Below are positions 1-64,000 of a stretch of DNA of 64,000 bases, piece by piece. Every line of letters begins with the position of its first letter. The stretch's first letter is position 1. Where the stretch lies: the NCBI RefSeq assembly GCF_014202755.1, contig NZ_JACHHK010000003.1, positions 186,001 through 250,000 on the forward strand, in the 5' to 3' direction. The translations under genes were made by a program, and so were the position numbers. The notes under the pieces were generated by a model. The model did no database searches, was not told the DNA's origin, and worked only from the letters and a program-made list of their open reading frames with translations. This DNA is from Catenisphaera adipataccumulans (GTDB taxonomy: Bacteria; Bacillota_I; Bacilli_A; Erysipelotrichales; Erysipelotrichaceae).

Positions 1-252
1 GGTCCGGCAGCCAAACGGGGAACAATCAATATAGCCCTCGACCTTCGGGCGCAGTTCCATTGCCAGGATATGCTCCAACGTATGCATGCCGGCAGTCGGG
101 ATCGCCTGCACATTCGGCTGGGTCAGACGGACATCAAAGTTGGAAATCACATCGCCTTTCGGTCCTTTCGACGTATCGATCAAACGGACATACGGTGCTT
201 TGACTTTTGTGTGGTCTAAGGTAAAACTTTCAATTTCTACATGTTCTTTCAT
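1..252 (-). CDS. luxS: S-ribosylhomocysteine lyase LuxS, 3' part beyond window
   Basis: LuxS cleaves S-ribosylhomocysteine to homocysteine and the autoinducer-2 precursor in the activated methyl cycle. The visible 84 codons carry the family hallmarks: the HTLEH zinc-binding motif (His57 and His61, with catalytic Glu60) and the DCSPFGCRT segment with the catalytic cysteine near residue 82. The C-terminal half, which holds the third zinc ligand, lies outside the window. The ATG overlaps the mutY stop codon as ATGA, so the two are probably translated from one message. The linkage to mutY is not functionally obvious. The homocysteine product would feed metH and metF, which lie elsewhere in this window. 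Confidence 0.95.
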
Positions 253-1232
253 TTTAAGATCTCCTTTACTTGTTGGTAAAACGGCTGGAATGCGCCGGGG
301 ATCGCATAATCCCGGTCGATTTCTGCCGTACTTTTGTAATCTGCATCCCATTGATCGGTAAAGACCGCATAGGCATCCATGTGCCATTCAACGTGGGAAA
401 AAATATGGGTATATGGTTTCAGCGGCAGCAGATCCTCATATTGATCCGGCAGAGCAGCATCAAATTCGTACAAGCCTGCCAGCAGACCGGTTTCCGGCCG
501 CTTGTGCAGATGGATCCGGCGGCCGCTGATCCAGATGTATATCTTCTTCTTTACGATCTTCCGCGGTTTATTTGCCGATTTCACCGGCAGCGTTTCTGCA
601 TCCTGATAATGATACGCCTGACAGTCTTTGCGGATCGGGCATTGTTCACAGTGCGGATGTTTCGGCAGACAGATCAGCGCACCCAGTTCCATGATCGCCT
701 GATTGTACGCACTGATCCGATCGGTGTCCGGCAGGCTTTCATCCACCTTGGCCGTGATTGCCTTCCGGCCGGCACTGGTCTTGATGTCCTGGGTCATATG
801 AAACAGTCGGCTGAACACGCGCAGCACATTGCCGTCCACGGCACTGACCCGTTCATCAAAAGCAATCGAAGCAATGGCTCCGGCCGTATACGGACCGATG
901 CCCGGCAGTTTGACCAATTCAGCTTTTGTGCATGGCAGCTTGCCACCGTATTCTTTCATGCAGACTTGCGCGCATTTTTTCAAATTCCGACAGCGGGAAT
1001 AGTAACCCAGCCCCTGCCAAAGTTTCTGCAGCCGCTCATCGTCGATCGAAGCAAGTGTTTCGATATCCGGTATCTCTGCCAGAAAGCGGGTATAATACGG
1101 CAGCATCGCTTCGATCCGGGTCTGCTGCGCCATGATCTCACTGATCCAGATTTTATAAGGATCTTTGTCTTTGCGGAAGATCAAGTCGCGCTTATGTATG
1201 TTGTACCAATTGATCAAATCATCCTGAAACAT
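249..1232 (-). CDS. mutY: A/G-specific adenine glycosylase MutY
   Basis: This enzyme removes adenine mispaired with 8-oxoguanine in base-excision repair. From the N terminus it has the HhH-GPD glycosylase fold with SEIMAQQTR (catalytic Glu), the helix-hairpin-helix [11 protein letters not shown] and the downstream AVDGNV aspartate. The four-cysteine [4Fe-4S] loop has the canonical spacing C-X6-C-X2-C-X5-C, and a C-terminal NUDIX-like domain for 8-oxoG recognition follows. I chose the ATG at 1232 because FQDDLI aligns with known MutY N termini and a -10-like TATCAT lies exactly six bases upstream. In-frame ATGs at 1250 and 1319 are possible, but the latter would run into the divergent nitrilase gene. 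The usual RDLPWR or RDLPFR reads RDLIFR here. Confidence 0.93.
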
Positions 1233-1238
1233 AAATTC

Positions 1239-1268
1239 ATGATAAAACATCCTACCGCTTCTTTTCAA
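1239..1268 (-). promoter_or_regulatory. Candidate leaderless promoter of mutY
   Basis: On the minus strand TTGAAA (1263-1268) and TATCAT (1239-1244) are spaced by 18 bases. The -10 ends six bases before the ATG at 1232, which would put the transcription start at or next to the start codon. No Shine-Dalgarno sequence is positioned for that ATG. Confidence 0.45.
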
Positions 1269-1305
1269 GCTATGCGATAATGAAAAAAGCCCAGGAGGTG
1301 TTTTT

Positions 1306-2100
1306 ATGAACATTACCATGATCCAAGTGCCGGTGACCCCATCGGCTGAACAAAATATTCTTTATCTGCAGTCCATGACGGATGCCTGTAAAAACTCCGA
1401 CATCGTCGTACTGCCCGAAATGTGGAATGCGCCCTATGACAACGAAGCCATGAAAAAAGCCGCCGATTCGCAGGAAAAATGCATGGAAGCGATGCGCTGC
1501 TTTTCCAAGCAGACGCATACGTGGCTTGTCGGCGGTTCGATTCCTTATAAGCAAGGTTCGTCTTATTATAATATGTGTCTGATCTACAATGACGGCCAGC
1601 TGATTTCTTCATATGCTAAGATGCATCTGATGGAATTCCACGGCCGCAGCGATTACCAGGAAAAAGATCTGTTCCGCGCCGGCAGCCGGCTGTGCCTGTT
1701 CGATACGCCTTGGGGCAAGATGGGCGTCATCATCTGTTACGATATCCGTTTTCCTGAAGAAGCCCGGCTTTTGGCAATGAACGGCGCTAAGATCATCTTC
1801 GCGCCGGCCGCTTTCAATGAAAAAGTCGGCAAAGCCCATTGGCAGCCGCTGTTTCAGACCCGTGCGATGGAAAATCAGGTCTTTATGGTCGGAGTCAATC
1901 CTTCCAACTATACCTACGGCAATTATACCGCCTACGGTCATTCGATCATCACGGATCCATACGGATATGTCCTTTGCCAAATGGATGAAAAACCAGGTTC
2001 GTTATCGGCCGAGATCGACCTGCACCGGATCGATGTGATCCGGAAACGGATGCCGCTCTGGCAGATCCGCAGGGATGATGTGTATCATTTAGATGATTGA
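1306..2100 (+). CDS. Carbon-nitrogen hydrolase, omega-amidase-like
   Basis: A 264-residue nitrilase-superfamily amidase. The catalytic triad is visible: Glu in VVLPEMWNAPYD (about residue 38), Lys in YAKMHLMEFHG (about 106) and Cys in GVIICYDIRFPE (about 143). The closest known relatives by motif are Nit2/YafV-type omega-amidases, which hydrolyse alpha-ketoglutaramate or alpha-ketosuccinamate left by glutamine transaminases and by methionine salvage. The start is certain because a strong AGGAGGTG precedes the ATG. It is divergent from mutY and convergent with the PHP phosphatase, whose 3' end it overlaps by 16 bases. The exact amide substrate is inferred. Confidence 0.85.
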   Translation: MNITMIQVPVTPSAEQNILYLQSMTDACKNSDIVVLPEMWNAPYDNEAMKKAADSQEKCMEAMRCFSKQTHTWLVGGSIPYKQGSSYYNMCLIYNDGQLISSYAKMHLMEFHGRSDYQEKDLFRAGSRLCLFDTPWGKMGVIICYDIRFPEEARLLAMNGAKIIFAPAAFNEKVGKAHWQPLFQTRAMENQVFMVGVNPSNYTYGNYTAYGHSIITDPYGYVLCQMDEKPGSLSAEIDLHRIDVIRKRMPLWQIRRDDVYHLDD

Positions 2101-2909
2101 AACATTTCGATCGGCAGCGGCGTAAAACGGCTGCCGTCAAATGTCATCAGTTCCCGATATCCCGCCTGTACGATCAGGTCCAGTGCCGCATCAAAGGCGC
2201 AGTCTAACTGCCGGCGGTCATGGCAGTCGCTGTTCAAGATCAGCGGGATCCCATGTTCATGCATATACCGCATCAGATGGATATCCGGATAGGGACGCTT
2301 GCGGTATCCGCGCGCGATCGCACCAGTGTTGACTTCAAATAAACGGCCGGACAGCGCATCGATCGTATCACAGGCCAGTTTCAAATAGCGTGGATCGTCA
2401 AAAGTGATATACGATTCATCTTCGTTGTATTTTGTCAATAGATCTACATGCCCGATGATGTCGGCTTCCGGATGACGGCGCAGTTCTTGTACATTTTCAT
2501 AGTATGCTTTCGCGTAAGCGAGAAAATCTCCGCCGAACCAGTCTTTTACCATCGCATCCGTACGGGATCTGCTTTCATCGACACTGCCGATCTTGTCTTC
2601 ATGCCGGATAAAATGCACGCTGCCGATGATATAGTCAAAATCTTCCGGATCCTCGACCGGCTGAAACAAGTCTTCCTCAATGCCTAAATAGATGCGGATC
2701 CGGCCCGCATAGGCGCGCTGCAGTTTTCGCACCTCGGCCATATATGCCTTCTGTCCGGTTTCCGACATCGAAACATCATCGCAGAAACAATGCCCATGGC
2801 CGGAGAATCCGAGCACATCAAAACCTTTATCGATCGCAGTTTCGACCATTTCTTTCGGTGTATCTTTGCCGTCGCACCAAGTCGTGTGCGTATGCATGTT
2901 CTGTTTCAT
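2085..2909 (-). CDS. PHP-domain phosphatase, HisJ (histidinol-phosphatase) family
   Basis: A 274-residue PHP metallophosphoesterase. It shows the N-terminal HTHTTWCDG motif, a GFSGHGH metal-binding stretch, GSVHF, GHVDL and the C-terminal NSDCHD, together providing the trinuclear metal site. The pattern fits histidinol-phosphatase of the HisK/HisJ type, which completes histidine synthesis in many Bacillota. No other his genes are present, so a broader phosphoesterase role is possible. The ATG at 2909 overlaps the stop of the upstream phosphatase as ATGA, indicating a two-gene operon. The earlier in-frame start at 2939 lies inside the upstream gene and lacks a ribosome binding site. Confidence 0.85.
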   Translation of the reverse strand: MKQNMHTHTTWCDGKDTPKEMVETAIDKGFDVLGFSGHGHCFCDDVSMSETGQKAYMAEVRKLQRAYAGRIRIYLGIEEDLFQPVEDPEDFDYIIGSVHFIRHEDKIGSVDESRSRTDAMVKDWFGGDFLAYAKAYYENVQELRRHPEADIIGHVDLLTKYNEDESYITFDDPRYLKLACDTIDALSGRLFEVNTGAIARGYRKRPYPDIHLMRYMHEHGIPLILNSDCHDRRQLDCAFDAALDLIVQAGYRELMTFDGSRFTPLPIEMFQSSK

Positions 2910-3352
2910 TGCAGTTCTTCCTTCCAGCGCTGCAGCCACTGCGTGCAGCCTTCGATGATATCCCGATACGTGGTATTAAAATCATCCGTATACCATGGGT
3001 CCGCCACACTGCGGTCCGAAAGCAGCGGATAAACTTTATGGTCCGGATCGTGGTGCGTGAACCAATCCAGATCGTACCGATTTTCCCGATCCATGTAGAT
3101 GATATAATCAAAATGCGCATAATCCTGACGGGTCATGATACGTGCCTGCCGGTGCGTGAACGGGATCCCTTCTTCCCGCAGTTTCCGTTTGGCCGGTGGA
3201 TACATATCATTGCCAATTTCTTCCCGCGTCGTTGCCGCAGAAGCAATCTCAAATTGATCCGCGATCCCTTCCCGCCTGACCATGTCTTTCAATACAAATT
3301 CACTCATCGGCGAACGACAAATATTGCCGTGACAGACAAATAATATTTTCAT
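2906..3352 (-). CDS. Low molecular weight protein-tyrosine phosphatase
   Basis: A 148-residue protein that opens with MKILFVCHGNICRSPM, the CX5R P-loop of low-Mr phosphatases, with nucleophilic Cys near residue 8 and Arg near 14. The C-terminal general acid lies in RSVADPWYT (DP motif). The family dephosphorylates phosphotyrosine or, in some Bacillota, phosphoarginine on proteins, and the substrate cannot be predicted here. AAAGGA lies about nine bases before the ATG at 3352. It is the first gene of an operon with the PHP phosphatase. Confidence 0.92.
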   Translation of the reverse strand: MKILFVCHGNICRSPMSEFVLKDMVRREGIADQFEIASAATTREEIGNDMYPPAKRKLREEGIPFTHRQARIMTRQDYAHFDYIIYMDRENRYDLDWFTHHDPDHKVYPLLSDRSVADPWYTDDFNTTYRDIIEGCTQWLQRWKEELQ

Positions 3353-3410
3353 CTTGTTTATCCTTTCCAGTGATGTTCCTTTTAAAAAGGCTCTTTGAAC
3401 ATTCAAAGAG

Positions 3411-4073
3411 CTAAAGCAGCTGCAGTCCCAGACAGAGCATCCAAATATACATGCATGTTTTCGGGATCATCAACAGGCCGACTTTGGGATGTGTCTTTGA
3501 CCAGATTGTCACCGGCAAATAACATAAGAAACTGAAAAAGATCGCGGCAGCCATCTGGTTTCCGAAAGATGTGTGCATCGTCGCAAACAGATAAATCATA
3601 CAGATACCGACGATCGTAAACGGAACATTGCGGAAGAAAGACCATTTCATGTTGCCTTCCTTATGGAACCAGTTGTTCTGCGGGAACAGGCACAGCACGA
3701 TGCGCAGCAGGGCCATGCTTACGATCAGGATCTGCAGTCCGAAAGGAACAATGGGAGCACCCATCATGGTACGGATCACAAACAAGATCATATAGAAGAT
3801 CGTCATCGTAATGGACGAGATCATCAAGCCCAGGCCTATTGTATATTCGGTATAACTGTCTTCACCGCGCAGGCTGCGCTTGATGCGCGGCACCAGATGA
3901 AACGCATCCCCGGTGCCGAGAAATAGGGTCAGGAATGCATACAAAATAAACATCTGCCGTCCCTGCGACTGACTGATGAACAGAACAAATGCGATCAAAT
4001 CAAATAATAAATAACCGATTTCAAAGACAGATTCCATGATCTGTCCGACCGAAATCTTTCTTTCTTCCTTCAT
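3411..4073 (-). CDS. Conserved integral membrane protein, function unknown
   Basis: A 220-residue polytopic membrane protein with about six or seven hydrophobic segments. The first runs from roughly residue 17 and the last lies near the C terminus. No catalytic or transport motif is recognised. The ATG at 4073 has AAGGAAG upstream, whereas the longer reading from 4151 adds a polar stretch without a ribosome binding site. Two TATAAT-like boxes lie upstream on the same strand (near 4100 and 4133), so it probably has its own promoter. The next gene downstream is the low-Mr phosphatase on the same strand, about 60 bases away. Function is unassigned. Confidence 0.7.
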   Translation of the reverse strand: MKEERKISVGQIMESVFEIGYLLFDLIAFVLFISQSQGRQMFILYAFLTLFLGTGDAFHLVPRIKRSLRGEDSYTEYTIGLGLMISSITMTIFYMILFVIRTMMGAPIVPFGLQILIVSMALLRIVLCLFPQNNWFHKEGNMKWSFFRNVPFTIVGICMIYLFATMHTSFGNQMAAAIFFSFLCYLPVTIWSKTHPKVGLLMIPKTCMYIWMLCLGLQLL

Positions 4074-4145
4074 AAACAAAACTTCCTTATGGATATTATA
4101 CCGAATTCCAAGTAATTTTCCATAGAAATCATTATACCGCTTCCC

Positions 4146-4174
4146 TTGCATATCTTTTTTAAATCCTTTAGGAT
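4146..4174 (+). promoter_or_regulatory. Candidate leaderless promoter of the YigZ gene
   Basis: TTGCAT (4146-4151) and TAGGAT (4169-4174) are separated by 17 bases, and the hexamer ends six bases before the ATG at 4181. The AGGA inside the -10 could alternatively act as a weak ribosome binding site, so leaderless translation is less certain here than at the other sites of this kind. Confidence 0.45.
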
Positions 4175-4180
4175 AAAGCT

Positions 4181-4789
4181 ATGCCACGACTCTATCAAGA
4201 CTGTGTCTATTCAGCAGAAATCAAAAAAAGCAAGTTCATCACCTATCTTCATCGAACCGACAATGAAGAAGACGCAAAAGCTTTTCTGATGATGATCAAA
4301 AAGAAACACTGGGATGCGACCCATCACTGCACGGCTTTGATCATCGGAACGACCGTCCGTTCCAACGATGACGGCGAACCGGCTCAGACCGCCGGCCATC
4401 CGATGCTTGCGGTCCTGCAGCACGAACAAATGGATCACATTCTCGCAGTCGTGGTGCGCTATTTCGGCGGCACGAAACTGGGCACCGGCGGATTGGTCCG
4501 GGCTTACAGTTCCGGTGTGCAGAATGCTCTGAAAGAGGCTATTCTCTGTGAGGTACAGAAAGTCAATGAATATGAAATCTGTTATCCATACGATCAGACT
4601 GGCAAGATCGAGTCGTTTCTGCGCCGGCGCCATTTAGAAGCCGGTGAACAAGAATACGGTGAACAAGTGACGCTGCATTTTTTCTCGCCGAATGATGAAA
4701 CCGAGGCACTGTCCGCTGCCACCAACGGCCGGATCGTGCCGAAGAAATTACGGACCATTGAAAAAGAAATACCGATAGAAAGGAAATAA
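4181..4789 (+). CDS. YigZ/IMPACT family protein (UPF0029)
   Basis: A 202-residue protein of the YigZ family. The N-terminal UPF0029 domain includes KKSKFITYL, the DDGEPAQTAGHPML signature and the RYFGGTKLGTGGLVRAY motif (residues about 90-110), followed by a small C-terminal ferredoxin-like domain. Family members are related to eukaryotic IMPACT, a Gcn2 regulator. The bacterial role is poorly defined and has been linked to ribosome or nucleic-acid binding. It leads a unit of three overlapping or closely spaced plus-strand genes that runs to the acetyltransferase ending at 5886. No strong ribosome binding site precedes it. Confidence 0.9.
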   Translation: MPRLYQDCVYSAEIKKSKFITYLHRTDNEEDAKAFLMMIKKKHWDATHHCTALIIGTTVRSNDDGEPAQTAGHPMLAVLQHEQMDHILAVVVRYFGGTKLGTGGLVRAYSSGVQNALKEAILCEVQKVNEYEICYPYDQTGKIESFLRRRHLEAGEQEYGEQVTLHFFSPNDETEALSAATNGRIVPKKLRTIEKEIPIERK

Positions 4790-4793
4790 GCCG

Positions 4794-5012
4794 ATGTTCT
4801 TTATTTACTTTATCAATTTTTGGCTTTACATGATCCTGATCGTGCTGATCATCGGATTTGTCCGCTTTTTGATCGGCGGACGGAACCGGCCGCACAATAG
4901 CGGACCGTATGATCATACACCGCACGAAGATCCGGAAGCACAGGCACGCCGGAAAAATGCGATCGATGCGGAATATACAGAACGGGAAGATGACGAGCAT
5001 GAAGATTCATAG
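4794..5012 (+). CDS. Small single-pass membrane protein, unknown function
   Basis: A 72-residue protein with one N-terminal transmembrane helix (about residues 3-27) and a polar, histidine- and acid-rich tail that would face the cytoplasm. AGAAAGGAAATAAG precedes the ATG, and the gene starts five bases after the YigZ stop and overlaps the next gene by 14 bases. That spacing supports it as a real gene, not a chance reading frame. It resembles small membrane-anchored proteins often found as single-copy hypothetical genes. No function can be assigned. Confidence 0.65.
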   Translation: MFFIYFINFWLYMILIVLIIGFVRFLIGGRNRPHNSGPYDHTPHEDPEAQARRKNAIDAEYTEREDDEHEDS

Positions 5013-5886
5013 CGGCAGAGCCATTGACCGCCGCACTTTGGAAACGTTTCTGACCTATGCCTGTCTGCAGAAGGAATCCGATATCCAAGCCTGGATCAAG
5101 TACCGCTATGAACCGGATACAGCCTTTACAGCTTATGAAGGTGAACAGCTGATCGGCTTGATGCAGTGCAGGATGGTGCCGATGCAGTTCGGCCGTCATC
5201 GTGTGCAGGCCGCTCAGATCGTCGATGCCGCTGTTCATCCTGACTTCCGTCAGCAGGCGGTCTTCAGCCATCTGCTGGATCAGGTCATGATCTGGGCCGA
5301 TGCCAATGCGCTTTGTACCCTCGTGCTGACCAATCAGCCTTTTTTATACCGATCCCATCGATTCGAGCCCTATGGCCAAACCATCACCTATTGGCTGGAA
5401 AAACCGGACCGGCCGCTTTACACATGTGAAACACGTACCAATGCGGATATTTTTTCATTATATGAATATTTTATTTCCTGTTTTGACGGCTCGGTCCGTC
5501 TTCCGAAAGAAGCATTTACACGGCAGATACATTATCAACGCGGACAGATCTTTCTTTCCCGTTATGATCATGAGATCGACGGCGCTGCATTCTGTCATGC
5601 GGATGAACATACGATCCAGATCGAACCGGCTTTCTATACCGATTCATCGGCTTTGATGAACCTCGTCGGACATGCCTTCGAACAACGGCCGGCTGTTTCT
5701 CTGACCGTCGGTGAAGACGAACGCATCGAACGGTTTCTCACCGTCAAACAAGCACGGCGAAAGGATACCTGTCTGATCCATCTGAATACGGCTTCTTTGT
5801 TTGAACCTGTTTTCAAACAGCCGATCCACCATGCCGAAGAACTGAAAACCTTATTGAAAGCGCCTGCTTGGAATTACTGGATCTGA
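4999..5886 (+). CDS. GNAT-family acetyltransferase, Eis-like
   Basis: A protein of about 295 residues. The N-terminal GNAT domain has the acetyl-CoA loop region AAVHPDFRQQAVFSHLL (residues about 72-90). A second acetyltransferase-like half and a C-terminal sterol-carrier-like segment follow, a layout seen in Eis/YokD-type N-acetyltransferases. Family members acetylate amines on small molecules or peptides; the substrate is unknown. I chose the ATG at 4999 because GGGAAG lies about nine bases upstream, and the longer frame from 4909 would overlap most of the preceding gene. It ends a three-gene plus-strand unit. Confidence 0.75.
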   Translation: MKIHSGRAIDRRTLETFLTYACLQKESDIQAWIKYRYEPDTAFTAYEGEQLIGLMQCRMVPMQFGRHRVQAAQIVDAAVHPDFRQQAVFSHLLDQVMIWADANALCTLVLTNQPFLYRSHRFEPYGQTITYWLEKPDRPLYTCETRTNADIFSLYEYFISCFDGSVRLPKEAFTRQIHYQRGQIFLSRYDHEIDGAAFCHADEHTIQIEPAFYTDSSALMNLVGHAFEQRPAVSLTVGEDERIERFLTVKQARRKDTCLIHLNTASLFEPVFKQPIHHAEELKTLLKAPAWNYWI

Positions 5887-5912
5887 AAAGATCTTTTTTC
5901 TATTTGATATCA

Positions 5913-5942
5913 CTGTACTATTGTATTACTGTATTAGTACAG
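5913..5942 (+). promoter_or_regulatory. Candidate YtrA-type operator over the promoter and ribosome binding site
   Basis: Perfect 8-bp inverted arms CTGTACTA (5913-5920) and TAGTACAG (5935-5942) flank a 14-bp AT-rich centre. The right arm abuts the AGGAGG at 5941-5946 of the GntR gene, and a TTGATA -35-like box sits at 5904-5909. Binding of the encoded GntR protein would block both transcription and ribosome access. Confidence 0.6.
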
Positions 5943-5953
5943 GAGGGGTGAAT

Positions 5954-6319
5954 ATGACTTGGAAACTTGATCCGGATCGGCCGATCTATCTGCAGATCAT
6001 CGATCGGATCCAAACAGATATCGTTACAGGGGTCTACCCGCCCGGAGGGCAGCTGCCTTCGGTGCGTGCCCTGGCACTGGAAGCAGGCGTCAATCCCAAC
6101 ACCCTGCAGAAAGCCATGAGCGAATTAGAACGCAGCGGACTGGTCGAAAGCCATCGGACGAGCGGCCGTTTCGTCACAACGGACGAAGAGAAAATCCGCA
6201 GGCTCAAAGAATCCTTGGTAAAGCAGGAGATCCAGACACTGTTAAAAAAGCTTAAGATCTACGGATTGACCAAAGCAGAATTGATCGAATATATTGAAAG
6301 AAATGAGGAAGAACAATGA
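5954..6319 (+). CDS. GntR-family transcriptional regulator, YtrA subfamily
   Basis: A 121-residue protein with an N-terminal winged helix: IYLQIIDRI, then the recognition helix region PSVRALALEAGVNPNTLQKAM (about residues 35-57) and wing ESHRTSGRFV. A short C-terminal dimerisation helix replaces the large effector domain of other GntR proteins, which defines the YtrA subgroup. These repress adjacent ABC transporter genes and often respond to cell-envelope antibiotics. The ATG at 5954 has an ideal AGGAGGGGTGAAT. Its stop overlaps the ABC ATPase start by four bases. Autoregulation is likely from the palindrome that overlaps its leader. Confidence 0.9.
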   Translation: MTWKLDPDRPIYLQIIDRIQTDIVTGVYPPGGQLPSVRALALEAGVNPNTLQKAMSELERSGLVESHRTSGRFVTTDEEKIRRLKESLVKQEIQTLLKKLKIYGLTKAELIEYIERNEEEQ

Positions 6320-7020
6320 ATATATTAGATTGTCATGATTTGACAAAAATTTATCCCGGCCAAACCACGGCACTGGATCATATCAATTTATCCTGCGCGG
6401 ACGGAAAGATCATTGGCCTGCTCGGCCCCAACGGCAGCGGCAAAACGACACTGGTCAAATTGATCCAGGGGTTATTGACCCCGACAGAAGGTGAAGTTCT
6501 GATCGACGGAAAAAAGCCCGGGCCGGAAACAAAGGCAATGGTTTCCTATCTGCCGGATCTGATGTCTTTCGATGAATCGATGAAGATCCGTGATCTCTTT
6601 TGGCTGTATCAAGATTTCTACGCCGATTTTGACAAAAGCCGTGCGGAAGATATGATCCAAAAGCTTCAGTTGGATCCATCGGAGAAGATCAAACTGCTTT
6701 CGAAAGGAAATAAAGAAAAAGTGCAGCTGATTTTATGCATGGCCCGGAATGCCCGTCTGTATCTGCTGGATGAACCGATCGGCGGCGTCGATCCGGCCAC
6801 ACGTGATTTTATCCTGCACACGATTTTATCCAATTACCAACGTGACAAGGCTTCGATCCTGATTTCGACGCATCTGATTGCCGACGTGGAAAATATCCTG
6901 GATGAAGCCATCATTATCCAAAAAGGACATATTCAGCTGCATGAATCGGTCGAGACCATCCGCGAACAATATGGCTGCAGTGTCAACGAATACTTCAAGG
7001 AGGCCTTCAAATGTTACTAA
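6316..7020 (+). CDS. ABC transporter ATP-binding protein (YtrB-like)
   Basis: A 234-residue ATPase. Walker A is GPNGSGKTT (about residue 36), the signature is the variant LSKGNKEKV in place of LSGGQ, Walker B is LYLLDEPIGGVD and the switch histidine is in STHLIAD. The degenerate signature is common in YtrB-type exporters controlled by GntR/YtrA repressors. It overlaps the upstream regulator by four bases and the downstream permease by ten, so all three are co-translated. The transported compound is unknown; export of, or resistance to, peptide antibiotics is an inference from the family. Confidence 0.93.
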   Translation: MNILDCHDLTKIYPGQTTALDHINLSCADGKIIGLLGPNGSGKTTLVKLIQGLLTPTEGEVLIDGKKPGPETKAMVSYLPDLMSFDESMKIRDLFWLYQDFYADFDKSRAEDMIQKLQLDPSEKIKLLSKGNKEKVQLILCMARNARLYLLDEPIGGVDPATRDFILHTILSNYQRDKASILISTHLIADVENILDEAIIIQKGHIQLHESVETIREQYGCSVNEYFKEAFKCY

Positions 7021-7757
7021 AATTATTTAAATATGATATGAAATCCGTCAGTCCGGCATTATTGCTGATATTCGGCGCAACACTGATCCTATCCTATATA
7101 AGCGGAAAGATAATGTATGATTATGATCAATCATCCCTTATCCTTTTCCAGGTTTTTAATTTATTATTGTTTGGGATGTTTTTCGTTTCTTCGATCGGCA
7201 TCCACGTCGTTTTGATCCGGCGTTATAATCAGCGTATGTACCTGGATCAGGCATATTTATATAACTCTCTGCCGGTAAGCAAAGATCAGCTGATGGTATC
7301 TCACATCCTGGCGTATGTGGTCTGGGACGTGCTCAGTCAAGTGATGTTAGGACTGTCACTGCTCTTTTTATCCGATATGGCCATCTACGATCAATTTATT
7401 GATCATAAAGAGGGACTCAATAGTATGCTTCTGCAGAACTTCGATATTTCACTGAACGGCTTGATTGGCTTCTCATTTGCGTTCATCATTCTGCAGGCGC
7501 TTCTCTATGCGGTCTTCTGTCATTTCACATCAGCAATTGCGAACTTCTTTCCGACCAAACGAACCATGGTGTTGGTTTTATGCTACGCGGCCGGGATCAT
7601 TGTTTACTCGATTTGTTTGGTGAATGTTGGTTCCGTTTCCTCTGCGGATGATCTGAAAAACAATGTCTTATGGTTATTTTTTGTCACTGCCATATTGGTC
7701 CTGGTGATCTATTTGATCAATCGGTATTTACTGAAAAGGAAGTACAATTTAATCTAA
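7011..7757 (+). CDS. ABC transporter permease partner
   Basis: A 248-residue membrane protein with about six hydrophobic segments (around residues 15-32, 43-68, 100-122, 145-172, 184-202 and 215-238). It has no soluble domain. It overlaps the ATPase gene and ends 7 bases before a terminator hairpin, so it is the matching membrane component of the exporter. The sequence is typical of the ABC-2-like permeases in YtrA-controlled operons. Substrate unknown. Confidence 0.8.
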   Translation: MLLKLFKYDMKSVSPALLLIFGATLILSYISGKIMYDYDQSSLILFQVFNLLLFGMFFVSSIGIHVVLIRRYNQRMYLDQAYLYNSLPVSKDQLMVSHILAYVVWDVLSQVMLGLSLLFLSDMAIYDQFIDHKEGLNSMLLQNFDISLNGLIGFSFAFIILQALLYAVFCHFTSAIANFFPTKRTMVLVLCYAAGIIVYSICLVNVGSVSSADDLKNNVLWLFFVTAILVLVIYLINRYLLKRKYNLI

Positions 7758-7763
7758 TATCCT

Positions 7764-7789
7764 GCAAGGCGGAAACGTCTTGCTTTTTT
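7764..7789 (+). terminator. Terminator of the GntR/ABC operon
   Basis: The stem GCAAGGCG/CGTCTTGC (one G-U pair) has a 4-base GAAA loop and is followed by six T residues. Confidence 0.85.
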
Positions 7790-7794
7790 GCATG

Positions 7795-7817
7795 AAAAAA
7801 GCTCCGTATACGGAGCT
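7795..7817 (-). terminator. Terminator of proBA
   Basis: The palindromic stem AGCTCCGTATACGGAGCT (7800-7817) is followed on the minus strand by a T run (A6 on the plus strand at 7795-7800). It lies immediately after the proA stop. Confidence 0.8.
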
Positions 7818-7819
7818 TC

Positions 7820-9049
7820 TTATTCACGGATTTGTCCGCTGCCATAAATCAGATATTTTGTGCTGGTCATTTCCGGTAAGCCGATCGGCCCGCGGGCATG
7901 CAGCTTCTGGGTACTGATGCCGACTTCGGCACCAAAACCAAACTGGCTGCCGTCCGTAAAACGCGTAGACGCATTATGATAGACACAAGCCGAATCCAAG
8001 GCATCCATAAAATACTGAGCCGTCGCTTTATTTTCAGTGACAATGGTTTCCGAGTGCTTGGTGGAATGATCATAAATGTGCTCGATCGCTTCATCCACAT
8101 CATTGACCACTTTGACGTTCAATTTATAGTCATCATATTCGGTGCTGTAGTTTTCATCCGTTGCCGTCTGTCCCGGCAGATAGTGCAGCGCGGTCTGATC
8201 GCCGTAGACCTGCACACGTTCAATTTCCGGTTTCAGTTTGGTCAGAAACTCTTCCGCTACATCCTTATGAACAAGCAGCGTCTCCATTGCGTTGCATACC
8301 GAAGGTCTCTGCAGCTTGGCATTGACCGCAATACGCACCGCCATATCCAGGTCGGCTTCCTTATCTACATAGACATGACATAAGCCGGCACCGGTTTCAA
8401 TAACTGGTACTTTCGCATTCTGCACCACGTGCTGGATCAAGCCTTTGCCGCCGCGCGGAATGACCACATCTACCAGACCGATACCATTTAAAATATCATT
8501 GACTGCCTGCCGATCCGTTACCTGGACCATATTGATCACATGAGCCGGCAGCACATCCTTGATGGCTTCGTTCATCACTTCAGCCAGCGCGATATTTGAA
8601 TGGATAGCTTCCTTGCCGCCTTTGAGCACGCATACATTATTTGTCTTGATACAGATGGCAGCGATATCCACCGTCACATTCGGACGCGATTCATAGATCA
8701 CCGCCACTGTGCCGATCGGAATGCGGACCTGTTTAATCAGCAGACCGTTGGGACGGTGAATTTCCCGAACCACTTCCCCGATCGGATCCGGCAGAGCAGC
8801 GACATCCAAGACCCCTTGGGCAATTTCCTGCAGCCGCGCCTCACTGAGCTGCAGACGGTCGATCATGGATTCGCGCATGCCGTTGGCCCGGGCAGCCTGA
8901 ATATCTTTATCATTTTCCGAAAGGATATATGACATCCGGTTCAATAAGTTGTCATGGATTTTCTTCAGCGCTTCGATCTTCGTATCCTTGTCGACCAGCT
9001 GCATCGCCCGGCACGCAAATTTTGCTTCTTTTAAAGTTTGTTCGATCAT
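7820..9049 (-). CDS. proA: Gamma-glutamyl phosphate reductase ProA
   Basis: A 409-residue enzyme that reduces gamma-glutamyl phosphate to glutamate semialdehyde with NADPH, the second step of proline synthesis. Family landmarks include IPIGTVAVIYESRPNVT, the CVLKGGKEA segment, and the catalytic cysteine in LQRPSVCNAMETLLVH (about residue 250). Length matches the family. Its ATG overlaps the proB stop as ATGA, so kinase and reductase are translationally coupled, which fits the unstable intermediate passed between them. A terminator follows directly. Confidence 0.97.
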   Translation of the reverse strand: MIEQTLKEAKFACRAMQLVDKDTKIEALKKIHDNLLNRMSYILSENDKDIQAARANGMRESMIDRLQLSEARLQEIAQGVLDVAALPDPIGEVVREIHRPNGLLIKQVRIPIGTVAVIYESRPNVTVDIAAICIKTNNVCVLKGGKEAIHSNIALAEVMNEAIKDVLPAHVINMVQVTDRQAVNDILNGIGLVDVVIPRGGKGLIQHVVQNAKVPVIETGAGLCHVYVDKEADLDMAVRIAVNAKLQRPSVCNAMETLLVHKDVAEEFLTKLKPEIERVQVYGDQTALHYLPGQTATDENYSTEYDDYKLNVKVVNDVDEAIEHIYDHSTKHSETIVTENKATAQYFMDALDSACVYHNASTRFTDGSQFGFGAEVGISTQKLHARGPIGLPEMTSTKYLIYGSGQIRE

Positions 9050-10176
9050 CCTTGCATCTCCTTCTTTAAGACCATGTTATTGGCATGGATCACTTCGTCA
9101 TAATCTTTATAGTGTAAGACCGATTCAATTTCATTTGTCTTCAGACCTTTGATCTTGTTGATTTCTTCGCTGTTATAGTTGACGATGCCGCGGGCGATCA
9201 GCCGATCCTGGATATCGATCACGTCCACGACCGCCGACATCGAGAAGTATCCTTCGACTGAAACAACGCCGGAAGGCAGCAGACTTTTATGGCGGCGGAT
9301 GGCTTTCGCACACCCGTCATCGATGACGATCCTTCCTCGCGGACGGCTCCGATACAGGATCCAGTGCTGCCGGGCGCTTAACGTACGCCCGGATTTTCCG
9401 TTAAAGAATGTACCGATCGGTTTGCCGTCCATCAGATCAAGAAAACCATTTTCCGCATCCGCATTGATGATCGCCATATCACAGCCGAATTCGTTGCAGA
9501 TCTTCGCTGCCCGCAGCTTGGTCACCATCCCGCCGGTACCAACATTCGTATCGGTATCTCCGGCCATCGCGGCCACAGCCGGCGTGATCTCATCGATATC
9601 ATGGATCAGTTTGGCATTCGGATTCTCGTGCGGATTTTGATTGTATAAACCGTCCACATCACTGACCAGAATGACCAGATCCGCATTGGCGACCGGGACC
9701 ATCAGACTGGCCAGCGTATCGTTGTCCCCCACCTTGATTTCATCCACTGCCAAGGTATCATTTTCATTGATGATCGGGATGACATTATAATCAAACATCG
9801 CCTGCAGGGCATTGTATAAGTTGAGCAGGCGCTTCCGGTCATCAAAATCATCATGATTCAGCAGGATCTGTGCACATTGCAGATGAAAGAGGCGGAACAA
9901 ATTCTCGTAGGTCTTCATCAACGACGCCTGGCCGATGGCTGCCAGCGCCTGTTTCTGAGACAGCTTATTCGGCCGGCGGCGTAATTTTAGCTCCTGTACA
10001 CCGGCATTGATCGCGCCGCTGGAAACCACGGTCACTTGGATCCCGCGCCGATGTAACATCGCGATCTGACGGATAAAATTTAATATTCGTTCCGGATCGA
10101 TGCGGTCATGGTCATCGCACAATGACGAAGAACCAAACTTAATGATCATACGCTTGGTATTGGAAAAATCTCTCAT
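9046..10176 (-). CDS. proB: Glutamate 5-kinase ProB with PUA domain
   Basis: A 376-residue protein that phosphorylates the gamma-carboxylate of glutamate, the first and usually proline-inhibited step of proline synthesis. The amino-acid kinase domain shows IIKFGSSSL, VSSGAINAG, NENDTLAVDEI and FGDNDTLAS-like residues, and VGTGGMVTKL in the ATP site. The C-terminal ~80 residues from RGRIVIDDG onward form the PUA domain of the long ProB form. It is the first gene of proBA. Only about 70 bases separate it from the divergent RidA promoter, and I see no T-box or other leader structure. Confidence 0.97.
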   Translation of the reverse strand: MRDFSNTKRMIIKFGSSSLCDDHDRIDPERILNFIRQIAMLHRRGIQVTVVSSGAINAGVQELKLRRRPNKLSQKQALAAIGQASLMKTYENLFRLFHLQCAQILLNHDDFDDRKRLLNLYNALQAMFDYNVIPIINENDTLAVDEIKVGDNDTLASLMVPVANADLVILVSDVDGLYNQNPHENPNAKLIHDIDEITPAVAAMAGDTDTNVGTGGMVTKLRAAKICNEFGCDMAIINADAENGFLDLMDGKPIGTFFNGKSGRTLSARQHWILYRSRPRGRIVIDDGCAKAIRRHKSLLPSGVVSVEGYFSMSAVVDVIDIQDRLIARGIVNYNSEEINKIKGLKTNEIESVLHYKDYDEVIHANNMVLKKEMQG

Positions 10177-10219
10177 AAAATGTTCCTCATTTTTTTCAGT
10201 ATACTCTATTCTGCGGTAT

Positions 10220-10249
10220 TTGACAAAAGCGGAAAGACCGTCTTATAGT
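10220..10249 (+). promoter_or_regulatory. Promoter of the RidA gene
   Basis: TTGACA (10220-10225), 18-base spacer, TATAGT (10244-10249). It is followed by GAGGAAAG and the ATG at 10275. Confidence 0.8.
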
Positions 10250-10274
10250 GAAAGCAGCAGAAAAGAGGAAAGCT

Positions 10275-10736
10275 ATGAAATACGAACAAAAAATCAAAGA
10301 ACTCGGCATTGATCTGCCGGCTGGTTCTGAACCAAAAGCCATGTACATTCCGGTCAAACAAGTCGGTAACTTATTGTTTATCTCCGGCCAGCTGCCGGCC
10401 AAAGCTGACGGCAGCCTGTTGTATGAAGGCAAACTGGGCAGCGAACTGACGCTGGAGCAAGGCCAAGAATGCGCCCGCCTTTGCATCGTCAACATGCTTG
10501 CGGCCGTAAAATTCTATTTAGGCGATCTGGACCGCGTGAAAAATGTCGTGAAAGTGCAGGCTTTTGTGGCATCGAAAACGGGATTTGACCAACAGCACCT
10601 GGTGACCAACGGCGCCAGCCAACTGTTATTTGATGTCTTCGGCGAAGCCGGCAAACATGCCCGTACCGCGGTCGGTATCAACCAGCTGCCGATGAATTCC
10701 CCGGTCGAGGTGGAAGCCATTTTCGAAGTGGAATAA
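10275..10736 (+). CDS. RidA/YjgF family reactive-intermediate deaminase
   Basis: A 153-residue protein of the RidA superfamily, which hydrolyses reactive enamine or imine intermediates released by PLP enzymes. Visible motifs are LFISGQLP, the LTLEQGQECARLC stretch and the C-terminal SPVEVEAIFEV. The catalytic arginine of canonical RidA (IR-G-RxAV) is represented by HARTAVGINQLP, where arginine is present. The length is that of the YjgH/Rid-like group, longer than the 128-residue archetype. I chose the ATG at 10275 because GAGGAAAGCT precedes it, and the earlier ATG would lie within the -10 box. It has its own promoter and terminator. Confidence 0.88.
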   Translation: MKYEQKIKELGIDLPAGSEPKAMYIPVKQVGNLLFISGQLPAKADGSLLYEGKLGSELTLEQGQECARLCIVNMLAAVKFYLGDLDRVKNVVKVQAFVASKTGFDQQHLVTNGASQLLFDVFGEAGKHARTAVGINQLPMNSPVEVEAIFEVE

Positions 10737-10770
10737 AAAAGTCCCGTGTGACCGGGAACATCCTTTCCAA

Positions 10771-10796
10771 AAAGAGCATCACAGATGCTCTTTTTT
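10771..10796. terminator. Bidirectional terminator between RidA and GNAT genes
   Basis: Stem AAAGAGCATC/GATGCTCTTT (10771-10780, 10784-10793) with a 3-base loop has T runs on both strands. It serves the plus-strand RidA gene and the minus-strand acetyltransferase, whose stop codon at 10795 touches it. Confidence 0.85.
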
Positions 10797-11253
10797 ATAA
10801 ACTCATTTCAAAAGCGATATCCGCCCGCTCAAACGGAAATTTCTCCCGATCGACCGGCATTTCCTGGAAACCGAATTTTCGGTACAAATGGATCGCATGA
10901 GTACATTTGCGATTGGAGACAATGATCAAATGCGGGATTTGTTTTTCCTTGGCATAATCGATGCATGCCTTTAAACAGGCACTGCCGGCGCCGGTCCCCG
11001 TATACATGCCGCGGGCCGCAAATTTCATAATTTCCCAATCGCCGTCCTCCCGCGGTGCGATCATACATGTCGCCATCACCGCATCTTGATCATCGAGGGC
11101 GAAAAATATCTGGCCGCCGTTTTTCAGATAATGATCGATATCGTCAAACTCATTTTCATCCTGTCCCTCGATCTCAAACATGGCCGAGATCCATTCTTTA
11201 TTTATATCAATAAAATCTTGTTTATATTTTTCTTCATACGGAACGATTTTCAT
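10795..11253 (-). CDS. GNAT-family N-acetyltransferase
   Basis: A 152-residue single-domain acetyltransferase. The acetyl-CoA loop corresponds to RGMYTGTGAGSACL (residues about 77-90, a variant of Q/RxxGxG/A) and the C-terminal HLYRKFGFQEMP is typical of the fold. Its 5' end overlaps the MarR gene by 20 bases, so it is co-transcribed with, and presumably controlled by, that regulator. MarR-GNAT pairs are common in Bacillota; the substrate is not predictable. Confidence 0.85.
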   Translation of the reverse strand: MKIVPYEEKYKQDFIDINKEWISAMFEIEGQDENEFDDIDHYLKNGGQIFFALDDQDAVMATCMIAPREDGDWEIMKFAARGMYTGTGAGSACLKACIDYAKEKQIPHLIIVSNRKCTHAIHLYRKFGFQEMPVDREKFPFERADIAFEMSL

Positions 11254-11698
11254 TGTCTTCTCCCTTCTGCATCAACTGCATGATCCGACACATGGCCTGT
11301 TCCAGTTCTCTTAACTCCTCATCTGTCAAACGGCCGATGATCTGCCAGATTTCTGTATCCGAAGCCTGGATAAAGGCTTCGGCACGCTGCTTTCCTTTTT
11401 CCGTCAAATAGAGACGATACGAACGGCTGTCCTGCTGCGACTGCCGTCGTTCAATATAACCTTTCTTGACATGACGATTGATCACGCGGCTTAAATAGCT
11501 TTTATCCATATTCATCACTTTCGAAATATGAGCGGCATTACAGCCTTCCTGCTCATAGATCTCATAAATGACCCGTGCCTCCGAAGCCGAATATTCCGAA
11601 CCCAGATAATGGTTTCCGAGCAGATTCATCGCCGGCAGATAAAAACGATTAAAGGCACGTACTTGATGGACAATATCACTTTTTGTCTTTGAATCCAT
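11234..11698 (-). CDS. MarR-family transcriptional regulator
   Basis: A 154-residue MarR protein. The winged helix spans about residues 45-105 with recognition helix AHISKVMNMDKSYLSRVINR and wing IERRQSQQDSRSYRLYLTEKG, followed by dimerisation helices. The ATG at 11698 has GGAGG five bases upstream; that GGAGG is itself part of an earlier in-frame ATG at 11710, which lacks its own site. It is the first gene of a two-gene operon with the acetyltransferase. Two TAGTTGA-N5-TCAACTA-type palindromes lie immediately upstream and are the likely autoregulatory operators. Confidence 0.92.
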   Translation of the reverse strand: MDSKTKSDIVHQVRAFNRFYLPAMNLLGNHYLGSEYSASEARVIYEIYEQEGCNAAHISKVMNMDKSYLSRVINRHVKKGYIERRQSQQDSRSYRLYLTEKGKQRAEAFIQASDTEIWQIIGRLTDEELRELEQAMCRIMQLMQKGEDNENRSV

Positions 11699-11711
11699 AG
11701 ATTCCTCCATT

Positions 11712-11767
11712 TAGTTGACTAAATCAACTATTTGTATCCTACTCTAAATAGTTGACTTTGTCAACAA
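11712..11767 (-). promoter_or_regulatory. Tandem MarR operators
   Basis: Operator 1 is TAGTTGA-ctaaa-TCAACTA (11712-11730), with perfect 7-bp arms. Operator 2 is TAGTTGA-ctttg-TCAACAA (11749-11767), with one mismatch. Their centres are 37 bp apart and they bracket the presumed promoter of the marR gene. Confidence 0.75.
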
Positions 11768-11795
11768 AAAATGATCACGTTTCCGTGATCATTTT
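11767..11795 (-). terminator. Terminator after, or near, the zinc-ribbon gene start region
   Basis: Stem ATGATCACG/CGTGATCAT (11771-11779, 11784-11792) with loop TTTC is flanked by A4 and T4. It lies between the marR operators and the 3' end of the zinc-ribbon gene. It is oriented best as the terminator of a plus-strand read but could also end transcripts on the minus strand arriving from 11810. Confidence 0.55.
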
Positions 11796-11809
11796 GTATC
11801 GATCCTTGC

Positions 11810-12406
11810 TTAGGAAGATGTGTTATTGCTTGTCGACGACGAGGAAGACGACGAATCGTCAGAATCGTCTTGGAGCGCTTCCAGCTCTGCTTCGGCATCA
11901 TCCAATGCCTCCTGCGCCTGTTTCTTATCGCGTTCTGCCAGCTTTTCGTTCACCAATGCATCTTCTTTATCTTTCTGCGCCTGCTTCAATTCTTTTTTCA
12001 GACGCTTGATTTCTTTGGCCTGATCTTTATTTTCTTCCTGCAGTTCCGCTAATTCCTTCGCATTGGATTGCTTCTGATTATAGAAATAGTAGATCCCACA
12101 GCCAAAGCACACGATCACTGTGATAAAGACCGCGATCATGATTCGTTTTAAAGACTGCCAGAAAGTAATGCCGCCGGTTTTCTTTTCTTTCTTGGCTTTT
12201 TTCTTTTCACGTTTTAAAAAACGTTTGCTTTTCTTATCATTGCCTTTATTTTCCGGTGCTTTTTCTTCCGTCTTTTCTTCTTTTTCCGGTTCGGGTGCCG
12301 TTTCTTTCTCTGTTTCTTCTTCGGGATCATCGTATAGATATTCACCACAGTTGACACAGAATTTTACCTGATCATCGTTTTCGTATCCGCAGTTTTTACA
12401 GATCAT
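11810..12406 (-). CDS. Zinc-ribbon, membrane-anchored coiled-coil protein
   Basis: A 198-residue protein with a striking layout. The N-terminal zinc ribbon C-X2-C-X10+-C-X2-C (CKNCGYENDD..., CVNCGEYL) is followed by an acidic/lysine-rich linker (residues about 28-85). One transmembrane helix lies around residues 95-117, then a charged heptad-rich coiled coil (about 120-180) and a Ser/Asp/Thr tail. The topology suggests a cytoplasmic zinc ribbon and an extracytoplasmic coiled coil. The ATG at 12406 has AGGGGA upstream. Many Bacillota carry single zinc-ribbon membrane proteins of unknown role, and no function is assigned. Confidence 0.75.
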   Translation of the reverse strand: MICKNCGYENDDQVKFCVNCGEYLYDDPEEETEKETAPEPEKEEKTEEKAPENKGNDKKSKRFLKREKKKAKKEKKTGGITFWQSLKRIMIAVFITVIVCFGCGIYYFYNQKQSNAKELAELQEENKDQAKEIKRLKKELKQAQKDKEDALVNEKLAERDKKQAQEALDDAEAELEALQDDSDDSSSSSSSTSNNTSS

Positions 12407-12495
12407 ACACATTCCCCTTTGCTTATGTTTTATTCTATCACCTTTTGTTCCGGGGAAAAACCGGAATTCCATTTTTTCACTGTCAATCTTGTATG

Positions 12496-12518
12496 AAAAA
12501 AAGCGCTATTATGCGCTT
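12496..12518 (-). terminator. Terminator of the first patatin gene
   Basis: Stem AAGCGC/GCGCTT (12501-12506, 12513-12518) followed on the minus strand by seven T residues. It overlaps the stop codon of the patatin-like gene. Confidence 0.75.
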
Positions 12519-13536
12519 AACTATTTAAATAAAAACGAATCTGATCCAGCTGATCTAAAACATCGTTGTAGCCCAGGTAATAGAGATCACCTAGTTTTTC
12601 CATATTTCGTTCCAGACGTCCAATATCAGGATCCCGGCTCGGACAGATCACATAAACTCGTCCTTGTCGGCGAAGCTTTTCCAGCTCATTGCACTCATCA
12701 TTATATCGTTCGTCCATATTTTCCAGATTCTTTTCAAACTCCGGATAATTCATATACATCGTCTTCGTGATTGAATGATTTTTCGGTTCGACTTCGTTGC
12801 GGTAATCATTCGGTCTGGTTTTCACGACAATGATCTTCTCATAACCTTCTGCCAGTGCCCACGGAAACGGAATGCACATCGAACAGCCGCCGTCCAAATA
12901 GGGCTGACCGTCTAATTCCACCATCTGCGACACATACGGCATGGATGCCGAAGCCCGGCAGGCCTGAAAAATGTCTGTGCATTTTCCTTTTTCAAAAAAT
13001 GCCGGCTGCCCCGTCACACAATTGGTTGCCACGGCGACAAACCGCCGATTCGGTGCATTGAATCGGATCATATCCATCGGATGCTCTTTATCCGCCTCAT
13101 GAAACATGAAATCAAACCCGATCACACCGTGATTCTGGACCATTGCCTGCGCACCGACATAACGGGAATCATGACGATACGTCAAGTTGATCCGGGCAGC
13201 GCGGCCGATCTGGCCGCAAACATAACTGGCTCCGTTCAGCGCACCGGCAGAAACGCCTACCGTTGCCCGCAGGTTGATGTCTGCCTCCATCAAGGCATCC
13301 AATACCCCTGACGTATAAACGCCGCGAAAGGCACCGCCCTCGAGCACCAGACATCCTTCTGTTATATGGTTGGTCGCAATACCGGAAGGCAGATCATCTA
13401 CACCGGAAAACACGCGGTGTGTCCGGCTGATCTGCAGATCTTCCGGGATATCATGTACTTTTTCACGCAATTTCGAAACATTGGCCGCTTTGACACGCTG
13501 TTTAATTTGTGCCAGCTCGATTGAATTGATTTTCAA
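12517..13536 (-). CDS. Patatin-like phospholipase (paralog 1)
   Basis: A 339-residue patatin-family serine hydrolase. It has the oxyanion motif LEGGAFRGVY (about residue 64), the nucleophile elbow GVSAG (about 94) and the DGG of the Ser-Asp dyad in YLDGGCSMCIPF. Members are lipid acyl hydrolases or lysophospholipases acting at the inner membrane; the substrate here is unknown. The start is a TTG at 13536 with an AAGGGGGG ribosome binding site seven bases upstream. The first ~55 residues are an extra N-terminal segment absent from the second paralog at 35005-35922, which is otherwise closely similar. A terminator overlaps the stop. Confidence 0.88.
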   Translation of the reverse strand: MKINSIELAQIKQRVKAANVSKLREKVHDIPEDLQISRTHRVFSGVDDLPSGIATNHITEGCLVLEGGAFRGVYTSGVLDALMEADINLRATVGVSAGALNGASYVCGQIGRAARINLTYRHDSRYVGAQAMVQNHGVIGFDFMFHEADKEHPMDMIRFNAPNRRFVAVATNCVTGQPAFFEKGKCTDIFQACRASASMPYVSQMVELDGQPYLDGGCSMCIPFPWALAEGYEKIIVVKTRPNDYRNEVEPKNHSITKTMYMNYPEFEKNLENMDERYNDECNELEKLRRQGRVYVICPSRDPDIGRLERNMEKLGDLYYLGYNDVLDQLDQIRFYLNS

Positions 13537-13591
13537 GACAACGCCCCCCTTCGATGACGTGCCCTTACTATAATCAAATCAATATCAGATG

Positions 13592-14242
13592 TCAAATTGC
13601 TTTCTCTGCAACGTGGATCTTCTTGATCTTCCACTGGCTGTCCTTGAAAATCAAAGAAAATTCCAGATTGATTGCAGTTCTGCGGCGCTCCATCAACACA
13701 TGATCCGCCTGCTGGACCAAAAAGTCCAGATATTCATCATAAACTCGATTATAGGCAGACAGCAGACCTTTTTCTTCGATGATCTGCGCCAATTCCTCCT
13801 GATGTTCCTGATAATAATCGTTCCAGCACACTTCATCCAGCCAATTCATACAGCGTACAAAACGATCGTTCGTCACCTTTTCAATATCCGTCCACGCATT
13901 TTCATCAATGCTGACGACCTGCAGAACGGCATCTGCGGTCTGATCCATCACATCGATCGACTGCACTTGATAGTCCTGCATACTGGCTCGGATGTAGGCA
14001 TGAAAAATCTCAACCACAAAATGTTCAAATTTTTCCTGCAGCTGTGTATCGACCGGGATGTCCTTGGCAAAATCCTTCTTCAAAAAATCGATCACATGAT
14101 CGACACGGGCCGGCGCATCGGTAAAACGTGTCTCATCATCTGCATCCGCATCCAGAGTTTCCAATACACCACGAATATTCCCAGTTTGGGCTTCATCCAT
14201 GTAGTGATTCAGTACTTGTTTGATTTGTTCCTCTGTTTTCAT
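13592..14242 (-). CDS. Hypothetical acidic protein
   Basis: A 216-residue soluble, acidic protein with no recognised motif. It is largely helical in appearance, with a final beta-strand-like segment LEFSLIFKDSQWKIKKIHV that resembles the ending of NTF2-like domains; this is a weak impression only. I chose the ATG at 14242, where GAGTGGGGC lies upstream; the frame continues back to 14299. It sits upstream of, and on the same strand as, the first patatin gene, about 55 bases away. Function is unknown. Confidence 0.6.
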   Translation of the reverse strand: MKTEEQIKQVLNHYMDEAQTGNIRGVLETLDADADDETRFTDAPARVDHVIDFLKKDFAKDIPVDTQLQEKFEHFVVEIFHAYIRASMQDYQVQSIDVMDQTADAVLQVVSIDENAWTDIEKVTNDRFVRCMNWLDEVCWNDYYQEHQEELAQIIEEKGLLSAYNRVYDEYLDFLVQQADHVLMERRRTAINLEFSLIFKDSQWKIKKIHVAEKAI

Positions 14243-14390
14243 AAAACTGCCCCACTCTCTTCCGCTATAAACATAGCCTATTTTCAAAAACATTTCCACT
14301 TTTTTTCTATAAAGAACAGATATTTCACCATTCTTTTATAAGTTTAATTTATTATAGATTGTTAATGTGACATTCTTTATGTATAAAACA

Positions 14391-14413
14391 GAAAAAAAGC
14401 CCGATATCGGGCT
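14391..14413 (-). terminator. Terminator of the MBL-fold hydrolase gene
   Basis: The perfect stem AGCCCGATATCGGGCT (14398-14413) is followed by a T run on the minus strand and overlaps the TAG stop. Confidence 0.85.
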
Positions 14414-15023
14414 AAAATGGCAGAACGACGGTCTGCGGTTTATCCACATCTTCGACCAAATAAACGGAATCATGGATGCGGACCACAGGATCACACAGCT
14501 TTAAATACGGGTCAATCGTTTGGATTTCCGAATAACCGTATGGTCCATGCCGATAGTGCATTGGAATCAGGACTCGGGGCTGCAGACGATCCGCAATATG
14601 TTTGATCCGTGCCGGCTCCAATGTATAGAATCCGCCGACCGGCATCATCATCACATCGGCATTTTTCAGTTTTGCTTCCTGCTCCGGCATCAGCGGACAG
14701 CCAATATCTCCCATGTGGACAATTTTTTTCGTCCCGTCGGATAAGATATAAATTCGATTGGTTCCGCGCTGCCGGCCGTGATTTTCGTCATGGAACGAAT
14801 CAATATAGGCGATCTGCCAAGGATCTGGATGCCCTTGCCGTTTCTTGACACATTCTCTGCCGCTGTGATCGGCATGTTCGTGGCTGCACAATACTAAGTC
14901 CGCTTCTGTGCGCAGCGGCGGATATCCAGGTACAGAACCATCTTTATATGGATCGAAAACAATGATGAAGTCATCCCGGATCACTTGAAAACAGCTGTGT
15001 CCAAGCCATTTGATCTGAATCAT
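14412..15023 (-). CDS. MBL-fold metallohydrolase, UPF0173 (YtkL/UlaG-like)
   Basis: A 203-residue metallo-beta-lactamase-fold protein. Metal-binding motifs are LGHSCF, CSHEHADHSG (HxHxDH), HMGDIGCP and the C-terminal PMHYRHGP. This spacing is that of the UPF0173 group related to UlaG-type lactonases and is distinct from glyoxalase II. The substrate is unknown. The ATG at 15023 has a strong CGGAGGTG. It is divergent from the riboswitch-controlled exchanger. Confidence 0.88.
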   Translation of the reverse strand: MIQIKWLGHSCFQVIRDDFIIVFDPYKDGSVPGYPPLRTEADLVLCSHEHADHSGRECVKKRQGHPDPWQIAYIDSFHDENHGRQRGTNRIYILSDGTKKIVHMGDIGCPLMPEQEAKLKNADVMMMPVGGFYTLEPARIKHIADRLQPRVLIPMHYRHGPYGYSEIQTIDPYLKLCDPVVRIHDSVYLVEDVDKPQTVVLPF

Positions 15024-15062
15024 AAAGTCACCTCCGTTGTTTTTATTATAGCATGCTCCGTT

Positions 15063-15091
15063 TTGACAAAAACACCGGAATCTTGTAAAAT
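15063..15091 (+). promoter_or_regulatory. Promoter of the manganese riboswitch/exchanger transcript
   Basis: TTGACA (15063-15068), 17-base spacer, TAAAAT (15086-15091). The transcript would begin near 15098, at the first base pairs of riboswitch helix P1. Confidence 0.85.
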
Positions 15092-15097
15092 ACAGGA

Positions 15098-15194
15098 GAT
15101 AAAAGGGAGTAGTCACATGGGAAACCATGTTGATTGAATCGTCATCACGCTAATCCATTTAGCCGGTTTTCTCAGCAAGCACAAGACTTTTATC
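15098..15194 (+). ncRNA. yybP-ykoY manganese riboswitch
   Basis: The leader has the conserved yybP-ykoY elements in order: AAAAGGGAGTAG, a GGGAAACC hairpin, TCGTCATCACG, CCGG and AGCAAG...AGACTTTT. These match the shape and conserved bases of the Mn2+-sensing class (as in the B. subtilis ykoY leader, from memory). Helix P1 is GATAAAAG (15098-15105) with CTTTTATC (15187-15194). The same 3' strand is the left arm of the following terminator, so ligand binding should stabilise P1 and prevent termination, giving a transcriptional ON switch. Confidence 0.9.
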
Positions 15195-15230
15195 ACATGT
15201 TTTCATGTGTGATAAAAGTCTTTTTCTTTT
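15183..15230 (+). terminator. Riboswitch expression-platform terminator
   Basis: A 14-bp stem AAGACTTTTATCAC/GTGATAAAAGTCTT (15183-15196, 15209-15222) is followed by TTTCTTTT. Its left arm is shared with riboswitch P1, making the two mutually exclusive. Confidence 0.85.
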
Positions 15231-15255
15231 ATCACCGGAAAGGAGCACATATATT

Positions 15256-16173
15256 ATGATGTATGTCCTGTTATTGATCGGGTTCTTCTTCCTGGTCAAA
15301 GGAGCGGACTTGTTTGTCGACGGCAGCTCATCGCTTGCCGGAATATTAAAAGTTCCCAGTGTCATCATTGGACTGACCATCGTTGCCTTTGGAACCAGCG
15401 CCCCGGAAGCAGCTGTCAGTATCAGCGCCGCTGTGGCCGGTAATAATGACATTGCTTTCAGCAACGTCGTGGGGTCCAACATTTTCAACACCTTAGTCGT
15501 TGTCGGCTGCAGTGCGATCATCGCAGATTTTACGGTCAACAAAAGCATCTTAAAACGTGATATGCCGTTAAATATTATTATTTCTGCCCTGCTGATCGTG
15601 TTTGCCGCCAATCTGACCATGAGCCAATGGGAAGGCCTGATCCTGACCATCGGCATCATTCTCTATGTTATCGTGATGGTGCGTTCCGCCATCAACAACC
15701 GTGCGGAAGAAGAGCCGATCAAGCAGCTCAGTCTGCCGAAAAGTCTGGTCTTCATCGCAATTGGTTTGGCTGCGGTCATCGTCGGCGGCGATCTGGTCGT
15801 CGACAACGCCACGTTGATCGCGCGCAGCTGGGGCGTATCGGATAACTTCATCGCCCTGACCATCGTTGCGATCGGCACCTCACTGCCGGAACTGATGACC
15901 AGCGTCGTCGCTTCCCGCAAAGGACAAAGCGGGCTCGCGTTAGGCAATGCGATCGGATCAAATATTTTCAATATCTTATTCGTTCTTGGCTTCTCTTGCC
16001 TGCTGCATCCGCTGCATCTGGAAGCTGAATCCTGGATCGACAGCATCATTCTGTTGGGCGTTGCGGTCCTGATTTATCTTTTCAGCCGCACCAAAGGCAA
16101 ACTTTCCCGCAAAGAAGGCATCATCATGGTTGCCGTTTATGTGGTGTATACAATTTATTTATTCATTCGATAA
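15256..16173 (+). CDS. CaCA-family cation exchanger (YrbG-like), probably exporting Mn2+
   Basis: A 305-residue Na+/Ca2+-exchanger-family membrane protein with two inverted alpha repeats: AFGTSAPEAAVS with SNIFNTLVVVG in the first half, and AIGTSLPELMTS with GSNIFNILFVLG in the second. It has about ten hydrophobic segments. The family exchanges Ca2+ or other cations for Na+, K+ or H+. The upstream Mn2+ riboswitch implies induction by manganese, so Mn2+ efflux is the most likely job. The ATG at 15256 has AAAGGAG ten bases upstream; the reading from 15205 would start inside the terminator. A double hairpin terminator follows. Confidence 0.9.
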   Translation: MMYVLLLIGFFFLVKGADLFVDGSSSLAGILKVPSVIIGLTIVAFGTSAPEAAVSISAAVAGNNDIAFSNVVGSNIFNTLVVVGCSAIIADFTVNKSILKRDMPLNIIISALLIVFAANLTMSQWEGLILTIGIILYVIVMVRSAINNRAEEEPIKQLSLPKSLVFIAIGLAAVIVGGDLVVDNATLIARSWGVSDNFIALTIVAIGTSLPELMTSVVASRKGQSGLALGNAIGSNIFNILFVLGFSCLLHPLHLEAESWIDSIILLGVAVLIYLFSRTKGKLSRKEGIIMVAVYVVYTIYLFIR

Positions 16174-16179
16174 AAAAAG

Positions 16180-16234
16180 AGAACGGTCGTATGCGTTTAC
16201 CGTTCCCGGGAGACTGCTTCGGCGGTCTCCTTTT
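16180..16234 (+). terminator. Terminator region of the exchanger gene
   Basis: Two hairpins: GAACGGT/ACCGTTC within 16180-16205, then GGAGACTGC/GCGGTCTCC (16209-16217, 16222-16230) with a TTCG loop and a T4 run. Confidence 0.75.
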
Positions 16235-16260
16235 CTATTATAGACCAATTCCGTCTAAAA

Positions 16261-17169
16261 TCAATCACCCATCAAAGTAAGCATAATTGCTTTCTGCGCA
16301 TGCAGGCGATTTTCTGCTTCTTCGAAGATTTCATCCGCATGGGCTTCAAAAACCTCTTCAGTGATTTCTTCGCCGCGGTGCGCCGGAAGGCAATGCAGCA
16401 CCATCGCATCCGGATGTGCTTCTGCCATCAAAGCCGCGTTGACCTGATACGTTCCTTCAAACACTTGACGGCGTTTTTCTGCTTCGCCTTCTTCGCCCAT
16501 GCTTGCCCAGACATCCGTCAAGATCACATCGGCATCTTTGACAGCCGTCATCGGATCATCGACACATTCGAAGCAATCGTATGCTTCCGCAAACTGCAGC
16601 ACCTTCGGATCCGGCTTATATCCCTGCGGACATGCACAGGAAAAAGCCATTCCCGTTTTCAGTGCACCGACCATCAAAGAATTGCACATATTGTTGCCGT
16701 CACCAATAAAGGCCATCTTCAGTCCGGCCAGCTTGCCTTTCCGTTCACGAATGGTCTGCAGATCGGCCATGACCTGGCACGGATGCGCAAAATCTGTCAA
16801 GCCGTTGATGACCGGGATCGAACCAAATTTAGCCAGTCCTTCAACTTCTTCCTGCTCATAAGTTCGGATCATGATCCCATCCAGATAGCGGGAAAGCACA
16901 CGCGCTGTATCCTGCACCGGTTCGCCGCGGCCGATCTGCATGGTCGCTGCATCCAAATGCAGCGGATAAGCCCCTAGCTGCACGGCACCAACTTCAAAAG
17001 ACACGCGGGTACGGGTACTGGATTTCCGGAAAATCAGACCGATGGTTTTATTTTTTAGATACGGTCTGAAGATTCCCTGTTTGGTCTCTTGTTTCAGCTG
17101 ATCAGCCAGATCCAGCATTTCGATGATCTCATCGGCCGGTGTCTCCAACAATGTTAAAAAGTGTTTCAT
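16261..17169 (-). CDS. argF: Ornithine carbamoyltransferase ArgF
   Basis: A 302-residue enzyme forming citrulline from ornithine and carbamoyl phosphate. It has the carbamoyl-phosphate loop SSTRTRVSFE (about residue 50), the HPCQ motif in DFAHPCQVMADL and the ornithine-loop HCLPAHRGEEI. It is the last gene of the operon and begins directly at the argD stop, with GGAGGAAGCG inside the end of argD as its ribosome binding site. Biosynthetic rather than catabolic use is indicated by the operon. Confidence 0.97.
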   Translation of the reverse strand: MKHFLTLLETPADEIIEMLDLADQLKQETKQGIFRPYLKNKTIGLIFRKSSTRTRVSFEVGAVQLGAYPLHLDAATMQIGRGEPVQDTARVLSRYLDGIMIRTYEQEEVEGLAKFGSIPVINGLTDFAHPCQVMADLQTIRERKGKLAGLKMAFIGDGNNMCNSLMVGALKTGMAFSCACPQGYKPDPKVLQFAEAYDCFECVDDPMTAVKDADVILTDVWASMGEEGEAEKRRQVFEGTYQVNAALMAEAHPDAMVLHCLPAHRGEEITEEVFEAHADEIFEEAENRLHAQKAIMLTLMGD

Positions 17170-18345
17170 TTACGCTTCCTCCCAATGACTCAGTACATCT
17201 TTTAAGATATTCAGTCCTTCATCGATTTCCGCTTTCGTCATCACCAACGGCGGCAGCAGACGCAGACGGTCCTTCGCCGTCAGAAACAGCGCACCTTTTT
17301 TCAGACACGCATTCACCACATCGATGCCCTTCATCTCATCAAACTGTACGCCAAGCATCATTCCCAAGCCGTCAACTTGAACCACATGCGGAAGTTTCGA
17401 TAATTCACTCTTTAAATAATCGCCCTTTTCTTTCACTTCGTCAAGGAAAGCCGGCGTTAATGTATCTATGACCACATTGGCACCGGCACATACGATCGGA
17501 TTGCCGCCGAATGTCGAACCATGGTCACCCGGCTGAAAGACATCTTCGCATTTTTCACCGATCAGCGCAGCACCGATCGGCAGACCGCCGCCCAGCCCTT
17601 TGGCACTGGACACCAGATCCGGCTGAATACCGAACTGCTCATACGCAAAGAATGTACCGCAGCGGCCGATACCGGTCTGTACTTCATCCACCATCAGCAG
17701 CCAGTCATTTTCTTTGCATAAATCAGCCACATCCTGAACAAATTTCGGATCCAGCGGCACGACGCCGCCTTCTCCCTGGATCATTTCCAATAAAATGGCC
17801 GCCGTATGTTCATTTGTCTTCGCTTTCACATCTTCCAGATTCGGATCGGCGTACTGAAAGCCGGTCGGCATCGGGAAGAAATCTTGATGGAACACTTCCT
17901 GACCGGTCGCCGATAAGGTCTCCATGGTCCGGCCATGGAAAGAATTATTCAAGGTACAAATTTCGGTGCGCCGGCCATGATAATGATCATTGGCATACTT
18001 GCGGGCCGCCTTGATGATGGCTTCGTTGGCCTCGGCGCCGGAATTGCCGAAAAAGACTTTTTTCATGCCGGCTCTGGTCACCAGCTTTTCGGCCAGTTCC
18101 AACATCGGTTCATTGTAGAAAAGATTGGAAGTATGCGCAATCGTGCCAGCTTGTTCCCGGACCGCCTGCACCCAGGCTTCATATTGATAGCCAAGAGAAT
18201 TGACACCGATCCCGCTGGTAAAATCTATATATTTTTTCCCTTCGTCGTCATATACATAGACGCCTTTTCCGGACTGGATCAAAACCGGAAAACGCGCATA
18301 CGAATGCGCGACATATTGATCATCGATTTCTTTAAAGTTCTTCAT
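17170..18345 (-). CDS. argD: Acetylornithine aminotransferase ArgD
   Basis: A 391-residue class III PLP aminotransferase that converts N-acetylglutamate semialdehyde to N-acetylornithine. The motifs are SGAEANEAAIK-like GNSGAEANEAIIKAAR, the MVDEVQTGIGRCG stretch with the PLP-binding aspartate, and the Schiff-base lysine in SSAKGLGGGLPIGA. It overlaps argB by 14 bases. I chose the ATG at 18345 because TAGGAG sits six bases upstream; an ATG two codons earlier has no space for a ribosome binding site. It may also serve lysine synthesis as N-succinyl-diaminopimelate aminotransferase, as in other bacteria. Confidence 0.96.
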   Translation of the reverse strand: MKNFKEIDDQYVAHSYARFPVLIQSGKGVYVYDDEGKKYIDFTSGIGVNSLGYQYEAWVQAVREQAGTIAHTSNLFYNEPMLELAEKLVTRAGMKKVFFGNSGAEANEAIIKAARKYANDHYHGRRTEICTLNNSFHGRTMETLSATGQEVFHQDFFPMPTGFQYADPNLEDVKAKTNEHTAAILLEMIQGEGGVVPLDPKFVQDVADLCKENDWLLMVDEVQTGIGRCGTFFAYEQFGIQPDLVSSAKGLGGGLPIGAALIGEKCEDVFQPGDHGSTFGGNPIVCAGANVVIDTLTPAFLDEVKEKGDYLKSELSKLPHVVQVDGLGMMLGVQFDEMKGIDVVNACLKKGALFLTAKDRLRLLPPLVMTKAEIDEGLNILKDVLSHWEEA

Positions 18346-19204
18346 ATTCATCTCCTACGATCATCGTTCCGATTCCTTCATCACTGAGCATTTCAATCAA
18401 CAGCGCATGCGGAATGCGGCCGTCGATGATCACCGTTTTCTTGACACCCTGTCGGACACAATCCACACAGCACTGCACTTTCGGGATCATACCGCCGGAA
18501 ATGATCCCCGCTTCCATCAGATGCTGAACATCCCGGACATGGATCTGCGGGATCAAGGAACCTTCATCCTCTGCATCTTTCAATACGCCTGGCACATTGG
18601 AAACAAAGACCATGTTTTCTGCATTCAGCGCACCGGCGATCGCACTGGCTGCCATATCCGCATTGATATTGTATACATGATTGTCATCCGTACCGATGCT
18701 GGCGACGACCGGAATATAGCCGTCATCCAGCAGTTTGAAGATCAACTGCGGGTGGATCTCGACGATATCGCCGACATACCCCAGATCCGGCGTTTCATGT
18801 TTTTTTGCTTCGATGATATTTCCGTCCATGCCGCAGATACCGACGGCTTTTGATTTCAGATCCGAGATCATCGATACCAGATTTTTATTGGTCTTTCCGG
18901 CCAGGACCATCTGCACATAGCTCATGGTCTCTTCATCGGTATAACGCAGGCCGTCGATGAATTTGGATTCCTTGCCGACCGCCTTCAGCATCGCGTTGAT
19001 ATCCGGTCCGCCGCCGTGCACCAGTACGATCTTGACCCCGATCTCACTCAGCAGCACGACATCTTCCATGACATTCTTTTTCAGTTGTTCATCGGTCATC
19101 GCGTTGCCGCCGTATTTGATGACCACGATCTTATTGTTGTATTTTTGAATATACGGTAAGGCCTGCGATAAAATACGGGCCTTTTCAATTGCCTGATCTT
19201 TCAT
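18332..19204 (-). CDS. argB: Acetylglutamate kinase ArgB
   Basis: A 290-residue amino-acid kinase that phosphorylates N-acetylglutamate. It has the KYGGNAM phosphate-binding motif, LVHGGGPDINAML, RYTDEETM, and the ATP-site KVQCCVDCVRQGVKK near the C terminus. The N-terminal helix (about residues 1-20, ending at QKYNNK) is of the length seen in arginine-inhibited hexameric forms, so feedback inhibition by arginine is possible. It overlaps both neighbours (argJ by four bases, argD by 14). Confidence 0.97.
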   Translation of the reverse strand: MKDQAIEKARILSQALPYIQKYNNKIVVIKYGGNAMTDEQLKKNVMEDVVLLSEIGVKIVLVHGGGPDINAMLKAVGKESKFIDGLRYTDEETMSYVQMVLAGKTNKNLVSMISDLKSKAVGICGMDGNIIEAKKHETPDLGYVGDIVEIHPQLIFKLLDDGYIPVVASIGTDDNHVYNINADMAASAIAGALNAENMVFVSNVPGVLKDAEDEGSLIPQIHVRDVQHLMEAGIISGGMIPKVQCCVDCVRQGVKKTVIIDGRIPHALLIEMLSDEGIGTMIVGDEYEEL

Positions 19205-20418
19205 GTCCGATACTCCCCGTTGATCTTTACATAATCATATGTCATATCACAGCCCCAGGCTTCCGCCTGTCCGGTACCGTCGTGCAGAACCACGGACACG
19301 GTGATCTCATCTTGTTTCAGAACCTCCAGGGCTTTGTCTTCACTGAACGGGATGCCATGACCATCCCGGCAGACTGCTACATCGCCGCCGGCACTGATCA
19401 GATCAACATCCACCTGATCGATATCCACTTTGGCATCGGCATATCCAATGGCACACAAGATCCGGCCCCAATTGGCATCCTCGCCAAAGATCGCACACTT
19501 CAGCAGGGTCGAAGAAACTACCGACATGGCGATCGCTTTTGCATCTTTCACCGATGCACCGCCCGTCACTTTGCATGTCAGCAGCTTGGTCGCACCTTCG
19601 CCGTCTTTGGCAAGCATCTTGGACAGATGCATCGCCACTTCATACAATGCCTTTTTAAATATTTGGTAATCTTCATTCTTTTCCGTGATGCATGCGTTGC
19701 CGGCCATCCCATTGGCCAATACCCCGAAGGTATCATTGGTCGAGGTATCTCCGTCGATATAGATCATATTATAGGTGTCGGCACAAACTTCATGCAGCGC
19801 TTCAGTAAGCATGGCCGCGCTGATATTCACATCCGTAGTCACGAATGAAAGCATCGTGGCCATATTGGGATGGATCATGCCGGAGCCTTTGGCCATGCCG
19901 CCCAAGGCGCAGGGTTTGCCGTCCAGTTCAAAAGTAACGGCATATTCTTTCGGATGGGTATCCGTCGTCATGATTGCCTGGGCCGCATCTGTATGTCCAT
20001 CCTGATCCAAACCGGCTGTCAATTTTGCCATATTGGCGGTGATCGGTCCTAACGGCAGCGGCTGTCCGATCACGCCGGTGGATGCGATCATCATTTTTTC
20101 CGGGTCAATGTCCAGCGCGTGCGCCGCACTGTCACACATTGCTTCCGCGATCTCAATGCCGTCCGCATTGCAAGTATTGGCATTACCGCTGTTGACGACA
20201 ATGGCTTGGGCCGTTCCATTCTTCAAATGAGCTTTGGTTACTTGGATCGGGGCTCCTTTTACTTTATTGGTCGTGTAAACGCAGGCAGCGGTCCCCGGCT
20301 GTTCACTGTAGATCAGTGCCAGGTCTTTCCGGGCCGGATCCTGATCGCGGATCCCGGCATGGATGCCGTTGGCCGTAAATCCTTTCGCTGCACACACTCC
20401 TTTTGCGGAACACTTCAT
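19201..20418 (-). CDS. argJ: Bifunctional ornithine acetyltransferase / N-acetylglutamate synthase ArgJ
   Basis: A 405-residue ArgJ that recycles the acetyl group from acetylornithine to glutamate. The autoproteolytic site is in [16 protein letters not shown], with the threonine nucleophile (about residue 185) that becomes the N terminus of the beta chain. No separate argA or argE is present, so this is the acetyl-cycling form of arginine synthesis. GAAAGGAAAAAC lies before the ATG. Monofunctional versus bifunctional activity cannot be told from sequence; the absence of argA nearby favours bifunctional. Confidence 0.96.
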
Positions 20419-20430
20419 AGTTTTTCCTTT

Positions 20431-21471
20431 CTAGAACGAAGGCGCGATCCCTTTCAGACCGGCATCTTCCTCAAAATGATACATGATATTCATATTCTGG
20501 ATGGCCTGGCCGGCTGCGCCCTTGACCATATTATCGATACAAGAAACAACAATGAACATACCGGTATGTTCATCCATATGCAAAGAAATATCACAATAGT
20601 TTGAATACTTCACAAATTTCAGATCCGCGGTCTTGCCAAGATCCAGCACCCGCACAAATGGAGCATCCGCATAGGTATCGACATACAGCTGATGGATCTG
20701 TTCCAGATCGACTTTCTTCGTACAATGCAGATAGATGGTCGAAACGATGCCGCGGTTGATCGGCAGCAGATGCGGAACAAACGTCACCTGCACGGGTTCT
20801 TCGGCAAATCCGGACAGCGTTTGTTCAATTTCCGGGGTATGACGGTGGCAGCCGACCTTATAGGGCGCAAATGCTTCATTGGTCCGCGGAAAATGCGTTC
20901 CTTCTGTCAATTTTTTACCAGAACCGGTCACACCGGATTTGGAGTCAATGATGATCGGCATTCCCTTTGCCCAATGGTTCTTGAGCACCGGGTAACATCC
21001 CAATGCCGCAGAAGTCGGATAACATCCCGGATTACCGATGACCGAAGCTTGTTCAATTTCATCGTGATAGATCTCACTTAAACCATAGACCGCATCGGCA
21101 TGTAACTTTTCATTCTGAAAAGAATGATCATACCATTGTTCATATACATCGGCATCCTTTAAACGAAAATCGGCGCCAAGATCGATAAATTTCTTTCCTT
21201 GTTGAACACAGGCTTCGGCGATCGGTTCAGAATAACCGCTTGGCAGCGCCGCAAATACACAGTCACTTTTGGCGATGACTTCATCCTGCTCAACGAACGT
21301 CAGATCGCAGACATCCTGAAATCCTGGATACAACGAAGCCAGCGTCTGGCCGGTATATTGATGCGATGAGACCGCTGTCACCTGCACGTGCGGATGCCGC
21401 AGCAGCAGACGAACGAGTTCGGCGCCGCCATATCCGCTGGCACCGATCACACCGACATGTAATTTAGACAT
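20431..21471 (-). CDS. argC: N-acetyl-gamma-glutamyl-phosphate reductase ArgC
   Basis: A 346-residue NADPH-dependent reductase of N-acetylglutamyl phosphate. The Rossmann motif GASGYGGAEL lies at residues 10-19, the catalytic cysteine is in GNPGCYPTSAALG (about residue 149), and PHLLPINRGI is the conserved substrate region. Length matches the family. It overlaps argH by eight bases. Confidence 0.97.
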   Translation of the reverse strand: MSKLHVGVIGASGYGGAELVRLLLRHPHVQVTAVSSHQYTGQTLASLYPGFQDVCDLTFVEQDEVIAKSDCVFAALPSGYSEPIAEACVQQGKKFIDLGADFRLKDADVYEQWYDHSFQNEKLHADAVYGLSEIYHDEIEQASVIGNPGCYPTSAALGCYPVLKNHWAKGMPIIIDSKSGVTGSGKKLTEGTHFPRTNEAFAPYKVGCHRHTPEIEQTLSGFAEEPVQVTFVPHLLPINRGIVSTIYLHCTKKVDLEQIHQLYVDTYADAPFVRVLDLGKTADLKFVKYSNYCDISLHMDEHTGMFIVVSCIDNMVKGAAGQAIQNMNIMYHFEEDAGLKGIAPSF

Positions 21472-22840
21472 AGTTCTTCAGCTCCTTTTTCACACTTTCA
21501 ATATGCGCCTTGACCGTCTCCGGGGCCGGTCCGCCGATTGCTTTCCGTTTGGAAACACATGTTTCCAGCGCGATCGCATCATAGACATCCTCATCAAATA
21601 ACTCACTGGCTTTTTGATAATCAGTCAGCGACAAAGTTTCCAACGTCAGCCCATGATCCATACAATATTTCACCAACTGACCGACCGTTGTATACGCATC
21701 CCGGAACGCCATGCCTTTTTTCGTTAAATAATCGGCACAATCCGTGGCGTTGATAAAGCCTTTGGCGGCCGCCTTGCGCATATTTTCCGGCAGCACCCGC
21801 ATCGTTTCGATCATCGGCGTCATTGTGATCAGACAATGATGAACCGTTGCGGCACTGTCCATAAAAGCTTCTTTATCTTCCTGCATATCCTTATTATACG
21901 CCAGCGGCAAGCCTTTCATCATGGTCAAGAGGGTCTGCAGATTGCCGTATACCCGGCCGGTCTTGCCGCGTACCAGCTCCGCTACATCCGGATTCTTTTT
22001 CTGCGGCATGATGCTCGAGCCGGTCGCAAACGCATCGCTTAATTCGACATATTTGAATTCCCAGCTGCACCAGAGGATGATTTCTTCACACAACCGAGAT
22101 AAATGCATCATGATCTGGCTGAAGGCACTGACCATTTCGATGGCAAAATCCCGATCGCTGACACCATCTAAGCTGTTTAATGTCGGTCCGTCAAAACCAA
22201 GCAGTTCAGCGGTCATTTCCCGATCGATCGGATAGGTGGTCGTCGCCAAGGCACCGCAGCCCAGCGGGCATTGGTTAGCTCGTTTCTCGGCGTCAGCCAG
22301 ACGGGACAGATCCCGCTTGAACATTTCGACATACGCCATCAAATGATGGGCAAATGTGATCGGCTGTGCCCTTTGGAGATGGGTATAACCTGGCATGATG
22401 GTTTCTGTATTGGCTTCTGCCTGCTCCAGCAGGGCATTTATCAGATCGATGACGTCTGCCGATACGATCCGGCAGGATTTGATCGCATACATTTTAAAAT
22501 CCACGGCGACCTGATCATTGCGGCTGCGTGCGGTGTGCAGCTTTTTGCCTGCCGGGGTCCGTTTGGTCAATTCCCCTTCGATAAACATATGAATGTCTTC
22601 TGCTTCTGGATCGATCACCAGCGCACCCGTTTCGATATCGGACTTGATCTGTTTCAGATGTTTCACAATTTCATCAGCCGATTCCTGATCGATGATGTTC
22701 TGATGCGCCAGCATCGTCACATGCGCGATGCTTCCGGCAATATCTTCATTGACCATATTTTGATCGACGGCGATGGATGAATTAAATTCATCCAGCCGGC
22801 GGTCGCTTTGTGTGTGAAATCTTGCGCCCCATAATGCCAT
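21464..22840 (-). CDS. argH: Argininosuccinate lyase ArgH
   Basis: A 458-residue fumarase/aspartase-superfamily enzyme that splits argininosuccinate to arginine and fumarate. The signature GSSIMPQKKNPD (about residue 278) and the HTARSRNDQVA and GYTHLQRAQPITF motifs are intact. AAAAGGAGCAG precedes the ATG. It follows argG by 14 bases, and together they complete arginine formation from citrulline made by the distal argF. Confidence 0.97.
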   Translation of the reverse strand: MALWGARFHTQSDRRLDEFNSSIAVDQNMVNEDIAGSIAHVTMLAHQNIIDQESADEIVKHLKQIKSDIETGALVIDPEAEDIHMFIEGELTKRTPAGKKLHTARSRNDQVAVDFKMYAIKSCRIVSADVIDLINALLEQAEANTETIMPGYTHLQRAQPITFAHHLMAYVEMFKRDLSRLADAEKRANQCPLGCGALATTTYPIDREMTAELLGFDGPTLNSLDGVSDRDFAIEMVSAFSQIMMHLSRLCEEIILWCSWEFKYVELSDAFATGSSIMPQKKNPDVAELVRGKTGRVYGNLQTLLTMMKGLPLAYNKDMQEDKEAFMDSAATVHHCLITMTPMIETMRVLPENMRKAAAKGFINATDCADYLTKKGMAFRDAYTTVGQLVKYCMDHGLTLETLSLTDYQKASELFDEDVYDAIALETCVSKRKAIGGPAPETVKAHIESVKKELKNYV

Positions 22841-22854
22841 AATTCTGCTCCTTT

Positions 22855-24081
22855 TTATTTCTTGTTTTTCTGATCCTGCAGCGCTTTGACCTTGATCGGC
22901 AGTCCGAACAAGTTGATGAAGCCAGCCGAATCGCTTTGATCATAGCTGTCGTCTTCACCGAAGCTGGCGATCTGCTCTGAGTACAGCGTGGTCGGCGAAG
23001 TCATGCCGGCCGGAATGATGTTGCCCTTATACAATTTCAGTTTTACATCGCCGTTGACACTTTCATTGGCTTTATTTACAAACGCATCCAACGCTTCGCG
23101 CAGCGGGGTGAACCACTGACCATTGTAGACCAGTTCACCGTATTTGACCGATACATGCTGCATAAAGTGCTGCGTTTCTTTGTCCATGGTGATCGTTTCC
23201 AGCAGCGCGTGTGCTTTATACATGATCGTGCCGCCCGGCGTTTCGTATACGCCGCGGGATTTCATGCCGACCAGTCTGTTCTCGACCATATCGATGATAC
23301 CGATGCCGTTCTGGCCGCCGACTTCATTCAGCTTCAGCAGCAGCTGCTGAGCAGACATCGTTTCGCCGTTCAGCTGTGTCGGTACACCGTTTTCAAAATG
23401 CAGCGTAATATATGTCGGGGCATCCGGCGCTTTTTCCGGCGTTACGCCCAGTTCCAGGATCTTATCGTAATCCGGTTCGTTGGCCGGGTTTTCCAGATCC
23501 AGTCCTTCATGGCTTAAATGCCAGATGTTTTTATCTTTCGAGTAGTTGGTCTCCCGATTGATCTTCAGAGGAATGTGATGTGCTTCTGCATAGTCGATCT
23601 CTTCATCACGGGATTTCAGTTCCCATTCTCTCCACGGTGCGATGATCGGCATCTCCGGAGCGAATGCTTTGATCGATAACTCAAAACGTACCTGATCATT
23701 GCCTTTACCGGTGCAGCCATGACAGATCGCATCAGCGCCTTCCTTTTTCGCAATGTCCACCAGACCTTTGGCAATCAGCGGTCTTGCCATGGATGTACCC
23801 AGCAAATACACACCTTCATAAACGGCGTCTGCCTTTAAACATGGGAAGATATAATCTTCAACAAATGCATCTTTTAAATCCAGCGCATAGAACTTGCTTG
23901 CGCCCGTTTTCAGTGCTTTTTCTTCCAGACCTTCCAATTCATCTTTTTGTCCGACATCGCCGGATACCGCGATAATTTCAGGGTCGTTATAGTTTTCCTT
24001 CAGCCACTGGATCATGATCGAAGTGTCCAATCCGCCCGAATAAGCTAATACAATTTTTTTGTAATCTTTTGTGTTGTTCAT
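22855..24081 (-). CDS. argG: Argininosuccinate synthase ArgG
   Basis: A 408-residue ATP-dependent ligase joining citrulline and aspartate. The PP-loop AYSGGLDTS lies at about residues 14-22; [15 protein letters not shown] and the later [10 protein letters not shown] segments are typical. It is the first gene of the arg operon and its expression is set by the T-box leader directly upstream. AAGAGGACAAGTAC lies before the ATG. Confidence 0.97.
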
Positions 24082-24118
24082 GTACTTGTCCTCTTCTTTC
24101 TACGCTCGTCCAGCTAAG

Positions 24119-24351
24119 AAAAAAGCGCCTTTGAATAGAAATATCCAAAGACGCTGTCAACGCGGTACCACTTTAGTTGCCTCAAACAAGGCCTCTCTTC
24201 CGTAACGTGGGGAAACGTTTCAGACTACTTGATTCGCCTGAACTCTCATAGGTGCGTTTCTGCCTGCTTCCGCCCGGCGGCCTTCCACTCTGTACCGCCT
24301 CGCTGGTGACTTCATCAAGCTTACTCTCCTAGTCAACGATTTATTGATTAC
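24119..24351 (-). ncRNA. T-box riboswitch of the arginine operon
   Basis: The minus-strand leader carries the T-box AGTGGTACCGCG (24161-24172) that pairs with the tRNA acceptor end. Stem I is closed by GACTA/TAGTC and CTTGA/TCAAG with the AGGAGAGTA motif on its 5' side. The terminator stem is GCGTCTTTG/CAAAGGCGC (24146-24154, 24125-24133) followed by T6. The 3' side of the specifier loop reads AGGCGAA just before TCAAG, giving CGA (Arg) followed by the usual purine as the best specifier candidate; AGG is also Arg. Uncharged tRNA-Arg should allow read-through into argG. Confidence 0.92.
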
Positions 24352-24357
24352 GCGTTT

Positions 24358-24386
24358 ATCATAGACTCCCGCTGAAAGAATGTCAA
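24358..24386 (-). promoter_or_regulatory. Promoter of the arginine operon
   Basis: On the minus strand TTGACA (24381-24386), 17-base spacer, TATGAT (24358-24363), just upstream of the T-box leader. Confidence 0.88.
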
Positions 24387-24412
24387 TACCTTTTTCAAAA
24401 AATGTAAATTTT

Positions 24413-24679
24413 TCATTCCACTGAAATCTGCAGACGGATATTCAGCGGTGCGACATTGTTCTGTATCGTTTCCAGTTCCGCCAGCCGTGCTTCATTGACT
24501 TCCGTCAGCCGGATATCCAAAAGACACAAAGACAAATCAAACGGAACCGAAGCCCGATAATCCTTATTCAGAAAATAGGCACAGGCTTCATTGATCTTTG
24601 TTTCCAGTTCATCGGCTTCCGGCCGGATCAATAAAACCAGACAATCTCTGACAAGATCCGCTTTCATGCCTTCAATCAT
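24413..24679 (-). CDS. Small protein of unknown function in the ABC importer operon
   Basis: An 88-residue soluble protein with alternating strands and helices and no recognised motif. It contains a possible ferredoxin-like pattern (DCLVLLIRPE, then a long helix, then PLNIRLQISVE at the C terminus). The ATG at 24679 overlaps the ATPase gene by eight bases and has GGGAGGACTT upstream, so it is co-translated with the importer. Its place at the end of a cobalamin/siderophore-type operon might mean a role in cofactor handling, but this is only positional. Confidence 0.6.
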   Translation of the reverse strand: MIEGMKADLVRDCLVLLIRPEADELETKINEACAYFLNKDYRASVPFDLSLCLLDIRLTEVNEARLAELETIQNNVAPLNIRLQISVE

Positions 24680-25439
24680 ACAAGTCCTCCCACAGCTGTT
24701 GCTGCTGCTTCGCGTATTGACGAATATCGATGCCCAGTGCCGATGACCAGATGGTTTCAGGCAGTTGTTCCTTGGCCATATGCGCCAACAGGCAGCCGTC
24801 TTTGAGGAACAGAAAGTCATCGCCGATGGTCAGCGGGGCCTCCAGATCATGGAACACCGCGATCAAAGTATGCGGGATGATCCTGCCGTTAATTTCCTCT
24901 TTTCCCTGCATCCATTCTTGAAGCAGATCCAGCCATTCGCTGCGCATCTTCAGATCCAGATGATTCATCGGTTCATCAAGCAGCAGGATCGGTGCCTCTT
25001 GGGCCAATGTCCGAGCCAGCAGCACACGCTGCAGCTGACCGCCGGATAATGTGTTCAGTGTCCGGTGCTTCAGATCTTCGATGCCCGTTTTTGCCATCAC
25101 TTCCGCAACAATGCCGGTATCGCTCATATCATGGACATACCGCCCCATTCGCACGGTCTGCTCAACGGTATAGTCGAAATAAGATCGTGAAAACTGCGGC
25201 AGCATCGCAAAATACTTTGCATACTGTCGGCGTGACCAATGCGATACGGAACGATCATCAAAGAAAAGATCTCCTTCGTGCGGCAGTACCCCGCAGATCG
25301 TTTTTAAAAGTGTTGTTTTCCCGCAGCCATTGTTGCCCAAGATACAGACCGACTGTCCCAGTTCGATAGAAAAATTCAAATGATGCAGTATTTCTGTTGA
25401 GCCATATGATGTACAGATATTTTTTCCGATCAGTTTCAT
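24672..25439 (-). CDS. ABC importer ATPase, BtuD/FecE type
   Basis: A 255-residue ATPase. Walker A is GNNGCGKTT (about residue 36), the signature is LSGGQLQRVLLAR, Walker B is ILLLDEPMNHLD, and the switch histidine is in IAVFHD. This matches importers for vitamin B12, haem or ferric siderophores (FecCD family). It overlaps the permease gene by four bases. The divergent neighbours metF and metH use cobalamin, so B12 or cobinamide is the favoured substrate, by context only. Confidence 0.88.
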   Translation of the reverse strand: MKLIGKNICTSYGSTEILHHLNFSIELGQSVCILGNNGCGKTTLLKTICGVLPHEGDLFFDDRSVSHWSRRQYAKYFAMLPQFSRSYFDYTVEQTVRMGRYVHDMSDTGIVAEVMAKTGIEDLKHRTLNTLSGGQLQRVLLARTLAQEAPILLLDEPMNHLDLKMRSEWLDLLQEWMQGKEEINGRIIPHTLIAVFHDLEAPLTIGDDFLFLKDGCLLAHMAKEQLPETIWSSALGIDIRQYAKQQQQLWEDLYD

Positions 25440-26455
25440 AAAGACCTCTTTCGAAAATAAAGCAGGGCGAAAAACGGGGCGCCGACCAAGGCCATGATCG
25501 CGCCGACCGGAATTTCCAGCGGAGCGGCCAGACAGCGGGAAAGCATATCCGCAAATGCCAGCAGGCCGCCGCCATAGACGAAAGCCATCGGCAGGACCAC
25601 TCGGTGCTGCGGGCCGAAGATCCGCCGCACCACATGCGGTGCGACCAGATCAATGAATCCGATCGTCCCGGTAAAGCAGACCGAGATCGCGGTAAGCATG
25701 GTCACGGTCAAGATCAGAATGCGCTTGACTTTCGACGTCTGTACACCCATCGCCATCGCCTGCTCATCCCCGAACGTCAGCAGATCCAGCTCTCTTGTGC
25801 AGCGGGATAAAATGATACAGCCGACAATACAGACTGGAAGCATGATTTTGATGTGCTGCCAGCCGCGTGAGGAAAACGATCCCATCATCCACATATAAAG
25901 CTGACGGATATTATCGGCATACAGCACGTTGATCAATGTCATGACCGCATTGACAAAAAGAGAAAAAACGATACCGACCAGAATAATGGTCTCATTGTGC
26001 GCCGACCGGTCAAGAAGCCGTGTCAGTCCCAAGACCACGAGCACCGTCGCCAAACCGAACACAAAAGCCCCGGCCGGCAGCGCCCAGGCTGCTGAGATCG
26101 GCAGGACCATGAACAGCGCCGCACCCAGACAGGCACCGGACGAGACACCAAGCGTATATGAAGAAGCCAGCGGATTTTCCAATACAGCCTGCAGCACCGC
26201 TCCGCTGACCGAAAGCATGCCCCCGACCAGAAAAGCCACCAGCACCCGCGGCAGACGAATTTTCCAGAAAATTGTATCGGTCATCGCCGAGATCGAAGAC
26301 GGCAGCGAAGCATGAAACAGATGATGACGAAGGATGGCCGCCATTTCCGTGCCGGAAATAGAAATACTGCCTGCAGCCACGGCGATTCCCGTCAGCAGCA
26401 GGCAGAATAAAATGGAAAGGATAATTTTAGTCTTCGTCGTCACCGAAGTTCGCAT
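25436..26455 (-). CDS. FecCD/BtuC-family ABC permease
   Basis: A 339-residue permease with about ten transmembrane helices. FecCD landmarks are RLPRVLVAFLVGG, GASLAVSGAVLQ-like GGMLSVSGAVLQAVLENPLA, SSGACLGAA and the C-terminal GFIDLVAPHVVRRIFG coupling region. I chose the ATG at 26455, with CCGGAAGA upstream; it overlaps the binding-protein gene by 29 bases. It forms the membrane channel of the importer with the ATPase downstream. Confidence 0.92.
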   Translation of the reverse strand: MRTSVTTKTKIILSILFCLLLTGIAVAAGSISISGTEMAAILRHHLFHASLPSSISAMTDTIFWKIRLPRVLVAFLVGGMLSVSGAVLQAVLENPLASSYTLGVSSGACLGAALFMVLPISAAWALPAGAFVFGLATVLVVLGLTRLLDRSAHNETIILVGIVFSLFVNAVMTLINVLYADNIRQLYMWMMGSFSSRGWQHIKIMLPVCIVGCIILSRCTRELDLLTFGDEQAMAMGVQTSKVKRILILTVTMLTAISVCFTGTIGFIDLVAPHVVRRIFGPQHRVVLPMAFVYGGGLLAFADMLSRCLAAPLEIPVGAIMALVGAPFFALLYFRKRSL

Positions 26456-27377
26456 ATTCTTCCGGATAAACATCCTTCGCCATCTCGATCATCGCATCCA
26501 CGACATGTTGATTTGGGCGGCTGCTGGTATCCGTATCAATGGAATAAACTTGTTTTTTAACAATTGCTTCCACATCCTGCCAGCCGTCATCTGCCAAGAT
26601 CGTACTGACCGGGTCATCCGTGTAGTCGACGTTCGTGATGATCACATCCGGATCCATCGCTACGGCTTCTTCTTCGGATACACTGATCCAGCCTTTTTGA
26701 CTATGCGTCGCATTTTTTGCACCGATGGTCGTGATCATCTCATCAATATAGGTCTTTTTGCCGGCGGTATAAATGGTCGGTGAATCATCGCTTGGCAGCG
26801 ACAGTTCAAACAGCACGGTCTTGCGGTCGGATTTTTTGATCGTCTTCGCGACATCTTTGATATCCTCGATCTCATCTTCCATATCATCGACAATATCTTC
26901 GGCTTCATCTTTTTCTTTCACACAGCGGCCGATGAACGTAATATCTTTTTCGATGCCCTTCAGCGATGTGCTGCTCGGAATATCCGCTACGCAAATATCC
27001 GCATCGCGGACCGCCTGGAAGGCATCATCGCCCTTGGTCGAGCTCATGCCGCTGGTAAACACAATATCCGGATCCAAAGCGACGATGGCCTCGTTGTCCG
27101 GGTTCATCATATCAAAGGACTGTACATCCGCGTTCAGCTGACTGGCGAAATCCTCTTTGGAATTGGTATCGACGGCGACGATCTTGTCAGCCAGTCCCAT
27201 ATCGATCAGGACCTGTGTGGTCGAAGGCGCCATCGATACGATGGTGTTGACTTCTTTTGGCAGCACGATGGTGTTGCCGCTGCGGTCCTTTACAGATTTG
27301 GCAGATGCCGGCACCATGGCCATACTGCAGCACAATACCGCTGCCAACAGAAAGCTGCATAATTTTTTGATCTTCAT
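26427..27377 (-). CDS. Periplasmic-binding-type substrate receptor (BtuF-like)
   Basis: A 316-residue PF01497-type receptor. An N-terminal signal sequence (KIKKLCSFLLAAVLCCSMAM region, about residues 1-26) ends near ASA|K. The cysteines there do not form a clear lipobox, so anchoring is uncertain. The mature part shows VSMAPSTTQVLIDMG, LDPDIVFTSGMSS, ADIPSS and RPNQHVVDAM, arrangements typical of cobalamin and haem receptors. It is very acidic at its C terminus. GAGGTAAAATGT precedes the ATG at 27377. It is the first gene of the importer operon, divergent from metF. Confidence 0.88.
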   Translation of the reverse strand: MKIKKLCSFLLAAVLCCSMAMVPASAKSVKDRSGNTIVLPKEVNTIVSMAPSTTQVLIDMGLADKIVAVDTNSKEDFASQLNADVQSFDMMNPDNEAIVALDPDIVFTSGMSSTKGDDAFQAVRDADICVADIPSSTSLKGIEKDITFIGRCVKEKDEAEDIVDDMEDEIEDIKDVAKTIKKSDRKTVLFELSLPSDDSPTIYTAGKKTYIDEMITTIGAKNATHSQKGWISVSEEEAVAMDPDVIITNVDYTDDPVSTILADDGWQDVEAIVKKQVYSIDTDTSSRPNQHVVDAMIEMAKDVYPEEYANFGDDED

Positions 27378-27515
27378 ACATTTTACCTCACTTGTCTCTA
27401 TTATACCCAATCTGCATGACAGTGACTATAAATTTTCCTTAGCGTCAGTCATAGGTAAAATCGATAAAAGCCAATGGAGATAAAATGATATACTATATCG
27501 AAAGAGGTAAAAACT

Positions 27516-28379
27516 ATGAAAATTATCGATATATTGAATCAAGATCAAGTAACACTTTCGTTTGAAGTTTTTCCGCCGAAAAAAGCGGATACATACGATG
27601 TAGTGGAACAGGCAGCCCGCGCGATCGCGTCGCTGCATCCCGACTTCATGAGCATCACCTACGGTGCCGGCGGCGGAACGAGCCAGTATACAGCCGATCT
27701 GGCAGCCGATCTGCACGACCGCATGGGAGTTGAAGTGCTGCCGCATTTGACATGCGTTTCGTCCGACCGGGCACACGTTCATAAAATGATCAAGACCTAT
27801 CAGGAAAAAGGCATTGAAAATATCATGGCGCTGCGCGGCGATCTGCCGAAAGACGGTCATCGATCCCAGGATTACACCTATGCCTACGAACTGATCCAGG
27901 ATATCAAAGCGCAGGGCGATTTCTGCATCGGCGGTGCCTGCTATCCGGAAGGACATATTGAATGTGCACACAAAGCCGATGATATCCAGCATTTGAAAAA
28001 CAAGGTCGAAGCCGGCTGTGATTTTTTGACCACCCAAATGTTTTTTGACAACACGATCTTTTATAACTTTCTGTACCGGATCCGCGAAGCCGGCATTCAG
28101 GTACCAGTCTTGGCCGGCATCATGCCGATCACCAATCCGCGGCAGCTGCAGCGCAGCGTACAGATGTCCGGCACCAACGTACCAGAACGCTTCCGCGCCA
28201 TTGTCGATTATTTCGGAGACGATCCCAAAGCCATGGAACAAGCCGGCATCATCTACGCCAGTGAACAGATCATCGATCTGATCGCCAACGGCATTAAACA
28301 CATTCATGTTTATTCCATGAACAAACCGGAAGTCGCCGCTGCCATTCAGGCCAACATTTCGGCGATGCTGCGGTCATGA
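27516..28379 (+). CDS. metF: Methylenetetrahydrofolate reductase MetF
   Basis: A 287-residue FAD-dependent reductase making 5-methyl-THF for methionine synthesis. Motifs are LSFEVFPPK (catalytic Glu), SITYGAGGGTSQ, PHLTCVS, LRGDLP and the FFDN(T)IFYNF stretch. AGAGGTAAAAAC precedes the ATG. Its stop overlaps the next start as ATGA, and that gene ends nine bases before metH, so methyl donor, reactivation protein and methionine synthase form one operon. Confidence 0.96.
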   Translation: MKIIDILNQDQVTLSFEVFPPKKADTYDVVEQAARAIASLHPDFMSITYGAGGGTSQYTADLAADLHDRMGVEVLPHLTCVSSDRAHVHKMIKTYQEKGIENIMALRGDLPKDGHRSQDYTYAYELIQDIKAQGDFCIGGACYPEGHIECAHKADDIQHLKNKVEAGCDFLTTQMFFDNTIFYNFLYRIREAGIQVPVLAGIMPITNPRQLQRSVQMSGTNVPERFRAIVDYFGDDPKAMEQAGIIYASEQIIDLIANGIKHIHVYSMNKPEVAAAIQANISAMLRS

Positions 28380-29002
28380 TCGACCGGAAAGAAACCGAGC
28401 GATACCTCGGTTATATGAAAGTCCGTCCGGACGCACAGATCGACGCCCGGATCGACGCCTGCATCGCTCAGATCGAAAAAACGATGGACTGCCGCAGCGT
28501 CAAACGCTATGAGCCCATGACGATCGAGGATGAGACCATCCGCATCGCCGATATGGAAATTCACAGCCAGAGCCTGCTGCGCAACTTGAAAGACTGTACG
28601 TCGGTCTGTCTGTTTGCGGCGACGATCGGGCCGGAAATCGATCGATTGATCCGGCGGGCCGAAATCGTCAGCATGACCGATGCAGCCATTTATCAGGCAG
28701 CCGGTGCGGCCGCCATTGAAAGCTATGTGGATCAAGTGAATCAAACCATCATCGCAGAAGCCGACGGCTATTGCCGGCCGCGGTTTTCCTGCGGATACGG
28801 AGACTTTGATCTCCATCACCAGCGGGATTTTGCCCGCCTTTTGAATTTACCGAAAACCATCGGTGTGACATTAACAGATACTTTACTGATGCAGCCCAGC
28901 AAGTCAGTCACGGCTTTGGTCGGCATCAGTCCGAAACCATCGCACTGCATCCTGCAAGGATGCGAAGCGTGCAGCCGCACTGATTGTACGTATCGACGTT
29001 AG
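28376..29002 (+). CDS. Stand-alone MetH reactivation (AdoMet-binding) domain protein
   Basis: A 208-residue protein equivalent to the activation domain that in E. coli is fused to the C terminus of MetH. It binds AdoMet and supports reductive methylation of oxidised cob(II)alamin. The key motif RPRFSCGYGDFDL (about residues 137-149) corresponds to the RxSxGYG AdoMet loop, and TLTDTLLMQPSKSVTALVG follows. The C-terminal CEACSRTDC is a small cysteine cluster often seen in these separate proteins. Its gene is between metF and metH, which lacks this domain, so the two are functionally complementary. Confidence 0.92.
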   Translation: MIDRKETERYLGYMKVRPDAQIDARIDACIAQIEKTMDCRSVKRYEPMTIEDETIRIADMEIHSQSLLRNLKDCTSVCLFAATIGPEIDRLIRRAEIVSMTDAAIYQAAGAAAIESYVDQVNQTIIAEADGYCRPRFSCGYGDFDLHHQRDFARLLNLPKTIGVTLTDTLLMQPSKSVTALVGISPKPSHCILQGCEACSRTDCTYRR

Positions 29003-29011
29003 GAGCTGAAT

Positions 29012-31390
29012 ATGAAATCATTACGATCAAGACTAGGAAAAGAATGGCTGTTCTGCGACGGCGGCACCGGCACTTCGCTGCAGGCGCTGGGCTTGGCCGG
29101 CGGCGAACTGCCCGAACGTTGGAATCAGACCCACCCGGACCGGATCCGCGCTCTTCATGAAGATTATCTGAAAGCCGGATGCGATATCATCAATACGAAT
29201 ACCTTCGGCTTGAATACCTTAAAATTTCCAGGTGAAGTCGAAAGCTTGACCGCTGCAGCGGTCCATTTGGCACAAGAAGCTAAAGAACGGACCGGCCGCG
29301 AGGATGCGTATATTGCGCTGGACATTGGTCCGACCGGAAAACTGCTTAAGCCTATGGGCGATCTGGATTTTGAAGAAGCCGTAGCATTGTTTGCGGAAAC
29401 GATCCGGGCCGGTGCCCAGGCTGGTGCCGATCTGGTGCTGATCGAAACGATGAGCGACAGCTATGAATCCAAAGCAGCCGTCCTGGCCGCAAAAGAAAAC
29501 TGCAGCCTGCCGGTGCTGATCACAAATATCTACAACGAAAATGGAAAATTGATGACCGGCGGCACGCCGGAAACCGTCGTCGCCATGCTCGAAGGCCTTG
29601 GTGTGGATGCGGTGGGCGTCAACTGCGGATTCGGTCCGCAGGAGATGATCCCGATCGTCAAACGCCTGACAGCTTGTGCTTCTGTTCCGGTCATCGTCAA
29701 TCCCAATGCCGGCCTGCCGAAGCAAATCAAAGGCCGCACGGTCTATGATCTGGGCGCGGAGGATTTCGCTCAGACCATGGTCGACATTGCCAAGCTGGGC
29801 GTTCAAGTGGTCGGCGGCTGCTGCGGTACGACGCCGGACTACATCAAACGGGCCCGGGAACTGGTCTTAAAGCACGTCCCGTTCAGACCCATCGAACCAA
29901 AACATCGCGCGGTCATCTGCTCCGGCAGCCAGCTGGCAGAAATTGGGCCGAAGCCTTTATTGATCGGCGAGCGCATCAATCCAACCGGCAAAAAACGTTT
30001 GAAGCAGGCCCTGCGTGAACACGATCTGAATTATATCCTCCAACAAGGCTTGGCCCAGGAAGAGGCCGGAGCCGATGTGCTGGATGTCAACATCGGCCTG
30101 CCGGAACTGGATGAACCAGCCATGATGGCGGAAGTGACCACGGCGCTGCAAAGTGTGACGACGCTGCCGCTGCAGCTGGATTCTTCCGATCCGGAAGCAC
30201 TGGAACGCGGCATGCGGCTTTACAACGGCAAACCGATGATCAACTCTGTCAACGGGAAAGCCGAATCCATGGCAGCCGTATTCCCACTGATCAAAAAATA
30301 CGGCGGCGTCTGCGTCGGTCTGGCGTTGGATGAAAACGGGATCCCGGATTCAGCCGACGGCCGGATCGCCATCGCTAAAAAGATCTACGCAAAAGCAGCC
30401 GAATACGGCATTGCTCCGGAGGATATTGTGATCGACGGACTGGCCATGACGGTCTCTTCGGACAGCCGCTCGGCATTGATCACTCTGGAAACGATCCGGC
30501 GGGTGCGGGATGAGCTGCAGGGTCATTCGATCCTCGGTGTTTCAAATATTTCTTTTGGTCTGCCGCAGCGGCAGATCATCAATGCGCATTTTCTGACGCT
30601 TGCCATGCAGGACGGCCTGTCCTGTGCGATCATGAATCCGAACAATGCGGAAATGATGAAATCGGTCCGTGCCTATATGGCTTTGATGGATCTAGATGAA
30701 AATTGCCTTCAATATATTCAGGCCTACAGCGAGCAGGAAACCGCCCCGCCGGTACAGACCAAAACTGCTTATACCCTTTCGCAATGCATTCAGAAAGGGC
30801 TGGCAGAACAAGCCGCGGAAGCGACCCGCAGCAAACTGGCAACGACCGATGGACTGACACTGATCAATGAAGAAATGATCCCGGCCCTGGATCTGGTCGG
30901 AAAAGGATTTGAAAAAGGTACGATCTTCCTGCCGCAGTTATTGATGGCAGCGGAGGCCGCAAAAGCGGCCTTTGCGGTCATCAAAGAATCCATGGCCGGC
31001 CAGCCGCGCGAAACCAAGGGCAAAGTCATTCTGGCGACCGTGAAAGGAGATATTCACGATATCGGCAAGAACATCGTCAAAGTTATGTTAGAAAACTATG
31101 GCTACGAAGTCATCGATCTGGGCAAAGACGTCCCGCCGGAGACCATCGTGCAGACAGCTGTCGATCAGCAGATCAAGCTGGTCGGATTAAGTGCGCTGAT
31201 GACCACGACGGTCGTCAGCATGGAAGAAACGATCAAGATGCTCCATACCGTAAAGCCTGATACCAAGGTCGTGGTCGGCGGTGCGGTGCTGACGGAAGAA
31301 TATGCCGAAATGATCCATGCCGATGCCTATGCGAAAGATGCAATGGCAACTGTACGGTATGCCGACCAGGTATTCGGGGCCGACAATTGA
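29012..31390 (+). CDS. metH: Cobalamin-dependent methionine synthase MetH (lacking activation domain)
   Basis: A 792-residue enzyme with the modules in order: the homocysteine-binding barrel (residues 1-~285, zinc cysteines in VNCGFGP and VGGCCGTTP), the pterin/methyl-THF barrel (about 310-575, LIGERINPTGKK and DVNIG), the B12-binding cap helices (about 585-665) and the cobalamin Rossmann domain (about 670-790) with KGDIHDIGKNIV carrying the axial His of DxHxxG. The usual fourth domain is encoded separately upstream. AGGAGCTGAAT precedes the ATG. The protein needs cobalamin, which agrees with the divergent importer. Confidence 0.96.
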   Translation: MKSLRSRLGKEWLFCDGGTGTSLQALGLAGGELPERWNQTHPDRIRALHEDYLKAGCDIINTNTFGLNTLKFPGEVESLTAAAVHLAQEAKERTGREDAYIALDIGPTGKLLKPMGDLDFEEAVALFAETIRAGAQAGADLVLIETMSDSYESKAAVLAAKENCSLPVLITNIYNENGKLMTGGTPETVVAMLEGLGVDAVGVNCGFGPQEMIPIVKRLTACASVPVIVNPNAGLPKQIKGRTVYDLGAEDFAQTMVDIAKLGVQVVGGCCGTTPDYIKRARELVLKHVPFRPIEPKHRAVICSGSQLAEIGPKPLLIGERINPTGKKRLKQALREHDLNYILQQGLAQEEAGADVLDVNIGLPELDEPAMMAEVTTALQSVTTLPLQLDSSDPEALERGMRLYNGKPMINSVNGKAESMAAVFPLIKKYGGVCVGLALDENGIPDSADGRIAIAKKIYAKAAEYGIAPEDIVIDGLAMTVSSDSRSALITLETIRRVRDELQGHSILGVSNISFGLPQRQIINAHFLTLAMQDGLSCAIMNPNNAEMMKSVRAYMALMDLDENCLQYIQAYSEQETAPPVQTKTAYTLSQCIQKGLAEQAAEATRSKLATTDGLTLINEEMIPALDLVGKGFEKGTIFLPQLLMAAEAAKAAFAVIKESMAGQPRETKGKVILATVKGDIHDIGKNIVKVMLENYGYEVIDLGKDVPPETIVQTAVDQQIKLVGLSALMTTTVVSMEETIKMLHTVKPDTKVVVGGAVLTEEYAEMIHADAYAKDAMATVRYADQVFGADN

Positions 31391-31439
31391 GTCTGTCTTA
31401 GAATTGTACTATACTTGGAGGTAGAAAGAGAGCAGAACA

Positions 31440-32468
31440 ATGAGCTTCCAATTTAATAAACAACTTCCCAAACCTCGGGAAATCAAAGCAAAATATCCGA
31501 TACCAGATGAACTGGCAAAAATCAAGGCAGCCCGCGATCAAGAAATAGCGGACATTCTGACCGGCAGGTCCAATAAATTCCTGCTGATCATCGGCCCGTG
31601 TTCGGCCGACAATGAAGATGCGGTGCTCGAATACGTCACCCGTCTGATCAATGTACAGGACCGTGTCAAAGACAAGATCCTGATCATTCCGCGTGTTTAT
31701 ACGAACAAACCGCGGACCACGGGAATCGGCTATAAAGGCATGCTTCATCAGCCGGATCCGGAAAAAGGAGCCGATTTATTGGCCGGCATCGTTGCGATCC
31801 GCAAGATGCACATCGATGTGATCAAAAAGACAGGAATGTCGGCAGCCGATGAAATGTTATATCCGGAAAACCACTGGTATCTGAATGACGTCCTGTCATA
31901 CAATGCGGTCGGTGCCCGTTCGGTCGAAGACCAGCAGCATCGTCTGGTGGCCAGCGGGGTCGAAGGCGCCTGCGGCATGAAAAATCCAACTTCCGGCGAT
32001 TTTAGGGTCATGCTCAACAGCATCGTTGCCGCACAGGCCAAGCAGCAGTTTATCTACCGCGGCTGGGATGTGCGTACATCCGGAAACCCGTTAGCACATG
32101 CCATCTTACGCGGCTCCGTCAGCAAGCATGGCAAAAACATCCCGAACTATCATTATGAAGATCTGAATTTATTATGCGATATGTATCATGAATTCGATCT
32201 GAAAAATCCGGCTTGTATCGTCGACTGCAACCATAGTAATTCCGGCAAGCAGTATCTGGAACAGATCCGCATCACCCGTGAGATCTTGTACAGCCGTAAA
32301 TATTCGCAGGATATCCGGTCCCTGGTCAAAGGTTTGATGATCGAAAGTTATCTGCAGCCCGGCAGCCAGAAGATCGGCGACGGTGTCTTCGGCAAGTCCA
32401 TTACCGATCCGTGTCTGGGCTGGGAAGACAGCGAGGCTTTGATTTACGAAATTGCTGAAAATGTATAA
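31440..32468 (+). CDS. 3-Deoxy-7-phosphoheptulonate synthase, class I (AroF/G/H type)
   Basis: A 342-residue DAHP synthase joining PEP and erythrose 4-phosphate, the first step of aromatic amino-acid synthesis. Motifs are IIGPCSADNEDAVLEY, RVYTNKPRTTGIGYKG, GARSVEDQQHR and CGMKNPTSGDF, and the metal-site DCNHSNSGK. Which aromatic amino acid inhibits it cannot be read here. An AGGAGG lies about 19 bases before the ATG with a weaker GAGAG closer. It is 50 bases after metH, close enough for co-transcription though it may have its own promoter. A bidirectional terminator follows. Confidence 0.95.
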   Translation: MSFQFNKQLPKPREIKAKYPIPDELAKIKAARDQEIADILTGRSNKFLLIIGPCSADNEDAVLEYVTRLINVQDRVKDKILIIPRVYTNKPRTTGIGYKGMLHQPDPEKGADLLAGIVAIRKMHIDVIKKTGMSAADEMLYPENHWYLNDVLSYNAVGARSVEDQQHRLVASGVEGACGMKNPTSGDFRVMLNSIVAAQAKQQFIYRGWDVRTSGNPLAHAILRGSVSKHGKNIPNYHYEDLNLLCDMYHEFDLKNPACIVDCNHSNSGKQYLEQIRITREILYSRKYSQDIRSLVKGLMIESYLQPGSQKIGDGVFGKSITDPCLGWEDSEALIYEIAENV

Positions 32469-32492
32469 AAAAAGCGTCCAAGACGCTTTTTT
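32467..32492. terminator. Bidirectional terminator between DAHP synthase and HAD phosphatase
   Basis: Stem GCGTC/GACGC (32474-32478, 32482-32486) flanked by A7 and T6, so it works for both converging genes. Confidence 0.85.
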
Positions 32493-33192
32493 ATTTGATT
32501 TCAGAAGGATCGGACACAATATGGGAAGCGCCGTGGGCTTGTAAAAAGGTGCGGCTGCGGAAGCCCCAAGTCACACTGATGCAGTCCATCGCACAATTGG
32601 CCGCTGTCTGAATATCAATTTCCGAATCGCCAATATAGACGCATTCGCGGCGGTCCACTTGAAGAACTTCCAGACATTTTTCCAACATATCCGGTGCCGG
32701 CTTGCGCCGGATTTCATCTTTCTGTCCCAGCGCAAAGTCAAAGACCCCCGCAAAGTGCTGTTCACACAATTTCTGTACCGCGCCATCCGGTTTATTGGAG
32801 ACAACGGCTGTCCGGACGCCGGCCTGCTTCATCGTTTGGATCATCGGTACGATGCCGGCATACGGCTTGGTATGATCGCGGCAGTGCAGTTCGTAATAAG
32901 GCTGGTAGGTCACTTTTAGTTCCTGGATCAGGCCAGGATCGATCTTCGCGGAGACCGGATCATCCGGTGTGCCGACTTTGACCAATTCGCTTTTCGGCAG
33001 GCCTGCTTCATAAGCAACGGCCCGTGTCAGAGCGACCACGACACCGCTGCCGAAAAATTCTTTCGTATCATGATCTGTATAATTATGACGGCGGCCGTGT
33101 TTTTCCATGGTATAGTTCAAGGCTGTTGTCAGATCCGTCACCGTATCCAGGACCGTGCCGTCCATATCGAAGATATATGCTTTATAGTTCAT
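32491..33192 (-). CDS. HAD-family hydrolase, phosphoglycolate-phosphatase-like
   Basis: A 233-residue HAD phosphatase. The catalytic motif I is FDMDGTVLDT (Asp nucleophile near residue 8), motif II is VVSNKP, motif III is the Lys in EIRRKPAPDML and motif IV is YIGDSEIDI. The helical cap and size match Gph/PgmB-like phosphatases; the exact substrate is unknown. The ATG at 33192 overlaps the MATE gene by 11 bases. It is the last gene of a five-gene operon starting at the HD-domain gene. Confidence 0.9.
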   Translation of the reverse strand: MNYKAYIFDMDGTVLDTVTDLTTALNYTMEKHGRRHNYTDHDTKEFFGSGVVVALTRAVAYEAGLPKSELVKVGTPDDPVSAKIDPGLIQELKVTYQPYYELHCRDHTKPYAGIVPMIQTMKQAGVRTAVVSNKPDGAVQKLCEQHFAGVFDFALGQKDEIRRKPAPDMLEKCLEVLQVDRRECVYIGDSEIDIQTAANCAMDCISVTWGFRSRTFLQAHGASHIVSDPSEIK

Positions 33193-34537
33193 TTGTGCCC
33201 CTTTCCAGGTCATTGACCATCCGGCGGTAGAAAATGGCCGCAATAACGAAGCAGATCACTTCCGTGATCGGTACGGCCAGCCATACCAGCGCCAGCTGAT
33301 CGGTCATTTTTGACAAGATATAAAATGCGCTGACGATGATCACAAACTGCCGCAGAATATTCAAGATCAATGTATATTGTGCATGATCCAAAGCCTGCAT
33401 CATCGTCGAACGGACAATGCAGATACCGCCGAAGATCAATGAAGCAACGCAGCAGCGCATGGCCGGCAGACCGATGGCCATCATATGATCCGAGGCGTTG
33501 AACAAGTGCAGCACACTGCCCGGATACAGTTCGAGCACAACGGTCAGAATGATCATCCAGATCAGCGCAAACACTGTTGCCAGCCGATTGGTCGTGCGGA
33601 CACGGTCAATTTTATTCTGCGCCTGATTATAGGATAAGATCGGGATCATGCCATTATTCAGTCCGAACAGCGGCATGAAGCAGAAGTTCTGCAGCTTGAT
33701 CCAAATACCATAGACAGCAGCGGCCGTCGTACTGTATCCTAACAAAATGATATTGACAAAGAAGGACGTCAGCGAATTCAGACCAATCGTGATCATGCTC
33801 GGCAGACCGATCTGAAAAATCTGACCGGCAATCTCATGATCGTAATGAATGTCCTTCAAACGAAAATGGACCCAGGTATTTTTTCTCATATTCATGGTAA
33901 TGCCGACCAAAGCGCCGACAATTTGTCCCATAACGGTTGCCCAGGCGGCACCGGCAATTCCCAGCTGCGGAAATGGACCGATGCCGAAGATCAGCAGCGG
34001 ATCAAAAACAATATTGAAGACGGCTCCCGATGCCTGTGCGATCATCGCATACATCGCATTGCCGTTTGCCACCAACATTTTCTCGAAGTACTGTCCGCTG
34101 AAGACACCGATCGATACGCACCAGCAGATCGTTAAATAGATCGTTCCTAAATTGACTATTTCCTCCACGTCCGTCTGGAATGCATAAATCGCATGAACGG
34201 CAGTCAGTCCTAAAATCAAAAAGATCAAATAGAAGATCATGTTCAGAAAGATCCCGACATGCGCCGTCCGATTTGCCTTGTCCATATTGCCCGTTCCGGC
34301 AAACCGCGGCATCAAGGCACTCATACCTACTCCCAGACCGACAGCGATCGCATTAGCAACCTGCTGCATCGGATAAGCCAAGGAAACAGCCGTCAGTGCC
34401 TGTTCCGAGATCTGGGCGACAAACATAGAATCGACGATGTTGTAGAGTGCCTGAATAAAGAAAGAAATCATCATCGGAAAAGACATGGATGCCAGCAGTT
34501 TCGGAATCGGCATGACGCCTAATTTACTTTCTTCCAT
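33182..34537 (-). CDS. MATE-family multidrug efflux transporter
   Basis: A 451-residue protein with about twelve transmembrane helices. The N-terminal PKLLASMSFPMMISFFIQALYNIVDSMFVA and the matching second half around GLPSMITIGLNSLTSFFVNIIL show the MATE duplication. The family exports cationic drugs or metabolites using Na+ or H+. The ATG lies immediately after the acetyltransferase stop, and CAGGTG at the end of that gene may be the ribosome binding site. It is in the middle of an operon with patatin and GNAT proteins; the relation is not clear. Confidence 0.92.
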   Translation of the reverse strand: MEESKLGVMPIPKLLASMSFPMMISFFIQALYNIVDSMFVAQISEQALTAVSLAYPMQQVANAIAVGLGVGMSALMPRFAGTGNMDKANRTAHVGIFLNMIFYLIFLILGLTAVHAIYAFQTDVEEIVNLGTIYLTICWCVSIGVFSGQYFEKMLVANGNAMYAMIAQASGAVFNIVFDPLLIFGIGPFPQLGIAGAAWATVMGQIVGALVGITMNMRKNTWVHFRLKDIHYDHEIAGQIFQIGLPSMITIGLNSLTSFFVNIILLGYSTTAAAVYGIWIKLQNFCFMPLFGLNNGMIPILSYNQAQNKIDRVRTTNRLATVFALIWMIILTVVLELYPGSVLHLFNASDHMMAIGLPAMRCCVASLIFGGICIVRSTMMQALDHAQYTLILNILRQFVIIVSAFYILSKMTDQLALVWLAVPITEVICFVIAAIFYRRMVNDLERGTNEL

Positions 34538-35008
34538 TTACAGCACCTGGTACATCACGTAGATGTCGTGATCGCCTTCCTTATTGCGGTATCCGCCCGG
34601 GATCCGGCCTAAATTCACAAATCCCAGCCGTTCATACAAATGCACCGCATGTACATTTTCACATACGACCGCATTGAACTGCAGAATACTGTATCCCAGT
34701 TCTTTGGCCTGCACCAGACAGTCATTGACGAGCTGTTCACCGATATGACGGCCGCGCATTTTCTTATCCACGACGTAGGTCGCATTGGCGATATGGCCGC
34801 AGTGGCCGATATTGTTGGGATGCAGAATATACAAACCTGCAATCTTGCCGTTCTCTTCATAAACAGCGGTATACTGATCGGAAAAGAAGTGCATGGCTTC
34901 CTGTTCGCTCATGGTTTCCGTCTGCGGAATGGAATTGTTTTCCAGCACCGCATCATTCCAGATACGGGTCATATCAAAAATATCATCATCGTTAAATACT
35001 CGGATCAT
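34538..35008 (-). CDS. GNAT-family N-acetyltransferase
   Basis: A 156-residue single-domain acetyltransferase. The acetyl-CoA loop is VVDKKMRGRHIGEQLV (about residues 80-95) and the C-terminal NVHAVHLYERLGFVNLGRIPGG closes the fold. This variant resembles acetyltransferases that act on antibiotics such as phosphinothricin or on other small amines, but the substrate is unknown. It overlaps the patatin gene by four bases and is immediately followed by the MATE exporter. Confidence 0.87.
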   Translation of the reverse strand: MIRVFNDDDIFDMTRIWNDAVLENNSIPQTETMSEQEAMHFFSDQYTAVYEENGKIAGLYILHPNNIGHCGHIANATYVVDKKMRGRHIGEQLVNDCLVQAKELGYSILQFNAVVCENVHAVHLYERLGFVNLGRIPGGYRNKEGDHDIYVMYQVL

Positions 35009-35922
35009 ACGCTACCTCCCAAATACTCTTTTACTCGTTTCACGGCACCTTTGCCATCCTGCAGCCCCATAAAATATAACGCGCCCAGCTTATTGACATC
35101 GGCTTCCAAGCGCTGGATCCGCACCGGTTCACTGGGTGCGATCACGCAGATATGGCCTTCGCTTTCCAGCTGATCCATCAGATCACATGTGTCATTATAA
35201 TTTTGATTGCTTTGTTTCAGGCTCTGTAAAAATTCCGGATAATGCCGATAGGTCACGTCCATGATCGCATGTCCGCGATGATCGACGGCTTTACGATAAT
35301 CGCGCGGCCGGGTCCGGACCACGACCACTTTCTCGAATCCTTGATGAATCGCCCACTGCACCGGGATCTTATCCGAACAGCCGCCGTCTAAATAGCCATG
35401 ACCGTCGATGTTCACCATCCGGCTGACAAACGGCATCGAAGCCGATGCCCGCACCGCTTCCAGAATATTTTTGGTTGAACTTTTTTCAAAATATTCCGGC
35501 CGGCCGGTATCACAGTTGGTCGCGACCGCATAAAACTGCCGCGCCGGATCGTTGAAACGCTGCCAGTCAAACGGTTCATATTCTTCGGCTTCTCCGTAAA
35601 ACATCATATCAAAGCCTATCACACTGTGGTTCGCGTGCCGGGCCTTCAGTCCGACATATTTCGGATCGCTGCGATATTTTAGATTCAGCCGTGCGGAACG
35701 GCCGATCTGCCCGGACATATAATCCAGTCCGCTCAGGGCGCCGGCCGAGACACCAATTGTCGTTTGTAAATTGATATCCGCAAGCATCAAAGCATCCAGC
35801 ACTCCTTGGGTATATAAGCCGCGGAAAGCACCGCCTTCTAATACGATGCAGCCTGGCTCGATCGTCATGCCGGCTTGTCCGGTCGGGATCTGATCCAGCG
35901 CAAAATAGGTCTTTGTCACCAT
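35005..35922 (-). CDS. Patatin-like phospholipase (paralog 2)
   Basis: A 305-residue patatin-family hydrolase that shares most of its sequence with the one at 12517-13536. It has LEGGAFRGLY, GVSAGALSG with the nucleophilic serine (about residue 60) and YLDGGCSDKIP with the catalytic Asp. It lacks the longer N-terminal extension of paralog 1. It overlaps the HD-domain gene by seven bases and the acetyltransferase by four. It is predicted to be a soluble or membrane-peripheral lipid acyl hydrolase. Confidence 0.88.
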   Translation of the reverse strand: MVTKTYFALDQIPTGQAGMTIEPGCIVLEGGAFRGLYTQGVLDALMLADINLQTTIGVSAGALSGLDYMSGQIGRSARLNLKYRSDPKYVGLKARHANHSVIGFDMMFYGEAEEYEPFDWQRFNDPARQFYAVATNCDTGRPEYFEKSSTKNILEAVRASASMPFVSRMVNIDGHGYLDGGCSDKIPVQWAIHQGFEKVVVVRTRPRDYRKAVDHRGHAIMDVTYRHYPEFLQSLKQSNQNYNDTCDLMDQLESEGHICVIAPSEPVRIQRLEADVNKLGALYFMGLQDGKGAVKRVKEYLGGSV

Positions 35923-36674
35923 TCGGCACGCTCCTTTATTTTTTCTTTGACATATTGATCGATTTCCTGATCGATCTGATGCAGCTGTTCCTTTGTTTTA
36001 GGGTTTTCGCTTGGAAAATCCAGCAGCTGTCTCAAATAGCCTTGTTCCATTACGATTTGTACACTTTTCGGGTACACCAGACCGAAAATAAAAGAAATAT
36101 GTCCGGCGATCGCATCCATCGCCGTTTGTCTATGCGTTCGATCGACCGTCCGATGCTGCATCAAATCTTTCATCACCGGTTCTGAAATTGAAGACTGTTG
36201 GAAAGCTGCCATCGGCAGATCATAAATTGTTTCCACCGAGGATTCCCGGTTCACCCGCAGGATATCGATCTTGTCGGCATCCCGGATCAAATCGCAGAAC
36301 AGTTGTTCCCGTTCATTCAGTTCAGGCAGTATATACACATTGTGCAGCGCAACGGCTTTTACGATCAGCGCATCCACCGGCCCCAACGCGCCGCGCAGCA
36401 GCAGCGAGGCGCCCAGCTGGGCATGATTGACAGACTGGGCATCATTAAACGTATGATAAAGCCGCAGTTGTTCAAAACGTCCGACATCGTGATACATACC
36501 AATGGTCCATGCCAGATCCCGGTCTTCCTGATTCAAGTGCAGGGAATCGCTGATGGTATCGCATAAATCCGCGACATGCATCGTATGCACAATTTTTAAT
36601 TGGATCTTCGGATCCGCCGTATCGTACTTCTGGATGAAGCGGCGGAAATTTTCGTTCACTTCAGCTCTGGTCAT
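35916..36674 (-). CDS. HD-domain phosphohydrolase
   Basis: A 252-residue HD-superfamily metal-dependent phosphohydrolase. It has H...HD...D pattern residues: KIVHTMHVADL, then GMYHDVGRFEQ (HD pair, about residue 61), AVALHNVY and RDADKIDIL. The substrate (nucleotide or cyclic nucleotide) is unknown. I chose the ATG at 36674: a TATAAT with an upstream TG lies exactly six bases before it and there is no ribosome binding site. It leads an operon HD-patatin-GNAT-MATE-HAD. Confidence 0.85.
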   Translation of the reverse strand: MTRAEVNENFRRFIQKYDTADPKIQLKIVHTMHVADLCDTISDSLHLNQEDRDLAWTIGMYHDVGRFEQLRLYHTFNDAQSVNHAQLGASLLLRGALGPVDALIVKAVALHNVYILPELNEREQLFCDLIRDADKIDILRVNRESSVETIYDLPMAAFQQSSISEPVMKDLMQHRTVDRTHRQTAMDAIAGHISFIFGLVYPKSVQIVMEQGYLRQLLDFPSENPKTKEQLHQIDQEIDQYVKEKIKERAEW

Positions 36675-36680
36675 GGCGTC

Positions 36681-36721
36681 ATTATACCACATTTGACAAC
36701 CAGTGACGGGCACACTAAAAT
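36681..36721. promoter_or_regulatory. Overlapping divergent leaderless promoters
   Basis: Minus strand: TGG-TATAAT (36681-36686), extended -10, ends six bases before the ATG at 36674. Plus strand: TTGACA (36693-36698), 17-base spacer and TAAAAT (36716-36721) end six bases before the ATG at 36728. The whole divergent control region is only 53 bp and neither gene has a ribosome binding site. Confidence 0.6.
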
Positions 36722-36727
36722 GAAAGT

Positions 36728-37282
36728 ATGAAACTTGCCGTATTTTTTCCCGGCATTGGTTATCATTGTGATAAACCCTTGCTTTATTATTCAAAAAAGA
36801 TTGCCCGCCAAAACGGATATCAGACCGTTGATCTGCATTTAAGCGGCCTGCAGAAGACAGCAGACAAAAGTGCTGAAGCGACACGTCTTCTGATCATGGA
36901 TGCTTTTAAACAGTGTGAAAGCCAGCTGGCCGGTATCCATTGGGATGAATTTGACTCCCTGCTCTTTGTCGAAAAAAGCATCGGCACAGCGGTGGGCTGG
37001 CTGTATGCCAAAAACAAGGCCCTGCCCAATGTCCGTCATATTTATTTTACACCCGTTGAGCTGTCTGCCGCATGGATCCAGCCGGAAGGCATCGTCTTCC
37101 ACGGCCTGGCCGATCCGTGGGCATCCAATCAGACCGTCCAGACAGAATGTCAGAAACGGCATCTGCCGCTGTATACGATCCCGGAAGCGAACCACTCATT
37201 GGAAACCGGTGATGTGATCCGCGATCTGCGTATTCTGACTTCGGTCATGAAAACAGTCAAACAATACATTGAGTCCGAATGA
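36728..37282 (+). CDS. Alpha/beta-hydrolase-like protein
   Basis: A 184-residue small alpha/beta hydrolase. The nucleophile is probably Ser in LFVEKSIGTAV (about residue 84, a degenerate GxSxG). The acid is the aspartate of FHGLADPWA (about 127) and the base is His in PEANHSLE (about 156), giving the standard Ser-Asp-His order. The substrate is unknown. No ribosome binding site lies before the ATG, and a good TTGACA/TAAAAT promoter ends six bases upstream. A terminator hairpin overlaps the stop. Confidence 0.72.
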   Translation: MKLAVFFPGIGYHCDKPLLYYSKKIARQNGYQTVDLHLSGLQKTADKSAEATRLLIMDAFKQCESQLAGIHWDEFDSLLFVEKSIGTAVGWLYAKNKALPNVRHIYFTPVELSAAWIQPEGIVFHGLADPWASNQTVQTECQKRHLPLYTIPEANHSLETGDVIRDLRILTSVMKTVKQYIESE

Positions 37283-37296
37283 ATCGGACTTTTTCT
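37272..37296 (+). terminator. Terminator of the alpha/beta-hydrolase gene
   Basis: Stem AGTCCGA/TCGGACT (37272-37278, 37284-37290) followed by a T run, overlapping the stop codon. Confidence 0.85.
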
Positions 37297-37319
37297 TTCC
37301 CATTATTTCACATACATCT

Positions 37320-37425
37320 TTGATAAAAAACATATAGGTTTTTTGTATCTTGAAACTGGGCAGAAGCAATGCTCATATATTCTCTCTCTTTGTAAAAGCG
37401 GTCAGTCTCCGCTTTTATTTTTTGC
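37320..37425 (+). ncRNA. Weak small-RNA candidate in the gap before cysE
   Basis: After the upstream terminator there is a TTGATA box (37320) and a poor -10 region. About 60 bases without an ORF follow and end in a second terminator-like hairpin AAAAGCGG/CCGCTTTT (37394-37401, 37409-37416) with ATTTTTTG. A short stand-alone transcript is possible but the promoter is weak. Confidence 0.25.
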
Positions 37426-37505
37426 GATAATTTCACATGAACCTTCGATATTTATACAATACTGGTTTCCTAATATATAGGAGACAAAGCAGATGCTTTA
37501 TCATA

Positions 37506-37560
37506 AGAAAAACCAACCGTCCTCCTGCATACTTTTCTGTGCTATTAGCGGTTGGTTTTT
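37506..37560. terminator. Bidirectional hairpin downstream of cysE
   Basis: AAAACCAACCG and CGGTTGGTTTT form an 11-bp stem around a long loop of about 29 bases, with A and T runs outside. It probably ends the cysE message. Confidence 0.6.
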
Positions 37561-37565
37561 TATTT

Positions 37566-38507
37566 TTATTTCGTACTGAACCAAGATCCATCCTGGCCGG
37601 CACATTGATCATCCCCGGAGCCGTCCACATTGCGGTTCTGGATCGTGACACGTGAATTTGGTTTGATGCTCGAAGTCACGAAGACGTTGGATCCAATGAT
37701 CGAATGATTGCCGATCACCGTTTTGCCGCCTAAAACCGACGCTCCGGAATAAATCGTCACATAATCTTCAATGGTCGGATGACGCTTGACGCCATGGAGC
37801 TTTTGGCCGGCACTGGTCGACAAAGCACCCAGTGTAACGCCCTGATATACTTTCACATGATCGCCGATTTCTGTGGTCGCACCGATCACGATGCCGGTGC
37901 CATGGTCGATCATAAAATACTTACCGATCCGGGCGCCCGGATTAATATCAATTCCCGTCTGCGAATGCGCATATTCCGTCATCATGCGCGGGATCAAAGG
38001 TACTTTTAATTCAAACAATACATGAGCCATACGGTAAATCGTTACTGCCAGCAGACCTGGATAGCTCAGCACGATTTCATCCTTGCCGCTGGCTGCCGGA
38101 TCCCCGTCGTACGTTGCCTGCACGTCGGTGTCAATATATGTCCGCATTTCCGGAATGCGTTCAAAAAACTGCATCGTGATGACCTTCGCCTGTCCGCGGA
38201 CTTCTTCTTCGGAAGCATCCGCATATTTCTGGTCGTTGCGCAGTGCGATCCCGACCTGTTTCTGCATATTATACATGACGTCTTCGATCAATGCGGATAA
38301 AGTGTGCCGCATGTTAAAGATCTTGTAGACCTCATCCCGATAAAATCCCGGAAAAAAGATCCGCAGCAGTTTATGACAAATTTCCACGACCTTATCATGA
38401 TCCGGCTGATGGAAAATGGTCATGGAGTCGATGAAACGTTTTTTATTGTAGTCGTTCATCAACAAGCTGACGATATCTTCCACCTCTTTGTATTGTACAT
38501 CATTCAT
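37566..38507 (-). CDS. cysE: Serine O-acetyltransferase (CysE/EpsC type)
   Basis: A 313-residue enzyme acetylating serine with acetyl-CoA for cysteine synthesis. The N-terminal helical domain (residues 1-~190) is followed by a left-handed beta-helix hexapeptide repeat: GIDINPGARIG, IDHGTGIVIGATTEIGDHV, GVTLG, KRHPTIED and GASVLGG. The catalytic His of DHGTG is present. It is longer at the N terminus than E. coli CysE, like EpsC-type proteins. The ATG at 38507 has GAGGTGGGAATA. MetY at 61.3 kb could use its product or O-acetylhomoserine. It follows the endonuclease-family gene by 59 bases on the same strand. Confidence 0.93.
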   Translation of the reverse strand: MNDVQYKEVEDIVSLLMNDYNKKRFIDSMTIFHQPDHDKVVEICHKLLRIFFPGFYRDEVYKIFNMRHTLSALIEDVMYNMQKQVGIALRNDQKYADASEEEVRGQAKVITMQFFERIPEMRTYIDTDVQATYDGDPAASGKDEIVLSYPGLLAVTIYRMAHVLFELKVPLIPRMMTEYAHSQTGIDINPGARIGKYFMIDHGTGIVIGATTEIGDHVKVYQGVTLGALSTSAGQKLHGVKRHPTIEDYVTIYSGASVLGGKTVIGNHSIIGSNVFVTSSIKPNSRVTIQNRNVDGSGDDQCAGQDGSWFSTK

Positions 38508-38566
38508 TATTCCCACCTCTTCTCCAATTCTAACAAATTCAGTCGGAATTGTCTTGTGAAACGGTG

Positions 38567-39631
38567 TCATTCCAAAATGAAATCCATGCCGACCGGATTA
38601 TGATCACTATAGGCAAACTGCGTATCCCGGACAAAAGACTGTTTGACCGTAACATTATCCGAGACGATAAATCCATCGATCGTGAGCACAAAATCATCCT
38701 CGCTGTACGGCATATTCGCATTGCGGCACGTCGGCACCGGATCATCTTCATCATACGGTACTTCCAGACGAATATCCTCCGGAATGAGCTTTTTATTGAC
38801 TGGTTTTGCCCAATTGTCATCCAATGCTTCGCCTTGTTTGAAAACGGAATAAGAATCCCCAAGCAAGTCCTTGTTGAAGTCGCCGCCGCCGACCACATAG
38901 TTGCCTTTCTTCACTTCTTTTTCCATATCCCCAAACAGCATTTTTAACTGTTTATCCGCCGTGTCGGCTTCTTTCGTATAAGCAGATAGATGGAAGTTGT
39001 AAACGATGAGCTCTTTGCCGTTGTCGACCGGAAAACGCTGTTTGATGTAGCACCGATCCAAATCAAAGAATTTCGAAAAGCCGGTTTCGATCGGCAGGGA
39101 ACGCCTTACGGCAGACGTCGATTTGAATTTTGAAAACGTTGCGATGCCGGCTTTATTTTTGCCGTGCGGACTGGTCAGCGGATAAAACAAATACGGACTG
39201 TCGTAGTTCTGCGCATAAACATAGGATGAGCCTTCGCTCTTTTCTTTGATCAAGTCTAATTCATTGACATGGTAACTGCGCGTTCCGTCAATATCCACTT
39301 CCTGATACATCTCAAAATCTGCCTCCATGGCATGCACTTCCTTGACACTGCCGTTGATGTTCTTGATCACAGCTGTTTTTGAAAAAGCGCGGGAATATTT
39401 TCCGCCGTCCATAAAAAATGAATAATCTGCACTGTAAGCGCCGAAGCCGATATTGGCTGACGTGATCCGATACGTCTTCCCCGCCTTTGTTTCGCTCTTT
39501 CCTGGATCATGAATTTTCAGTTTCTGATTGTCTTCCACTCGATAGTACGACGCAAAAACATACACAACATAGACTGCAACAATACAGACGATCGTCAGTA
39601 CGATCACGCCGATGATTTTTAATTTCTTCAT
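38567..39631 (-). CDS. Membrane-anchored endonuclease/exonuclease/phosphatase-family protein
   Basis: A 354-residue protein with one N-terminal transmembrane anchor (about residues 4-27), so the catalytic part is outside the membrane. The EEP fold shows ITSANIGFGAY, the acidic MYQEVDIDG (metal-binding Glu), NFHLSAY, VVGGGDFNKDL and the final FAYSDHNPVGM (catalytic His). Such secreted members may act as phosphodiesterases or sphingomyelinase-like enzymes; substrate is unknown. AGAGGTATTCGTG precedes the ATG at 39631. Confidence 0.87.
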   Translation of the reverse strand: MKKLKIIGVIVLTIVCIVAVYVVYVFASYYRVEDNQKLKIHDPGKSETKAGKTYRITSANIGFGAYSADYSFFMDGGKYSRAFSKTAVIKNINGSVKEVHAMEADFEMYQEVDIDGTRSYHVNELDLIKEKSEGSSYVYAQNYDSPYLFYPLTSPHGKNKAGIATFSKFKSTSAVRRSLPIETGFSKFFDLDRCYIKQRFPVDNGKELIVYNFHLSAYTKEADTADKQLKMLFGDMEKEVKKGNYVVGGGDFNKDLLGDSYSVFKQGEALDDNWAKPVNKKLIPEDIRLEVPYDEDDPVPTCRNANMPYSEDDFVLTIDGFIVSDNVTVKQSFVRDTQFAYSDHNPVGMDFILE

Positions 39632-39730
39632 CACGAATACCTCTTGTTCCATCATATCATGAATAAAGAAGCGAAAGTCATGTCAAATCCATTCGTTTTA
39701 TTTCAATTGTTTTCAATATAATGAAAATAA

Positions 39731-39759
39731 TTGCGATTTTTTTCATCTTACCGCATAAT
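39731..39759 (+). promoter_or_regulatory. Promoter of the SDR-symporter-lipoprotein operon
   Basis: TTGCGA (39731-39736), 17-base spacer, CATAAT (39754-39759), followed by GAGGAG and the ATG at 39791. Confidence 0.6.
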
Positions 39760-39790
39760 AAAGAATATAGAGTGAGGAGTGAATCAACTT

Positions 39791-40648
39791 ATGTATAAAA
39801 ATACCATCTGGATCACCGGCGCAGAAGGCCGTCTCGGAGCCGCTTTACAAAGCGTGCTCTCCCAAGATCGAAGCAATAAAGTCATTGCGACCGATCTTGA
39901 TGTCGATATCACGGATCAAAAGTCCATCCAATCCTACGCGGATCTTTACCGCCCCGATGTGATCATCAACTGCGCCGCTTTATCGGATGCCAGATACTGC
40001 GAAGACCATATGGTCGATGCGTTTAAGGTAAATGCCTTAGGCGCCCGCAACCTGGCGACCGCCAGCCGCCGCATGAACGCAAAGATCATCCAATTTTCCA
40101 CCGATGATGTCTTTTCCGGTTTTGAGCAGCATAAATGGATCGAATACGATATGCCGCATCCGGATACCGTCTACGGCAAATCCAAATATGCCGGCGAAAC
40201 ATATATCCGCGAACTGAATCCAAAGCACGTGATCGTGCGCAGTTCCTGGGTCTACGGCCACGGCAAAGATGACTATCTGCACTGGGTCCTGGACAAGGGC
40301 AGAAAAAATGAATCCTTTGAAGCCCCGGTCGACTGGATCAGTACACCGACCAGCAGCATCGAGCTGGCCAAAGTCATTCAAATTTTGATCAATACCAACG
40401 ATTATGGTTTGTACCATATCACGTGTGAAGGCACATGTTCCCGTCATGAGTATGCCCGTACAATTCTTTCCATGGCAGGCTATGATCCGACCCTGGCCAA
40501 AGGCAGTTTCCTGCCGAATAACCAGCCGCGTTCGACCTTGTTGGAGAATCTGATGCTGAAAATGACGAATCTTTACGAAATGCCGCATTGGCACGATGCA
40601 TTACAGTCTTACATGAATATGATCTTAAAGGAGGAACGCAATGGCTGA
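39791..40648 (+). CDS. RmlD-like NAD(P)-dependent sugar-nucleotide reductase/epimerase
   Basis: A 285-residue extended-SDR protein. The Rossmann glycine motif GAEGRLGAAL lies at residues 10-19, and the catalytic pattern is FSTDDVFSG followed by VYGKSKYAGE (YxxxK). The general form is that of dTDP-4-dehydrorhamnose reductase RmlD, but no other rhamnose genes are near, so that name may not apply. GAGGAG lies ten bases before the ATG at 39791; a GTG at 39779 is a less likely start. It overlaps the symporter gene by eight bases, so it belongs to its operon. Confidence 0.8.
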   Translation: MYKNTIWITGAEGRLGAALQSVLSQDRSNKVIATDLDVDITDQKSIQSYADLYRPDVIINCAALSDARYCEDHMVDAFKVNALGARNLATASRRMNAKIIQFSTDDVFSGFEQHKWIEYDMPHPDTVYGKSKYAGETYIRELNPKHVIVRSSWVYGHGKDDYLHWVLDKGRKNESFEAPVDWISTPTSSIELAKVIQILINTNDYGLYHITCEGTCSRHEYARTILSMAGYDPTLAKGSFLPNNQPRSTLLENLMLKMTNLYEMPHWHDALQSYMNMILKEERNG

Positions 40649-41927
40649 AAAAAGTAAAAAAATGTCCCTGACCACGAAAATTTTTATCAGCTTGCTGGTG
40701 GGTCTGGCAGTCGGTGTAATCTTTAACCTATGGGTGCCGAAAGGTTACATCCGCGATACGATCATCGTCGACGGCATCTGCTACGTGATCGGCAACGGCT
40801 TTATCCGGCTGATGCGTATGTTGGTCGTACCGCTGGTGTTCTTTTCACTGATCTGCGGTGCCGCCGCGATCGGCGATACAAAAACGCTGGGCAAGGTCGG
40901 CGGCAAGGTCATCCTGCTGTATATCTGCACCACCGCAGTAGCCGTCACCGTGGCTTTATCACTGGCTACCGTGATCAAGCCGGGCGTCGGGCTGGATATG
41001 TCTTCGATCGCAAAATCCGATGTATCGACAGCCAGCCAGACTTCGATGGTCGACACGATCTTGAATATCATTCCCGAAAACCCGTTTAACTCCCTGTCTG
41101 AAGGCACGATGCTGCAGGTCATCGTCTTTGCGCTGATCGTCGGCATCCTGCTGGCCAAGATGGGCGAACGGGCTGAACTGATTGCCAATTTCTGTACACA
41201 GTGCAACGATTTAATGATGGAAATGACCAATATGATCATGGGACTGGCTCCGCTGGGTGTCTTCTGCATGATCATGCGTACGTTTGCGAACTTAGGTTTC
41301 GATGCTTTTGTGCCGCTGCTGAAATACATCGGCAACGTCATTCTCGGACTGGGCATTCAATGTTTTGTTGTCTATATGATCATATTCTTTACCTTTACCC
41401 GTCTGAGTCCGATCAAATTTTTCCGGAAATTTTTCCCGGTCATGGCTTTTGCCTTTTCCACTTCGACATCCAATGCGACCATTCCGCTGAATATCGAAAC
41501 ATTGGAAGAAAAAATGGGTGTCTCCCGCCGGATCTCTTCTTTTACGATCCCGCTGGGTGCAACCATCAATATGGATGGAACCGCCATTATGCAAGGCGTT
41601 GCCGTCGTCTTTGCCGCACAGGCCTATGGGATGAATTTAGGTATCCAGGGCTATCTGACCGTTATTGCGACCGCCACACTGGCATCGATCGGTACCGCCG
41701 GCGTGCCGTCGGTCGGTTTGATCACGTTGACCATGGTCTTCTCCGCCGTCGGACTGCCGGTTGAAGCCATCACGTTGATCATGGGTGTTGACCGGATCCT
41801 GGATATGCTGCGGACCGCCGTCAATATCACCGGCGATGCTGTATGTACGTGTGTCGTTGCCTTCCAGAACGGCGATCTGAACAAGAAAGTGTTCAACGAC
41901 ATGAGTCTGGTGAAAAAAGATGTTTAG
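40641..41927 (+). CDS. DAACS-family dicarboxylate/amino-acid:cation symporter
   Basis: A 428-residue transporter of the glutamate/aspartate/dicarboxylate:cation symporter family. Landmarks are the serine-rich AFSTSTSNATIP hairpin (about residue 273), the GATINMDGTAIMQG motif and the AGVPSVGLITLTMV second hairpin. It has the eight-helix family topology with about 9 hydrophobic regions. GGAGG lies before the ATG. It overlaps the downstream lipoprotein receptor gene by eight bases. Substrate is an acidic or neutral amino acid or dicarboxylate, not resolvable here. Confidence 0.93.
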   Translation: MAEKSKKMSLTTKIFISLLVGLAVGVIFNLWVPKGYIRDTIIVDGICYVIGNGFIRLMRMLVVPLVFFSLICGAAAIGDTKTLGKVGGKVILLYICTTAVAVTVALSLATVIKPGVGLDMSSIAKSDVSTASQTSMVDTILNIIPENPFNSLSEGTMLQVIVFALIVGILLAKMGERAELIANFCTQCNDLMMEMTNMIMGLAPLGVFCMIMRTFANLGFDAFVPLLKYIGNVILGLGIQCFVVYMIIFFTFTRLSPIKFFRKFFPVMAFAFSTSTSNATIPLNIETLEEKMGVSRRISSFTIPLGATINMDGTAIMQGVAVVFAAQAYGMNLGIQGYLTVIATATLASIGTAGVPSVGLITLTMVFSAVGLPVEAITLIMGVDRILDMLRTAVNITGDAVCTCVVAFQNGDLNKKVFNDMSLVKKDV

Positions 41928-42753
41928 AAAACTCTTAGCCGGTCTGCTTTGTCTATGTTTGTTCTGCGGCTGTTCCGCTTCAACAACACAAACAAGCAAG
42001 CACGAAGAAAAAGAAAAAAAGACTTTCACCCTGCCGTCTGCTAAGATCATCGATGACATTCAGGAACGCGGTTATCTGATCGTCGGTGTAAAAACCGATG
42101 TTCCTGGACTGAGTGATTACGATGAAACAACGCAGACGTACAGCGGGGTCGAAATCGAATTGGCTTATAAAATTGCCGGGTTGATCTTTGACTGTTCCGC
42201 GAAAGAAGCCGAATCCAAAGGTTATGTCCATTTTGAGCCTGTTACGGTCGCAAATCGGGAAACCAAATTAAAGAACGGTGATATCGACTGCCTGATGGCC
42301 ACTTATACCATCACAGCGAGCCGTAAGAAAAAATTTGCGCTGTCAGAAAGTTATTATAAAGACTATATCGGTTTGATGGTTCGCAAGACCGAAACAGATA
42401 ATGAATCGCTGGGATCTTCCGGCATCCAAAGCCTGGCAGATCTGGACGGCAAGATCATCGGTACAGCAAAACATTCTACGGCCAGAAAGGCCACGCTGAA
42501 TTATATCAATAATCATGCCTCTTTATCGATTTCACCGATCTTCATGGAATACGATTCTTATGATGAATTGAAAGAAGCGCTGGTCAGCGGAGAAATCGAT
42601 GCGATGTGTGTCGATGTCAGTATTCTGGAAGGTTATGTTGATGATTCACTGACCATATTAAATGATCGGTATGCCCCGCAGGATTACGGTGCTGCCGTGC
42701 TGCCGAAAAACCGCGCATTGATCGAAGTCATCAATTATGCGATCGAAAATTAA
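41920..42753 (+). CDS. Extracellular solute-binding lipoprotein (amino-acid type)
   Basis: A 277-residue receptor of the SBP_bac_3 type. The lipobox LFCGC with lipidated Cys near residue 18 anchors it to the membrane. A linker of lysine/glutamate residues is followed by the bilobal domain GYLIVGVKTDVPGLS, VEIELAYKIAG, DCLMATYTITASR and GKIIGTAKHST. Such receptors normally serve polar-amino-acid ABC importers, but no ABC genes are here; instead it is translationally coupled to a DAACS symporter. Either it feeds that symporter or it works with an ABC system elsewhere. Confidence 0.88.
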   Translation: MFRKLLAGLLCLCLFCGCSASTTQTSKHEEKEKKTFTLPSAKIIDDIQERGYLIVGVKTDVPGLSDYDETTQTYSGVEIELAYKIAGLIFDCSAKEAESKGYVHFEPVTVANRETKLKNGDIDCLMATYTITASRKKKFALSESYYKDYIGLMVRKTETDNESLGSSGIQSLADLDGKIIGTAKHSTARKATLNYINNHASLSISPIFMEYDSYDELKEALVSGEIDAMCVDVSILEGYVDDSLTILNDRYAPQDYGAAVLPKNRALIEVINYAIEN

Positions 42754-42754
42754 A

Positions 42755-42782
42755 ACAGATGTTGAAAAACATCTGTTTTTTT
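42755..42782. terminator. Bidirectional terminator
   Basis: Stem ACAGATGTT/AACATCTGT (42755-42763, 42768-42776) with T7 on the plus strand. It ends the symporter operon and lies at the stop of the converging PhzF gene. Confidence 0.85.
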
Positions 42783-43563
42783 ATTGATCTTCAAGATGTA
42801 TGTCGGCTTCGGCATACAAAACAGCATGACCGCGCAGAATGGTACGCTCTCCTTCCTGCCGGCAGTAAAGTTCACCGCCGCGGGCCGAGGCCTGATAGGC
42901 CTTCAGTTCTTTTTTCTGCAGCTGATCTGCCCAATACGGAATCACATGGCAGTGGGCCCGGCCGCAGACCGGATCTTCTGCGACCCCGCATTTTGGCGCA
43001 AAAGAACGAGTCACACAGTCATATTGATCGCCCCGGGCGGTCACATTGAACGTGGTTCCATCCAGCTGCCGGATCACATCCAGATCCGGGATCACACGGC
43101 GGACTTCTGCTTCATCCTTCAGGACGCAGACCATATCTTCGCCTAGATAGGCCGCCTGCGGACAAATACCAATGGCCTGTACGATTTGATCTGTGACTTC
43201 AATCGGATGCATCGGAAAAGATGGAAGATCCATCGCAAATAGTTCTCCTTCCTGTTTGACCGTCAACACCCCGCTTTTCGTATGAAAACGGACTTCCGTT
43301 CGTTCCGGATCGAGAAAATGCAGGATCACGTAGGCAGAAGCCAGCGTCGCATGTCCGCACAGATCAATTTCCCCGCCCGGTGTAAACCAGCGCAGCTGAT
43401 AGTCCTCTCCCTGCAGCAGCGCAAACGCAGTTTCTGATAAGTTGTTTTCAATGGCCATCTTCTGCATCAGATCATCGGACAGTTCATGATCCAGGATACA
43501 GATGGCAGCCGGATTGCCGCTGAACACATGCTTCGTGAACGCATCGACAATATATTGTTTCAT
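42781..43563 (-). CDS. PhzF-family isomerase/epimerase-like protein
   Basis: A 260-residue protein of the PhzF/YddE fold, two similar halves. Motifs are DAFTKHVFSGNPAAI, NLSETAF with the catalytic Glu (about residue 45), WFTPGGEIDLCGHATL in the first half and CGRAHCHVIPYWA in the second. No phenazine genes are present, and most such proteins in Bacillota have no known substrate. GAGGAAGAAA precedes the ATG at 43563. Confidence 0.88.
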   Translation of the reverse strand: MKQYIVDAFTKHVFSGNPAAICILDHELSDDLMQKMAIENNLSETAFALLQGEDYQLRWFTPGGEIDLCGHATLASAYVILHFLDPERTEVRFHTKSGVLTVKQEGELFAMDLPSFPMHPIEVTDQIVQAIGICPQAAYLGEDMVCVLKDEAEVRRVIPDLDVIRQLDGTTFNVTARGDQYDCVTRSFAPKCGVAEDPVCGRAHCHVIPYWADQLQKKELKAYQASARGGELYCRQEGERTILRGHAVLYAEADIHLEDQ

Positions 43564-43635
43564 TTTCTTCCTCCTATGCTTACTTTATTATAAAGCAGGA
43601 TCGCAGTAAATTTCCGTTTCCGCCCGAATTTATGG

Positions 43636-43641
43636 TATATT
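43636..43641 (+). promoter_or_regulatory. Candidate leaderless promoter -10 box of pyridoxal kinase
   Basis: TGG-TATATT at 43636-43641, extended -10, ends six bases before the ATG at 43648. The -35 region is poor, and no ribosome binding site is present. Confidence 0.5.
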
Positions 43642-43647
43642 GTTCCT

Positions 43648-44478
43648 ATGTCAGACCACAATAAACAAAAAAAGATCGCCGTCATCAATGATTTTACCGG
43701 CTTCGGCCGCTGCTCGCTGACCGTTGAGATCCCGATCATTTCAGCGATGCACGTGCAGTGCTGTCCGATCCCGACCTCGGTCCTTTCCAATCATACCGCC
43801 TACGATCGTTATTTCCTGCAGGATATGACCGATTCGATGGAACCGTACATCGAAGAATGGAAGCTGCTGGACCTGCAGTTTTCGGGTATTGCCACCGGTT
43901 ACTTAAGTTCACTGCGCCAATTTACGATCACGGAACAATTCATCGATGATTTCAAAAGGAAAGATACCATCGTGGAAGTGGACCCAGTCATGGCCGACGG
44001 CGGTCAGTTTTACGACAGTTATTCGCCGGAAATGTGCCAGGCCATGAGACATTTGCTGACCAAGGCCGACTTGATCACACCGAATCTGACCGAAGCCTGT
44101 TTCCTGACCGATACGCCGTATCATACAGGCAGCTGGCGCATCAAAGAACTGCATCAGCTGACCGAAAAACTGCACCGTTTTGGACCGGAAAAAATTGTGA
44201 TCACTGGTATTCCGCAGGGACAGTTTGTCGCCAACATCTGTTCCTATGATGACATTTTTAAAGTGGTTCGTTCCCATCGGATCGGGATCTCCCGCTCCGG
44301 GACCGGCGATGTCTTCGCCAGTATATTAATTGCGGATGCCGTGCGCGGTATTGATTTTGAATCCTCCGTCCGCAAAGCAGCCCGCTTTTTGAAACGCTGT
44401 CTGATCCGTTCGGACGAATTGGGGATCCCCAAGGAAGACGGTGTCTGTTTCGAGGAATTTTTGACCAAATTAAAATAG
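43648..44478 (+). CDS. Pyridoxal/pyridoxamine kinase (PdxY type)
   Basis: A 276-residue ribokinase-superfamily kinase that phosphorylates pyridoxal, pyridoxine or pyridoxamine in B6 salvage. It has VINDFTGFGRC, CCPIPTSVLSNHT, VDPVMADGG with the metal/ATP region and the C-terminal SGTGDVFASIL anion-hole motif with catalytic Asp (about residue 220). It lacks a ribosome binding site. It is isolated between the PhzF gene and a small cysteine-rich gene. Confidence 0.92.
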   Translation: MSDHNKQKKIAVINDFTGFGRCSLTVEIPIISAMHVQCCPIPTSVLSNHTAYDRYFLQDMTDSMEPYIEEWKLLDLQFSGIATGYLSSLRQFTITEQFIDDFKRKDTIVEVDPVMADGGQFYDSYSPEMCQAMRHLLTKADLITPNLTEACFLTDTPYHTGSWRIKELHQLTEKLHRFGPEKIVITGIPQGQFVANICSYDDIFKVVRSHRIGISRSGTGDVFASILIADAVRGIDFESSVRKAARFLKRCLIRSDELGIPKEDGVCFEEFLTKLK

Positions 44479-44488
44479 AGCCGCAGCT

Positions 44489-44701
44489 CTATCCGTGAAT
44501 ATAGTTGGCAAAATATTCTGCATTGATCTCAGAAATTTCTTTTTTGCCGTCGATGTAGTCTTTATAGATCTGATCCGGCGATCCGCCGCCCAGCCAGCAG
44601 GATGAACAATTCTCACAGCTGGTGCCGCAGCTGTTCATACTTTCGCGGATGATCTCCATCCGCTCTTCGCGGGTCGTATCTTTGATGAGAATGCTTTTCA
44701 T
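44489..44701 (-). CDS. Small cysteine-rich conserved protein
   Basis: A 70-residue protein with a central cluster CGTSCENCSSCWLGGG, in which cysteines are spaced C-X3-C-X2-C-X2-C, followed by a DQIYKDYIDG helix. The arrangement could bind zinc or an iron-sulfur cluster; no family name is recalled with confidence. GAAAGAAG lies about nine bases before the ATG and a TATACT -10-like box further upstream, so it seems to have its own promoter. Function is unknown. Confidence 0.65.
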   Translation of the reverse strand: MKSILIKDTTREERMEIIRESMNSCGTSCENCSSCWLGGGSPDQIYKDYIDGKKEISEINAEYFANYIHG

Positions 44702-44805
44702 AGGATCATCTTCTTTCTGATTTCAGTATAAAACCATTGCCTGAAGAAATCCAATTGAAAGCATTTATAAACAAGATTATACTAATAAATAAAGGAGTCT
44801 TTAGG

Positions 44806-45288
44806 ATGAATTATCAAGTGGATATTTTTCAAAAATTTGATCAGGGCTGGGCTCTGCTGACAGCCGGTACGCCCGATCATTTCAATACGATGACCGTCAG
44901 CTGGGGCGCCATGGGCACCATTTGGGGCAAACCGGCCGTAACCGTTTATGTCCGTCAAAGCCGGTATACATTGGAGTTTATGAATAGCTATGATACCTTT
45001 ACCATCAGTTTTTTCCCGGAACAATATAAGAAAGATCTCGGCATTCTTGGCTCAAGATCGGGCCGTGACGGCGATAAGATCGCATTGACCAAACTGAAAC
45101 CCAAAGCGATCGGTAATGCGGTCACTTTTGAACAGGCAGAAACGACATTGGTCTGCAAAAAGATGTACTGCCAGTTCATGGATCTGGATGCGATGCCGAA
45201 AGCTGTGCAGGAACAGTATTACAGCGATCACGATGTGCATTATCTGTTCATCGGTGAAGTGACCGATCTCATCGAGGAGGATCGCTGA
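44806..45288 (+). CDS. Flavin reductase-like / FMN-binding split-barrel protein
   Basis: A 160-residue protein of the flavin reductase-like domain family. It has TAGTPDHFNTMTVSWGAMGTIWGKPAVTVY and the RYTLEFMNSYDTFTISFF segment, a phosphate/flavin-binding pattern. Members bind FMN and reduce flavins or small molecules. AAAGGAG lies eight bases before the ATG at 44806. Its TGA shares a base with the next start (TGATG), so the two are coupled. Confidence 0.88.
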   Translation: MNYQVDIFQKFDQGWALLTAGTPDHFNTMTVSWGAMGTIWGKPAVTVYVRQSRYTLEFMNSYDTFTISFFPEQYKKDLGILGSRSGRDGDKIALTKLKPKAIGNAVTFEQAETTLVCKKMYCQFMDLDAMPKAVQEQYYSDHDVHYLFIGEVTDLIEEDR

Positions 45289-45677
45289 TGGACTATAAAA
45301 TCAAAGGGGTCGGCAAAGTTCCGACATTGCGTTTTCTCGATGACCGGCTGATGGTCAACGATACGGTCTATATGTATGACCAAATCAGGGATATCAATAT
45401 TTCCTATCATCCGTTTCTCGGCTCGTTCGGCGTCATCAAAGTGCTATTTACGAATGGAAAATACAAAGATGTCCCGTACAGCACATTCAGCCGCGACAGC
45501 ATCCGCGAAGCCATTCAGGATTTCAAACGGATCAAAAAAAATCCGCCGAAAAAGGCACAGCCTGTTTCATCCGGACTGCCGGTCGAAGAACTGAAACAGC
45601 TTAAAGCACTGCTTGATGAAGGCATCCTGACCCAAGAGGAATTCGAGGCAAAGAAAAAACAATTGTTAAATTTATAA
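45288..45677 (+). CDS. Small protein with C-terminal SHOCT domain
   Basis: A 129-residue protein. The first ~85 residues form a beta-rich PH-like segment. The C-terminal ~30 residues, LPVEELKQLKALLDEGILTQEEF, are a SHOCT oligomerisation motif. GAGGAGG precedes the start inside the end of the flavin reductase-like gene. A role in protein-protein contacts is typical of SHOCT but the partner is unknown. Confidence 0.8.
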   Translation: MDYKIKGVGKVPTLRFLDDRLMVNDTVYMYDQIRDINISYHPFLGSFGVIKVLFTNGKYKDVPYSTFSRDSIREAIQDFKRIKKNPPKKAQPVSSGLPVEELKQLKALLDEGILTQEEFEAKKKQLLNL

Positions 45678-45679
45678 AG

Positions 45680-45704
45680 GAGACACAAAGAAGTGTCTCT
45701 TTTT
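45680..45704 (+). terminator. Terminator of the flavin-reductase/SHOCT unit
   Basis: Stem GAGACAC/GTGTCTC (45680-45686, 45693-45699) followed by T7-8. Confidence 0.85.
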
Positions 45705-45711
45705 TTCATAG

Positions 45712-45733
45712 AAAAAACCCGCCGAACGGCGGG
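45712..45733 (-). terminator. Terminator of the first srlA-srlE pair
   Basis: Stem CCCGCC/GGCGGG (45718-45723, 45728-45733) with loop GAAC, followed by a T run on the minus strand. Confidence 0.85.
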
Positions 45734-45741
45734 CAGAAGTT

Positions 45742-46734
45742 TTAGAACAATCCAAAGCTGAACAAATAAGCAACGACAACTGCCAGCGGACCGGTGATGA
45801 CACGGCTGTACAAGACCGCCGGAACACCCATCTCGATGGTTTCCGGTTCTGCTTCCGCTAAAGATAAACCGACAGGAATAAAATCGCATCCTACCTGTGC
45901 ATTGATCGCAAACAAGGCCGGCAATGCATACTGGGCAGGAATATTTCCTTTGGCAATTTCAGCACCCAACAAGGTTCCGACGACCTGTGCGATGACGGCA
46001 CCTGGACCCAGGATCGGGCTCAGGAACGGCAGACCGCAGATGAAGGAAATCAGGATCATGCCCGGTAATGTGGAACAAAACGGACTGATCGTGTTGGCAA
46101 TGACGTTTCCTAAACCGCTGGCCTGAATGATTCCCAACAACGTGGAAGTAAAAGCCATGAACGGCAGGATGTTGCGGATGACCATGTCGATGGAATCACG
46201 GCCGGCTGCGAAGAATTTATTGACGACGTGGCCGACACCGACACCGATACGGGTCACCAGGTTTTGTTTCTGGCCTTCCTGTGCCGCAGCCACTTCTTGT
46301 TTTGCTTCTTCCTTGGTCTTCGGCTGATTGTCTGCCGAAACCGTTGCAGCAGATGCTGCTGATTCATCGGTATAAGACAAATTGGATTCTTTTACATCCG
46401 ATACATAAAGATCTGGTGTGATATATTGAGCCAGCGGACCGACTGCACCGACCGGCTCAACATTGACTGTCAAAATTTTCTTTCTCGGATAGACACCGCA
46501 GCGAGCGGTGCCGCCGCAGTTCACGACCGCAACCGCGACTTGTTCATCCGGCACCGTGGTCGAGAAACCATCCACTAATTCACATCCAGTCATTTCGGCG
46601 ATCTTCTTAGCGACCGGGCTGATGGTCTGTCCGGTTACACACAGGACTTTATTTCGTGTTTCTGTTGGTTCGATGATCAGCGGTCCGCCGAATCCATCTG
46701 CACCCTTGGTAATTTTGATATTTCTGTAAGCCAT
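45742..46734 (-). CDS. srlE: PTS glucitol/sorbitol-type EIIB(C) subunit SrlE, copy 1
   Basis: A 330-residue EIIB subunit. The N-terminal EIIB domain carries the phosphocysteine in VVNCGGTARCGVYPR (about residue 90). A charged variable linker (about 130-150) leads to the membrane domain of four or five helices with RIGVGVGHVVNKFFAAGRDS and SPILGPGAVIAQVVGT. It is about 90% identical by eye to the copy at 47551-48573, the linker being the main difference. It is co-transcribed with srlA copy 1. The E. coli substrate is D-glucitol; here the transported polyol is unknown. Confidence 0.93.
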   Translation of the reverse strand: MAYRNIKITKGADGFGGPLIIEPTETRNKVLCVTGQTISPVAKKIAEMTGCELVDGFSTTVPDEQVAVAVVNCGGTARCGVYPRKKILTVNVEPVGAVGPLAQYITPDLYVSDVKESNLSYTDESAASAATVSADNQPKTKEEAKQEVAAAQEGQKQNLVTRIGVGVGHVVNKFFAAGRDSIDMVIRNILPFMAFTSTLLGIIQASGLGNVIANTISPFCSTLPGMILISFICGLPFLSPILGPGAVIAQVVGTLLGAEIAKGNIPAQYALPALFAINAQVGCDFIPVGLSLAEAEPETIEMGVPAVLYSRVITGPLAVVVAYLFSFGLF

Positions 46735-46746
46735 GTTTGTAACCTC

Positions 46747-47265
46747 CTAGTCATCTGCTTTGGTCAAGTGGAAATAGATCTTTTCAGTAATGACCCCACG
46801 GAACAATGCAACGATCAAACCTACGATAAAGTAACGAACAGCCAAGCCGCCTAATTCATAACCAGCCTGCTGCAGTCCTTGTGCAATACCCATGTAGACA
46901 AACAATTCACCGGCATTGGCATGCGGGAATAATCCCGTTACCGGGTGTGCAAAGGCTGCAAAAGCATCAAAATATGCGGGTTTGTATTTTTCATCCAAGA
47001 AACGTCCTAAACTGTATCCCATCGGGTTTGCCAAGAACAATAAAGCAAGCATAGGGAAGATCGTATAACGCAGCAGCGCATACTTTGTGAATTTTTGTGC
47101 GGTCCTTTCTACTTTTTCTTCTCCGACCAATTTAATGATCGAGTTCATGAACGTTAACAAGCAAACGATTTGAGGAATGATATTGGTGACCCAGCCTGTG
47201 AACGTTTCACCGCCAGTGGTAAACCATCCAATAAATCCTTGCGCAATGTTTGTGATGATATCCAT
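46747..47265 (-). CDS. srlA: PTS glucitol/sorbitol-type EIIC subunit SrlA, copy 1
   Basis: A 172-residue EIIC2 subunit with about four hydrophobic segments. Signatures are IAQGFIGWFTTGGETFTGWV, ANPMGYSLGRFLDEKYKPAYFD and PHANAGELFVYMGIAQG. It forms the membrane channel with SrlE. AAAGGAGAGAAGACAT precedes the ATG. It has its own promoter with flanking operator repeats between it and the upstream copy 2 unit. Confidence 0.93.
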   Translation of the reverse strand: MDIITNIAQGFIGWFTTGGETFTGWVTNIIPQIVCLLTFMNSIIKLVGEEKVERTAQKFTKYALLRYTIFPMLALLFLANPMGYSLGRFLDEKYKPAYFDAFAAFAHPVTGLFPHANAGELFVYMGIAQGLQQAGYELGGLAVRYFIVGLIVALFRGVITEKIYFHLTKADD

Positions 47266-47378
47266 ATGTCTTCTCTCCTTTGATAAAAATGAGCGGCCGA
47301 CTCATCGATCATTCCTTTTTGGGTCCGAATTCACCGTCATGAATCCGAAAAAGCAATGATCTGATCCAGAAACAGCAT

Positions 47379-47493
47379 GTACATATTTCCATATATTGTT
47401 GCATATTTCCTTTACAATTTCATTATACGATAATGTAAGCGTTTGTCAAATAAAAATGAACATATTTGCATATTTAGTTGCATATGTTCATTT
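47379..47493 (-). promoter_or_regulatory. Promoter with two operator repeats upstream of srlA copy 1
   Basis: On the minus strand TTGACA (47444-47449), 16-base spacer, TATAAT (47422-47427). It is flanked by two 32-bp elements (47458-47489 and 47379-47410) that match at 26 of 32 positions, both built from ATATGCAA...ATATGNAAATATGT. The upstream one is also a perfect 12-bp inverted repeat, AAATGAACATAT and ATATGTTCATTT (47454-47465, 47482-47493). The plus strand also holds an imperfect cre-like TGTAAGCGTTTGTCA over the -35 region. Confidence 0.75.
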
Positions 47494-47520
47494 GCCTTAA
47501 ATATTCATTTCAACAACATA

Positions 47521-47542
47521 AAAAAAGAGGGCCGAAGCCCTC
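47521..47542 (-). terminator. Terminator of the srlA-srlE copy 2 unit
   Basis: Stem GAGGGC/GCCCTC (47527-47532, 47537-47542) with CGAA loop, then a T run on the minus strand. Confidence 0.82.
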
Positions 47543-47550
47543 ATTAAATT

Positions 47551-48573
47551 TTAGTACATACCAATACTGAAGAAGTACGCAATGACAACGGCCAGCGGAC
47601 CGGTGATGACACGGCTGTACAAGACGGCCGGAACACCCATCTCGATGGTATCTGGTTCTGCTTCTCCTAAAGACAGACCAACTGGAATGAAGTCGCATCC
47701 TACCTGTGCATCGATGGCAAACAAGGCCGGCAATGCATACTGAGCAGGGATGTTGCCCTTTGCGAATTCAGCACCCAACAGTGTACCAACGACCTGCGCA
47801 ATGACGGCACCTGGACCCAGGATCGGGCTCAGGAACGGCAGACCGCAGATGAAGGAGATGAAGATCATGCCCGGCAATGTGGAGCAGAACGGACTGATCG
47901 TGTTGGCGATGACGTTTCCTAATCCACTTGCGGAAATGATTCCCAACAAAGTCGAAGTGAAGGCCATGAACGGCAGGATGTTGCGGATGACCATATCGAT
48001 GGAATCACGGCCGGCTGCGAAGAATTTATTGACAACGTGGCCGACGCCGACACCGATACGGGTGACCAGGTTCTGTTTCTGACCTTCCTGTGCTGCAGCT
48101 ACATCGGCTTTGGCCTGATCTTTGGTTTTCGGGCCGTTATCGCCTGCTGCATCGGCAGCTTCCAATTCTTCGGCAGCGGATTTTGCGGCAGAAGCATTGG
48201 TTTCATCGGTATAGCTCAAGTTCTTTTCGCTGACATCCGATACATAGATGTCTTCCGTGATATATTGTGCCAAAGGACCAACCGCACCGACTGGTTCTAC
48301 ATTGACCGTCATAATGTGCTTTCTTGGATAAACACCGCAGCGAGCAGTACCGCCGCAGTTTACAACTGCAACTGCAACTTGATCATCCGGAACAGTTGTT
48401 TTAAATCCGTCGACCAATTCACAACCAGTCATTTCGGCGATCTTTTTTGCGACCGGGCTGATGGTCTGTCCGGTAACGCACAATACTTTATTACGAGTTT
48501 CCGTCGGTTCAATGATCAGCGGTCCGCCGAATCCTGCTGAACCTTTCGTGATTTTAATATTTCTATATGCCAT
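47551..48573 (-). CDS. srlE: PTS glucitol/sorbitol-type EIIB(C) subunit SrlE, copy 2
   Basis: A 340-residue EIIB paralog with the same phosphocysteine motif VVNCGGTARCGVYPR and membrane region as copy 1. The linker between EIIB and membrane domain is about 12 residues longer and rich in alanine and acidic residues. I chose the ATG at 48573, where GGGAGGAAA gives better spacing than the ATG two codons earlier. It is co-transcribed with srlA copy 2. High identity in the membrane part and divergence in the linker suggest a recent duplication or gene conversion. Confidence 0.92.
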   Translation of the reverse strand: MAYRNIKITKGSAGFGGPLIIEPTETRNKVLCVTGQTISPVAKKIAEMTGCELVDGFKTTVPDDQVAVAVVNCGGTARCGVYPRKHIMTVNVEPVGAVGPLAQYITEDIYVSDVSEKNLSYTDETNASAAKSAAEELEAADAAGDNGPKTKDQAKADVAAAQEGQKQNLVTRIGVGVGHVVNKFFAAGRDSIDMVIRNILPFMAFTSTLLGIISASGLGNVIANTISPFCSTLPGMIFISFICGLPFLSPILGPGAVIAQVVGTLLGAEFAKGNIPAQYALPALFAIDAQVGCDFIPVGLSLGEAEPDTIEMGVPAVLYSRVITGPLAVVIAYFFSIGMY

Positions 48574-48586
48574 ATCCATTTCCTCC

Positions 48587-49105
48587 CTACTTCTTAATTC
48601 CAGCTAAGTGGAAATAAATACGCTCAGTAACCAAACCACGGATCGTGATCACGATCAAACCAACGATAAAGTAACGAACTGCCAGACCGCCTAATTCATA
48701 ACCGGCTTTCTGCAGACCTTGGGCAATACCCATGTAAACGAACAATTCACCGGCATTGGCATGCGGGAACAGTCCGGTGATCGGGTGGCAGAAGCTGACG
48801 CATGCATCGTAGAATGCAGGTTTATATTTCTCGTCAATGAAACGTCCGAATGTGTAAGCCATCGGGTTTGCCAAGAACATATCTGCCATCATTGGGAACA
48901 AAGAATAACGCAGAATTGCATTTTTCGTCATTTTCTTTGCGCCGCTCTCGACTTTTTCTTCACCGACCAATTTAACGATCGAGTTCATGAAAGTCATCAA
49001 ACATACAACTTGCGGAATAATACCAGTGACCCAACCGGTAAAGGTTTCGCCGCCGGTGGTAAACCAGCCGATAAACCCTTGCGCAATATTAGTAATTACA
49101 TCCAT
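48587..49105 (-). CDS. srlA: PTS glucitol/sorbitol-type EIIC subunit SrlA, copy 2
   Basis: A 172-residue EIIC2 paralog. The IAQGFIGWFTTGGETFTGWV and PHANAGELFVYMGIAQG motifs are as in copy 1; differences concentrate in the middle helices (about residues 55-100). This copy diverges from copy 1 more than the SrlE pair does. AAAAGGAGAGAC precedes the ATG. It lies downstream of a promoter region with a cre-like element and a SorC-type operator motif. Confidence 0.92.
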   Translation of the reverse strand: MDVITNIAQGFIGWFTTGGETFTGWVTGIIPQVVCLMTFMNSIVKLVGEEKVESGAKKMTKNAILRYSLFPMMADMFLANPMAYTFGRFIDEKYKPAFYDACVSFCHPITGLFPHANAGELFVYMGIAQGLQKAGYELGGLAVRYFIVGLIVITIRGLVTERIYFHLAGIKK

Positions 49106-49410
49106 AATGTCTCTCCTTTTTTTTCGCAGCAGCCCAGTCGGCCGAACTGTTCTGTTGCTCTCTTGTTTTGTGCTTCGTCAAGCAGGATCCCGTCGAACCC
49201 TTTTACAAAACCAGAGTAATTAACTTTTTTTGTGATTCTTTTGAAACTAAATCAAACATTCCAATAGAAACCATGGCTTTTAAAGCGCTATGTAAACGCT
49301 TTCCTACTATATGATAACATAATTTTCCCAAATTCAATCTAAATTGTGTTGAAAATATGTATAAATCAGCGCAGCTCAACACACATTTAAACATTTGTTC
49401 AAATCATGCC
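49106..49410 (-). promoter_or_regulatory. Regulatory region of srlA-srlE copy 2, with cre and SorC-motif
   Basis: This 305-bp stretch has no ORF I would accept. Minus strand, from the far end: a motif TGAACAAATGTTTAAAT (plus coordinates 49385-49401), also present with one mismatch before the SorC gene; a promoter region with TTGAAT and TATCAT-like boxes (49310-49345); then a cre-like element, TGTAAACGCTTTCC on the plus strand (49291-49304), matching the CcpA consensus at 13 of 14 positions. CcpA binding there would be just downstream of the -10 and repressive. A long untranslated leader of about 180 bases follows. Confidence 0.6.
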
Positions 49411-49414
49411 TCAA

Positions 49415-49442
49415 AAAGAAATGGGGAGCCCAGGCTCCCCAT
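49415..49442 (-). terminator. Terminator of the SorC-GutM-SrlB-oxidoreductase unit
   Basis: Stem ATGGGGAGCC/GGCTCCCCAT (49421-49430, 49433-49442) followed on the minus strand by TTTCTTTTTG. Confidence 0.85.
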
Positions 49443-49455
49443 GATCATTCAGTAA

Positions 49456-50748
49456 TTAACCGAAGATTTTATCCTGCTCAGCACGGATCTTGTAGATCAA
49501 TGTATTCGTATCGATTTCAACATCATCGTAAGTCAGCAGCTGACCTTTCTTGACGTCTTTCTTCAATACGGCATTCTTGTTGATCAAGCCAAACGGAACA
49601 TAACCAGCCTTCTTAGCGTGTTCATGTGTATCAATGGATCCATAAGTCGTGTATCCGCCGATACCATCCAGTTTTTCGCCGGCTTTCATATCTTTCTTCG
49701 CAACTGTGATGACTTCGGAAACCAAACCATTCTTCGGCACGATGATCGGTTCATGATAAATAACGGCACGTCCGATCGTCAGCGGAGTCTCCAGGTTGCA
49801 CAGGTGATATGGACGATACAAAGTCCACAGCGGTCCTGGACCCATCGAGTGATACTGCATCTGGTATGCGATCTCCTGGTTGTCTGTCGAAACAGTTACG
49901 AAGACGCCCGGTGCGATACCACGTACGTACTCTACAACACCATGTTTATTCAGGATACCGCCTTTGTCTTTCAGCATGTACATATCGTTCAAGCCTTTGA
50001 CATCGCAGGCAATACCATGACCGCCGATCACATCCGGTACCAAACCAGTAGCGTTGGACATTGCGGTCATTTCTACCATTGTCTTCGTACCATCTTTAAA
50101 TGCGCACAGCATTCTCGGAGACATCTTACGACGAGTAGCTTCTTCTAATACAGTGTCCGGATTGCATTCGTAATCCAAACGGTTGTTTTTACCTTTACCC
50201 ATAACTTCTACTGTGAAGCCCATTGCTTCTGCGAAGTCATACAGTTCCATAACAGTACCTGGTTCATCACCGGAAGTACCAGTATAGATAACGCCTGCTT
50301 CGTCGGCTTTCTTCTTCAAGTAAGGTCCAATGACGACATCGGACTCAACGTTCATCATAACGATGTGCTTGCCGGCAGCGATGGAATCCAAGGCAATGCG
50401 GGCTCCGACATCAGGAACACCGGTAACATCGACAACGACATCAATTTCCGGAACTTTCGTGACTAACGAAGAATCGTTGGTCGCAACGTATTTACCTTTG
50501 GCAATGGCATCACTTGCCGTACCCGGATCCGTTGTCTTTACGATCTGGTCTTCCGTAACACCTGCATATTCGAATGCATGAACGGCTAAATCAATGTTGA
50601 TATCTGCACAGATGGCAGGTCTCTCACCTTTGATCAAAACCAGTTCCGTAACCATTCCTCGACCCATCTGGCCGGCGCCGACAACACCAACTTGGATCGG
50701 TTTTCCTGCTTCTTCCAAAGCAGCCAATTTTCTGTTCATGTTAAACAT
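49456..50748 (-). CDS. NAD(P)-binding oxidoreductase with C-terminal SAF domain
   Basis: A 430-residue protein. The N-terminal Rossmann fold has VGVVGAGQMGRGM (about residues 19-31), and a homoserine-dehydrogenase-like middle includes VVDVTGVPDVGARIALDSI and TGTSGDEPGT. The C-terminal SAF domain, about residues 355-430, includes DVKKGQLLTYDDVEID. This combination is often found next to glucitol-type PTS genes, which normally pair with an SDR (SrlD) that is absent here. I infer it oxidises or rearranges the polyol phosphate, but the reaction is not known to me. It is co-transcribed with srlB. Confidence 0.8.
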   Translation of the reverse strand: MFNMNRKLAALEEAGKPIQVGVVGAGQMGRGMVTELVLIKGERPAICADINIDLAVHAFEYAGVTEDQIVKTTDPGTASDAIAKGKYVATNDSSLVTKVPEIDVVVDVTGVPDVGARIALDSIAAGKHIVMMNVESDVVIGPYLKKKADEAGVIYTGTSGDEPGTVMELYDFAEAMGFTVEVMGKGKNNRLDYECNPDTVLEEATRRKMSPRMLCAFKDGTKTMVEMTAMSNATGLVPDVIGGHGIACDVKGLNDMYMLKDKGGILNKHGVVEYVRGIAPGVFVTVSTDNQEIAYQMQYHSMGPGPLWTLYRPYHLCNLETPLTIGRAVIYHEPIIVPKNGLVSEVITVAKKDMKAGEKLDGIGGYTTYGSIDTHEHAKKAGYVPFGLINKNAVLKKDVKKGQLLTYDDVEIDTNTLIYKIRAEQDKIFG

Positions 50749-50798
50749 ACTTGATTCTTCCTCCTATACTTTATTTTTAGCCTCGTGGCTTTCAACCA

Positions 50799-51164
50799 TT
50801 ACTCAATCTCGATCTTGCCGCCGACATAGAACTCTTCTGGTTTCATCGGCTCACCGATCAATTCGATAATACCTGGACGTTCGACTTCGTCCAGACCTTT
50901 GAACGATACCGTACAGTGGCCCAGTTCACGCAGCGTGTTGATAGCTTCCCAGCCAACATCACTGATCGTGTACTCTTTTCCGCAGATACGGAATTTGTCG
51001 CCTTTTTTCGGTTCTTCTTTCAGTTCACATTTTGTGTGCAGAAAAGAAATCTCTGCTAATTCCGGGGGTGCATCTTCATTGAAGATGATGATAAAATTCG
51101 CTGTCGGATTCAAGAAATCCATCGCGAAATCACCCCAGCCGGTAATTTCTGCCTGATACTTCAT
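50799..51164 (-). CDS. srlB: PTS glucitol/sorbitol-type EIIA subunit SrlB
   Basis: A 121-residue EIIA. The phosphoacceptor histidine is in ISFLHTKCEL (about residue 43), and the domain continues with YTISDVGWEAINTLRELGHC. It takes phosphate from HPr and passes it to the SrlE cysteine. There is one EIIA for two EIIB/EIIC pairs in this locus, so it probably serves both. The TAA of GutM is 16 bases upstream. Confidence 0.94.
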   Translation of the reverse strand: MKYQAEITGWGDFAMDFLNPTANFIIIFNEDAPPELAEISFLHTKCELKEEPKKGDKFRICGKEYTISDVGWEAINTLRELGHCTVSFKGLDEVERPGIIELIGEPMKPEEFYVGGKIEIE

Positions 51165-51180
51165 GTCTTAAACCTCCGCT

Positions 51181-51639
51181 TTAATTCTCTGCTGCTGAAG
51201 ACTCAACCGCTTCTGTTTCGCTTTCCCCTTCTTCACTTTCCTTATTAAAACGCATTTCCAGCGCTTCTAAAGCTTGAATATAACCATGCTGGCGTTTCTG
51301 CTGCTTTTCGTCCAAGCCCCGCAGCATGTCCAGTAAACCTTCCACTGTCTGGCCTTTCAGCGTTTCGCCAAGCAGTTTCTCTTTCGGATGAAATCTGGCC
51401 AAAATCGTGGCGCCGTCCATGATCTCACAAGCGGTGATCACATGATCCCGGTCACAGGCGATGATCACAATATAACCATTGAAGAACCGTCCGCGTTTCT
51501 GACCGATCCCCAGCGATCCATATTTGTGCATCCGGTGAATGGCTTTCCGATATCCTTTGATCTGAAAAAATCCGCCGATCCCCTGCATGACCATCAAAGC
51601 CAGCGCGACCAAAAAGATAATTTTCAAATTATCATTCAT
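51181..51639 (-). CDS. gutM: GutM-type glucitol operon activator
   Basis: A 152-residue protein. A hydrophobic N-terminal helix (about residues 6-24) is followed by FFQIKGYRKAIHRMHKYGSLGIGQKRG and an acidic tail. This matches GutM/SrlM proteins that sit beside glucitol-type PTS operons and help activate them. How GutM acts is not well understood; the transmembrane segment suggests a sensor at the membrane. It starts directly at the SorC stop. Confidence 0.85.
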   Translation of the reverse strand: MNDNLKIIFLVALALMVMQGIGGFFQIKGYRKAIHRMHKYGSLGIGQKRGRFFNGYIVIIACDRDHVITACEIMDGATILARFHPKEKLLGETLKGQTVEGLLDMLRGLDEKQQKRQHGYIQALEALEMRFNKESEEGESETEAVESSAAEN

Positions 51640-52620
51640 CTATTCATCCTCCACAAGCGAAACAACTTTCTTCACGCAGCTGATATCCGTGATCAACACA
51701 TTGATACGTTTCGATCGCAGCGCACCGAGTACCGCCCAGGCTTTTTCTTCCCCGACTGCGATGCCGATCCGATTTTCCACTTTCATCAGCTGCTCGGTCG
51801 AAAGCCCCATCACACGATCATTGAAATCGTTGTACGGCTCTTCATTGCCGTCTTTGCCGTACATCCGCAGAAGAACATCACCGACAACACCGCGTTCGGC
51901 AAACTGCTGATACTCTTCTTTGGTCACATAACCGCATTCAACGATCCGGGAACCCTTAGACGCGGTTGCGCCGATTCCCATGATGACTGCATCCAACTTC
52001 ATAAATAATTTCGTGACTTCCTGAATGGTTTTTTCCTGTGACAGTCCGCGCATAACTTCGACATTGTCAAAGATCGCGGGGGAATAAAACTGTACCGCAC
52101 TGCCATGAAATTTTCGTGCAAATGCGTTAGCAATTTCATTGCTGTGGTACGCTTCATCACCATGCAGCTTTGTGCCGACACCGCCCAACACTGGAACAAA
52201 TGTACAATTGACTTCTTCGACGTTCAGATTGGTGCTCGCAATGTTATAGAGCGTGCTTCCCATGCTGACACCGATATAATCATTGTCATGGAAGACTCGG
52301 GAAAAATAGGACAAGGCTTCTTCTTTGACCCGCTGCAGATGATCGTATTGGTTCCCCAAATCGATTTCATCTACGATCAGCAGCTCTTTCAAGCCTAGCT
52401 TTCCTTCCAGCTTCCTTTCCAGTTCACCGTACAGGACACTGTCCGGATTGTTCAATGTGATCTGAACCACATTCCGTTCACGTCCGGCTTTCAGCAGCCG
52501 GGAAACGGTGGAACGGGAAATTCCCAGTTGGTCACAAATTTGGAATTGAGATAAACCGTCCTTGTAATACAAATAACAACATTTGTAAATCAAGCGTGGA
52601 TCATCAACTACTTTTTTCAC
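51640..52620 (-). CDS. SorC-family transcriptional regulator of the polyol locus
   Basis: A 326-residue SorC regulator. The N-terminal helix-turn-helix (CDQLGISRSTVSRLLKAGRE, about residues 29-48) is followed by the sugar-phosphate-binding domain (about 65-326) with DYIGVSMGSTLYNIA and GIGATASKG as phosphate contacts. It starts with GTG at 52620; AGCAGG lies upstream. It is the first gene of the unit SorC-GutM-SrlB-oxidoreductase. The 17-base motif in its own promoter and before srlA copy 2 suggests it controls both. Confidence 0.9.
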   Translation of the reverse strand: MKKVVDDPRLIYKCCYLYYKDGLSQFQICDQLGISRSTVSRLLKAGRERNVVQITLNNPDSVLYGELERKLEGKLGLKELLIVDEIDLGNQYDHLQRVKEEALSYFSRVFHDNDYIGVSMGSTLYNIASTNLNVEEVNCTFVPVLGGVGTKLHGDEAYHSNEIANAFARKFHGSAVQFYSPAIFDNVEVMRGLSQEKTIQEVTKLFMKLDAVIMGIGATASKGSRIVECGYVTKEEYQQFAERGVVGDVLLRMYGKDGNEEPYNDFNDRVMGLSTEQLMKVENRIGIAVGEEKAWAVLGALRSKRINVLITDISCVKKVVSLVEDE

Positions 52621-52917
52621 AATATGCCTGCTTTCTATTCTTGGAACCGTTTTCTTTATCCGCTTTCAGCATATCACAATTCAATTAAGAAACAATATCA
52701 TATTGCTGAACAAATGTATAAATAAAGAAATTTGGATTTTCATTTGCGCAATTGAATGAATTCAATGCAATTGTATTAAAAGCGGAAAAGCGCCCGGTTT
52801 CTCATCTTGTATGACTGTTTTCAATCATTTAACATGATTGAAATCCTCCATCTAAACTTTAGCACACCCATCATGAAAAGTCACTTCATCAGGAGCAATT
52901 TTCACAAAATTTCTGTG
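52621..52917 (-). promoter_or_regulatory. SorC promoter region and intergenic repeats
   Basis: No gene is seen in this gap. Minus-strand TTGTTT and TATGCT (16-base spacing, around 52665-52695) are a possible promoter for SorC. Next to it is TGAACAAATGTATAAAT (52707-52723), matching the srl copy 2 motif in 16 of 17 bases. Beyond is the nested palindrome CAATTGAATGAATTCAATGCAATTG region (52749-52773), with ATTGAA/TTCAAT at its centre. TTTCAATCAT/ATGATTGAAA (52819-52828, 52834-52843) forms a further inverted repeat without a T run, so it may be an operator rather than a terminator. Confidence 0.5.
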
Positions 52918-52948
52918 AAAAAAATCCTTGCACATAAAGTACAAGGAT
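52918..52948 (-). terminator. Terminator of the aldolase-YjbQ-isomerase unit
   Basis: Stem ATCCTTG/CAAGGAT (52924-52930, 52942-52948) followed on the minus strand by seven T residues. Confidence 0.82.
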
Positions 52949-52954
52949 CAGCTG

Positions 52955-53644
52955 TTATTTTCCCGTTCTTTCGTTATAGGCTTTTAATATAGCTTCGGCC
53001 CATAAACGAACTTCTTTTTTCGGATCCGGCGCTTTCAAAATACCAGAAGTTGCCCCCGTTCCGTCACAGCCTAAAGATACGATCCGGTAGCAGTCTTCCG
53101 CGCTGTGGACGCCGGAAGCCGTCATCGGCTGGACGCTTGGATCAATGTCATGAAGAGCCTTGGCAACATCCGTCGTATACGAAGCCGGTGCTGTCTTGCC
53201 TGTGCCGATCAGATCCGTCGGTTCGGCAATGATGATGTCCGGATGCAGGCAGGCAACGGCACGCGCTTCATCCATGGAATCTGCACAGGCGATCGACGTA
53301 ATGCCGACTTCTTTGGCACGCTTGATCGTATTGTATAAATCCGTTAATGTTTTCGGATGTTCCGCATGATTCAGGAAAACCGCACCGGCGCCGGCCTCTT
53401 TCAAAGCCTCTGCCAGGATCTTTCCTTCGCCGCGTCCCGGACGGAGCGGATCCATGTTCTGTGCCGTAACGGTAATATACTTCGTATTTTCCTTGATCAG
53501 ACGAATATCACAGTGCGGGCATGTAAAATAAATCGTAATGCCTAAATCTTTGGCAACTTGATCAGATGCCAGAGCCAGATCCAGGCTTTCTTTACCGTAC
53601 AAATAGTTCTTTGGATTGACAACTAAGAATGGTCCTGTGCTCAT
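52955..53644 (-). CDS. Triose-phosphate-isomerase-family protein, short archaeal-like form
   Basis: A 229-residue TIM-barrel isomerase, shorter than the ~250-residue bacterial TpiA. The catalytic positions are NPK near residue 11 (N and K contacts), the His in FLNHAEH (about 92) and the Glu in IIAEPTDLIGTG (about 140), with the phosphate loop near the C terminus SLGCDGTGATSGIL. The general form resembles archaeal TIM and TIM-like tetrulose-phosphate isomerases. As it sits behind an aldolase in a polyol locus it is probably not the glycolytic TpiA; it may isomerise a DHAP-like product. AGGAGAG precedes the ATG. Confidence 0.82.
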   Translation of the reverse strand: MSTGPFLVVNPKNYLYGKESLDLALASDQVAKDLGITIYFTCPHCDIRLIKENTKYITVTAQNMDPLRPGRGEGKILAEALKEAGAGAVFLNHAEHPKTLTDLYNTIKRAKEVGITSIACADSMDEARAVACLHPDIIIAEPTDLIGTGKTAPASYTTDVAKALHDIDPSVQPMTASGVHSAEDCYRIVSLGCDGTGATSGILKAPDPKKEVRLWAEAILKAYNERTGK

Positions 53645-53646
53645 AA

Positions 53647-54168
53647 TTACTCTCCTAATACTGTAATGATACAGCGGCGTCCGCGCGGACGGCTGCGGTC
53701 AAAGTCTGCAAAATAAACATAGCCAGTTGAACCGACGCCCAGTTTTCCTTCGGTCACATCAAATGTTTCACTGGAACCCAGCAGCGTGGATTTTAAATGT
53801 GCATCGCCGTTCCACAAAGCGGAACGATCACCGTTCGGCAGATAATCTGCCGCATTCGGCCAAGCTTCCACGGCCTTGTAATGGGCTTCTCCCGGATAAT
53901 GATAAGTATCCAGCGAATCTTGATTCGGGATGATCTTTTCCAGCACTTCGTTCAGATCTTGCTGCAGGTATTCATCGCCGTCTTCGTTAATATCGTGGCA
54001 GAACTCCTCAAAGAATACGGAGCAAGTCGTATGCGGGGAGATCACAGCGCAGATGCCGGTCTGCACACCGCTTTCTTCAATTGCCTTGCGTACTTCATCG
54101 GTAATGTTTGTATAGGTCGGGCGGCCGCCATGCGACTGCACTTTGATTACTTTTCTATAGACTGTCAT
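53647..54168 (-). CDS. YjbQ family (UPF0047) protein
   Basis: A 173-residue protein. The family motifs HTTCSVFFEE, NEDGDEYLQQDL, GDAHLKSTLLGSSETF and YFADFDRSRPRGRR are all present. It is about 30 residues longer than the common ~135-residue form, the extra being mostly around residues 75-115. Some members show weak thiamine-phosphate synthase activity, but the physiological role is not established. The position between aldolase and isomerase genes, with tight spacing, points to a role in this sugar pathway. Confidence 0.88.
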   Translation of the reverse strand: MTVYRKVIKVQSHGGRPTYTNITDEVRKAIEESGVQTGICAVISPHTTCSVFFEEFCHDINEDGDEYLQQDLNEVLEKIIPNQDSLDTYHYPGEAHYKAVEAWPNAADYLPNGDRSALWNGDAHLKSTLLGSSETFDVTEGKLGVGSTGYVYFADFDRSRPRGRRCIITVLGE

Positions 54169-54180
54169 TGTATATTCCTC

Positions 54181-55026
54181 CTAAAGCGTAACGCTTTGCG
54201 TTGCGAACAGTTCATAAACGTGTTTCAGCATATCCTGCATGCCTTTTTTCGCAGCAGTTTTGTATGTGTAATAGTCTTCCACTTCGGCTTCCTTCGGTGC
54301 CAGGGCATAAACCGATTTTGCGGAAGCAACCATGAAATCAGAATAAACGTTGATCTTGGCAATGCCTTCGGTTGCGCAGCGATGCAGATTTTCATCACCG
54401 GAAGAAGATCCGCCATGGAGGACCAGCGGCGCCGAAACAGCCGCTGCCAGCTCATGCAGACGGTCGAAATTGATCTTCGGTGTTCCTTTATACAAACCGT
54501 GCGCGGTTCCGATCGAAACGGCTAATGAATCCACACCGGTCTGTTCAACGAATTTCGTCGCCTCTTCGACCGTTGTATAAATATCATTGTCGCTTTCCAC
54601 CTCGTTGCTGCCGACATGACCGATTTCCGCTTCGACCACGACACCTTTATCGTGTGCGTATTCGATCACTTTTTTGGTAATGGCAACGTTCTCTTCGAAC
54701 GGTTTCATGGAACCGTCGATCATCACGGACGTAAATCCCAGATCAATGGCTTTCTTGCACATTTCAAATGATTGACCATGATCCAGATGCAGAACAACAG
54801 GGACCTTTGCCTGCTCGCCCCAGATCTTTGCCATTGTCGCCGCATCTTCAATGGTGATCAGTCGATCTAAATGACTTTCTGCCAAGCTGATGATGATCGG
54901 TAAATTCAATTCTTCAGCTGTCTCTAAATGCCATTTTAGTGAATCCATGTCAACAAAATTTGCCGAAGGGATCGCAAAGTGCTTTTCTTTGGCAATTTGA
55001 AACAATTTTTTTGATGTAACCAGCAT
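54181..55026 (-). CDS. Class II aldolase (fructose/tagatose-bisphosphate type)
   Basis: A 281-residue class II zinc aldolase. The metal ligands are in VVLHLDHGQSFE (HLDHG, about residue 83), VVEAEIGHVGSNE and LHGGSSSGD, with the glycine-rich phosphate contacts after it; TVEEATKFVEQTGVDSLAVSIGTAHG is typical of GatY/KbaY and FbaA proteins. Whether it cleaves fructose-1,6-, tagatose-1,6- or another ketose phosphate cannot be told. It is the first gene of the unit and divergent from the DeoR regulator. Confidence 0.9.
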   Translation of the reverse strand: MLVTSKKLFQIAKEKHFAIPSANFVDMDSLKWHLETAEELNLPIIISLAESHLDRLITIEDAATMAKIWGEQAKVPVVLHLDHGQSFEMCKKAIDLGFTSVMIDGSMKPFEENVAITKKVIEYAHDKGVVVEAEIGHVGSNEVESDNDIYTTVEEATKFVEQTGVDSLAVSIGTAHGLYKGTPKINFDRLHELAAAVSAPLVLHGGSSSGDENLHRCATEGIAKINVYSDFMVASAKSVYALAPKEAEVEDYYTYKTAAKKGMQDMLKHVYELFATQSVTL

Positions 55027-55250
55027 ATTCTAACCTCACTCTTCTTGCGATTTGCAACAATTTATAACTATATTTTTGTTATTATTGTTGTGCTATATCT
55101 ACAATATAGCACTGTAAGCCATTTCACGCAACTTTATTTTCTTATTTTTTGTTATTATTTTGTTATTGAATCACATTTTAACAATTAATGTTATTGTTTG
55201 TTGCTATTTTTGTTAAAATGTGATATCCTGTTCAGTAAGAGGTGTAATAT
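55027..55250. promoter_or_regulatory. Divergent aldolase/DeoR control region with long inverted repeat
   Basis: A 224-bp AT-rich region. Perfect 15-bp arms ATCACATTTTAACAA (55170-55184) and TTGTTAAAATGTGAT (55210-55224) lie just before the DeoR gene. A shorter palindrome GTGCTATAT-N5-ATATAGCAC (55090-55112) lies nearer the aldolase. In between are several TTGTTATTATTG-like direct repeats, as is common for DeoR-type operators. No gene is present. Confidence 0.7.
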
Positions 55251-56006
55251 ATGAACAAAAAAGATTTACGTATTCAGTCCGTCGTCAAAGCGCTTGCTGA
55301 AAATCCAAACCAATCAGCTGCTGAATTAGCTGCACAGTTTAATGTATCCAGCATGACGATCCGCCGGGACATGCAGTATATCGATGAGCATCATCTAATG
55401 GACTCTTACCTGCTGGCTGAGCCGTCGGAAGGCAGTTACGAATATCAAATCGAAGAAGTGAAAAATGCCGATCTAAAACGGAAGATCGCACAGGCTGCCG
55501 TTAAAACGATCAAGCCGAATGAAGTCATTGTTCTGGATTCAGGAACGACCAGCGGCATGATCGCCGCATTGATCCCTAATGATCTGCCGCTTACAGTCAT
55601 TTGCTACAGCTATCATATATTATCCAAGCTTGCCAACAAGAAAAACATCCGGCTGATCATGGCCGGCGGCTACTATCACCAAAATACGCAGACCTTCGAA
55701 GCACCTGAAAGTGTGGAATTCCTGCATAAATTCCGAGCCCATAAAATGTACGTGTGTGCCTCCGGTATCCACGAATCCCTCGGTCTCACTTGTGCCGATC
55801 AGCGGGTGGCCCCATCCAAACAGGCAGGCATCGATATCTCACTGAAAAAGATCCTTGTTTCGGATTCCACAAAATTCGGACACATCAGTGCCGGTTTCTT
55901 CTCTTCCATCGATAATATGGACATGATCATCACCGACGACGGGATCACCGAAGACTGGAAATCGCTTTTAAAAGACAAAGACATCCGTGTAGAAATCGTT
56001 CAATAA
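55251..56006 (+). CDS. DeoR-family transcriptional regulator
   Basis: A 251-residue DeoR regulator. The N-terminal helix-turn-helix AAELAAQFNVSSMTIRRDM (about residues 22-40) is followed by the sugar-phosphate-sensing domain with VIVLDSGTTSGMIA, GIHESLGLTCADQ and LVSDSTKFGH. AGAGGTGTAATAT precedes the ATG. It is divergent from the aldolase unit and probably represses it until a phosphorylated sugar binds. A terminator hairpin follows. Confidence 0.9.
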   Translation: MNKKDLRIQSVVKALAENPNQSAAELAAQFNVSSMTIRRDMQYIDEHHLMDSYLLAEPSEGSYEYQIEEVKNADLKRKIAQAAVKTIKPNEVIVLDSGTTSGMIAALIPNDLPLTVICYSYHILSKLANKKNIRLIMAGGYYHQNTQTFEAPESVEFLHKFRAHKMYVCASGIHESLGLTCADQRVAPSKQAGIDISLKKILVSDSTKFGHISAGFFSSIDNMDMIITDDGITEDWKSLLKDKDIRVEIVQ

Positions 56007-56039
56007 AAATATCTCCGCCATAAGACGGAGATATTTTTT
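56004..56039 (+). terminator. Terminator of the DeoR gene
   Basis: Stem ATATCTCCG/CGGAGATAT (56008-56016, 56025-56033) followed by T7. Confidence 0.85.
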
Positions 56040-56126
56040 TGGCCGCCTGTCACATATCTTTCGGACATCCGCATTGATATGATATCGTTTCTTCATGCAC
56101 CATTTCATGATTTTCCATTCTGTCCA

Positions 56127-56150
56127 ATAAAAAAGACACCGAAGTGTCTT
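56127..56150 (-). terminator. Terminator of the SAS-TCS-SorC operon
   Basis: Stem AAGACAC/GTGTCTT (56133-56139, 56144-56150) with an A run on the plus strand, giving a T run on the minus strand; it overlaps the stop of the second SorC gene. Confidence 0.75.
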
Positions 56151-57120
56151 ATTCTTGATATTCAAGCAGATAACGGGCGACCTTTTCATCCGTGATCAGC
56201 ACATTGACAAAATGACCGAGCAGCGTACTTAAGATGATCTCCTTCTTTTCTTCTCCGCAGGCAGCGCCGACCCGCAGCGGAATTTTTTTCATATCCTCAG
56301 CAGAAATCCCGATCATTTTATGCTCATAGGAACAATTTACCAGTTCCCCATGTTCATCCAGAATATGACCGCTGATCTCACCGATGCCGCCCTTCCGCAT
56401 AATATCTTCTCGATCCTGACGGGTGACCATCGGATCATTCATGATATTGGATGTCGGTCCGAGCGTACCGATGCCGGTCACCGCCATATCAGCCTGCCGC
56501 GTGCGTTCCAGCACTTCCTGGATACAAGGCTCATTCATCAAGATATCCCGCACTTCTGCGCTTGATGCCACGATAGGGGCCAAAAAACTGTATCCGCTGC
56601 AGTCCAGCAGCAAAGCGATCCGGTCGATCAGATAATTCGTAAACGAAAACCGGTAATGTTGGTCATTGGTCGGGTTGCGGTTGCTGGAGCCCTGCATCGG
56701 CAGGATCTCCAAGTCTTTGTACTTCTGAGAACGCAGACGCATATCCTTTTCCATGTATTCCACGGTCCGCTGCAGCGTGGTTCCGCGGCTGAACGCTAGT
56801 TTCATGCCATTATGCAAAGAACGCAGAATATAGTCGGAAGTATAATAGCCGACTTCACTTTTGATATCGGAATCGGCCCGATCATAGACAATGATCACTT
56901 CTTTCAGCCCATATTTTTTCTCGATCTGTTCTTCAATATTCAACAAGGAGTCATTCGGCCGATTGATCTTGATCTGCACATACCCTTCATCACGGGCCTT
57001 CTCCAGTGCCCGGAATATCGTCGTGCGCGAAACGTTCAGCGCCTTGCCGATTTGCTGCTGCGACATGCCGCGCTTATAGTACATCTCTACGACTTTATAG
57101 ATAAAACGTTCATCTTTCAT
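56149..57120 (-). CDS. SorC-family transcriptional regulator, second copy
   Basis: A 323-residue SorC protein. The helix-turn-helix is GKALNVSRTTIFRALEKARD (about residues 25-44), and the sensing domain has GMKLAFSRGTTLQRTVEYME and TGIGTLGPTSN. It is a distinct paralog of the regulator at 51640, not a close duplicate. It lies 11 bases downstream of the histidine kinase in the same operon, although its target may be a sugar system elsewhere. GAGGGCAG precedes the ATG. Confidence 0.88.
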   Translation of the reverse strand: MKDERFIYKVVEMYYKRGMSQQQIGKALNVSRTTIFRALEKARDEGYVQIKINRPNDSLLNIEEQIEKKYGLKEVIIVYDRADSDIKSEVGYYTSDYILRSLHNGMKLAFSRGTTLQRTVEYMEKDMRLRSQKYKDLEILPMQGSSNRNPTNDQHYRFSFTNYLIDRIALLLDCSGYSFLAPIVASSAEVRDILMNEPCIQEVLERTRQADMAVTGIGTLGPTSNIMNDPMVTRQDREDIMRKGGIGEISGHILDEHGELVNCSYEHKMIGISAEDMKKIPLRVGAACGEEKKEIILSTLLGHFVNVLITDEKVARYLLEYQE

Positions 57121-57131
57121 TGCTCTGCCCT

Positions 57132-58358
57132 CTACCTTAACTCACAAATAAACGAAATCATACCATCTTTCCAGTCCGCCTGAATGCTGCCATGATACTG
57201 CCGGCAGATTTCCTGTGCGATCGACAAACCGATCCCATACCCGCCTTGATCGATATTATGCGATTGATCCTGCCGATAGAATCGTTCAAAAAACTTGGAA
57301 TAATCGACATGTTCTCCTTCTGCATAATGGTTGGATACAATCAGCCTGATACCTTTTTTCTCTTCATGCAGCGCAACATCGATCGTGCCATTATCATCAC
57401 AATACTTGATCGCATTATCGATCAGAATGGTCGTCAGCTGCCGGATCTTGCCCTCGCTGCAGACCAGTTTGACATCCTGATCGATATGAGTCGTCAAAGT
57501 CTTATGTTCCTGTGATGCATTGGCCTGATACGGCTGAACGGTATCCGCAACGATCTTCGAAACATCGACTTCATGCATGCCTGTTTTATCTTCCTCTTCC
57601 TGCGAACGCGCGATCATGACAAGATTCTGAATCAGTCCATTCATCCGATCAACTTGCTTCAGGGTCGACTGCGTCCACTCATTTTCTCCGTTCATCATTT
57701 CCAGCACCTCTGTATTCGCTCGGATCACCGCCAACGGCGTTTTTAATTCATGTGATGCATTGGTGATAAATCGCTGCTGACGGCGGCTGTTTTCAATTTC
57801 CGGCTGGATCATGCGGGAACTGAATTTCTGTACCAGGAAATACGTAATGACCAGTCCGATCAAAGCGGCACCGGCGGTAATGTAGAGCAGCCGCCAACGA
57901 TTGTTGATCTCAGAAACGCAGTTCAGATAAACGACTGTCGTACTGTTTCCATGTTTTTCTATTTTGTAGTAGTAGTCACCGCTGCGGCCGTATCCTGCGG
58001 CGTTATCAGCCTTCTTGATCATCCGTTTTTTCATCGTTTTGATCCAGGCACTGTCGTTGCTGTCGGTGCGGAACGATTTTAATTTTCCATCTTCATAGAC
58101 CGCAATGCAGAAGCGATTAATTTCCTGCGTAGAACCGGAAAATACCTGTCCTGGATTCCTTTGACCGCTGTTATTATCTTCAAACTGATAATTTTCTACA
58201 TTCACCAATAAGTCCAGCGACCGCTGGATTTTATAGCGGCTGGACGCATAGTAACTCAGATTGATCACGATGCCGATAAAAAGCATCGCGACAAAAATAG
58301 CCACCATGGAGATCCACACAAACTTGCGCCGGAGCTTTTCGATCGCGCGGCTATCCAT
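57132..58358 (-). CDS. Membrane sensor histidine kinase
   Basis: A 408-residue sensor kinase. TM1 lies near residues 13-37, an extracytoplasmic sensor region of about 120 residues (to ~155) follows, and TM2 is near 157-178. The H-box is NASHELKTPLAV (phosphohistidine about residue 200), the N-box is ILIDNAIKYC, and the G2-like motif is GYGIGLSIAQEI. The signal is unknown. It overlaps the response regulator gene by eight bases. GGGAGGAAAGCG precedes the ATG at 58358; the frame from 58415 is longer and lacks a site. Confidence 0.92.
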   Translation of the reverse strand: MDSRAIEKLRRKFVWISMVAIFVAMLFIGIVINLSYYASSRYKIQRSLDLLVNVENYQFEDNNSGQRNPGQVFSGSTQEINRFCIAVYEDGKLKSFRTDSNDSAWIKTMKKRMIKKADNAAGYGRSGDYYYKIEKHGNSTTVVYLNCVSEINNRWRLLYITAGAALIGLVITYFLVQKFSSRMIQPEIENSRRQQRFITNASHELKTPLAVIRANTEVLEMMNGENEWTQSTLKQVDRMNGLIQNLVMIARSQEEEDKTGMHEVDVSKIVADTVQPYQANASQEHKTLTTHIDQDVKLVCSEGKIRQLTTILIDNAIKYCDDNGTIDVALHEEKKGIRLIVSNHYAEGEHVDYSKFFERFYRQDQSHNIDQGGYGIGLSIAQEICRQYHGSIQADWKDGMISFICELR

Positions 58359-59016
58359 CGCTTTCCTCCCGGATAAAAATACGTCCGCCTTCCGCTGCAA
58401 TTTCAATATCGGCACCGATGGATGCCAACTTTCGCTTAAGATAAGACAAATAGAGCTTCACCGTATCTTCCTGCGCCGGTTCATCTGGCCATACTTGCTC
58501 CAACAAGTACTGGGTATTCATAAATTCATGCATCATCAACGTACGCATCAGTTCAAATTCTTTGTGGGACAGCCGAACTGAATTGGCTGCCGACAACGAA
58601 TAGTCATTCGCATGCAGCGTCACGTTGCCTTTCTGCAGATCGGTCTCGCTTTCATACTGACTGCGGCGGACCATCGACCGGATCCGCGCTGCCAGTTCTT
58701 TCATCGAAAATGGTTTTGCCAGATAATCATCGGCCCCGGCATCCAGTCCGGCGACCCGGTCATCGACCTCACTTTTCGCTGTCAGCAGCAGCACCGGAGT
58801 GAGGATCGCATGCTCGCGCATCGTTTTTAAAACCGTAATGCCGTCGACCTGAGGCATCATGATATCCAGTACGACCACATCATAGCTTTCCTTCTTTAAT
58901 GCATCCAATGCCTCCTGGCCATCAAATACGCTTGTAACATCATAACCCTGATACTCCAGCACGGTAGTAACGGCATGATTTAGATCTTGTGTGTCTTCCG
59001 CAAATAAAAGTTTCAT
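58351..59016 (-). CDS. OmpR-family response regulator
   Basis: A 221-residue response regulator. The receiver domain has the phosphoacceptor Asp51 in VVVLDIMMP, acidic residues E7/D8, Thr in LLTAKSE and Lys in LAKPF. The C-terminal winged helix (about residues 125-218) contains RLSHKEFELMRTLM. It is coupled to the SAS gene through a four-base overlap and to the kinase by an eight-base overlap. Confidence 0.94.
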   Translation of the reverse strand: MKLLFAEDTQDLNHAVTTVLEYQGYDVTSVFDGQEALDALKKESYDVVVLDIMMPQVDGITVLKTMREHAILTPVLLLTAKSEVDDRVAGLDAGADDYLAKPFSMKELAARIRSMVRRSQYESETDLQKGNVTLHANDYSLSAANSVRLSHKEFELMRTLMMHEFMNTQYLLEQVWPDEPAQEDTVKLYLSYLKRKLASIGADIEIAAEGGRIFIREESDG

Positions 59017-59609
59017 GATCCCGCCTCATTTTCTTCAAATATCAAGTCCCGCAGCGTCTGCATCGAAAGGTCGGTGGAAGCCAGTTCATCGGCACAGCGC
59101 TTCAGTTCGCTGACGATCAATTCTTGATTTCCTTTATATTGCTTTTTGTATTTTAAGTGATGTTCCAACGCGGCCCACGTATCCATCGAGATCGTGCGCA
59201 GCTGAATTTCTACATAATATCCGTTATCTGCCTGCAGGATCATATGATAGCTGCGGTAGCCGTTTGGTTTGACATTTTTTATATAATCCTTCTCGGTGAC
59301 AATTTTGGCGTCCTGCCACTGCGCCAAATTGTCACGAATCGTATAAACATCATCCAAAAAGGCACAGACCACCCGGATCCCGATCGCATCGTGAATTTCT
59401 TTCAATGCGCTGTCACACGTCTCAGGCAGACCTTTGCGGCGGCATTTTTCCCGCATGCTTTCTTCTGATTTGATCCGGCACAGACAGTGTTCCACCGGAT
59501 CCATTCCCAATCGTTCTTTCATCTGATGCCGGCATGCATCGATACGCTCCATAAAGCGCTGCATCGTTGCCTCCATTTCCGGCAAATGATCTTCATAAAT
59601 ACTTTGCAT
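59013..59609 (-). CDS. Small alarmone synthetase (RelA/SpoT synthetase domain only)
   Basis: A 198-residue protein with only the (p)ppGpp synthetase domain, of the RelQ/RelP size class. Motifs are RIKSEESMREKCRRKG, IHDAIGIRVVCAF, YIKNVKPNGYRSYH and VEIQLRT, followed by ALEHHLKYK, which contains the ExxH-type metal/GTP residues. It lacks hydrolase, TGS and ACT domains. I chose the ATG at 59609; a TGT-TACAAT sequence ends six bases upstream and no ribosome binding site is present. It is the first gene of an operon with a two-component system and a SorC regulator. Confidence 0.9.
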   Translation of the reverse strand: MQSIYEDHLPEMEATMQRFMERIDACRHQMKERLGMDPVEHCLCRIKSEESMREKCRRKGLPETCDSALKEIHDAIGIRVVCAFLDDVYTIRDNLAQWQDAKIVTEKDYIKNVKPNGYRSYHMILQADNGYYVEIQLRTISMDTWAALEHHLKYKKQYKGNQELIVSELKRCADELASTDLSMQTLRDLIFEENEAGS

Positions 59610-59615
59610 GCAATT

Positions 59616-59621
59616 ATTGTA
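59616..59621 (-). promoter_or_regulatory. Candidate leaderless -10 box of the alarmone synthetase operon
   Basis: Minus-strand TGT-TACAAT (59616-59621), extended -10, ends six bases before the ATG at 59609. The -35 region is weak (TGTTTC near 59639-59644). Confidence 0.5.
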
Positions 59622-59664
59622 ACATATCGCTACTTTAAGAAACATGAAAGAACGCCCACAATAT

Positions 59665-59692
59665 AAAAAAATGAGCATTTTTTGCTCATTTT
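59665..59692. terminator. Hairpin terminator of tcdA
   Basis: Stem ATGAGCA/TGCTCAT (59671-59677, 59683-59689) with A and T runs outside. It ends tcdA on the minus strand. Confidence 0.75.
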
Positions 59693-60381
59693 GTGAGATC
59701 ATTGATGATTTCAGCCGCCATAAACAATCCCATCGCCCCGGGCACGAACACGGTACTGCCTGGGACCGGTTTCCGGCTATTTGGTTCAGCAGCCGGTTTG
59801 ATCGGCTTTTCTTTCGAATAAACGACTTTCAAATGTTTGATGCCGCGTTTTTTCAGTTCCCGACGCATCACTTTTGCCAGCGGATCCATTTCTGTCTGAA
59901 ACAGGTCAGCTGTCTGCAGCGCATCCGGATGCACTTTGTTCCCCGCTCCCATCGCACTGATCACCGGTACCCGGCAGGCTTTGGCCTGCATGATGATATC
60001 GATCTTCGCCGTGATGGTGTCCACACAATCGACAATGTAGTCATACTGCGAAAAATCAAACGCATCATGATTATCCGGCAGATAGAAACAAGGATAGGCA
60101 TGAACTTCACAAGCAGGATCGATGTCCAGGATCCGTTCTTTCATCGCTTCGACTTTCAGCCGGCCGATCGTAGAATGCAATGCTATGATCTGTCGATTCA
60201 AGTTCGAAAGTTCGACCGTATCATGATCTACCAAGTCCAGATGGCCGACACCGCTGCGGGCCAGCGCTTCGGTCACATAACCGCCGACACCGCCGATACC
60301 GAAAATCAGGATCCTGGCTTCCTGCAGCCGATGGACGGCCGTCGCTCCGTAAAGCATTTCCAGGCGGCTGAACTCAGTCAT
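59686..60381 (-). CDS. tcdA: tRNA threonylcarbamoyladenosine dehydratase (TcdA/CsdL)
   Basis: A 231-residue E1-like protein that cyclises t6A in tRNA to ct6A using ATP. It has the nucleotide motif GIGGVGGYVTEALARSG (about residues 25-41), LVDHDTVELSNLNRQI and DCVDTITAK. It belongs to the ThiF/MoeB superfamily; absence of thiamine or molybdopterin genes nearby and the NLNRQ form support TcdA. GGAGGGGCCG precedes the ATG at 60381, and it overlaps the patatin gene by eight bases. Confidence 0.9.
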   Translation of the reverse strand: MTEFSRLEMLYGATAVHRLQEARILIFGIGGVGGYVTEALARSGVGHLDLVDHDTVELSNLNRQIIALHSTIGRLKVEAMKERILDIDPACEVHAYPCFYLPDNHDAFDFSQYDYIVDCVDTITAKIDIIMQAKACRVPVISAMGAGNKVHPDALQTADLFQTEMDPLAKVMRRELKKRGIKHLKVVYSKEKPIKPAAEPNSRKPVPGSTVFVPGAMGLFMAAEIINDLTK

Positions 60382-61222
60382 CGGCCCCTCCGACAAACGG
60401 ACCGATAGCTGCCGCATCGTTGAATCCATCCATATACAATTGTTGGATGGCTTTTTTGTCTTTGGTCAGCGTCTTCATGCCGCTGATATCTTTTGGTGCA
60501 ACGATCAGGACTTTTCCTTCCTGTTCCAATTCTTTGGCTCTGCGCACCTGGTCATTGTAAAGCGGACCGCGCTGTGCCAATTTACGGGCACTGGCCGGAT
60601 AAGCGCGGCGGATCAATTTTGCCATGCGGGCGTCATTCTTCGAAGTTCGGACATAGTCCCGCGGCTTGGTCAGGATCAGAACAACTTTCTCGCAGCCTTC
60701 TGAAAAGGCTTTTTCGATCGGCACTGGATCTGAGATGCCGCCGTCATAAAAGAGACTGCCCATATAAGGATACGGCTGGTCGAGCACCGGTACGCAGGAT
60801 GAAGCTTTCACAATGAAGTAGTCGTCTTTTTTCACATCAAAATTTGTAAAATAAACTGGTTCACCGGTGATCGCATCCGTCGTCACCGCCCGGTAAATTT
60901 GATCCGATGCGTGAAAAGCATCATAATCCAACGGAAATTCACCGTCTGTATCGGTCAAATCACCGTAAATATAGTCCAGATCCAAATACGATCCGGTCTT
61001 CAATAAATTTGACCAGCTCATATATTCTTTGCGGAATGCATATTCTTTATAAAATACCAGATTCCGTCCTTTTTGTCCGGCAATGTATGCGATGCAGTTT
61101 GCGCTGCCGGCAGAAACACCGATACAGTAATCGAAGCGGATCCCGTGTTCCAGACAATAGTCGAATACACCCGCTCCATAGGCACCGCGTAAGCCGCCGC
61201 CGACATCAATCACTCCGATCAT
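60374..61222 (-). CDS. Patatin-like phospholipase (paralog 3)
   Basis: A 282-residue patatin-family hydrolase, more distant from the two others in this window. The oxyanion loop is VIDVGGGLRGAYGAGV, the elbow is IGVSAGSANC (nucleophilic serine about residue 38), and the aspartate is in LFYDGGISDPVP. It is co-translated with tcdA. Substrate unknown; lipid hydrolysis is assumed from the family. Confidence 0.87.
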   Translation of the reverse strand: MIGVIDVGGGLRGAYGAGVFDYCLEHGIRFDYCIGVSAGSANCIAYIAGQKGRNLVFYKEYAFRKEYMSWSNLLKTGSYLDLDYIYGDLTDTDGEFPLDYDAFHASDQIYRAVTTDAITGEPVYFTNFDVKKDDYFIVKASSCVPVLDQPYPYMGSLFYDGGISDPVPIEKAFSEGCEKVVLILTKPRDYVRTSKNDARMAKLIRRAYPASARKLAQRGPLYNDQVRRAKELEQEGKVLIVAPKDISGMKTLTKDKKAIQQLYMDGFNDAAAIGPFVGGADD

Positions 61223-61263
61223 GATCTCACTTCCTTTTCGCTGCCTCCCATTCTAACACAGAA

Positions 61264-61293
61264 AAAAGAGTTCCGCGTTAGGCAGAACCCTTT
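61264..61293 (-). terminator. Terminator of metY
   Basis: On the minus strand GGGTTC and GAACTC pair (one G-U) across a 10-base loop and are followed by TTTTTT. Confidence 0.7.
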
Positions 61294-61303
61294 CAATGTG
61301 CAA

Positions 61304-62587
61304 CTATGCGACGGCTTGAAAGGCAGTATCCAACGCATCGATCAAATCATCGATATTTTCGGTACCAATGCTCAATCGGATGGTATTCGGATAAATGCCC
61401 TGATCGGCCGCTTCGGCCTCGGTCAGCTGGGAATGTGTCGTACTGGCCGGATGGATGACCAGCGACTTGACATCCGCAACATTCGCCAGCAGCGAGAAAA
61501 TCGGTAAGTTGTCGATCCAACGGCGGGCACGATCGGCATCGCCTTTGATCTCAAAGGTAAAGATCGATGCACCGCCGTTCGGGAAGTATTTCTGATACAG
61601 CTCCGGTTCTTCGATCGATGGATGATGGACCGCTTCCACTTCCGGATGGGTTTTCAAATAGTCTACGACTTTCAGCGCATTTTCAACATGACGCTCGACG
61701 CGCAGTGATAAGGTTTCCAATCCCTGGATGAACGCCCAGGCATTGACCGGCGAAATGGTTGCCCCTTGATCCCGCAGCAGGATGGCCCGAACATAGGTAA
61801 CAAAGGCAGCCGGTGCAGTTGCATCATAGAAACTGATGCCATGGTAGGATGGGTTTGGTTCTGAGATCCACGGATATTTGCCGGATGCTTTCCAGTCAAA
61901 TTGACCGCCCTCAACGATCACTCCGCCCAAGGTCGCGCCATGGCCGCCGATAAACTTGGTCGCACTATGGATGACCAAATCTGCGCCCCATTCAAACGGA
62001 CGGACCAAATACGGCGTCGCAAACGTATTATCCACAGCCAGTGGGATCTGATGACGATGGGCAACTTTTGCCCAGGCTTCAATATCCACGATATTTCCTA
62101 ACGGATTGCCCAGGGTCTCGATCCACAATCCTTTCGTCTTCTCATCGATGGCTGCTTCGACAGCGTCCAGATCATACGGATCGACGAATTTTGCGGTAAT
62201 GCCGTATAAAGGCAAGGTATGCGCCAACAAGTTGTAGGTGCCGCCGTAAATGGTCTTTGCGGCAACAATGTTTTCCCCAGCTTTCGCCAGCCCCTGGATC
62301 GCATAGGTCACGGCAGCCGCACCGGAAGCCACTGCGATCGCGCCGGTGCCGCCTTCCAAAGCAGCGATACGCTTTTCGAATACATCCTGTGTCGAGTTGG
62401 TCAGACGCCCGTAAATATTGCCTGGATCAGCCAGCCCAAAACGATCGGCGGCATTCTGTGAATCTTTAAAGACATACGATGTTGTCAAATAGATCGGTAC
62501 CTGGCGGGAATCCGTTACCGGATCGGCCTCTTCCTGTCCGACGTGCAAAGCAAGTGTTTCAAATTTATATTGTTTTTTTTCTGTCAT
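61304..62587 (-). CDS. metY: O-acetylhomoserine sulfhydrylase (MetY family)
   Basis: A 427-residue PLP enzyme of the Cys/Met metabolism family. It joins sulfide or another thiol to O-acetylhomoserine (or O-acetylserine). Landmarks are the N-terminal FETLALHVGQE, YGRLTNST and the PLP-lysine in HSATKFIGGHG (about residue 205). The length and the large insertion after residue 230 suit MetY and not MetB. GGAGGAAGAACAC precedes the ATG at 62587. The LysR gene immediately upstream on the same strand is a likely regulator. Confidence 0.92.
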   Translation of the reverse strand: MTEKKQYKFETLALHVGQEEADPVTDSRQVPIYLTTSYVFKDSQNAADRFGLADPGNIYGRLTNSTQDVFEKRIAALEGGTGAIAVASGAAAVTYAIQGLAKAGENIVAAKTIYGGTYNLLAHTLPLYGITAKFVDPYDLDAVEAAIDEKTKGLWIETLGNPLGNIVDIEAWAKVAHRHQIPLAVDNTFATPYLVRPFEWGADLVIHSATKFIGGHGATLGGVIVEGGQFDWKASGKYPWISEPNPSYHGISFYDATAPAAFVTYVRAILLRDQGATISPVNAWAFIQGLETLSLRVERHVENALKVVDYLKTHPEVEAVHHPSIEEPELYQKYFPNGGASIFTFEIKGDADRARRWIDNLPIFSLLANVADVKSLVIHPASTTHSQLTEAEAADQGIYPNTIRLSIGTENIDDLIDALDTAFQAVA

Positions 62588-62769
62588 GTGTTCTTCCTCC
62601 TTCATTGTTTATTCATTAAAAAGAAGTCCAACACATTCGATTGATATTTAATATTCTCAAACAAAGGGAAGTCTTCATATTTTTCTCCTTTTCCTATCAG
62701 ATTACAAGGATATAATAAGTCAGACTTCCCTATTTGTATAATATAGAATTTAAATACTAGTTATAAATT
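62588..62769 (-). promoter_or_regulatory. metY control region with inverted repeat
   Basis: A 182-bp gap with AGGGAAGTCT (62665-62674) and its perfect complement AGACTTCCCT (62722-62731), which are 10-bp arms about 47 bases apart. TATTAT and TATAAT-like boxes lie within and beside it. It may be the binding region of the adjacent LysR protein or the stem of a leader RNA. Confidence 0.5.
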
Positions 62770-63687
62770 TTATTTATTAAAATATTCTTTCAGACATTCA
62801 ATATATTTTCGCCCGGCATCGGACAATATACTATTTTTCTTCACAATATATCCAATTTCCATTATGGCATTCGGGTTTTGAGAATCCGCTTTATATGGAA
62901 TCGCGATAAAATCACTGCCGTTCAATTCCTCATCGATGATTCCCGAACATAACATATACCCATTGATCCCGACCATCAGGTTCAACGCTGTCGCCCTGTC
63001 GTTCACCTTGACCACCCGGGCATAATCGTTTTCCGACAAGATTTCTTCCGCCAAGTAATAAGCACTGTCTTTTCCTTGTTCAAAAGACAAATAAGGATAA
63101 TCCTGCAGCTGTTCGAAGGTTATCTCTTTTTCCTTCCCTAACGGATGGCCTTTGTATAAATAAACATAAGCACTGCAGGAAACCAGCGGATGGAATTCCA
63201 GGCTGTCCCGGTTCAGCAGTTTCATGATATATTTTCGGTTCAAACTGCTCAGATACAGGATCCCAATCTCACTTTCTTGCTGGGCCACATCATCGATCAC
63301 ATCCAGTGTCCGCGTTTCCTTGATCGCAAATTCGTACTGTGCCGGATCGTATTCATTGACCGTGTTGGCAAACGCTTTGACCGCAAAAGAATAGTGTTGG
63401 CAGGAAACGCTGAATTTTCGGCGGACCGTACCTTCCGGGCTGTACTTTTCCTTAAGCAGTTCATATTGTTGGTAGATCTGACGGGCATACATGAGAAAAT
63501 CACGGCCGTCAGCCGTCAGTGTCACACCACGGCTGGTGCGGTTAAAAATTGTGATGCCGGTTTCACCTTCCAGTTCTTTGATGGCACTAGTCAGCGTCGG
63601 CTGAGAAATATATAATTTTTCGGCTGCTTTATTCATGGAACCCATATCCGCAGTCGTTAATGCATAAAAAATTTGTTGGAGTGTCAT
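62770..63687 (-). CDS. LysR-family transcriptional regulator
   Basis: A 305-residue LysR protein. The N-terminal helix-turn-helix (MNKAAEKLYISQPTLTSAIKEL, about residues 17-38) is followed by the two-lobed effector domain. It is upstream of metY on the same strand, and it could respond to a sulfur metabolite such as O-acetylserine, as CysR/CysB-like members do; this is inferred from position. Its own promoter region is adjacent to the start of the aldehyde dehydrogenase gene. Confidence 0.9.
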   Translation of the reverse strand: MTLQQIFYALTTADMGSMNKAAEKLYISQPTLTSAIKELEGETGITIFNRTSRGVTLTADGRDFLMYARQIYQQYELLKEKYSPEGTVRRKFSVSCQHYSFAVKAFANTVNEYDPAQYEFAIKETRTLDVIDDVAQQESEIGILYLSSLNRKYIMKLLNRDSLEFHPLVSCSAYVYLYKGHPLGKEKEITFEQLQDYPYLSFEQGKDSAYYLAEEILSENDYARVVKVNDRATALNLMVGINGYMLCSGIIDEELNGSDFIAIPYKADSQNPNAIMEIGYIVKKNSILSDAGRKYIECLKEYFNK

Positions 63688-63799
63688 ATATCACCCTCCC
63701 TTTTGAATTATATAATACCTATCAAAATTGTAAAGTAAATATTTGCTTTCCCCCACGGAATAAGTCTTGTATAATAATTGCTATGTAAAGGAGGCAACA

Positions 63800-64000
63800 A
63801 TGAACGAACAAGAAATCAAAGTCATCCTTCAAAGTCAGAAGAAATTTTTCCGTGAAGGACATACACTGTCCGTCACGTATCGTATCGATGCGCTGAACCG
63901 TTTGAAAGCTTCGATCGAAGCCCATGAAAAAGAACTTTGCGAAGCATTATACAAGGATCTCGGCAAAAGCAGCGACGAAAGCTATATGACCGAAATCGGT
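63800..64000 (+). CDS. Aldehyde dehydrogenase, N-terminal part (cut by window end)
   Basis: The 67 visible codons, starting MNEQEIKVILQSQKKFF, match the N terminus of class 3-type NAD(P)+ aldehyde dehydrogenases: the LQSQKKFFREGHTLSVTYR start, the RLKASIEAHEKEL helix and the KDLGKSSDESYMTEIG segment. The catalytic cysteine and the rest of the enzyme lie beyond the window. AAAGGAGG lies directly upstream of the ATG at 63800, and a TATAAT box lies further upstream. It is divergent from the LysR gene. Confidence 0.9.
   Translation, partial: MNEQEIKVILQSQKKFFREGHTLSVTYRIDALNRLKASIEAHEKELCEALYKDLGKSSDESYMTEIG

Follow-up and report, generated by a model that had tools for sequence, protein, structure and literature searches.

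The operon described here probably specifies a system for the secondary transport of acidic amino acids, in which a binding lipoprotein (SBP) would serve a symporter of the DAACS family. It occupies positions 39791-42753 of the window, the whole stretch of 64,000 nucleotides of Catenisphaera adipataccumulans DNA that was analyzed. Open reading frame calls in the window place three genes there, all on the + strand, with an 8-bp overlap at each of the two junctions (Table 1); the eight-base overlaps and the coordinates given for the operon in an earlier note on this DNA proved exact. The arrangement is real and, by comparison of sequences, conserved; it is a promising candidate for another class of secondary transport helped by an SBP.

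Table 1. Features of the three-gene operon, in positions of the window.
Feature	Position	Strand	Basis
RmlD-type SDR (extended NAD(P)-dependent reductase), 285 aa	39791..40648	+	Pfam RmlD_sub_bind E 4e-64
DAACS / SDF symporter (SLC1-GltPh family), predicted acidic-amino-acid type, 428 aa	40641..41927	+	Pfam SDF E 3e-129
SBP_bac_3 lipoprotein, Peb1A-like, predicted Asp/Glu type, 277 aa, usual C-terminal segment absent	41920..42753	+	Pfam SBP_bac_3 E 1e-15
SDR/DAACS overlap, 8 bp	40641..40648	+	ORF coordinates
DAACS/SBP overlap, 8 bp, ATGTTTAG	41920..41927	+	equal overlap length in 7 other loci
Intrinsic terminator closing the operon, 12-bp stem and T-run	42752..42779	+	stem-loop

The ATG was favored as the start of the SDR gene because of a GAGGAG Shine-Dalgarno-like stretch, an alternative GTG 12 bp upstream being possible. 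No Rfam match was found near the operon. Directly downstream lies a convergent gene for a PhzF-like isomerase/epimerase (window 42781-43563, - strand), followed by a pyridoxal/phosphomethylpyrimidine kinase-type gene (window 43648-44478, + strand), and neither was conserved beside the operon in the relatives checked.

The lipoprotein scores 58 bits against the PF00497 cut-off of 26.4, and its lipobox cysteine, residue 18, is conserved across all aligned homologues. An AlphaFold2 model of the protein (mean pLDDT 90.4) shows a two-lobe fold, the best PDB match of which is 2v25 (E 7e-25, TM 0.87 by target length), an entry for the aspartate and glutamate receptor Peb1A with aspartate bound; Peb1A is the closest solved relative of the SBP by both sequence and fold. 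Among 38 aligned SBPs from both SBP groups, R113, T128, R135 and D232 never vary and K58 hardly does; these positions align with Peb1A, R113 and K58 being what we take to be the equivalents of the side-chain-carboxylate contacts of Peb1A. The symporter carries an SDF domain (PF00375, TC 2.A.23) scoring 432 bits against a curated cut-off of 27.9, and its best solved relatives are the aspartate transporter 9bgy (5e-106) and then GltTk and GltPh. All members examined of the DAACS subfamily (60/60) keep the NMDGT motif and the equivalents of GltPh D394, R397, N401 and D405, along with those of N310-M311-D312 and T314. In GltPh, R397 and D394, and also N401, set the specificity for acidic amino acids (PMC12668577). 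Because Peb1A-type residues are found in the SBP and GltPh-type residues in the symporter, both parts are predicted to handle aspartate or glutamate.

The association between the two genes was traced in a tree of 105 SBPs, a quick version with support by SH-aLRT only, in which 22 DAACS-linked and three unlinked proteins form one clade of 25 (SH-aLRT 100). The members of this clade come from gut Bacillota, and its nearest outgroup consists of ABC-linked Peb1A-like SBPs from Lachnospiraceae. The SBP gene lies directly downstream of DAACS in 22 of the 25 members, and all 25 genomes with a clade SBP have the carrier: it is adjacent in those 22, split by contig ends in one, where the SBP (L057) starts at a contig edge and the DAACS gene is cut by another contig end, and located elsewhere in the genome, paired with RmlD, in two (L067, L068). 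ABC linkage was found for none of the 25 clade members, against 73 ABC-linked relatives. Distances among the SBPs correlate with those among their DAACS partners (r=0.94, n=22, permutation p=0.0002) and three subgroups are identical in the two trees, with the caveat that correlated trees can arise from co-inherited neighbors even without contact. Since 163 of 171 locus pairs are without any common flanking homologue, the linkage survives many genomic contexts, and passive inheritance of a neighborhood is unlikely. The DAACS-SBP pair was recovered in 23 distinct loci, a recurrence beyond chance; eight of these, including the window, share the 8-bp DAACS-SBP overlap while their flanking genes differ.

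The two kinds of SBP also differ at the C-terminus. Between 22 and 37 residues (median 24) follow the equivalent of Tyr256 in intact DAACS-linked SBPs, as opposed to at least 37 in 73/73 ABC-linked SBPs, and a C-terminal segment of the form DG(T/S)-xx-L-xx-K(W) is present in all 73 of the latter and in none of the intact DAACS-linked proteins. The absence of this segment fits a release from an ABC-type constraint. In Eubacterium plexicaudatum ASF492 (L072:7001-7900; G342:C1:68917-69731) the SBP gene is found in two overlapping frames, reflecting a frameshift or a sequencing error, and RmlD and DAACS are intact there.

The distribution of the three genes makes the SBP look like a later addition to part of an older RmlD-DAACS core. 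The DAACS subfamily (63-71% identity) was found in 13 of 60 related genomes, the window's own included; in these same-order genomes the SDR gene is directly upstream in 12 of 13 and the SBP gene downstream in three, leaving ten without an adjacent SBP. The subfamily was likewise found in 37 of 348 Lachnospiraceae genomes, and the 30 loci inspected from that set comprise 28 with the SDR, three with the SBP and 27 with no SBP alongside. In the collection scan for the SBP, a single-sequence query returned no relative and an alignment of three sequences did, its 24 closest loci belonging mostly to Lachnospiraceae gut or rumen MAGs. Among these loci the gene order is RmlD-DAACS-SBP wherever the contig allows, except in L066 and L069, where no SDR was found, and in L067 and L068, where the SBP stands alone; nearly all of the next-best matches lie inside ABC operons. 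A class-wide search of 296 genomes (E<=1e-25) yielded the window's own SBP as its sole match, so the SBP system is rare in the class sample. Separately, two further SBP_bac_3 proteins from Lachnospiraceae genomes (L154, L155) have, by the query used, neither a permease nor an ATPase of an amino-acid ABC importer as neighbor.

Because most close DAACS relatives have no SBP, the SBP is read as an add-on and not as an obligate subunit. One such relative (L158; G410:C25:7928-9175) encodes a DAACS 76% identical to that of the window, with RmlD upstream and no SBP downstream, and is a natural SBP-free control, the SBP having probably been lost; given SBP-free relatives of this kind, the carrier is evidently able to work alone. 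A comparison of SBP-bearing and SBP-free DAACS proteins was also made, using an AlphaFold2 model of middling confidence (pLDDT 72) that served for helix boundaries only. Contrast sites 127, 131, 329, 343, 364 and 368, among others, lean to the outer face, and sites 201, 289, 408 and 412 do not. In this comparison a clean docking surface on DAACS was not found, as contrast sites occupy both faces. In a rough count with helix boundaries taken from the AlphaFold2 model, the outer face holds a fraction of the top contrast sites that is not clearly greater than the fraction of the protein that this face makes up.

By gene neighborhood, the SDR is part of the older and wider RmlD-DAACS core: it goes with the symporter whether or not the SBP is present. 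Its GxxGxxG motif and residues S103, Y128 and K132 are conserved in 57/57 operon homologues, marking it as an active-looking reductase, and it scores 218.2 bits with TIGR01214, just under the equivalog cut-off of 224.05 for dTDP-4-dehydrorhamnose reductase. It is not the sole RmlD-like gene of the genome, since a second one (L192) lies amid glycosyltransferase-like genes. Nothing was found in support of the suggestion in the earlier note that the SDR may act on the imported solute, and the RmlD-DAACS pair exists without the SBP.

In the mechanism that we propose, the lipid-anchored SBP would capture L-Asp or L-Glu on the outer side of the membrane and then pass the ligand to the outward-facing symporter, which would import it with Na+ (or H+) by elevator movement; the SBP would thereby raise the affinity or capture rate of the carrier. 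The SBP itself may descend from the Peb1-like SBP of an ABC importer; on this view it took a new partner, shed its C-terminal segment and was added to an RmlD-DAACS operon that already existed. Since most related carriers have no SBP, it is probably an enhancer, that is, an affinity-raising part that is not strictly required. The idea that the lipoprotein feeds the DAACS symporter, put forward from the window alone, thus draws strong comparative support from clade linkage, co-inheritance, C-terminal loss, binding-site residues and the lack of an orphan ABC importer, whereas an obligate, TRAP-like subunit is at odds with the ten of 13 same-order genomes and 27 of 30 Lachnospiraceae loci that lack an adjacent SBP.

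Other explanations of the operon were weighed against this mechanism. The lipoprotein might capture or sense acidic amino acids beside the symporter without any handover, its role being that of a sensor, of a buffer outside the cell or of an allosteric regulator, much as mycobacterial GlnH acts via GlnX and PknG. Aspartate-specific SBPs that serve purely as sensors do exist (PMC6069109), and the symporter mostly occurs without an SBP; however, the operon holds no gene for a sensor kinase, a GlnX-like protein or a chemoreceptor, and the conserved partner is always the carrier, with translational overlap in eight loci, so that we regard a role without handover as unlikely. Alternatively, the lipoprotein could be an ordinary SBP whose ABC permease has its gene elsewhere, and it would sit beside the symporter only because acidic-amino-acid uptake is co-regulated. 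PAAT ABC importers are the normal partners of SBP_bac_3 proteins and the sister clade is ABC-linked. The earlier note had stated that the operon comes without ABC genes; the window has no amino-acid ABC permease, and the four in the 2.0 Mb assembly map elsewhere, each with an SBP and an ATPase of its own alongside. There is hence no orphan amino-acid ABC importer for the lipoprotein, which weakens the case for an ordinary ABC SBP. The lack of ABC-linked clade members, the absence of the C-terminal segment that 73/73 ABC-linked SBPs retain and the presence of the carrier in every clade genome also argue against it, and we consider it distinctly improbable.

Least probable in our judgment is an operon centered on the RmlD-type SDR, in which an unusual solute, such as a sugar acid or an amino-sugar derivative, would be imported for this enzyme and the acidic-amino-acid reading would be wrong. 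Such an arrangement would agree with RmlD-DAACS being the most widespread pair and the oldest one (12/13 and 28/30 loci) and with the catalytic residues kept in the SDR, but not with the Asp/Glu determinants in the symporter and SBP sites, nor with the persistence of DAACS-SBP in G055 and L069, where the SDR is missing. Nucleotide-linked sugars made in the cytosol are the normal substrates of RmlD-family enzymes, which also counts against this reading.

SBPs were long believed to be exclusive to ABC, TRAP and TTT systems, and DAACS is the best-studied elevator family, including GltPh and the human EAATs. A single carrier subfamily that occurs with and without an SBP would make the effect of a receptor on a known mechanism directly measurable. 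In the open-access literature searched, the only SBP-assisted secondary systems were TRAP, TTT and the proposed TAXI-GltS, and no report of a DAACS-SBP pair was found. The TAXI-GltS pair BP0403/BP0402 of Bordetella pertussis was proposed in 2025, from gene context, as a case of SBP-assisted secondary transport (PMC12344293). The claim in the earlier note of a new type of receptor-assisted transport is therefore best restated as a candidate further class, and not as the first beyond TRAP and TTT. The same publication leaves DAACS unmentioned, asks why other secondary carriers are without SBPs, suggests the elevator mechanism as an enabling feature and points out that further classes would let this idea be tested (PMC12344293). 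On the present comparisons it is about an even call whether the operon adds one more class to the SBP-dependent secondary transporters, and the first with the SLC1/GltPh fold; in it, an ABC-derived Peb1A-type receptor would deliver Asp/Glu to DAACS in gut Bacillota.

The operon resembles an SBP-assisted secondary system in that its SBP gene has been inherited together with a secondary carrier instead of an ABC importer. It shares with TAXI-GltS a lipoprotein SBP, here of predicted acidic-amino-acid type, a gene overlap with an elevator-type glutamate symporter and the lack of ABC or TRAP membrane genes. The two nonetheless pair different families, TAXI-GltS combining a TAXI-family SBP with a GltS carrier (ESS, 2.A.27) and the present operon an SBP_bac_3/Peb1A-type SBP with DAACS (2.A.23, SLC1 fold); the operon further includes an RmlD-type SDR, the C-terminus of its SBP is short, and fusions of DAACS with the SBP were not seen. 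With 29 bits against the TAXI model cut-off of 84, the SBP falls outside that family, and the operon belongs to neither TAXI-GltS nor TRAP. TRAP systems (DctPQM, SiaPQM) likewise combine an SBP with an ion-driven elevator-type carrier for anionic solutes, but their SBP (DctP/TAXI) and membrane (DctM/DASS-like) families are unrelated to those found here, and their SBP is required, whereas most carriers related to the present one have none. Peb1A-type ABC importers (PAAT, acidic amino acids) have in common with the operon the SBP family, fold and Asp/Glu site residues, and provide the nearest sister clade; the present SBP differs from theirs in having no ATPase or permease linkage, a lost C-terminal segment and a symporter as partner. 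GltPh, GltTk and E. coli GltP (DAACS, 2.A.23) share the symporter family, the NMDGT motif and the Asp/Glu site residues, but the studied members work without an SBP, while the present carrier is co-encoded and co-inherited with one. The operon would thus follow the same logic as TRAP, TTT and TAXI-GltS, applied to an SLC1-type carrier and with both protein families differing from those of TAXI-GltS.
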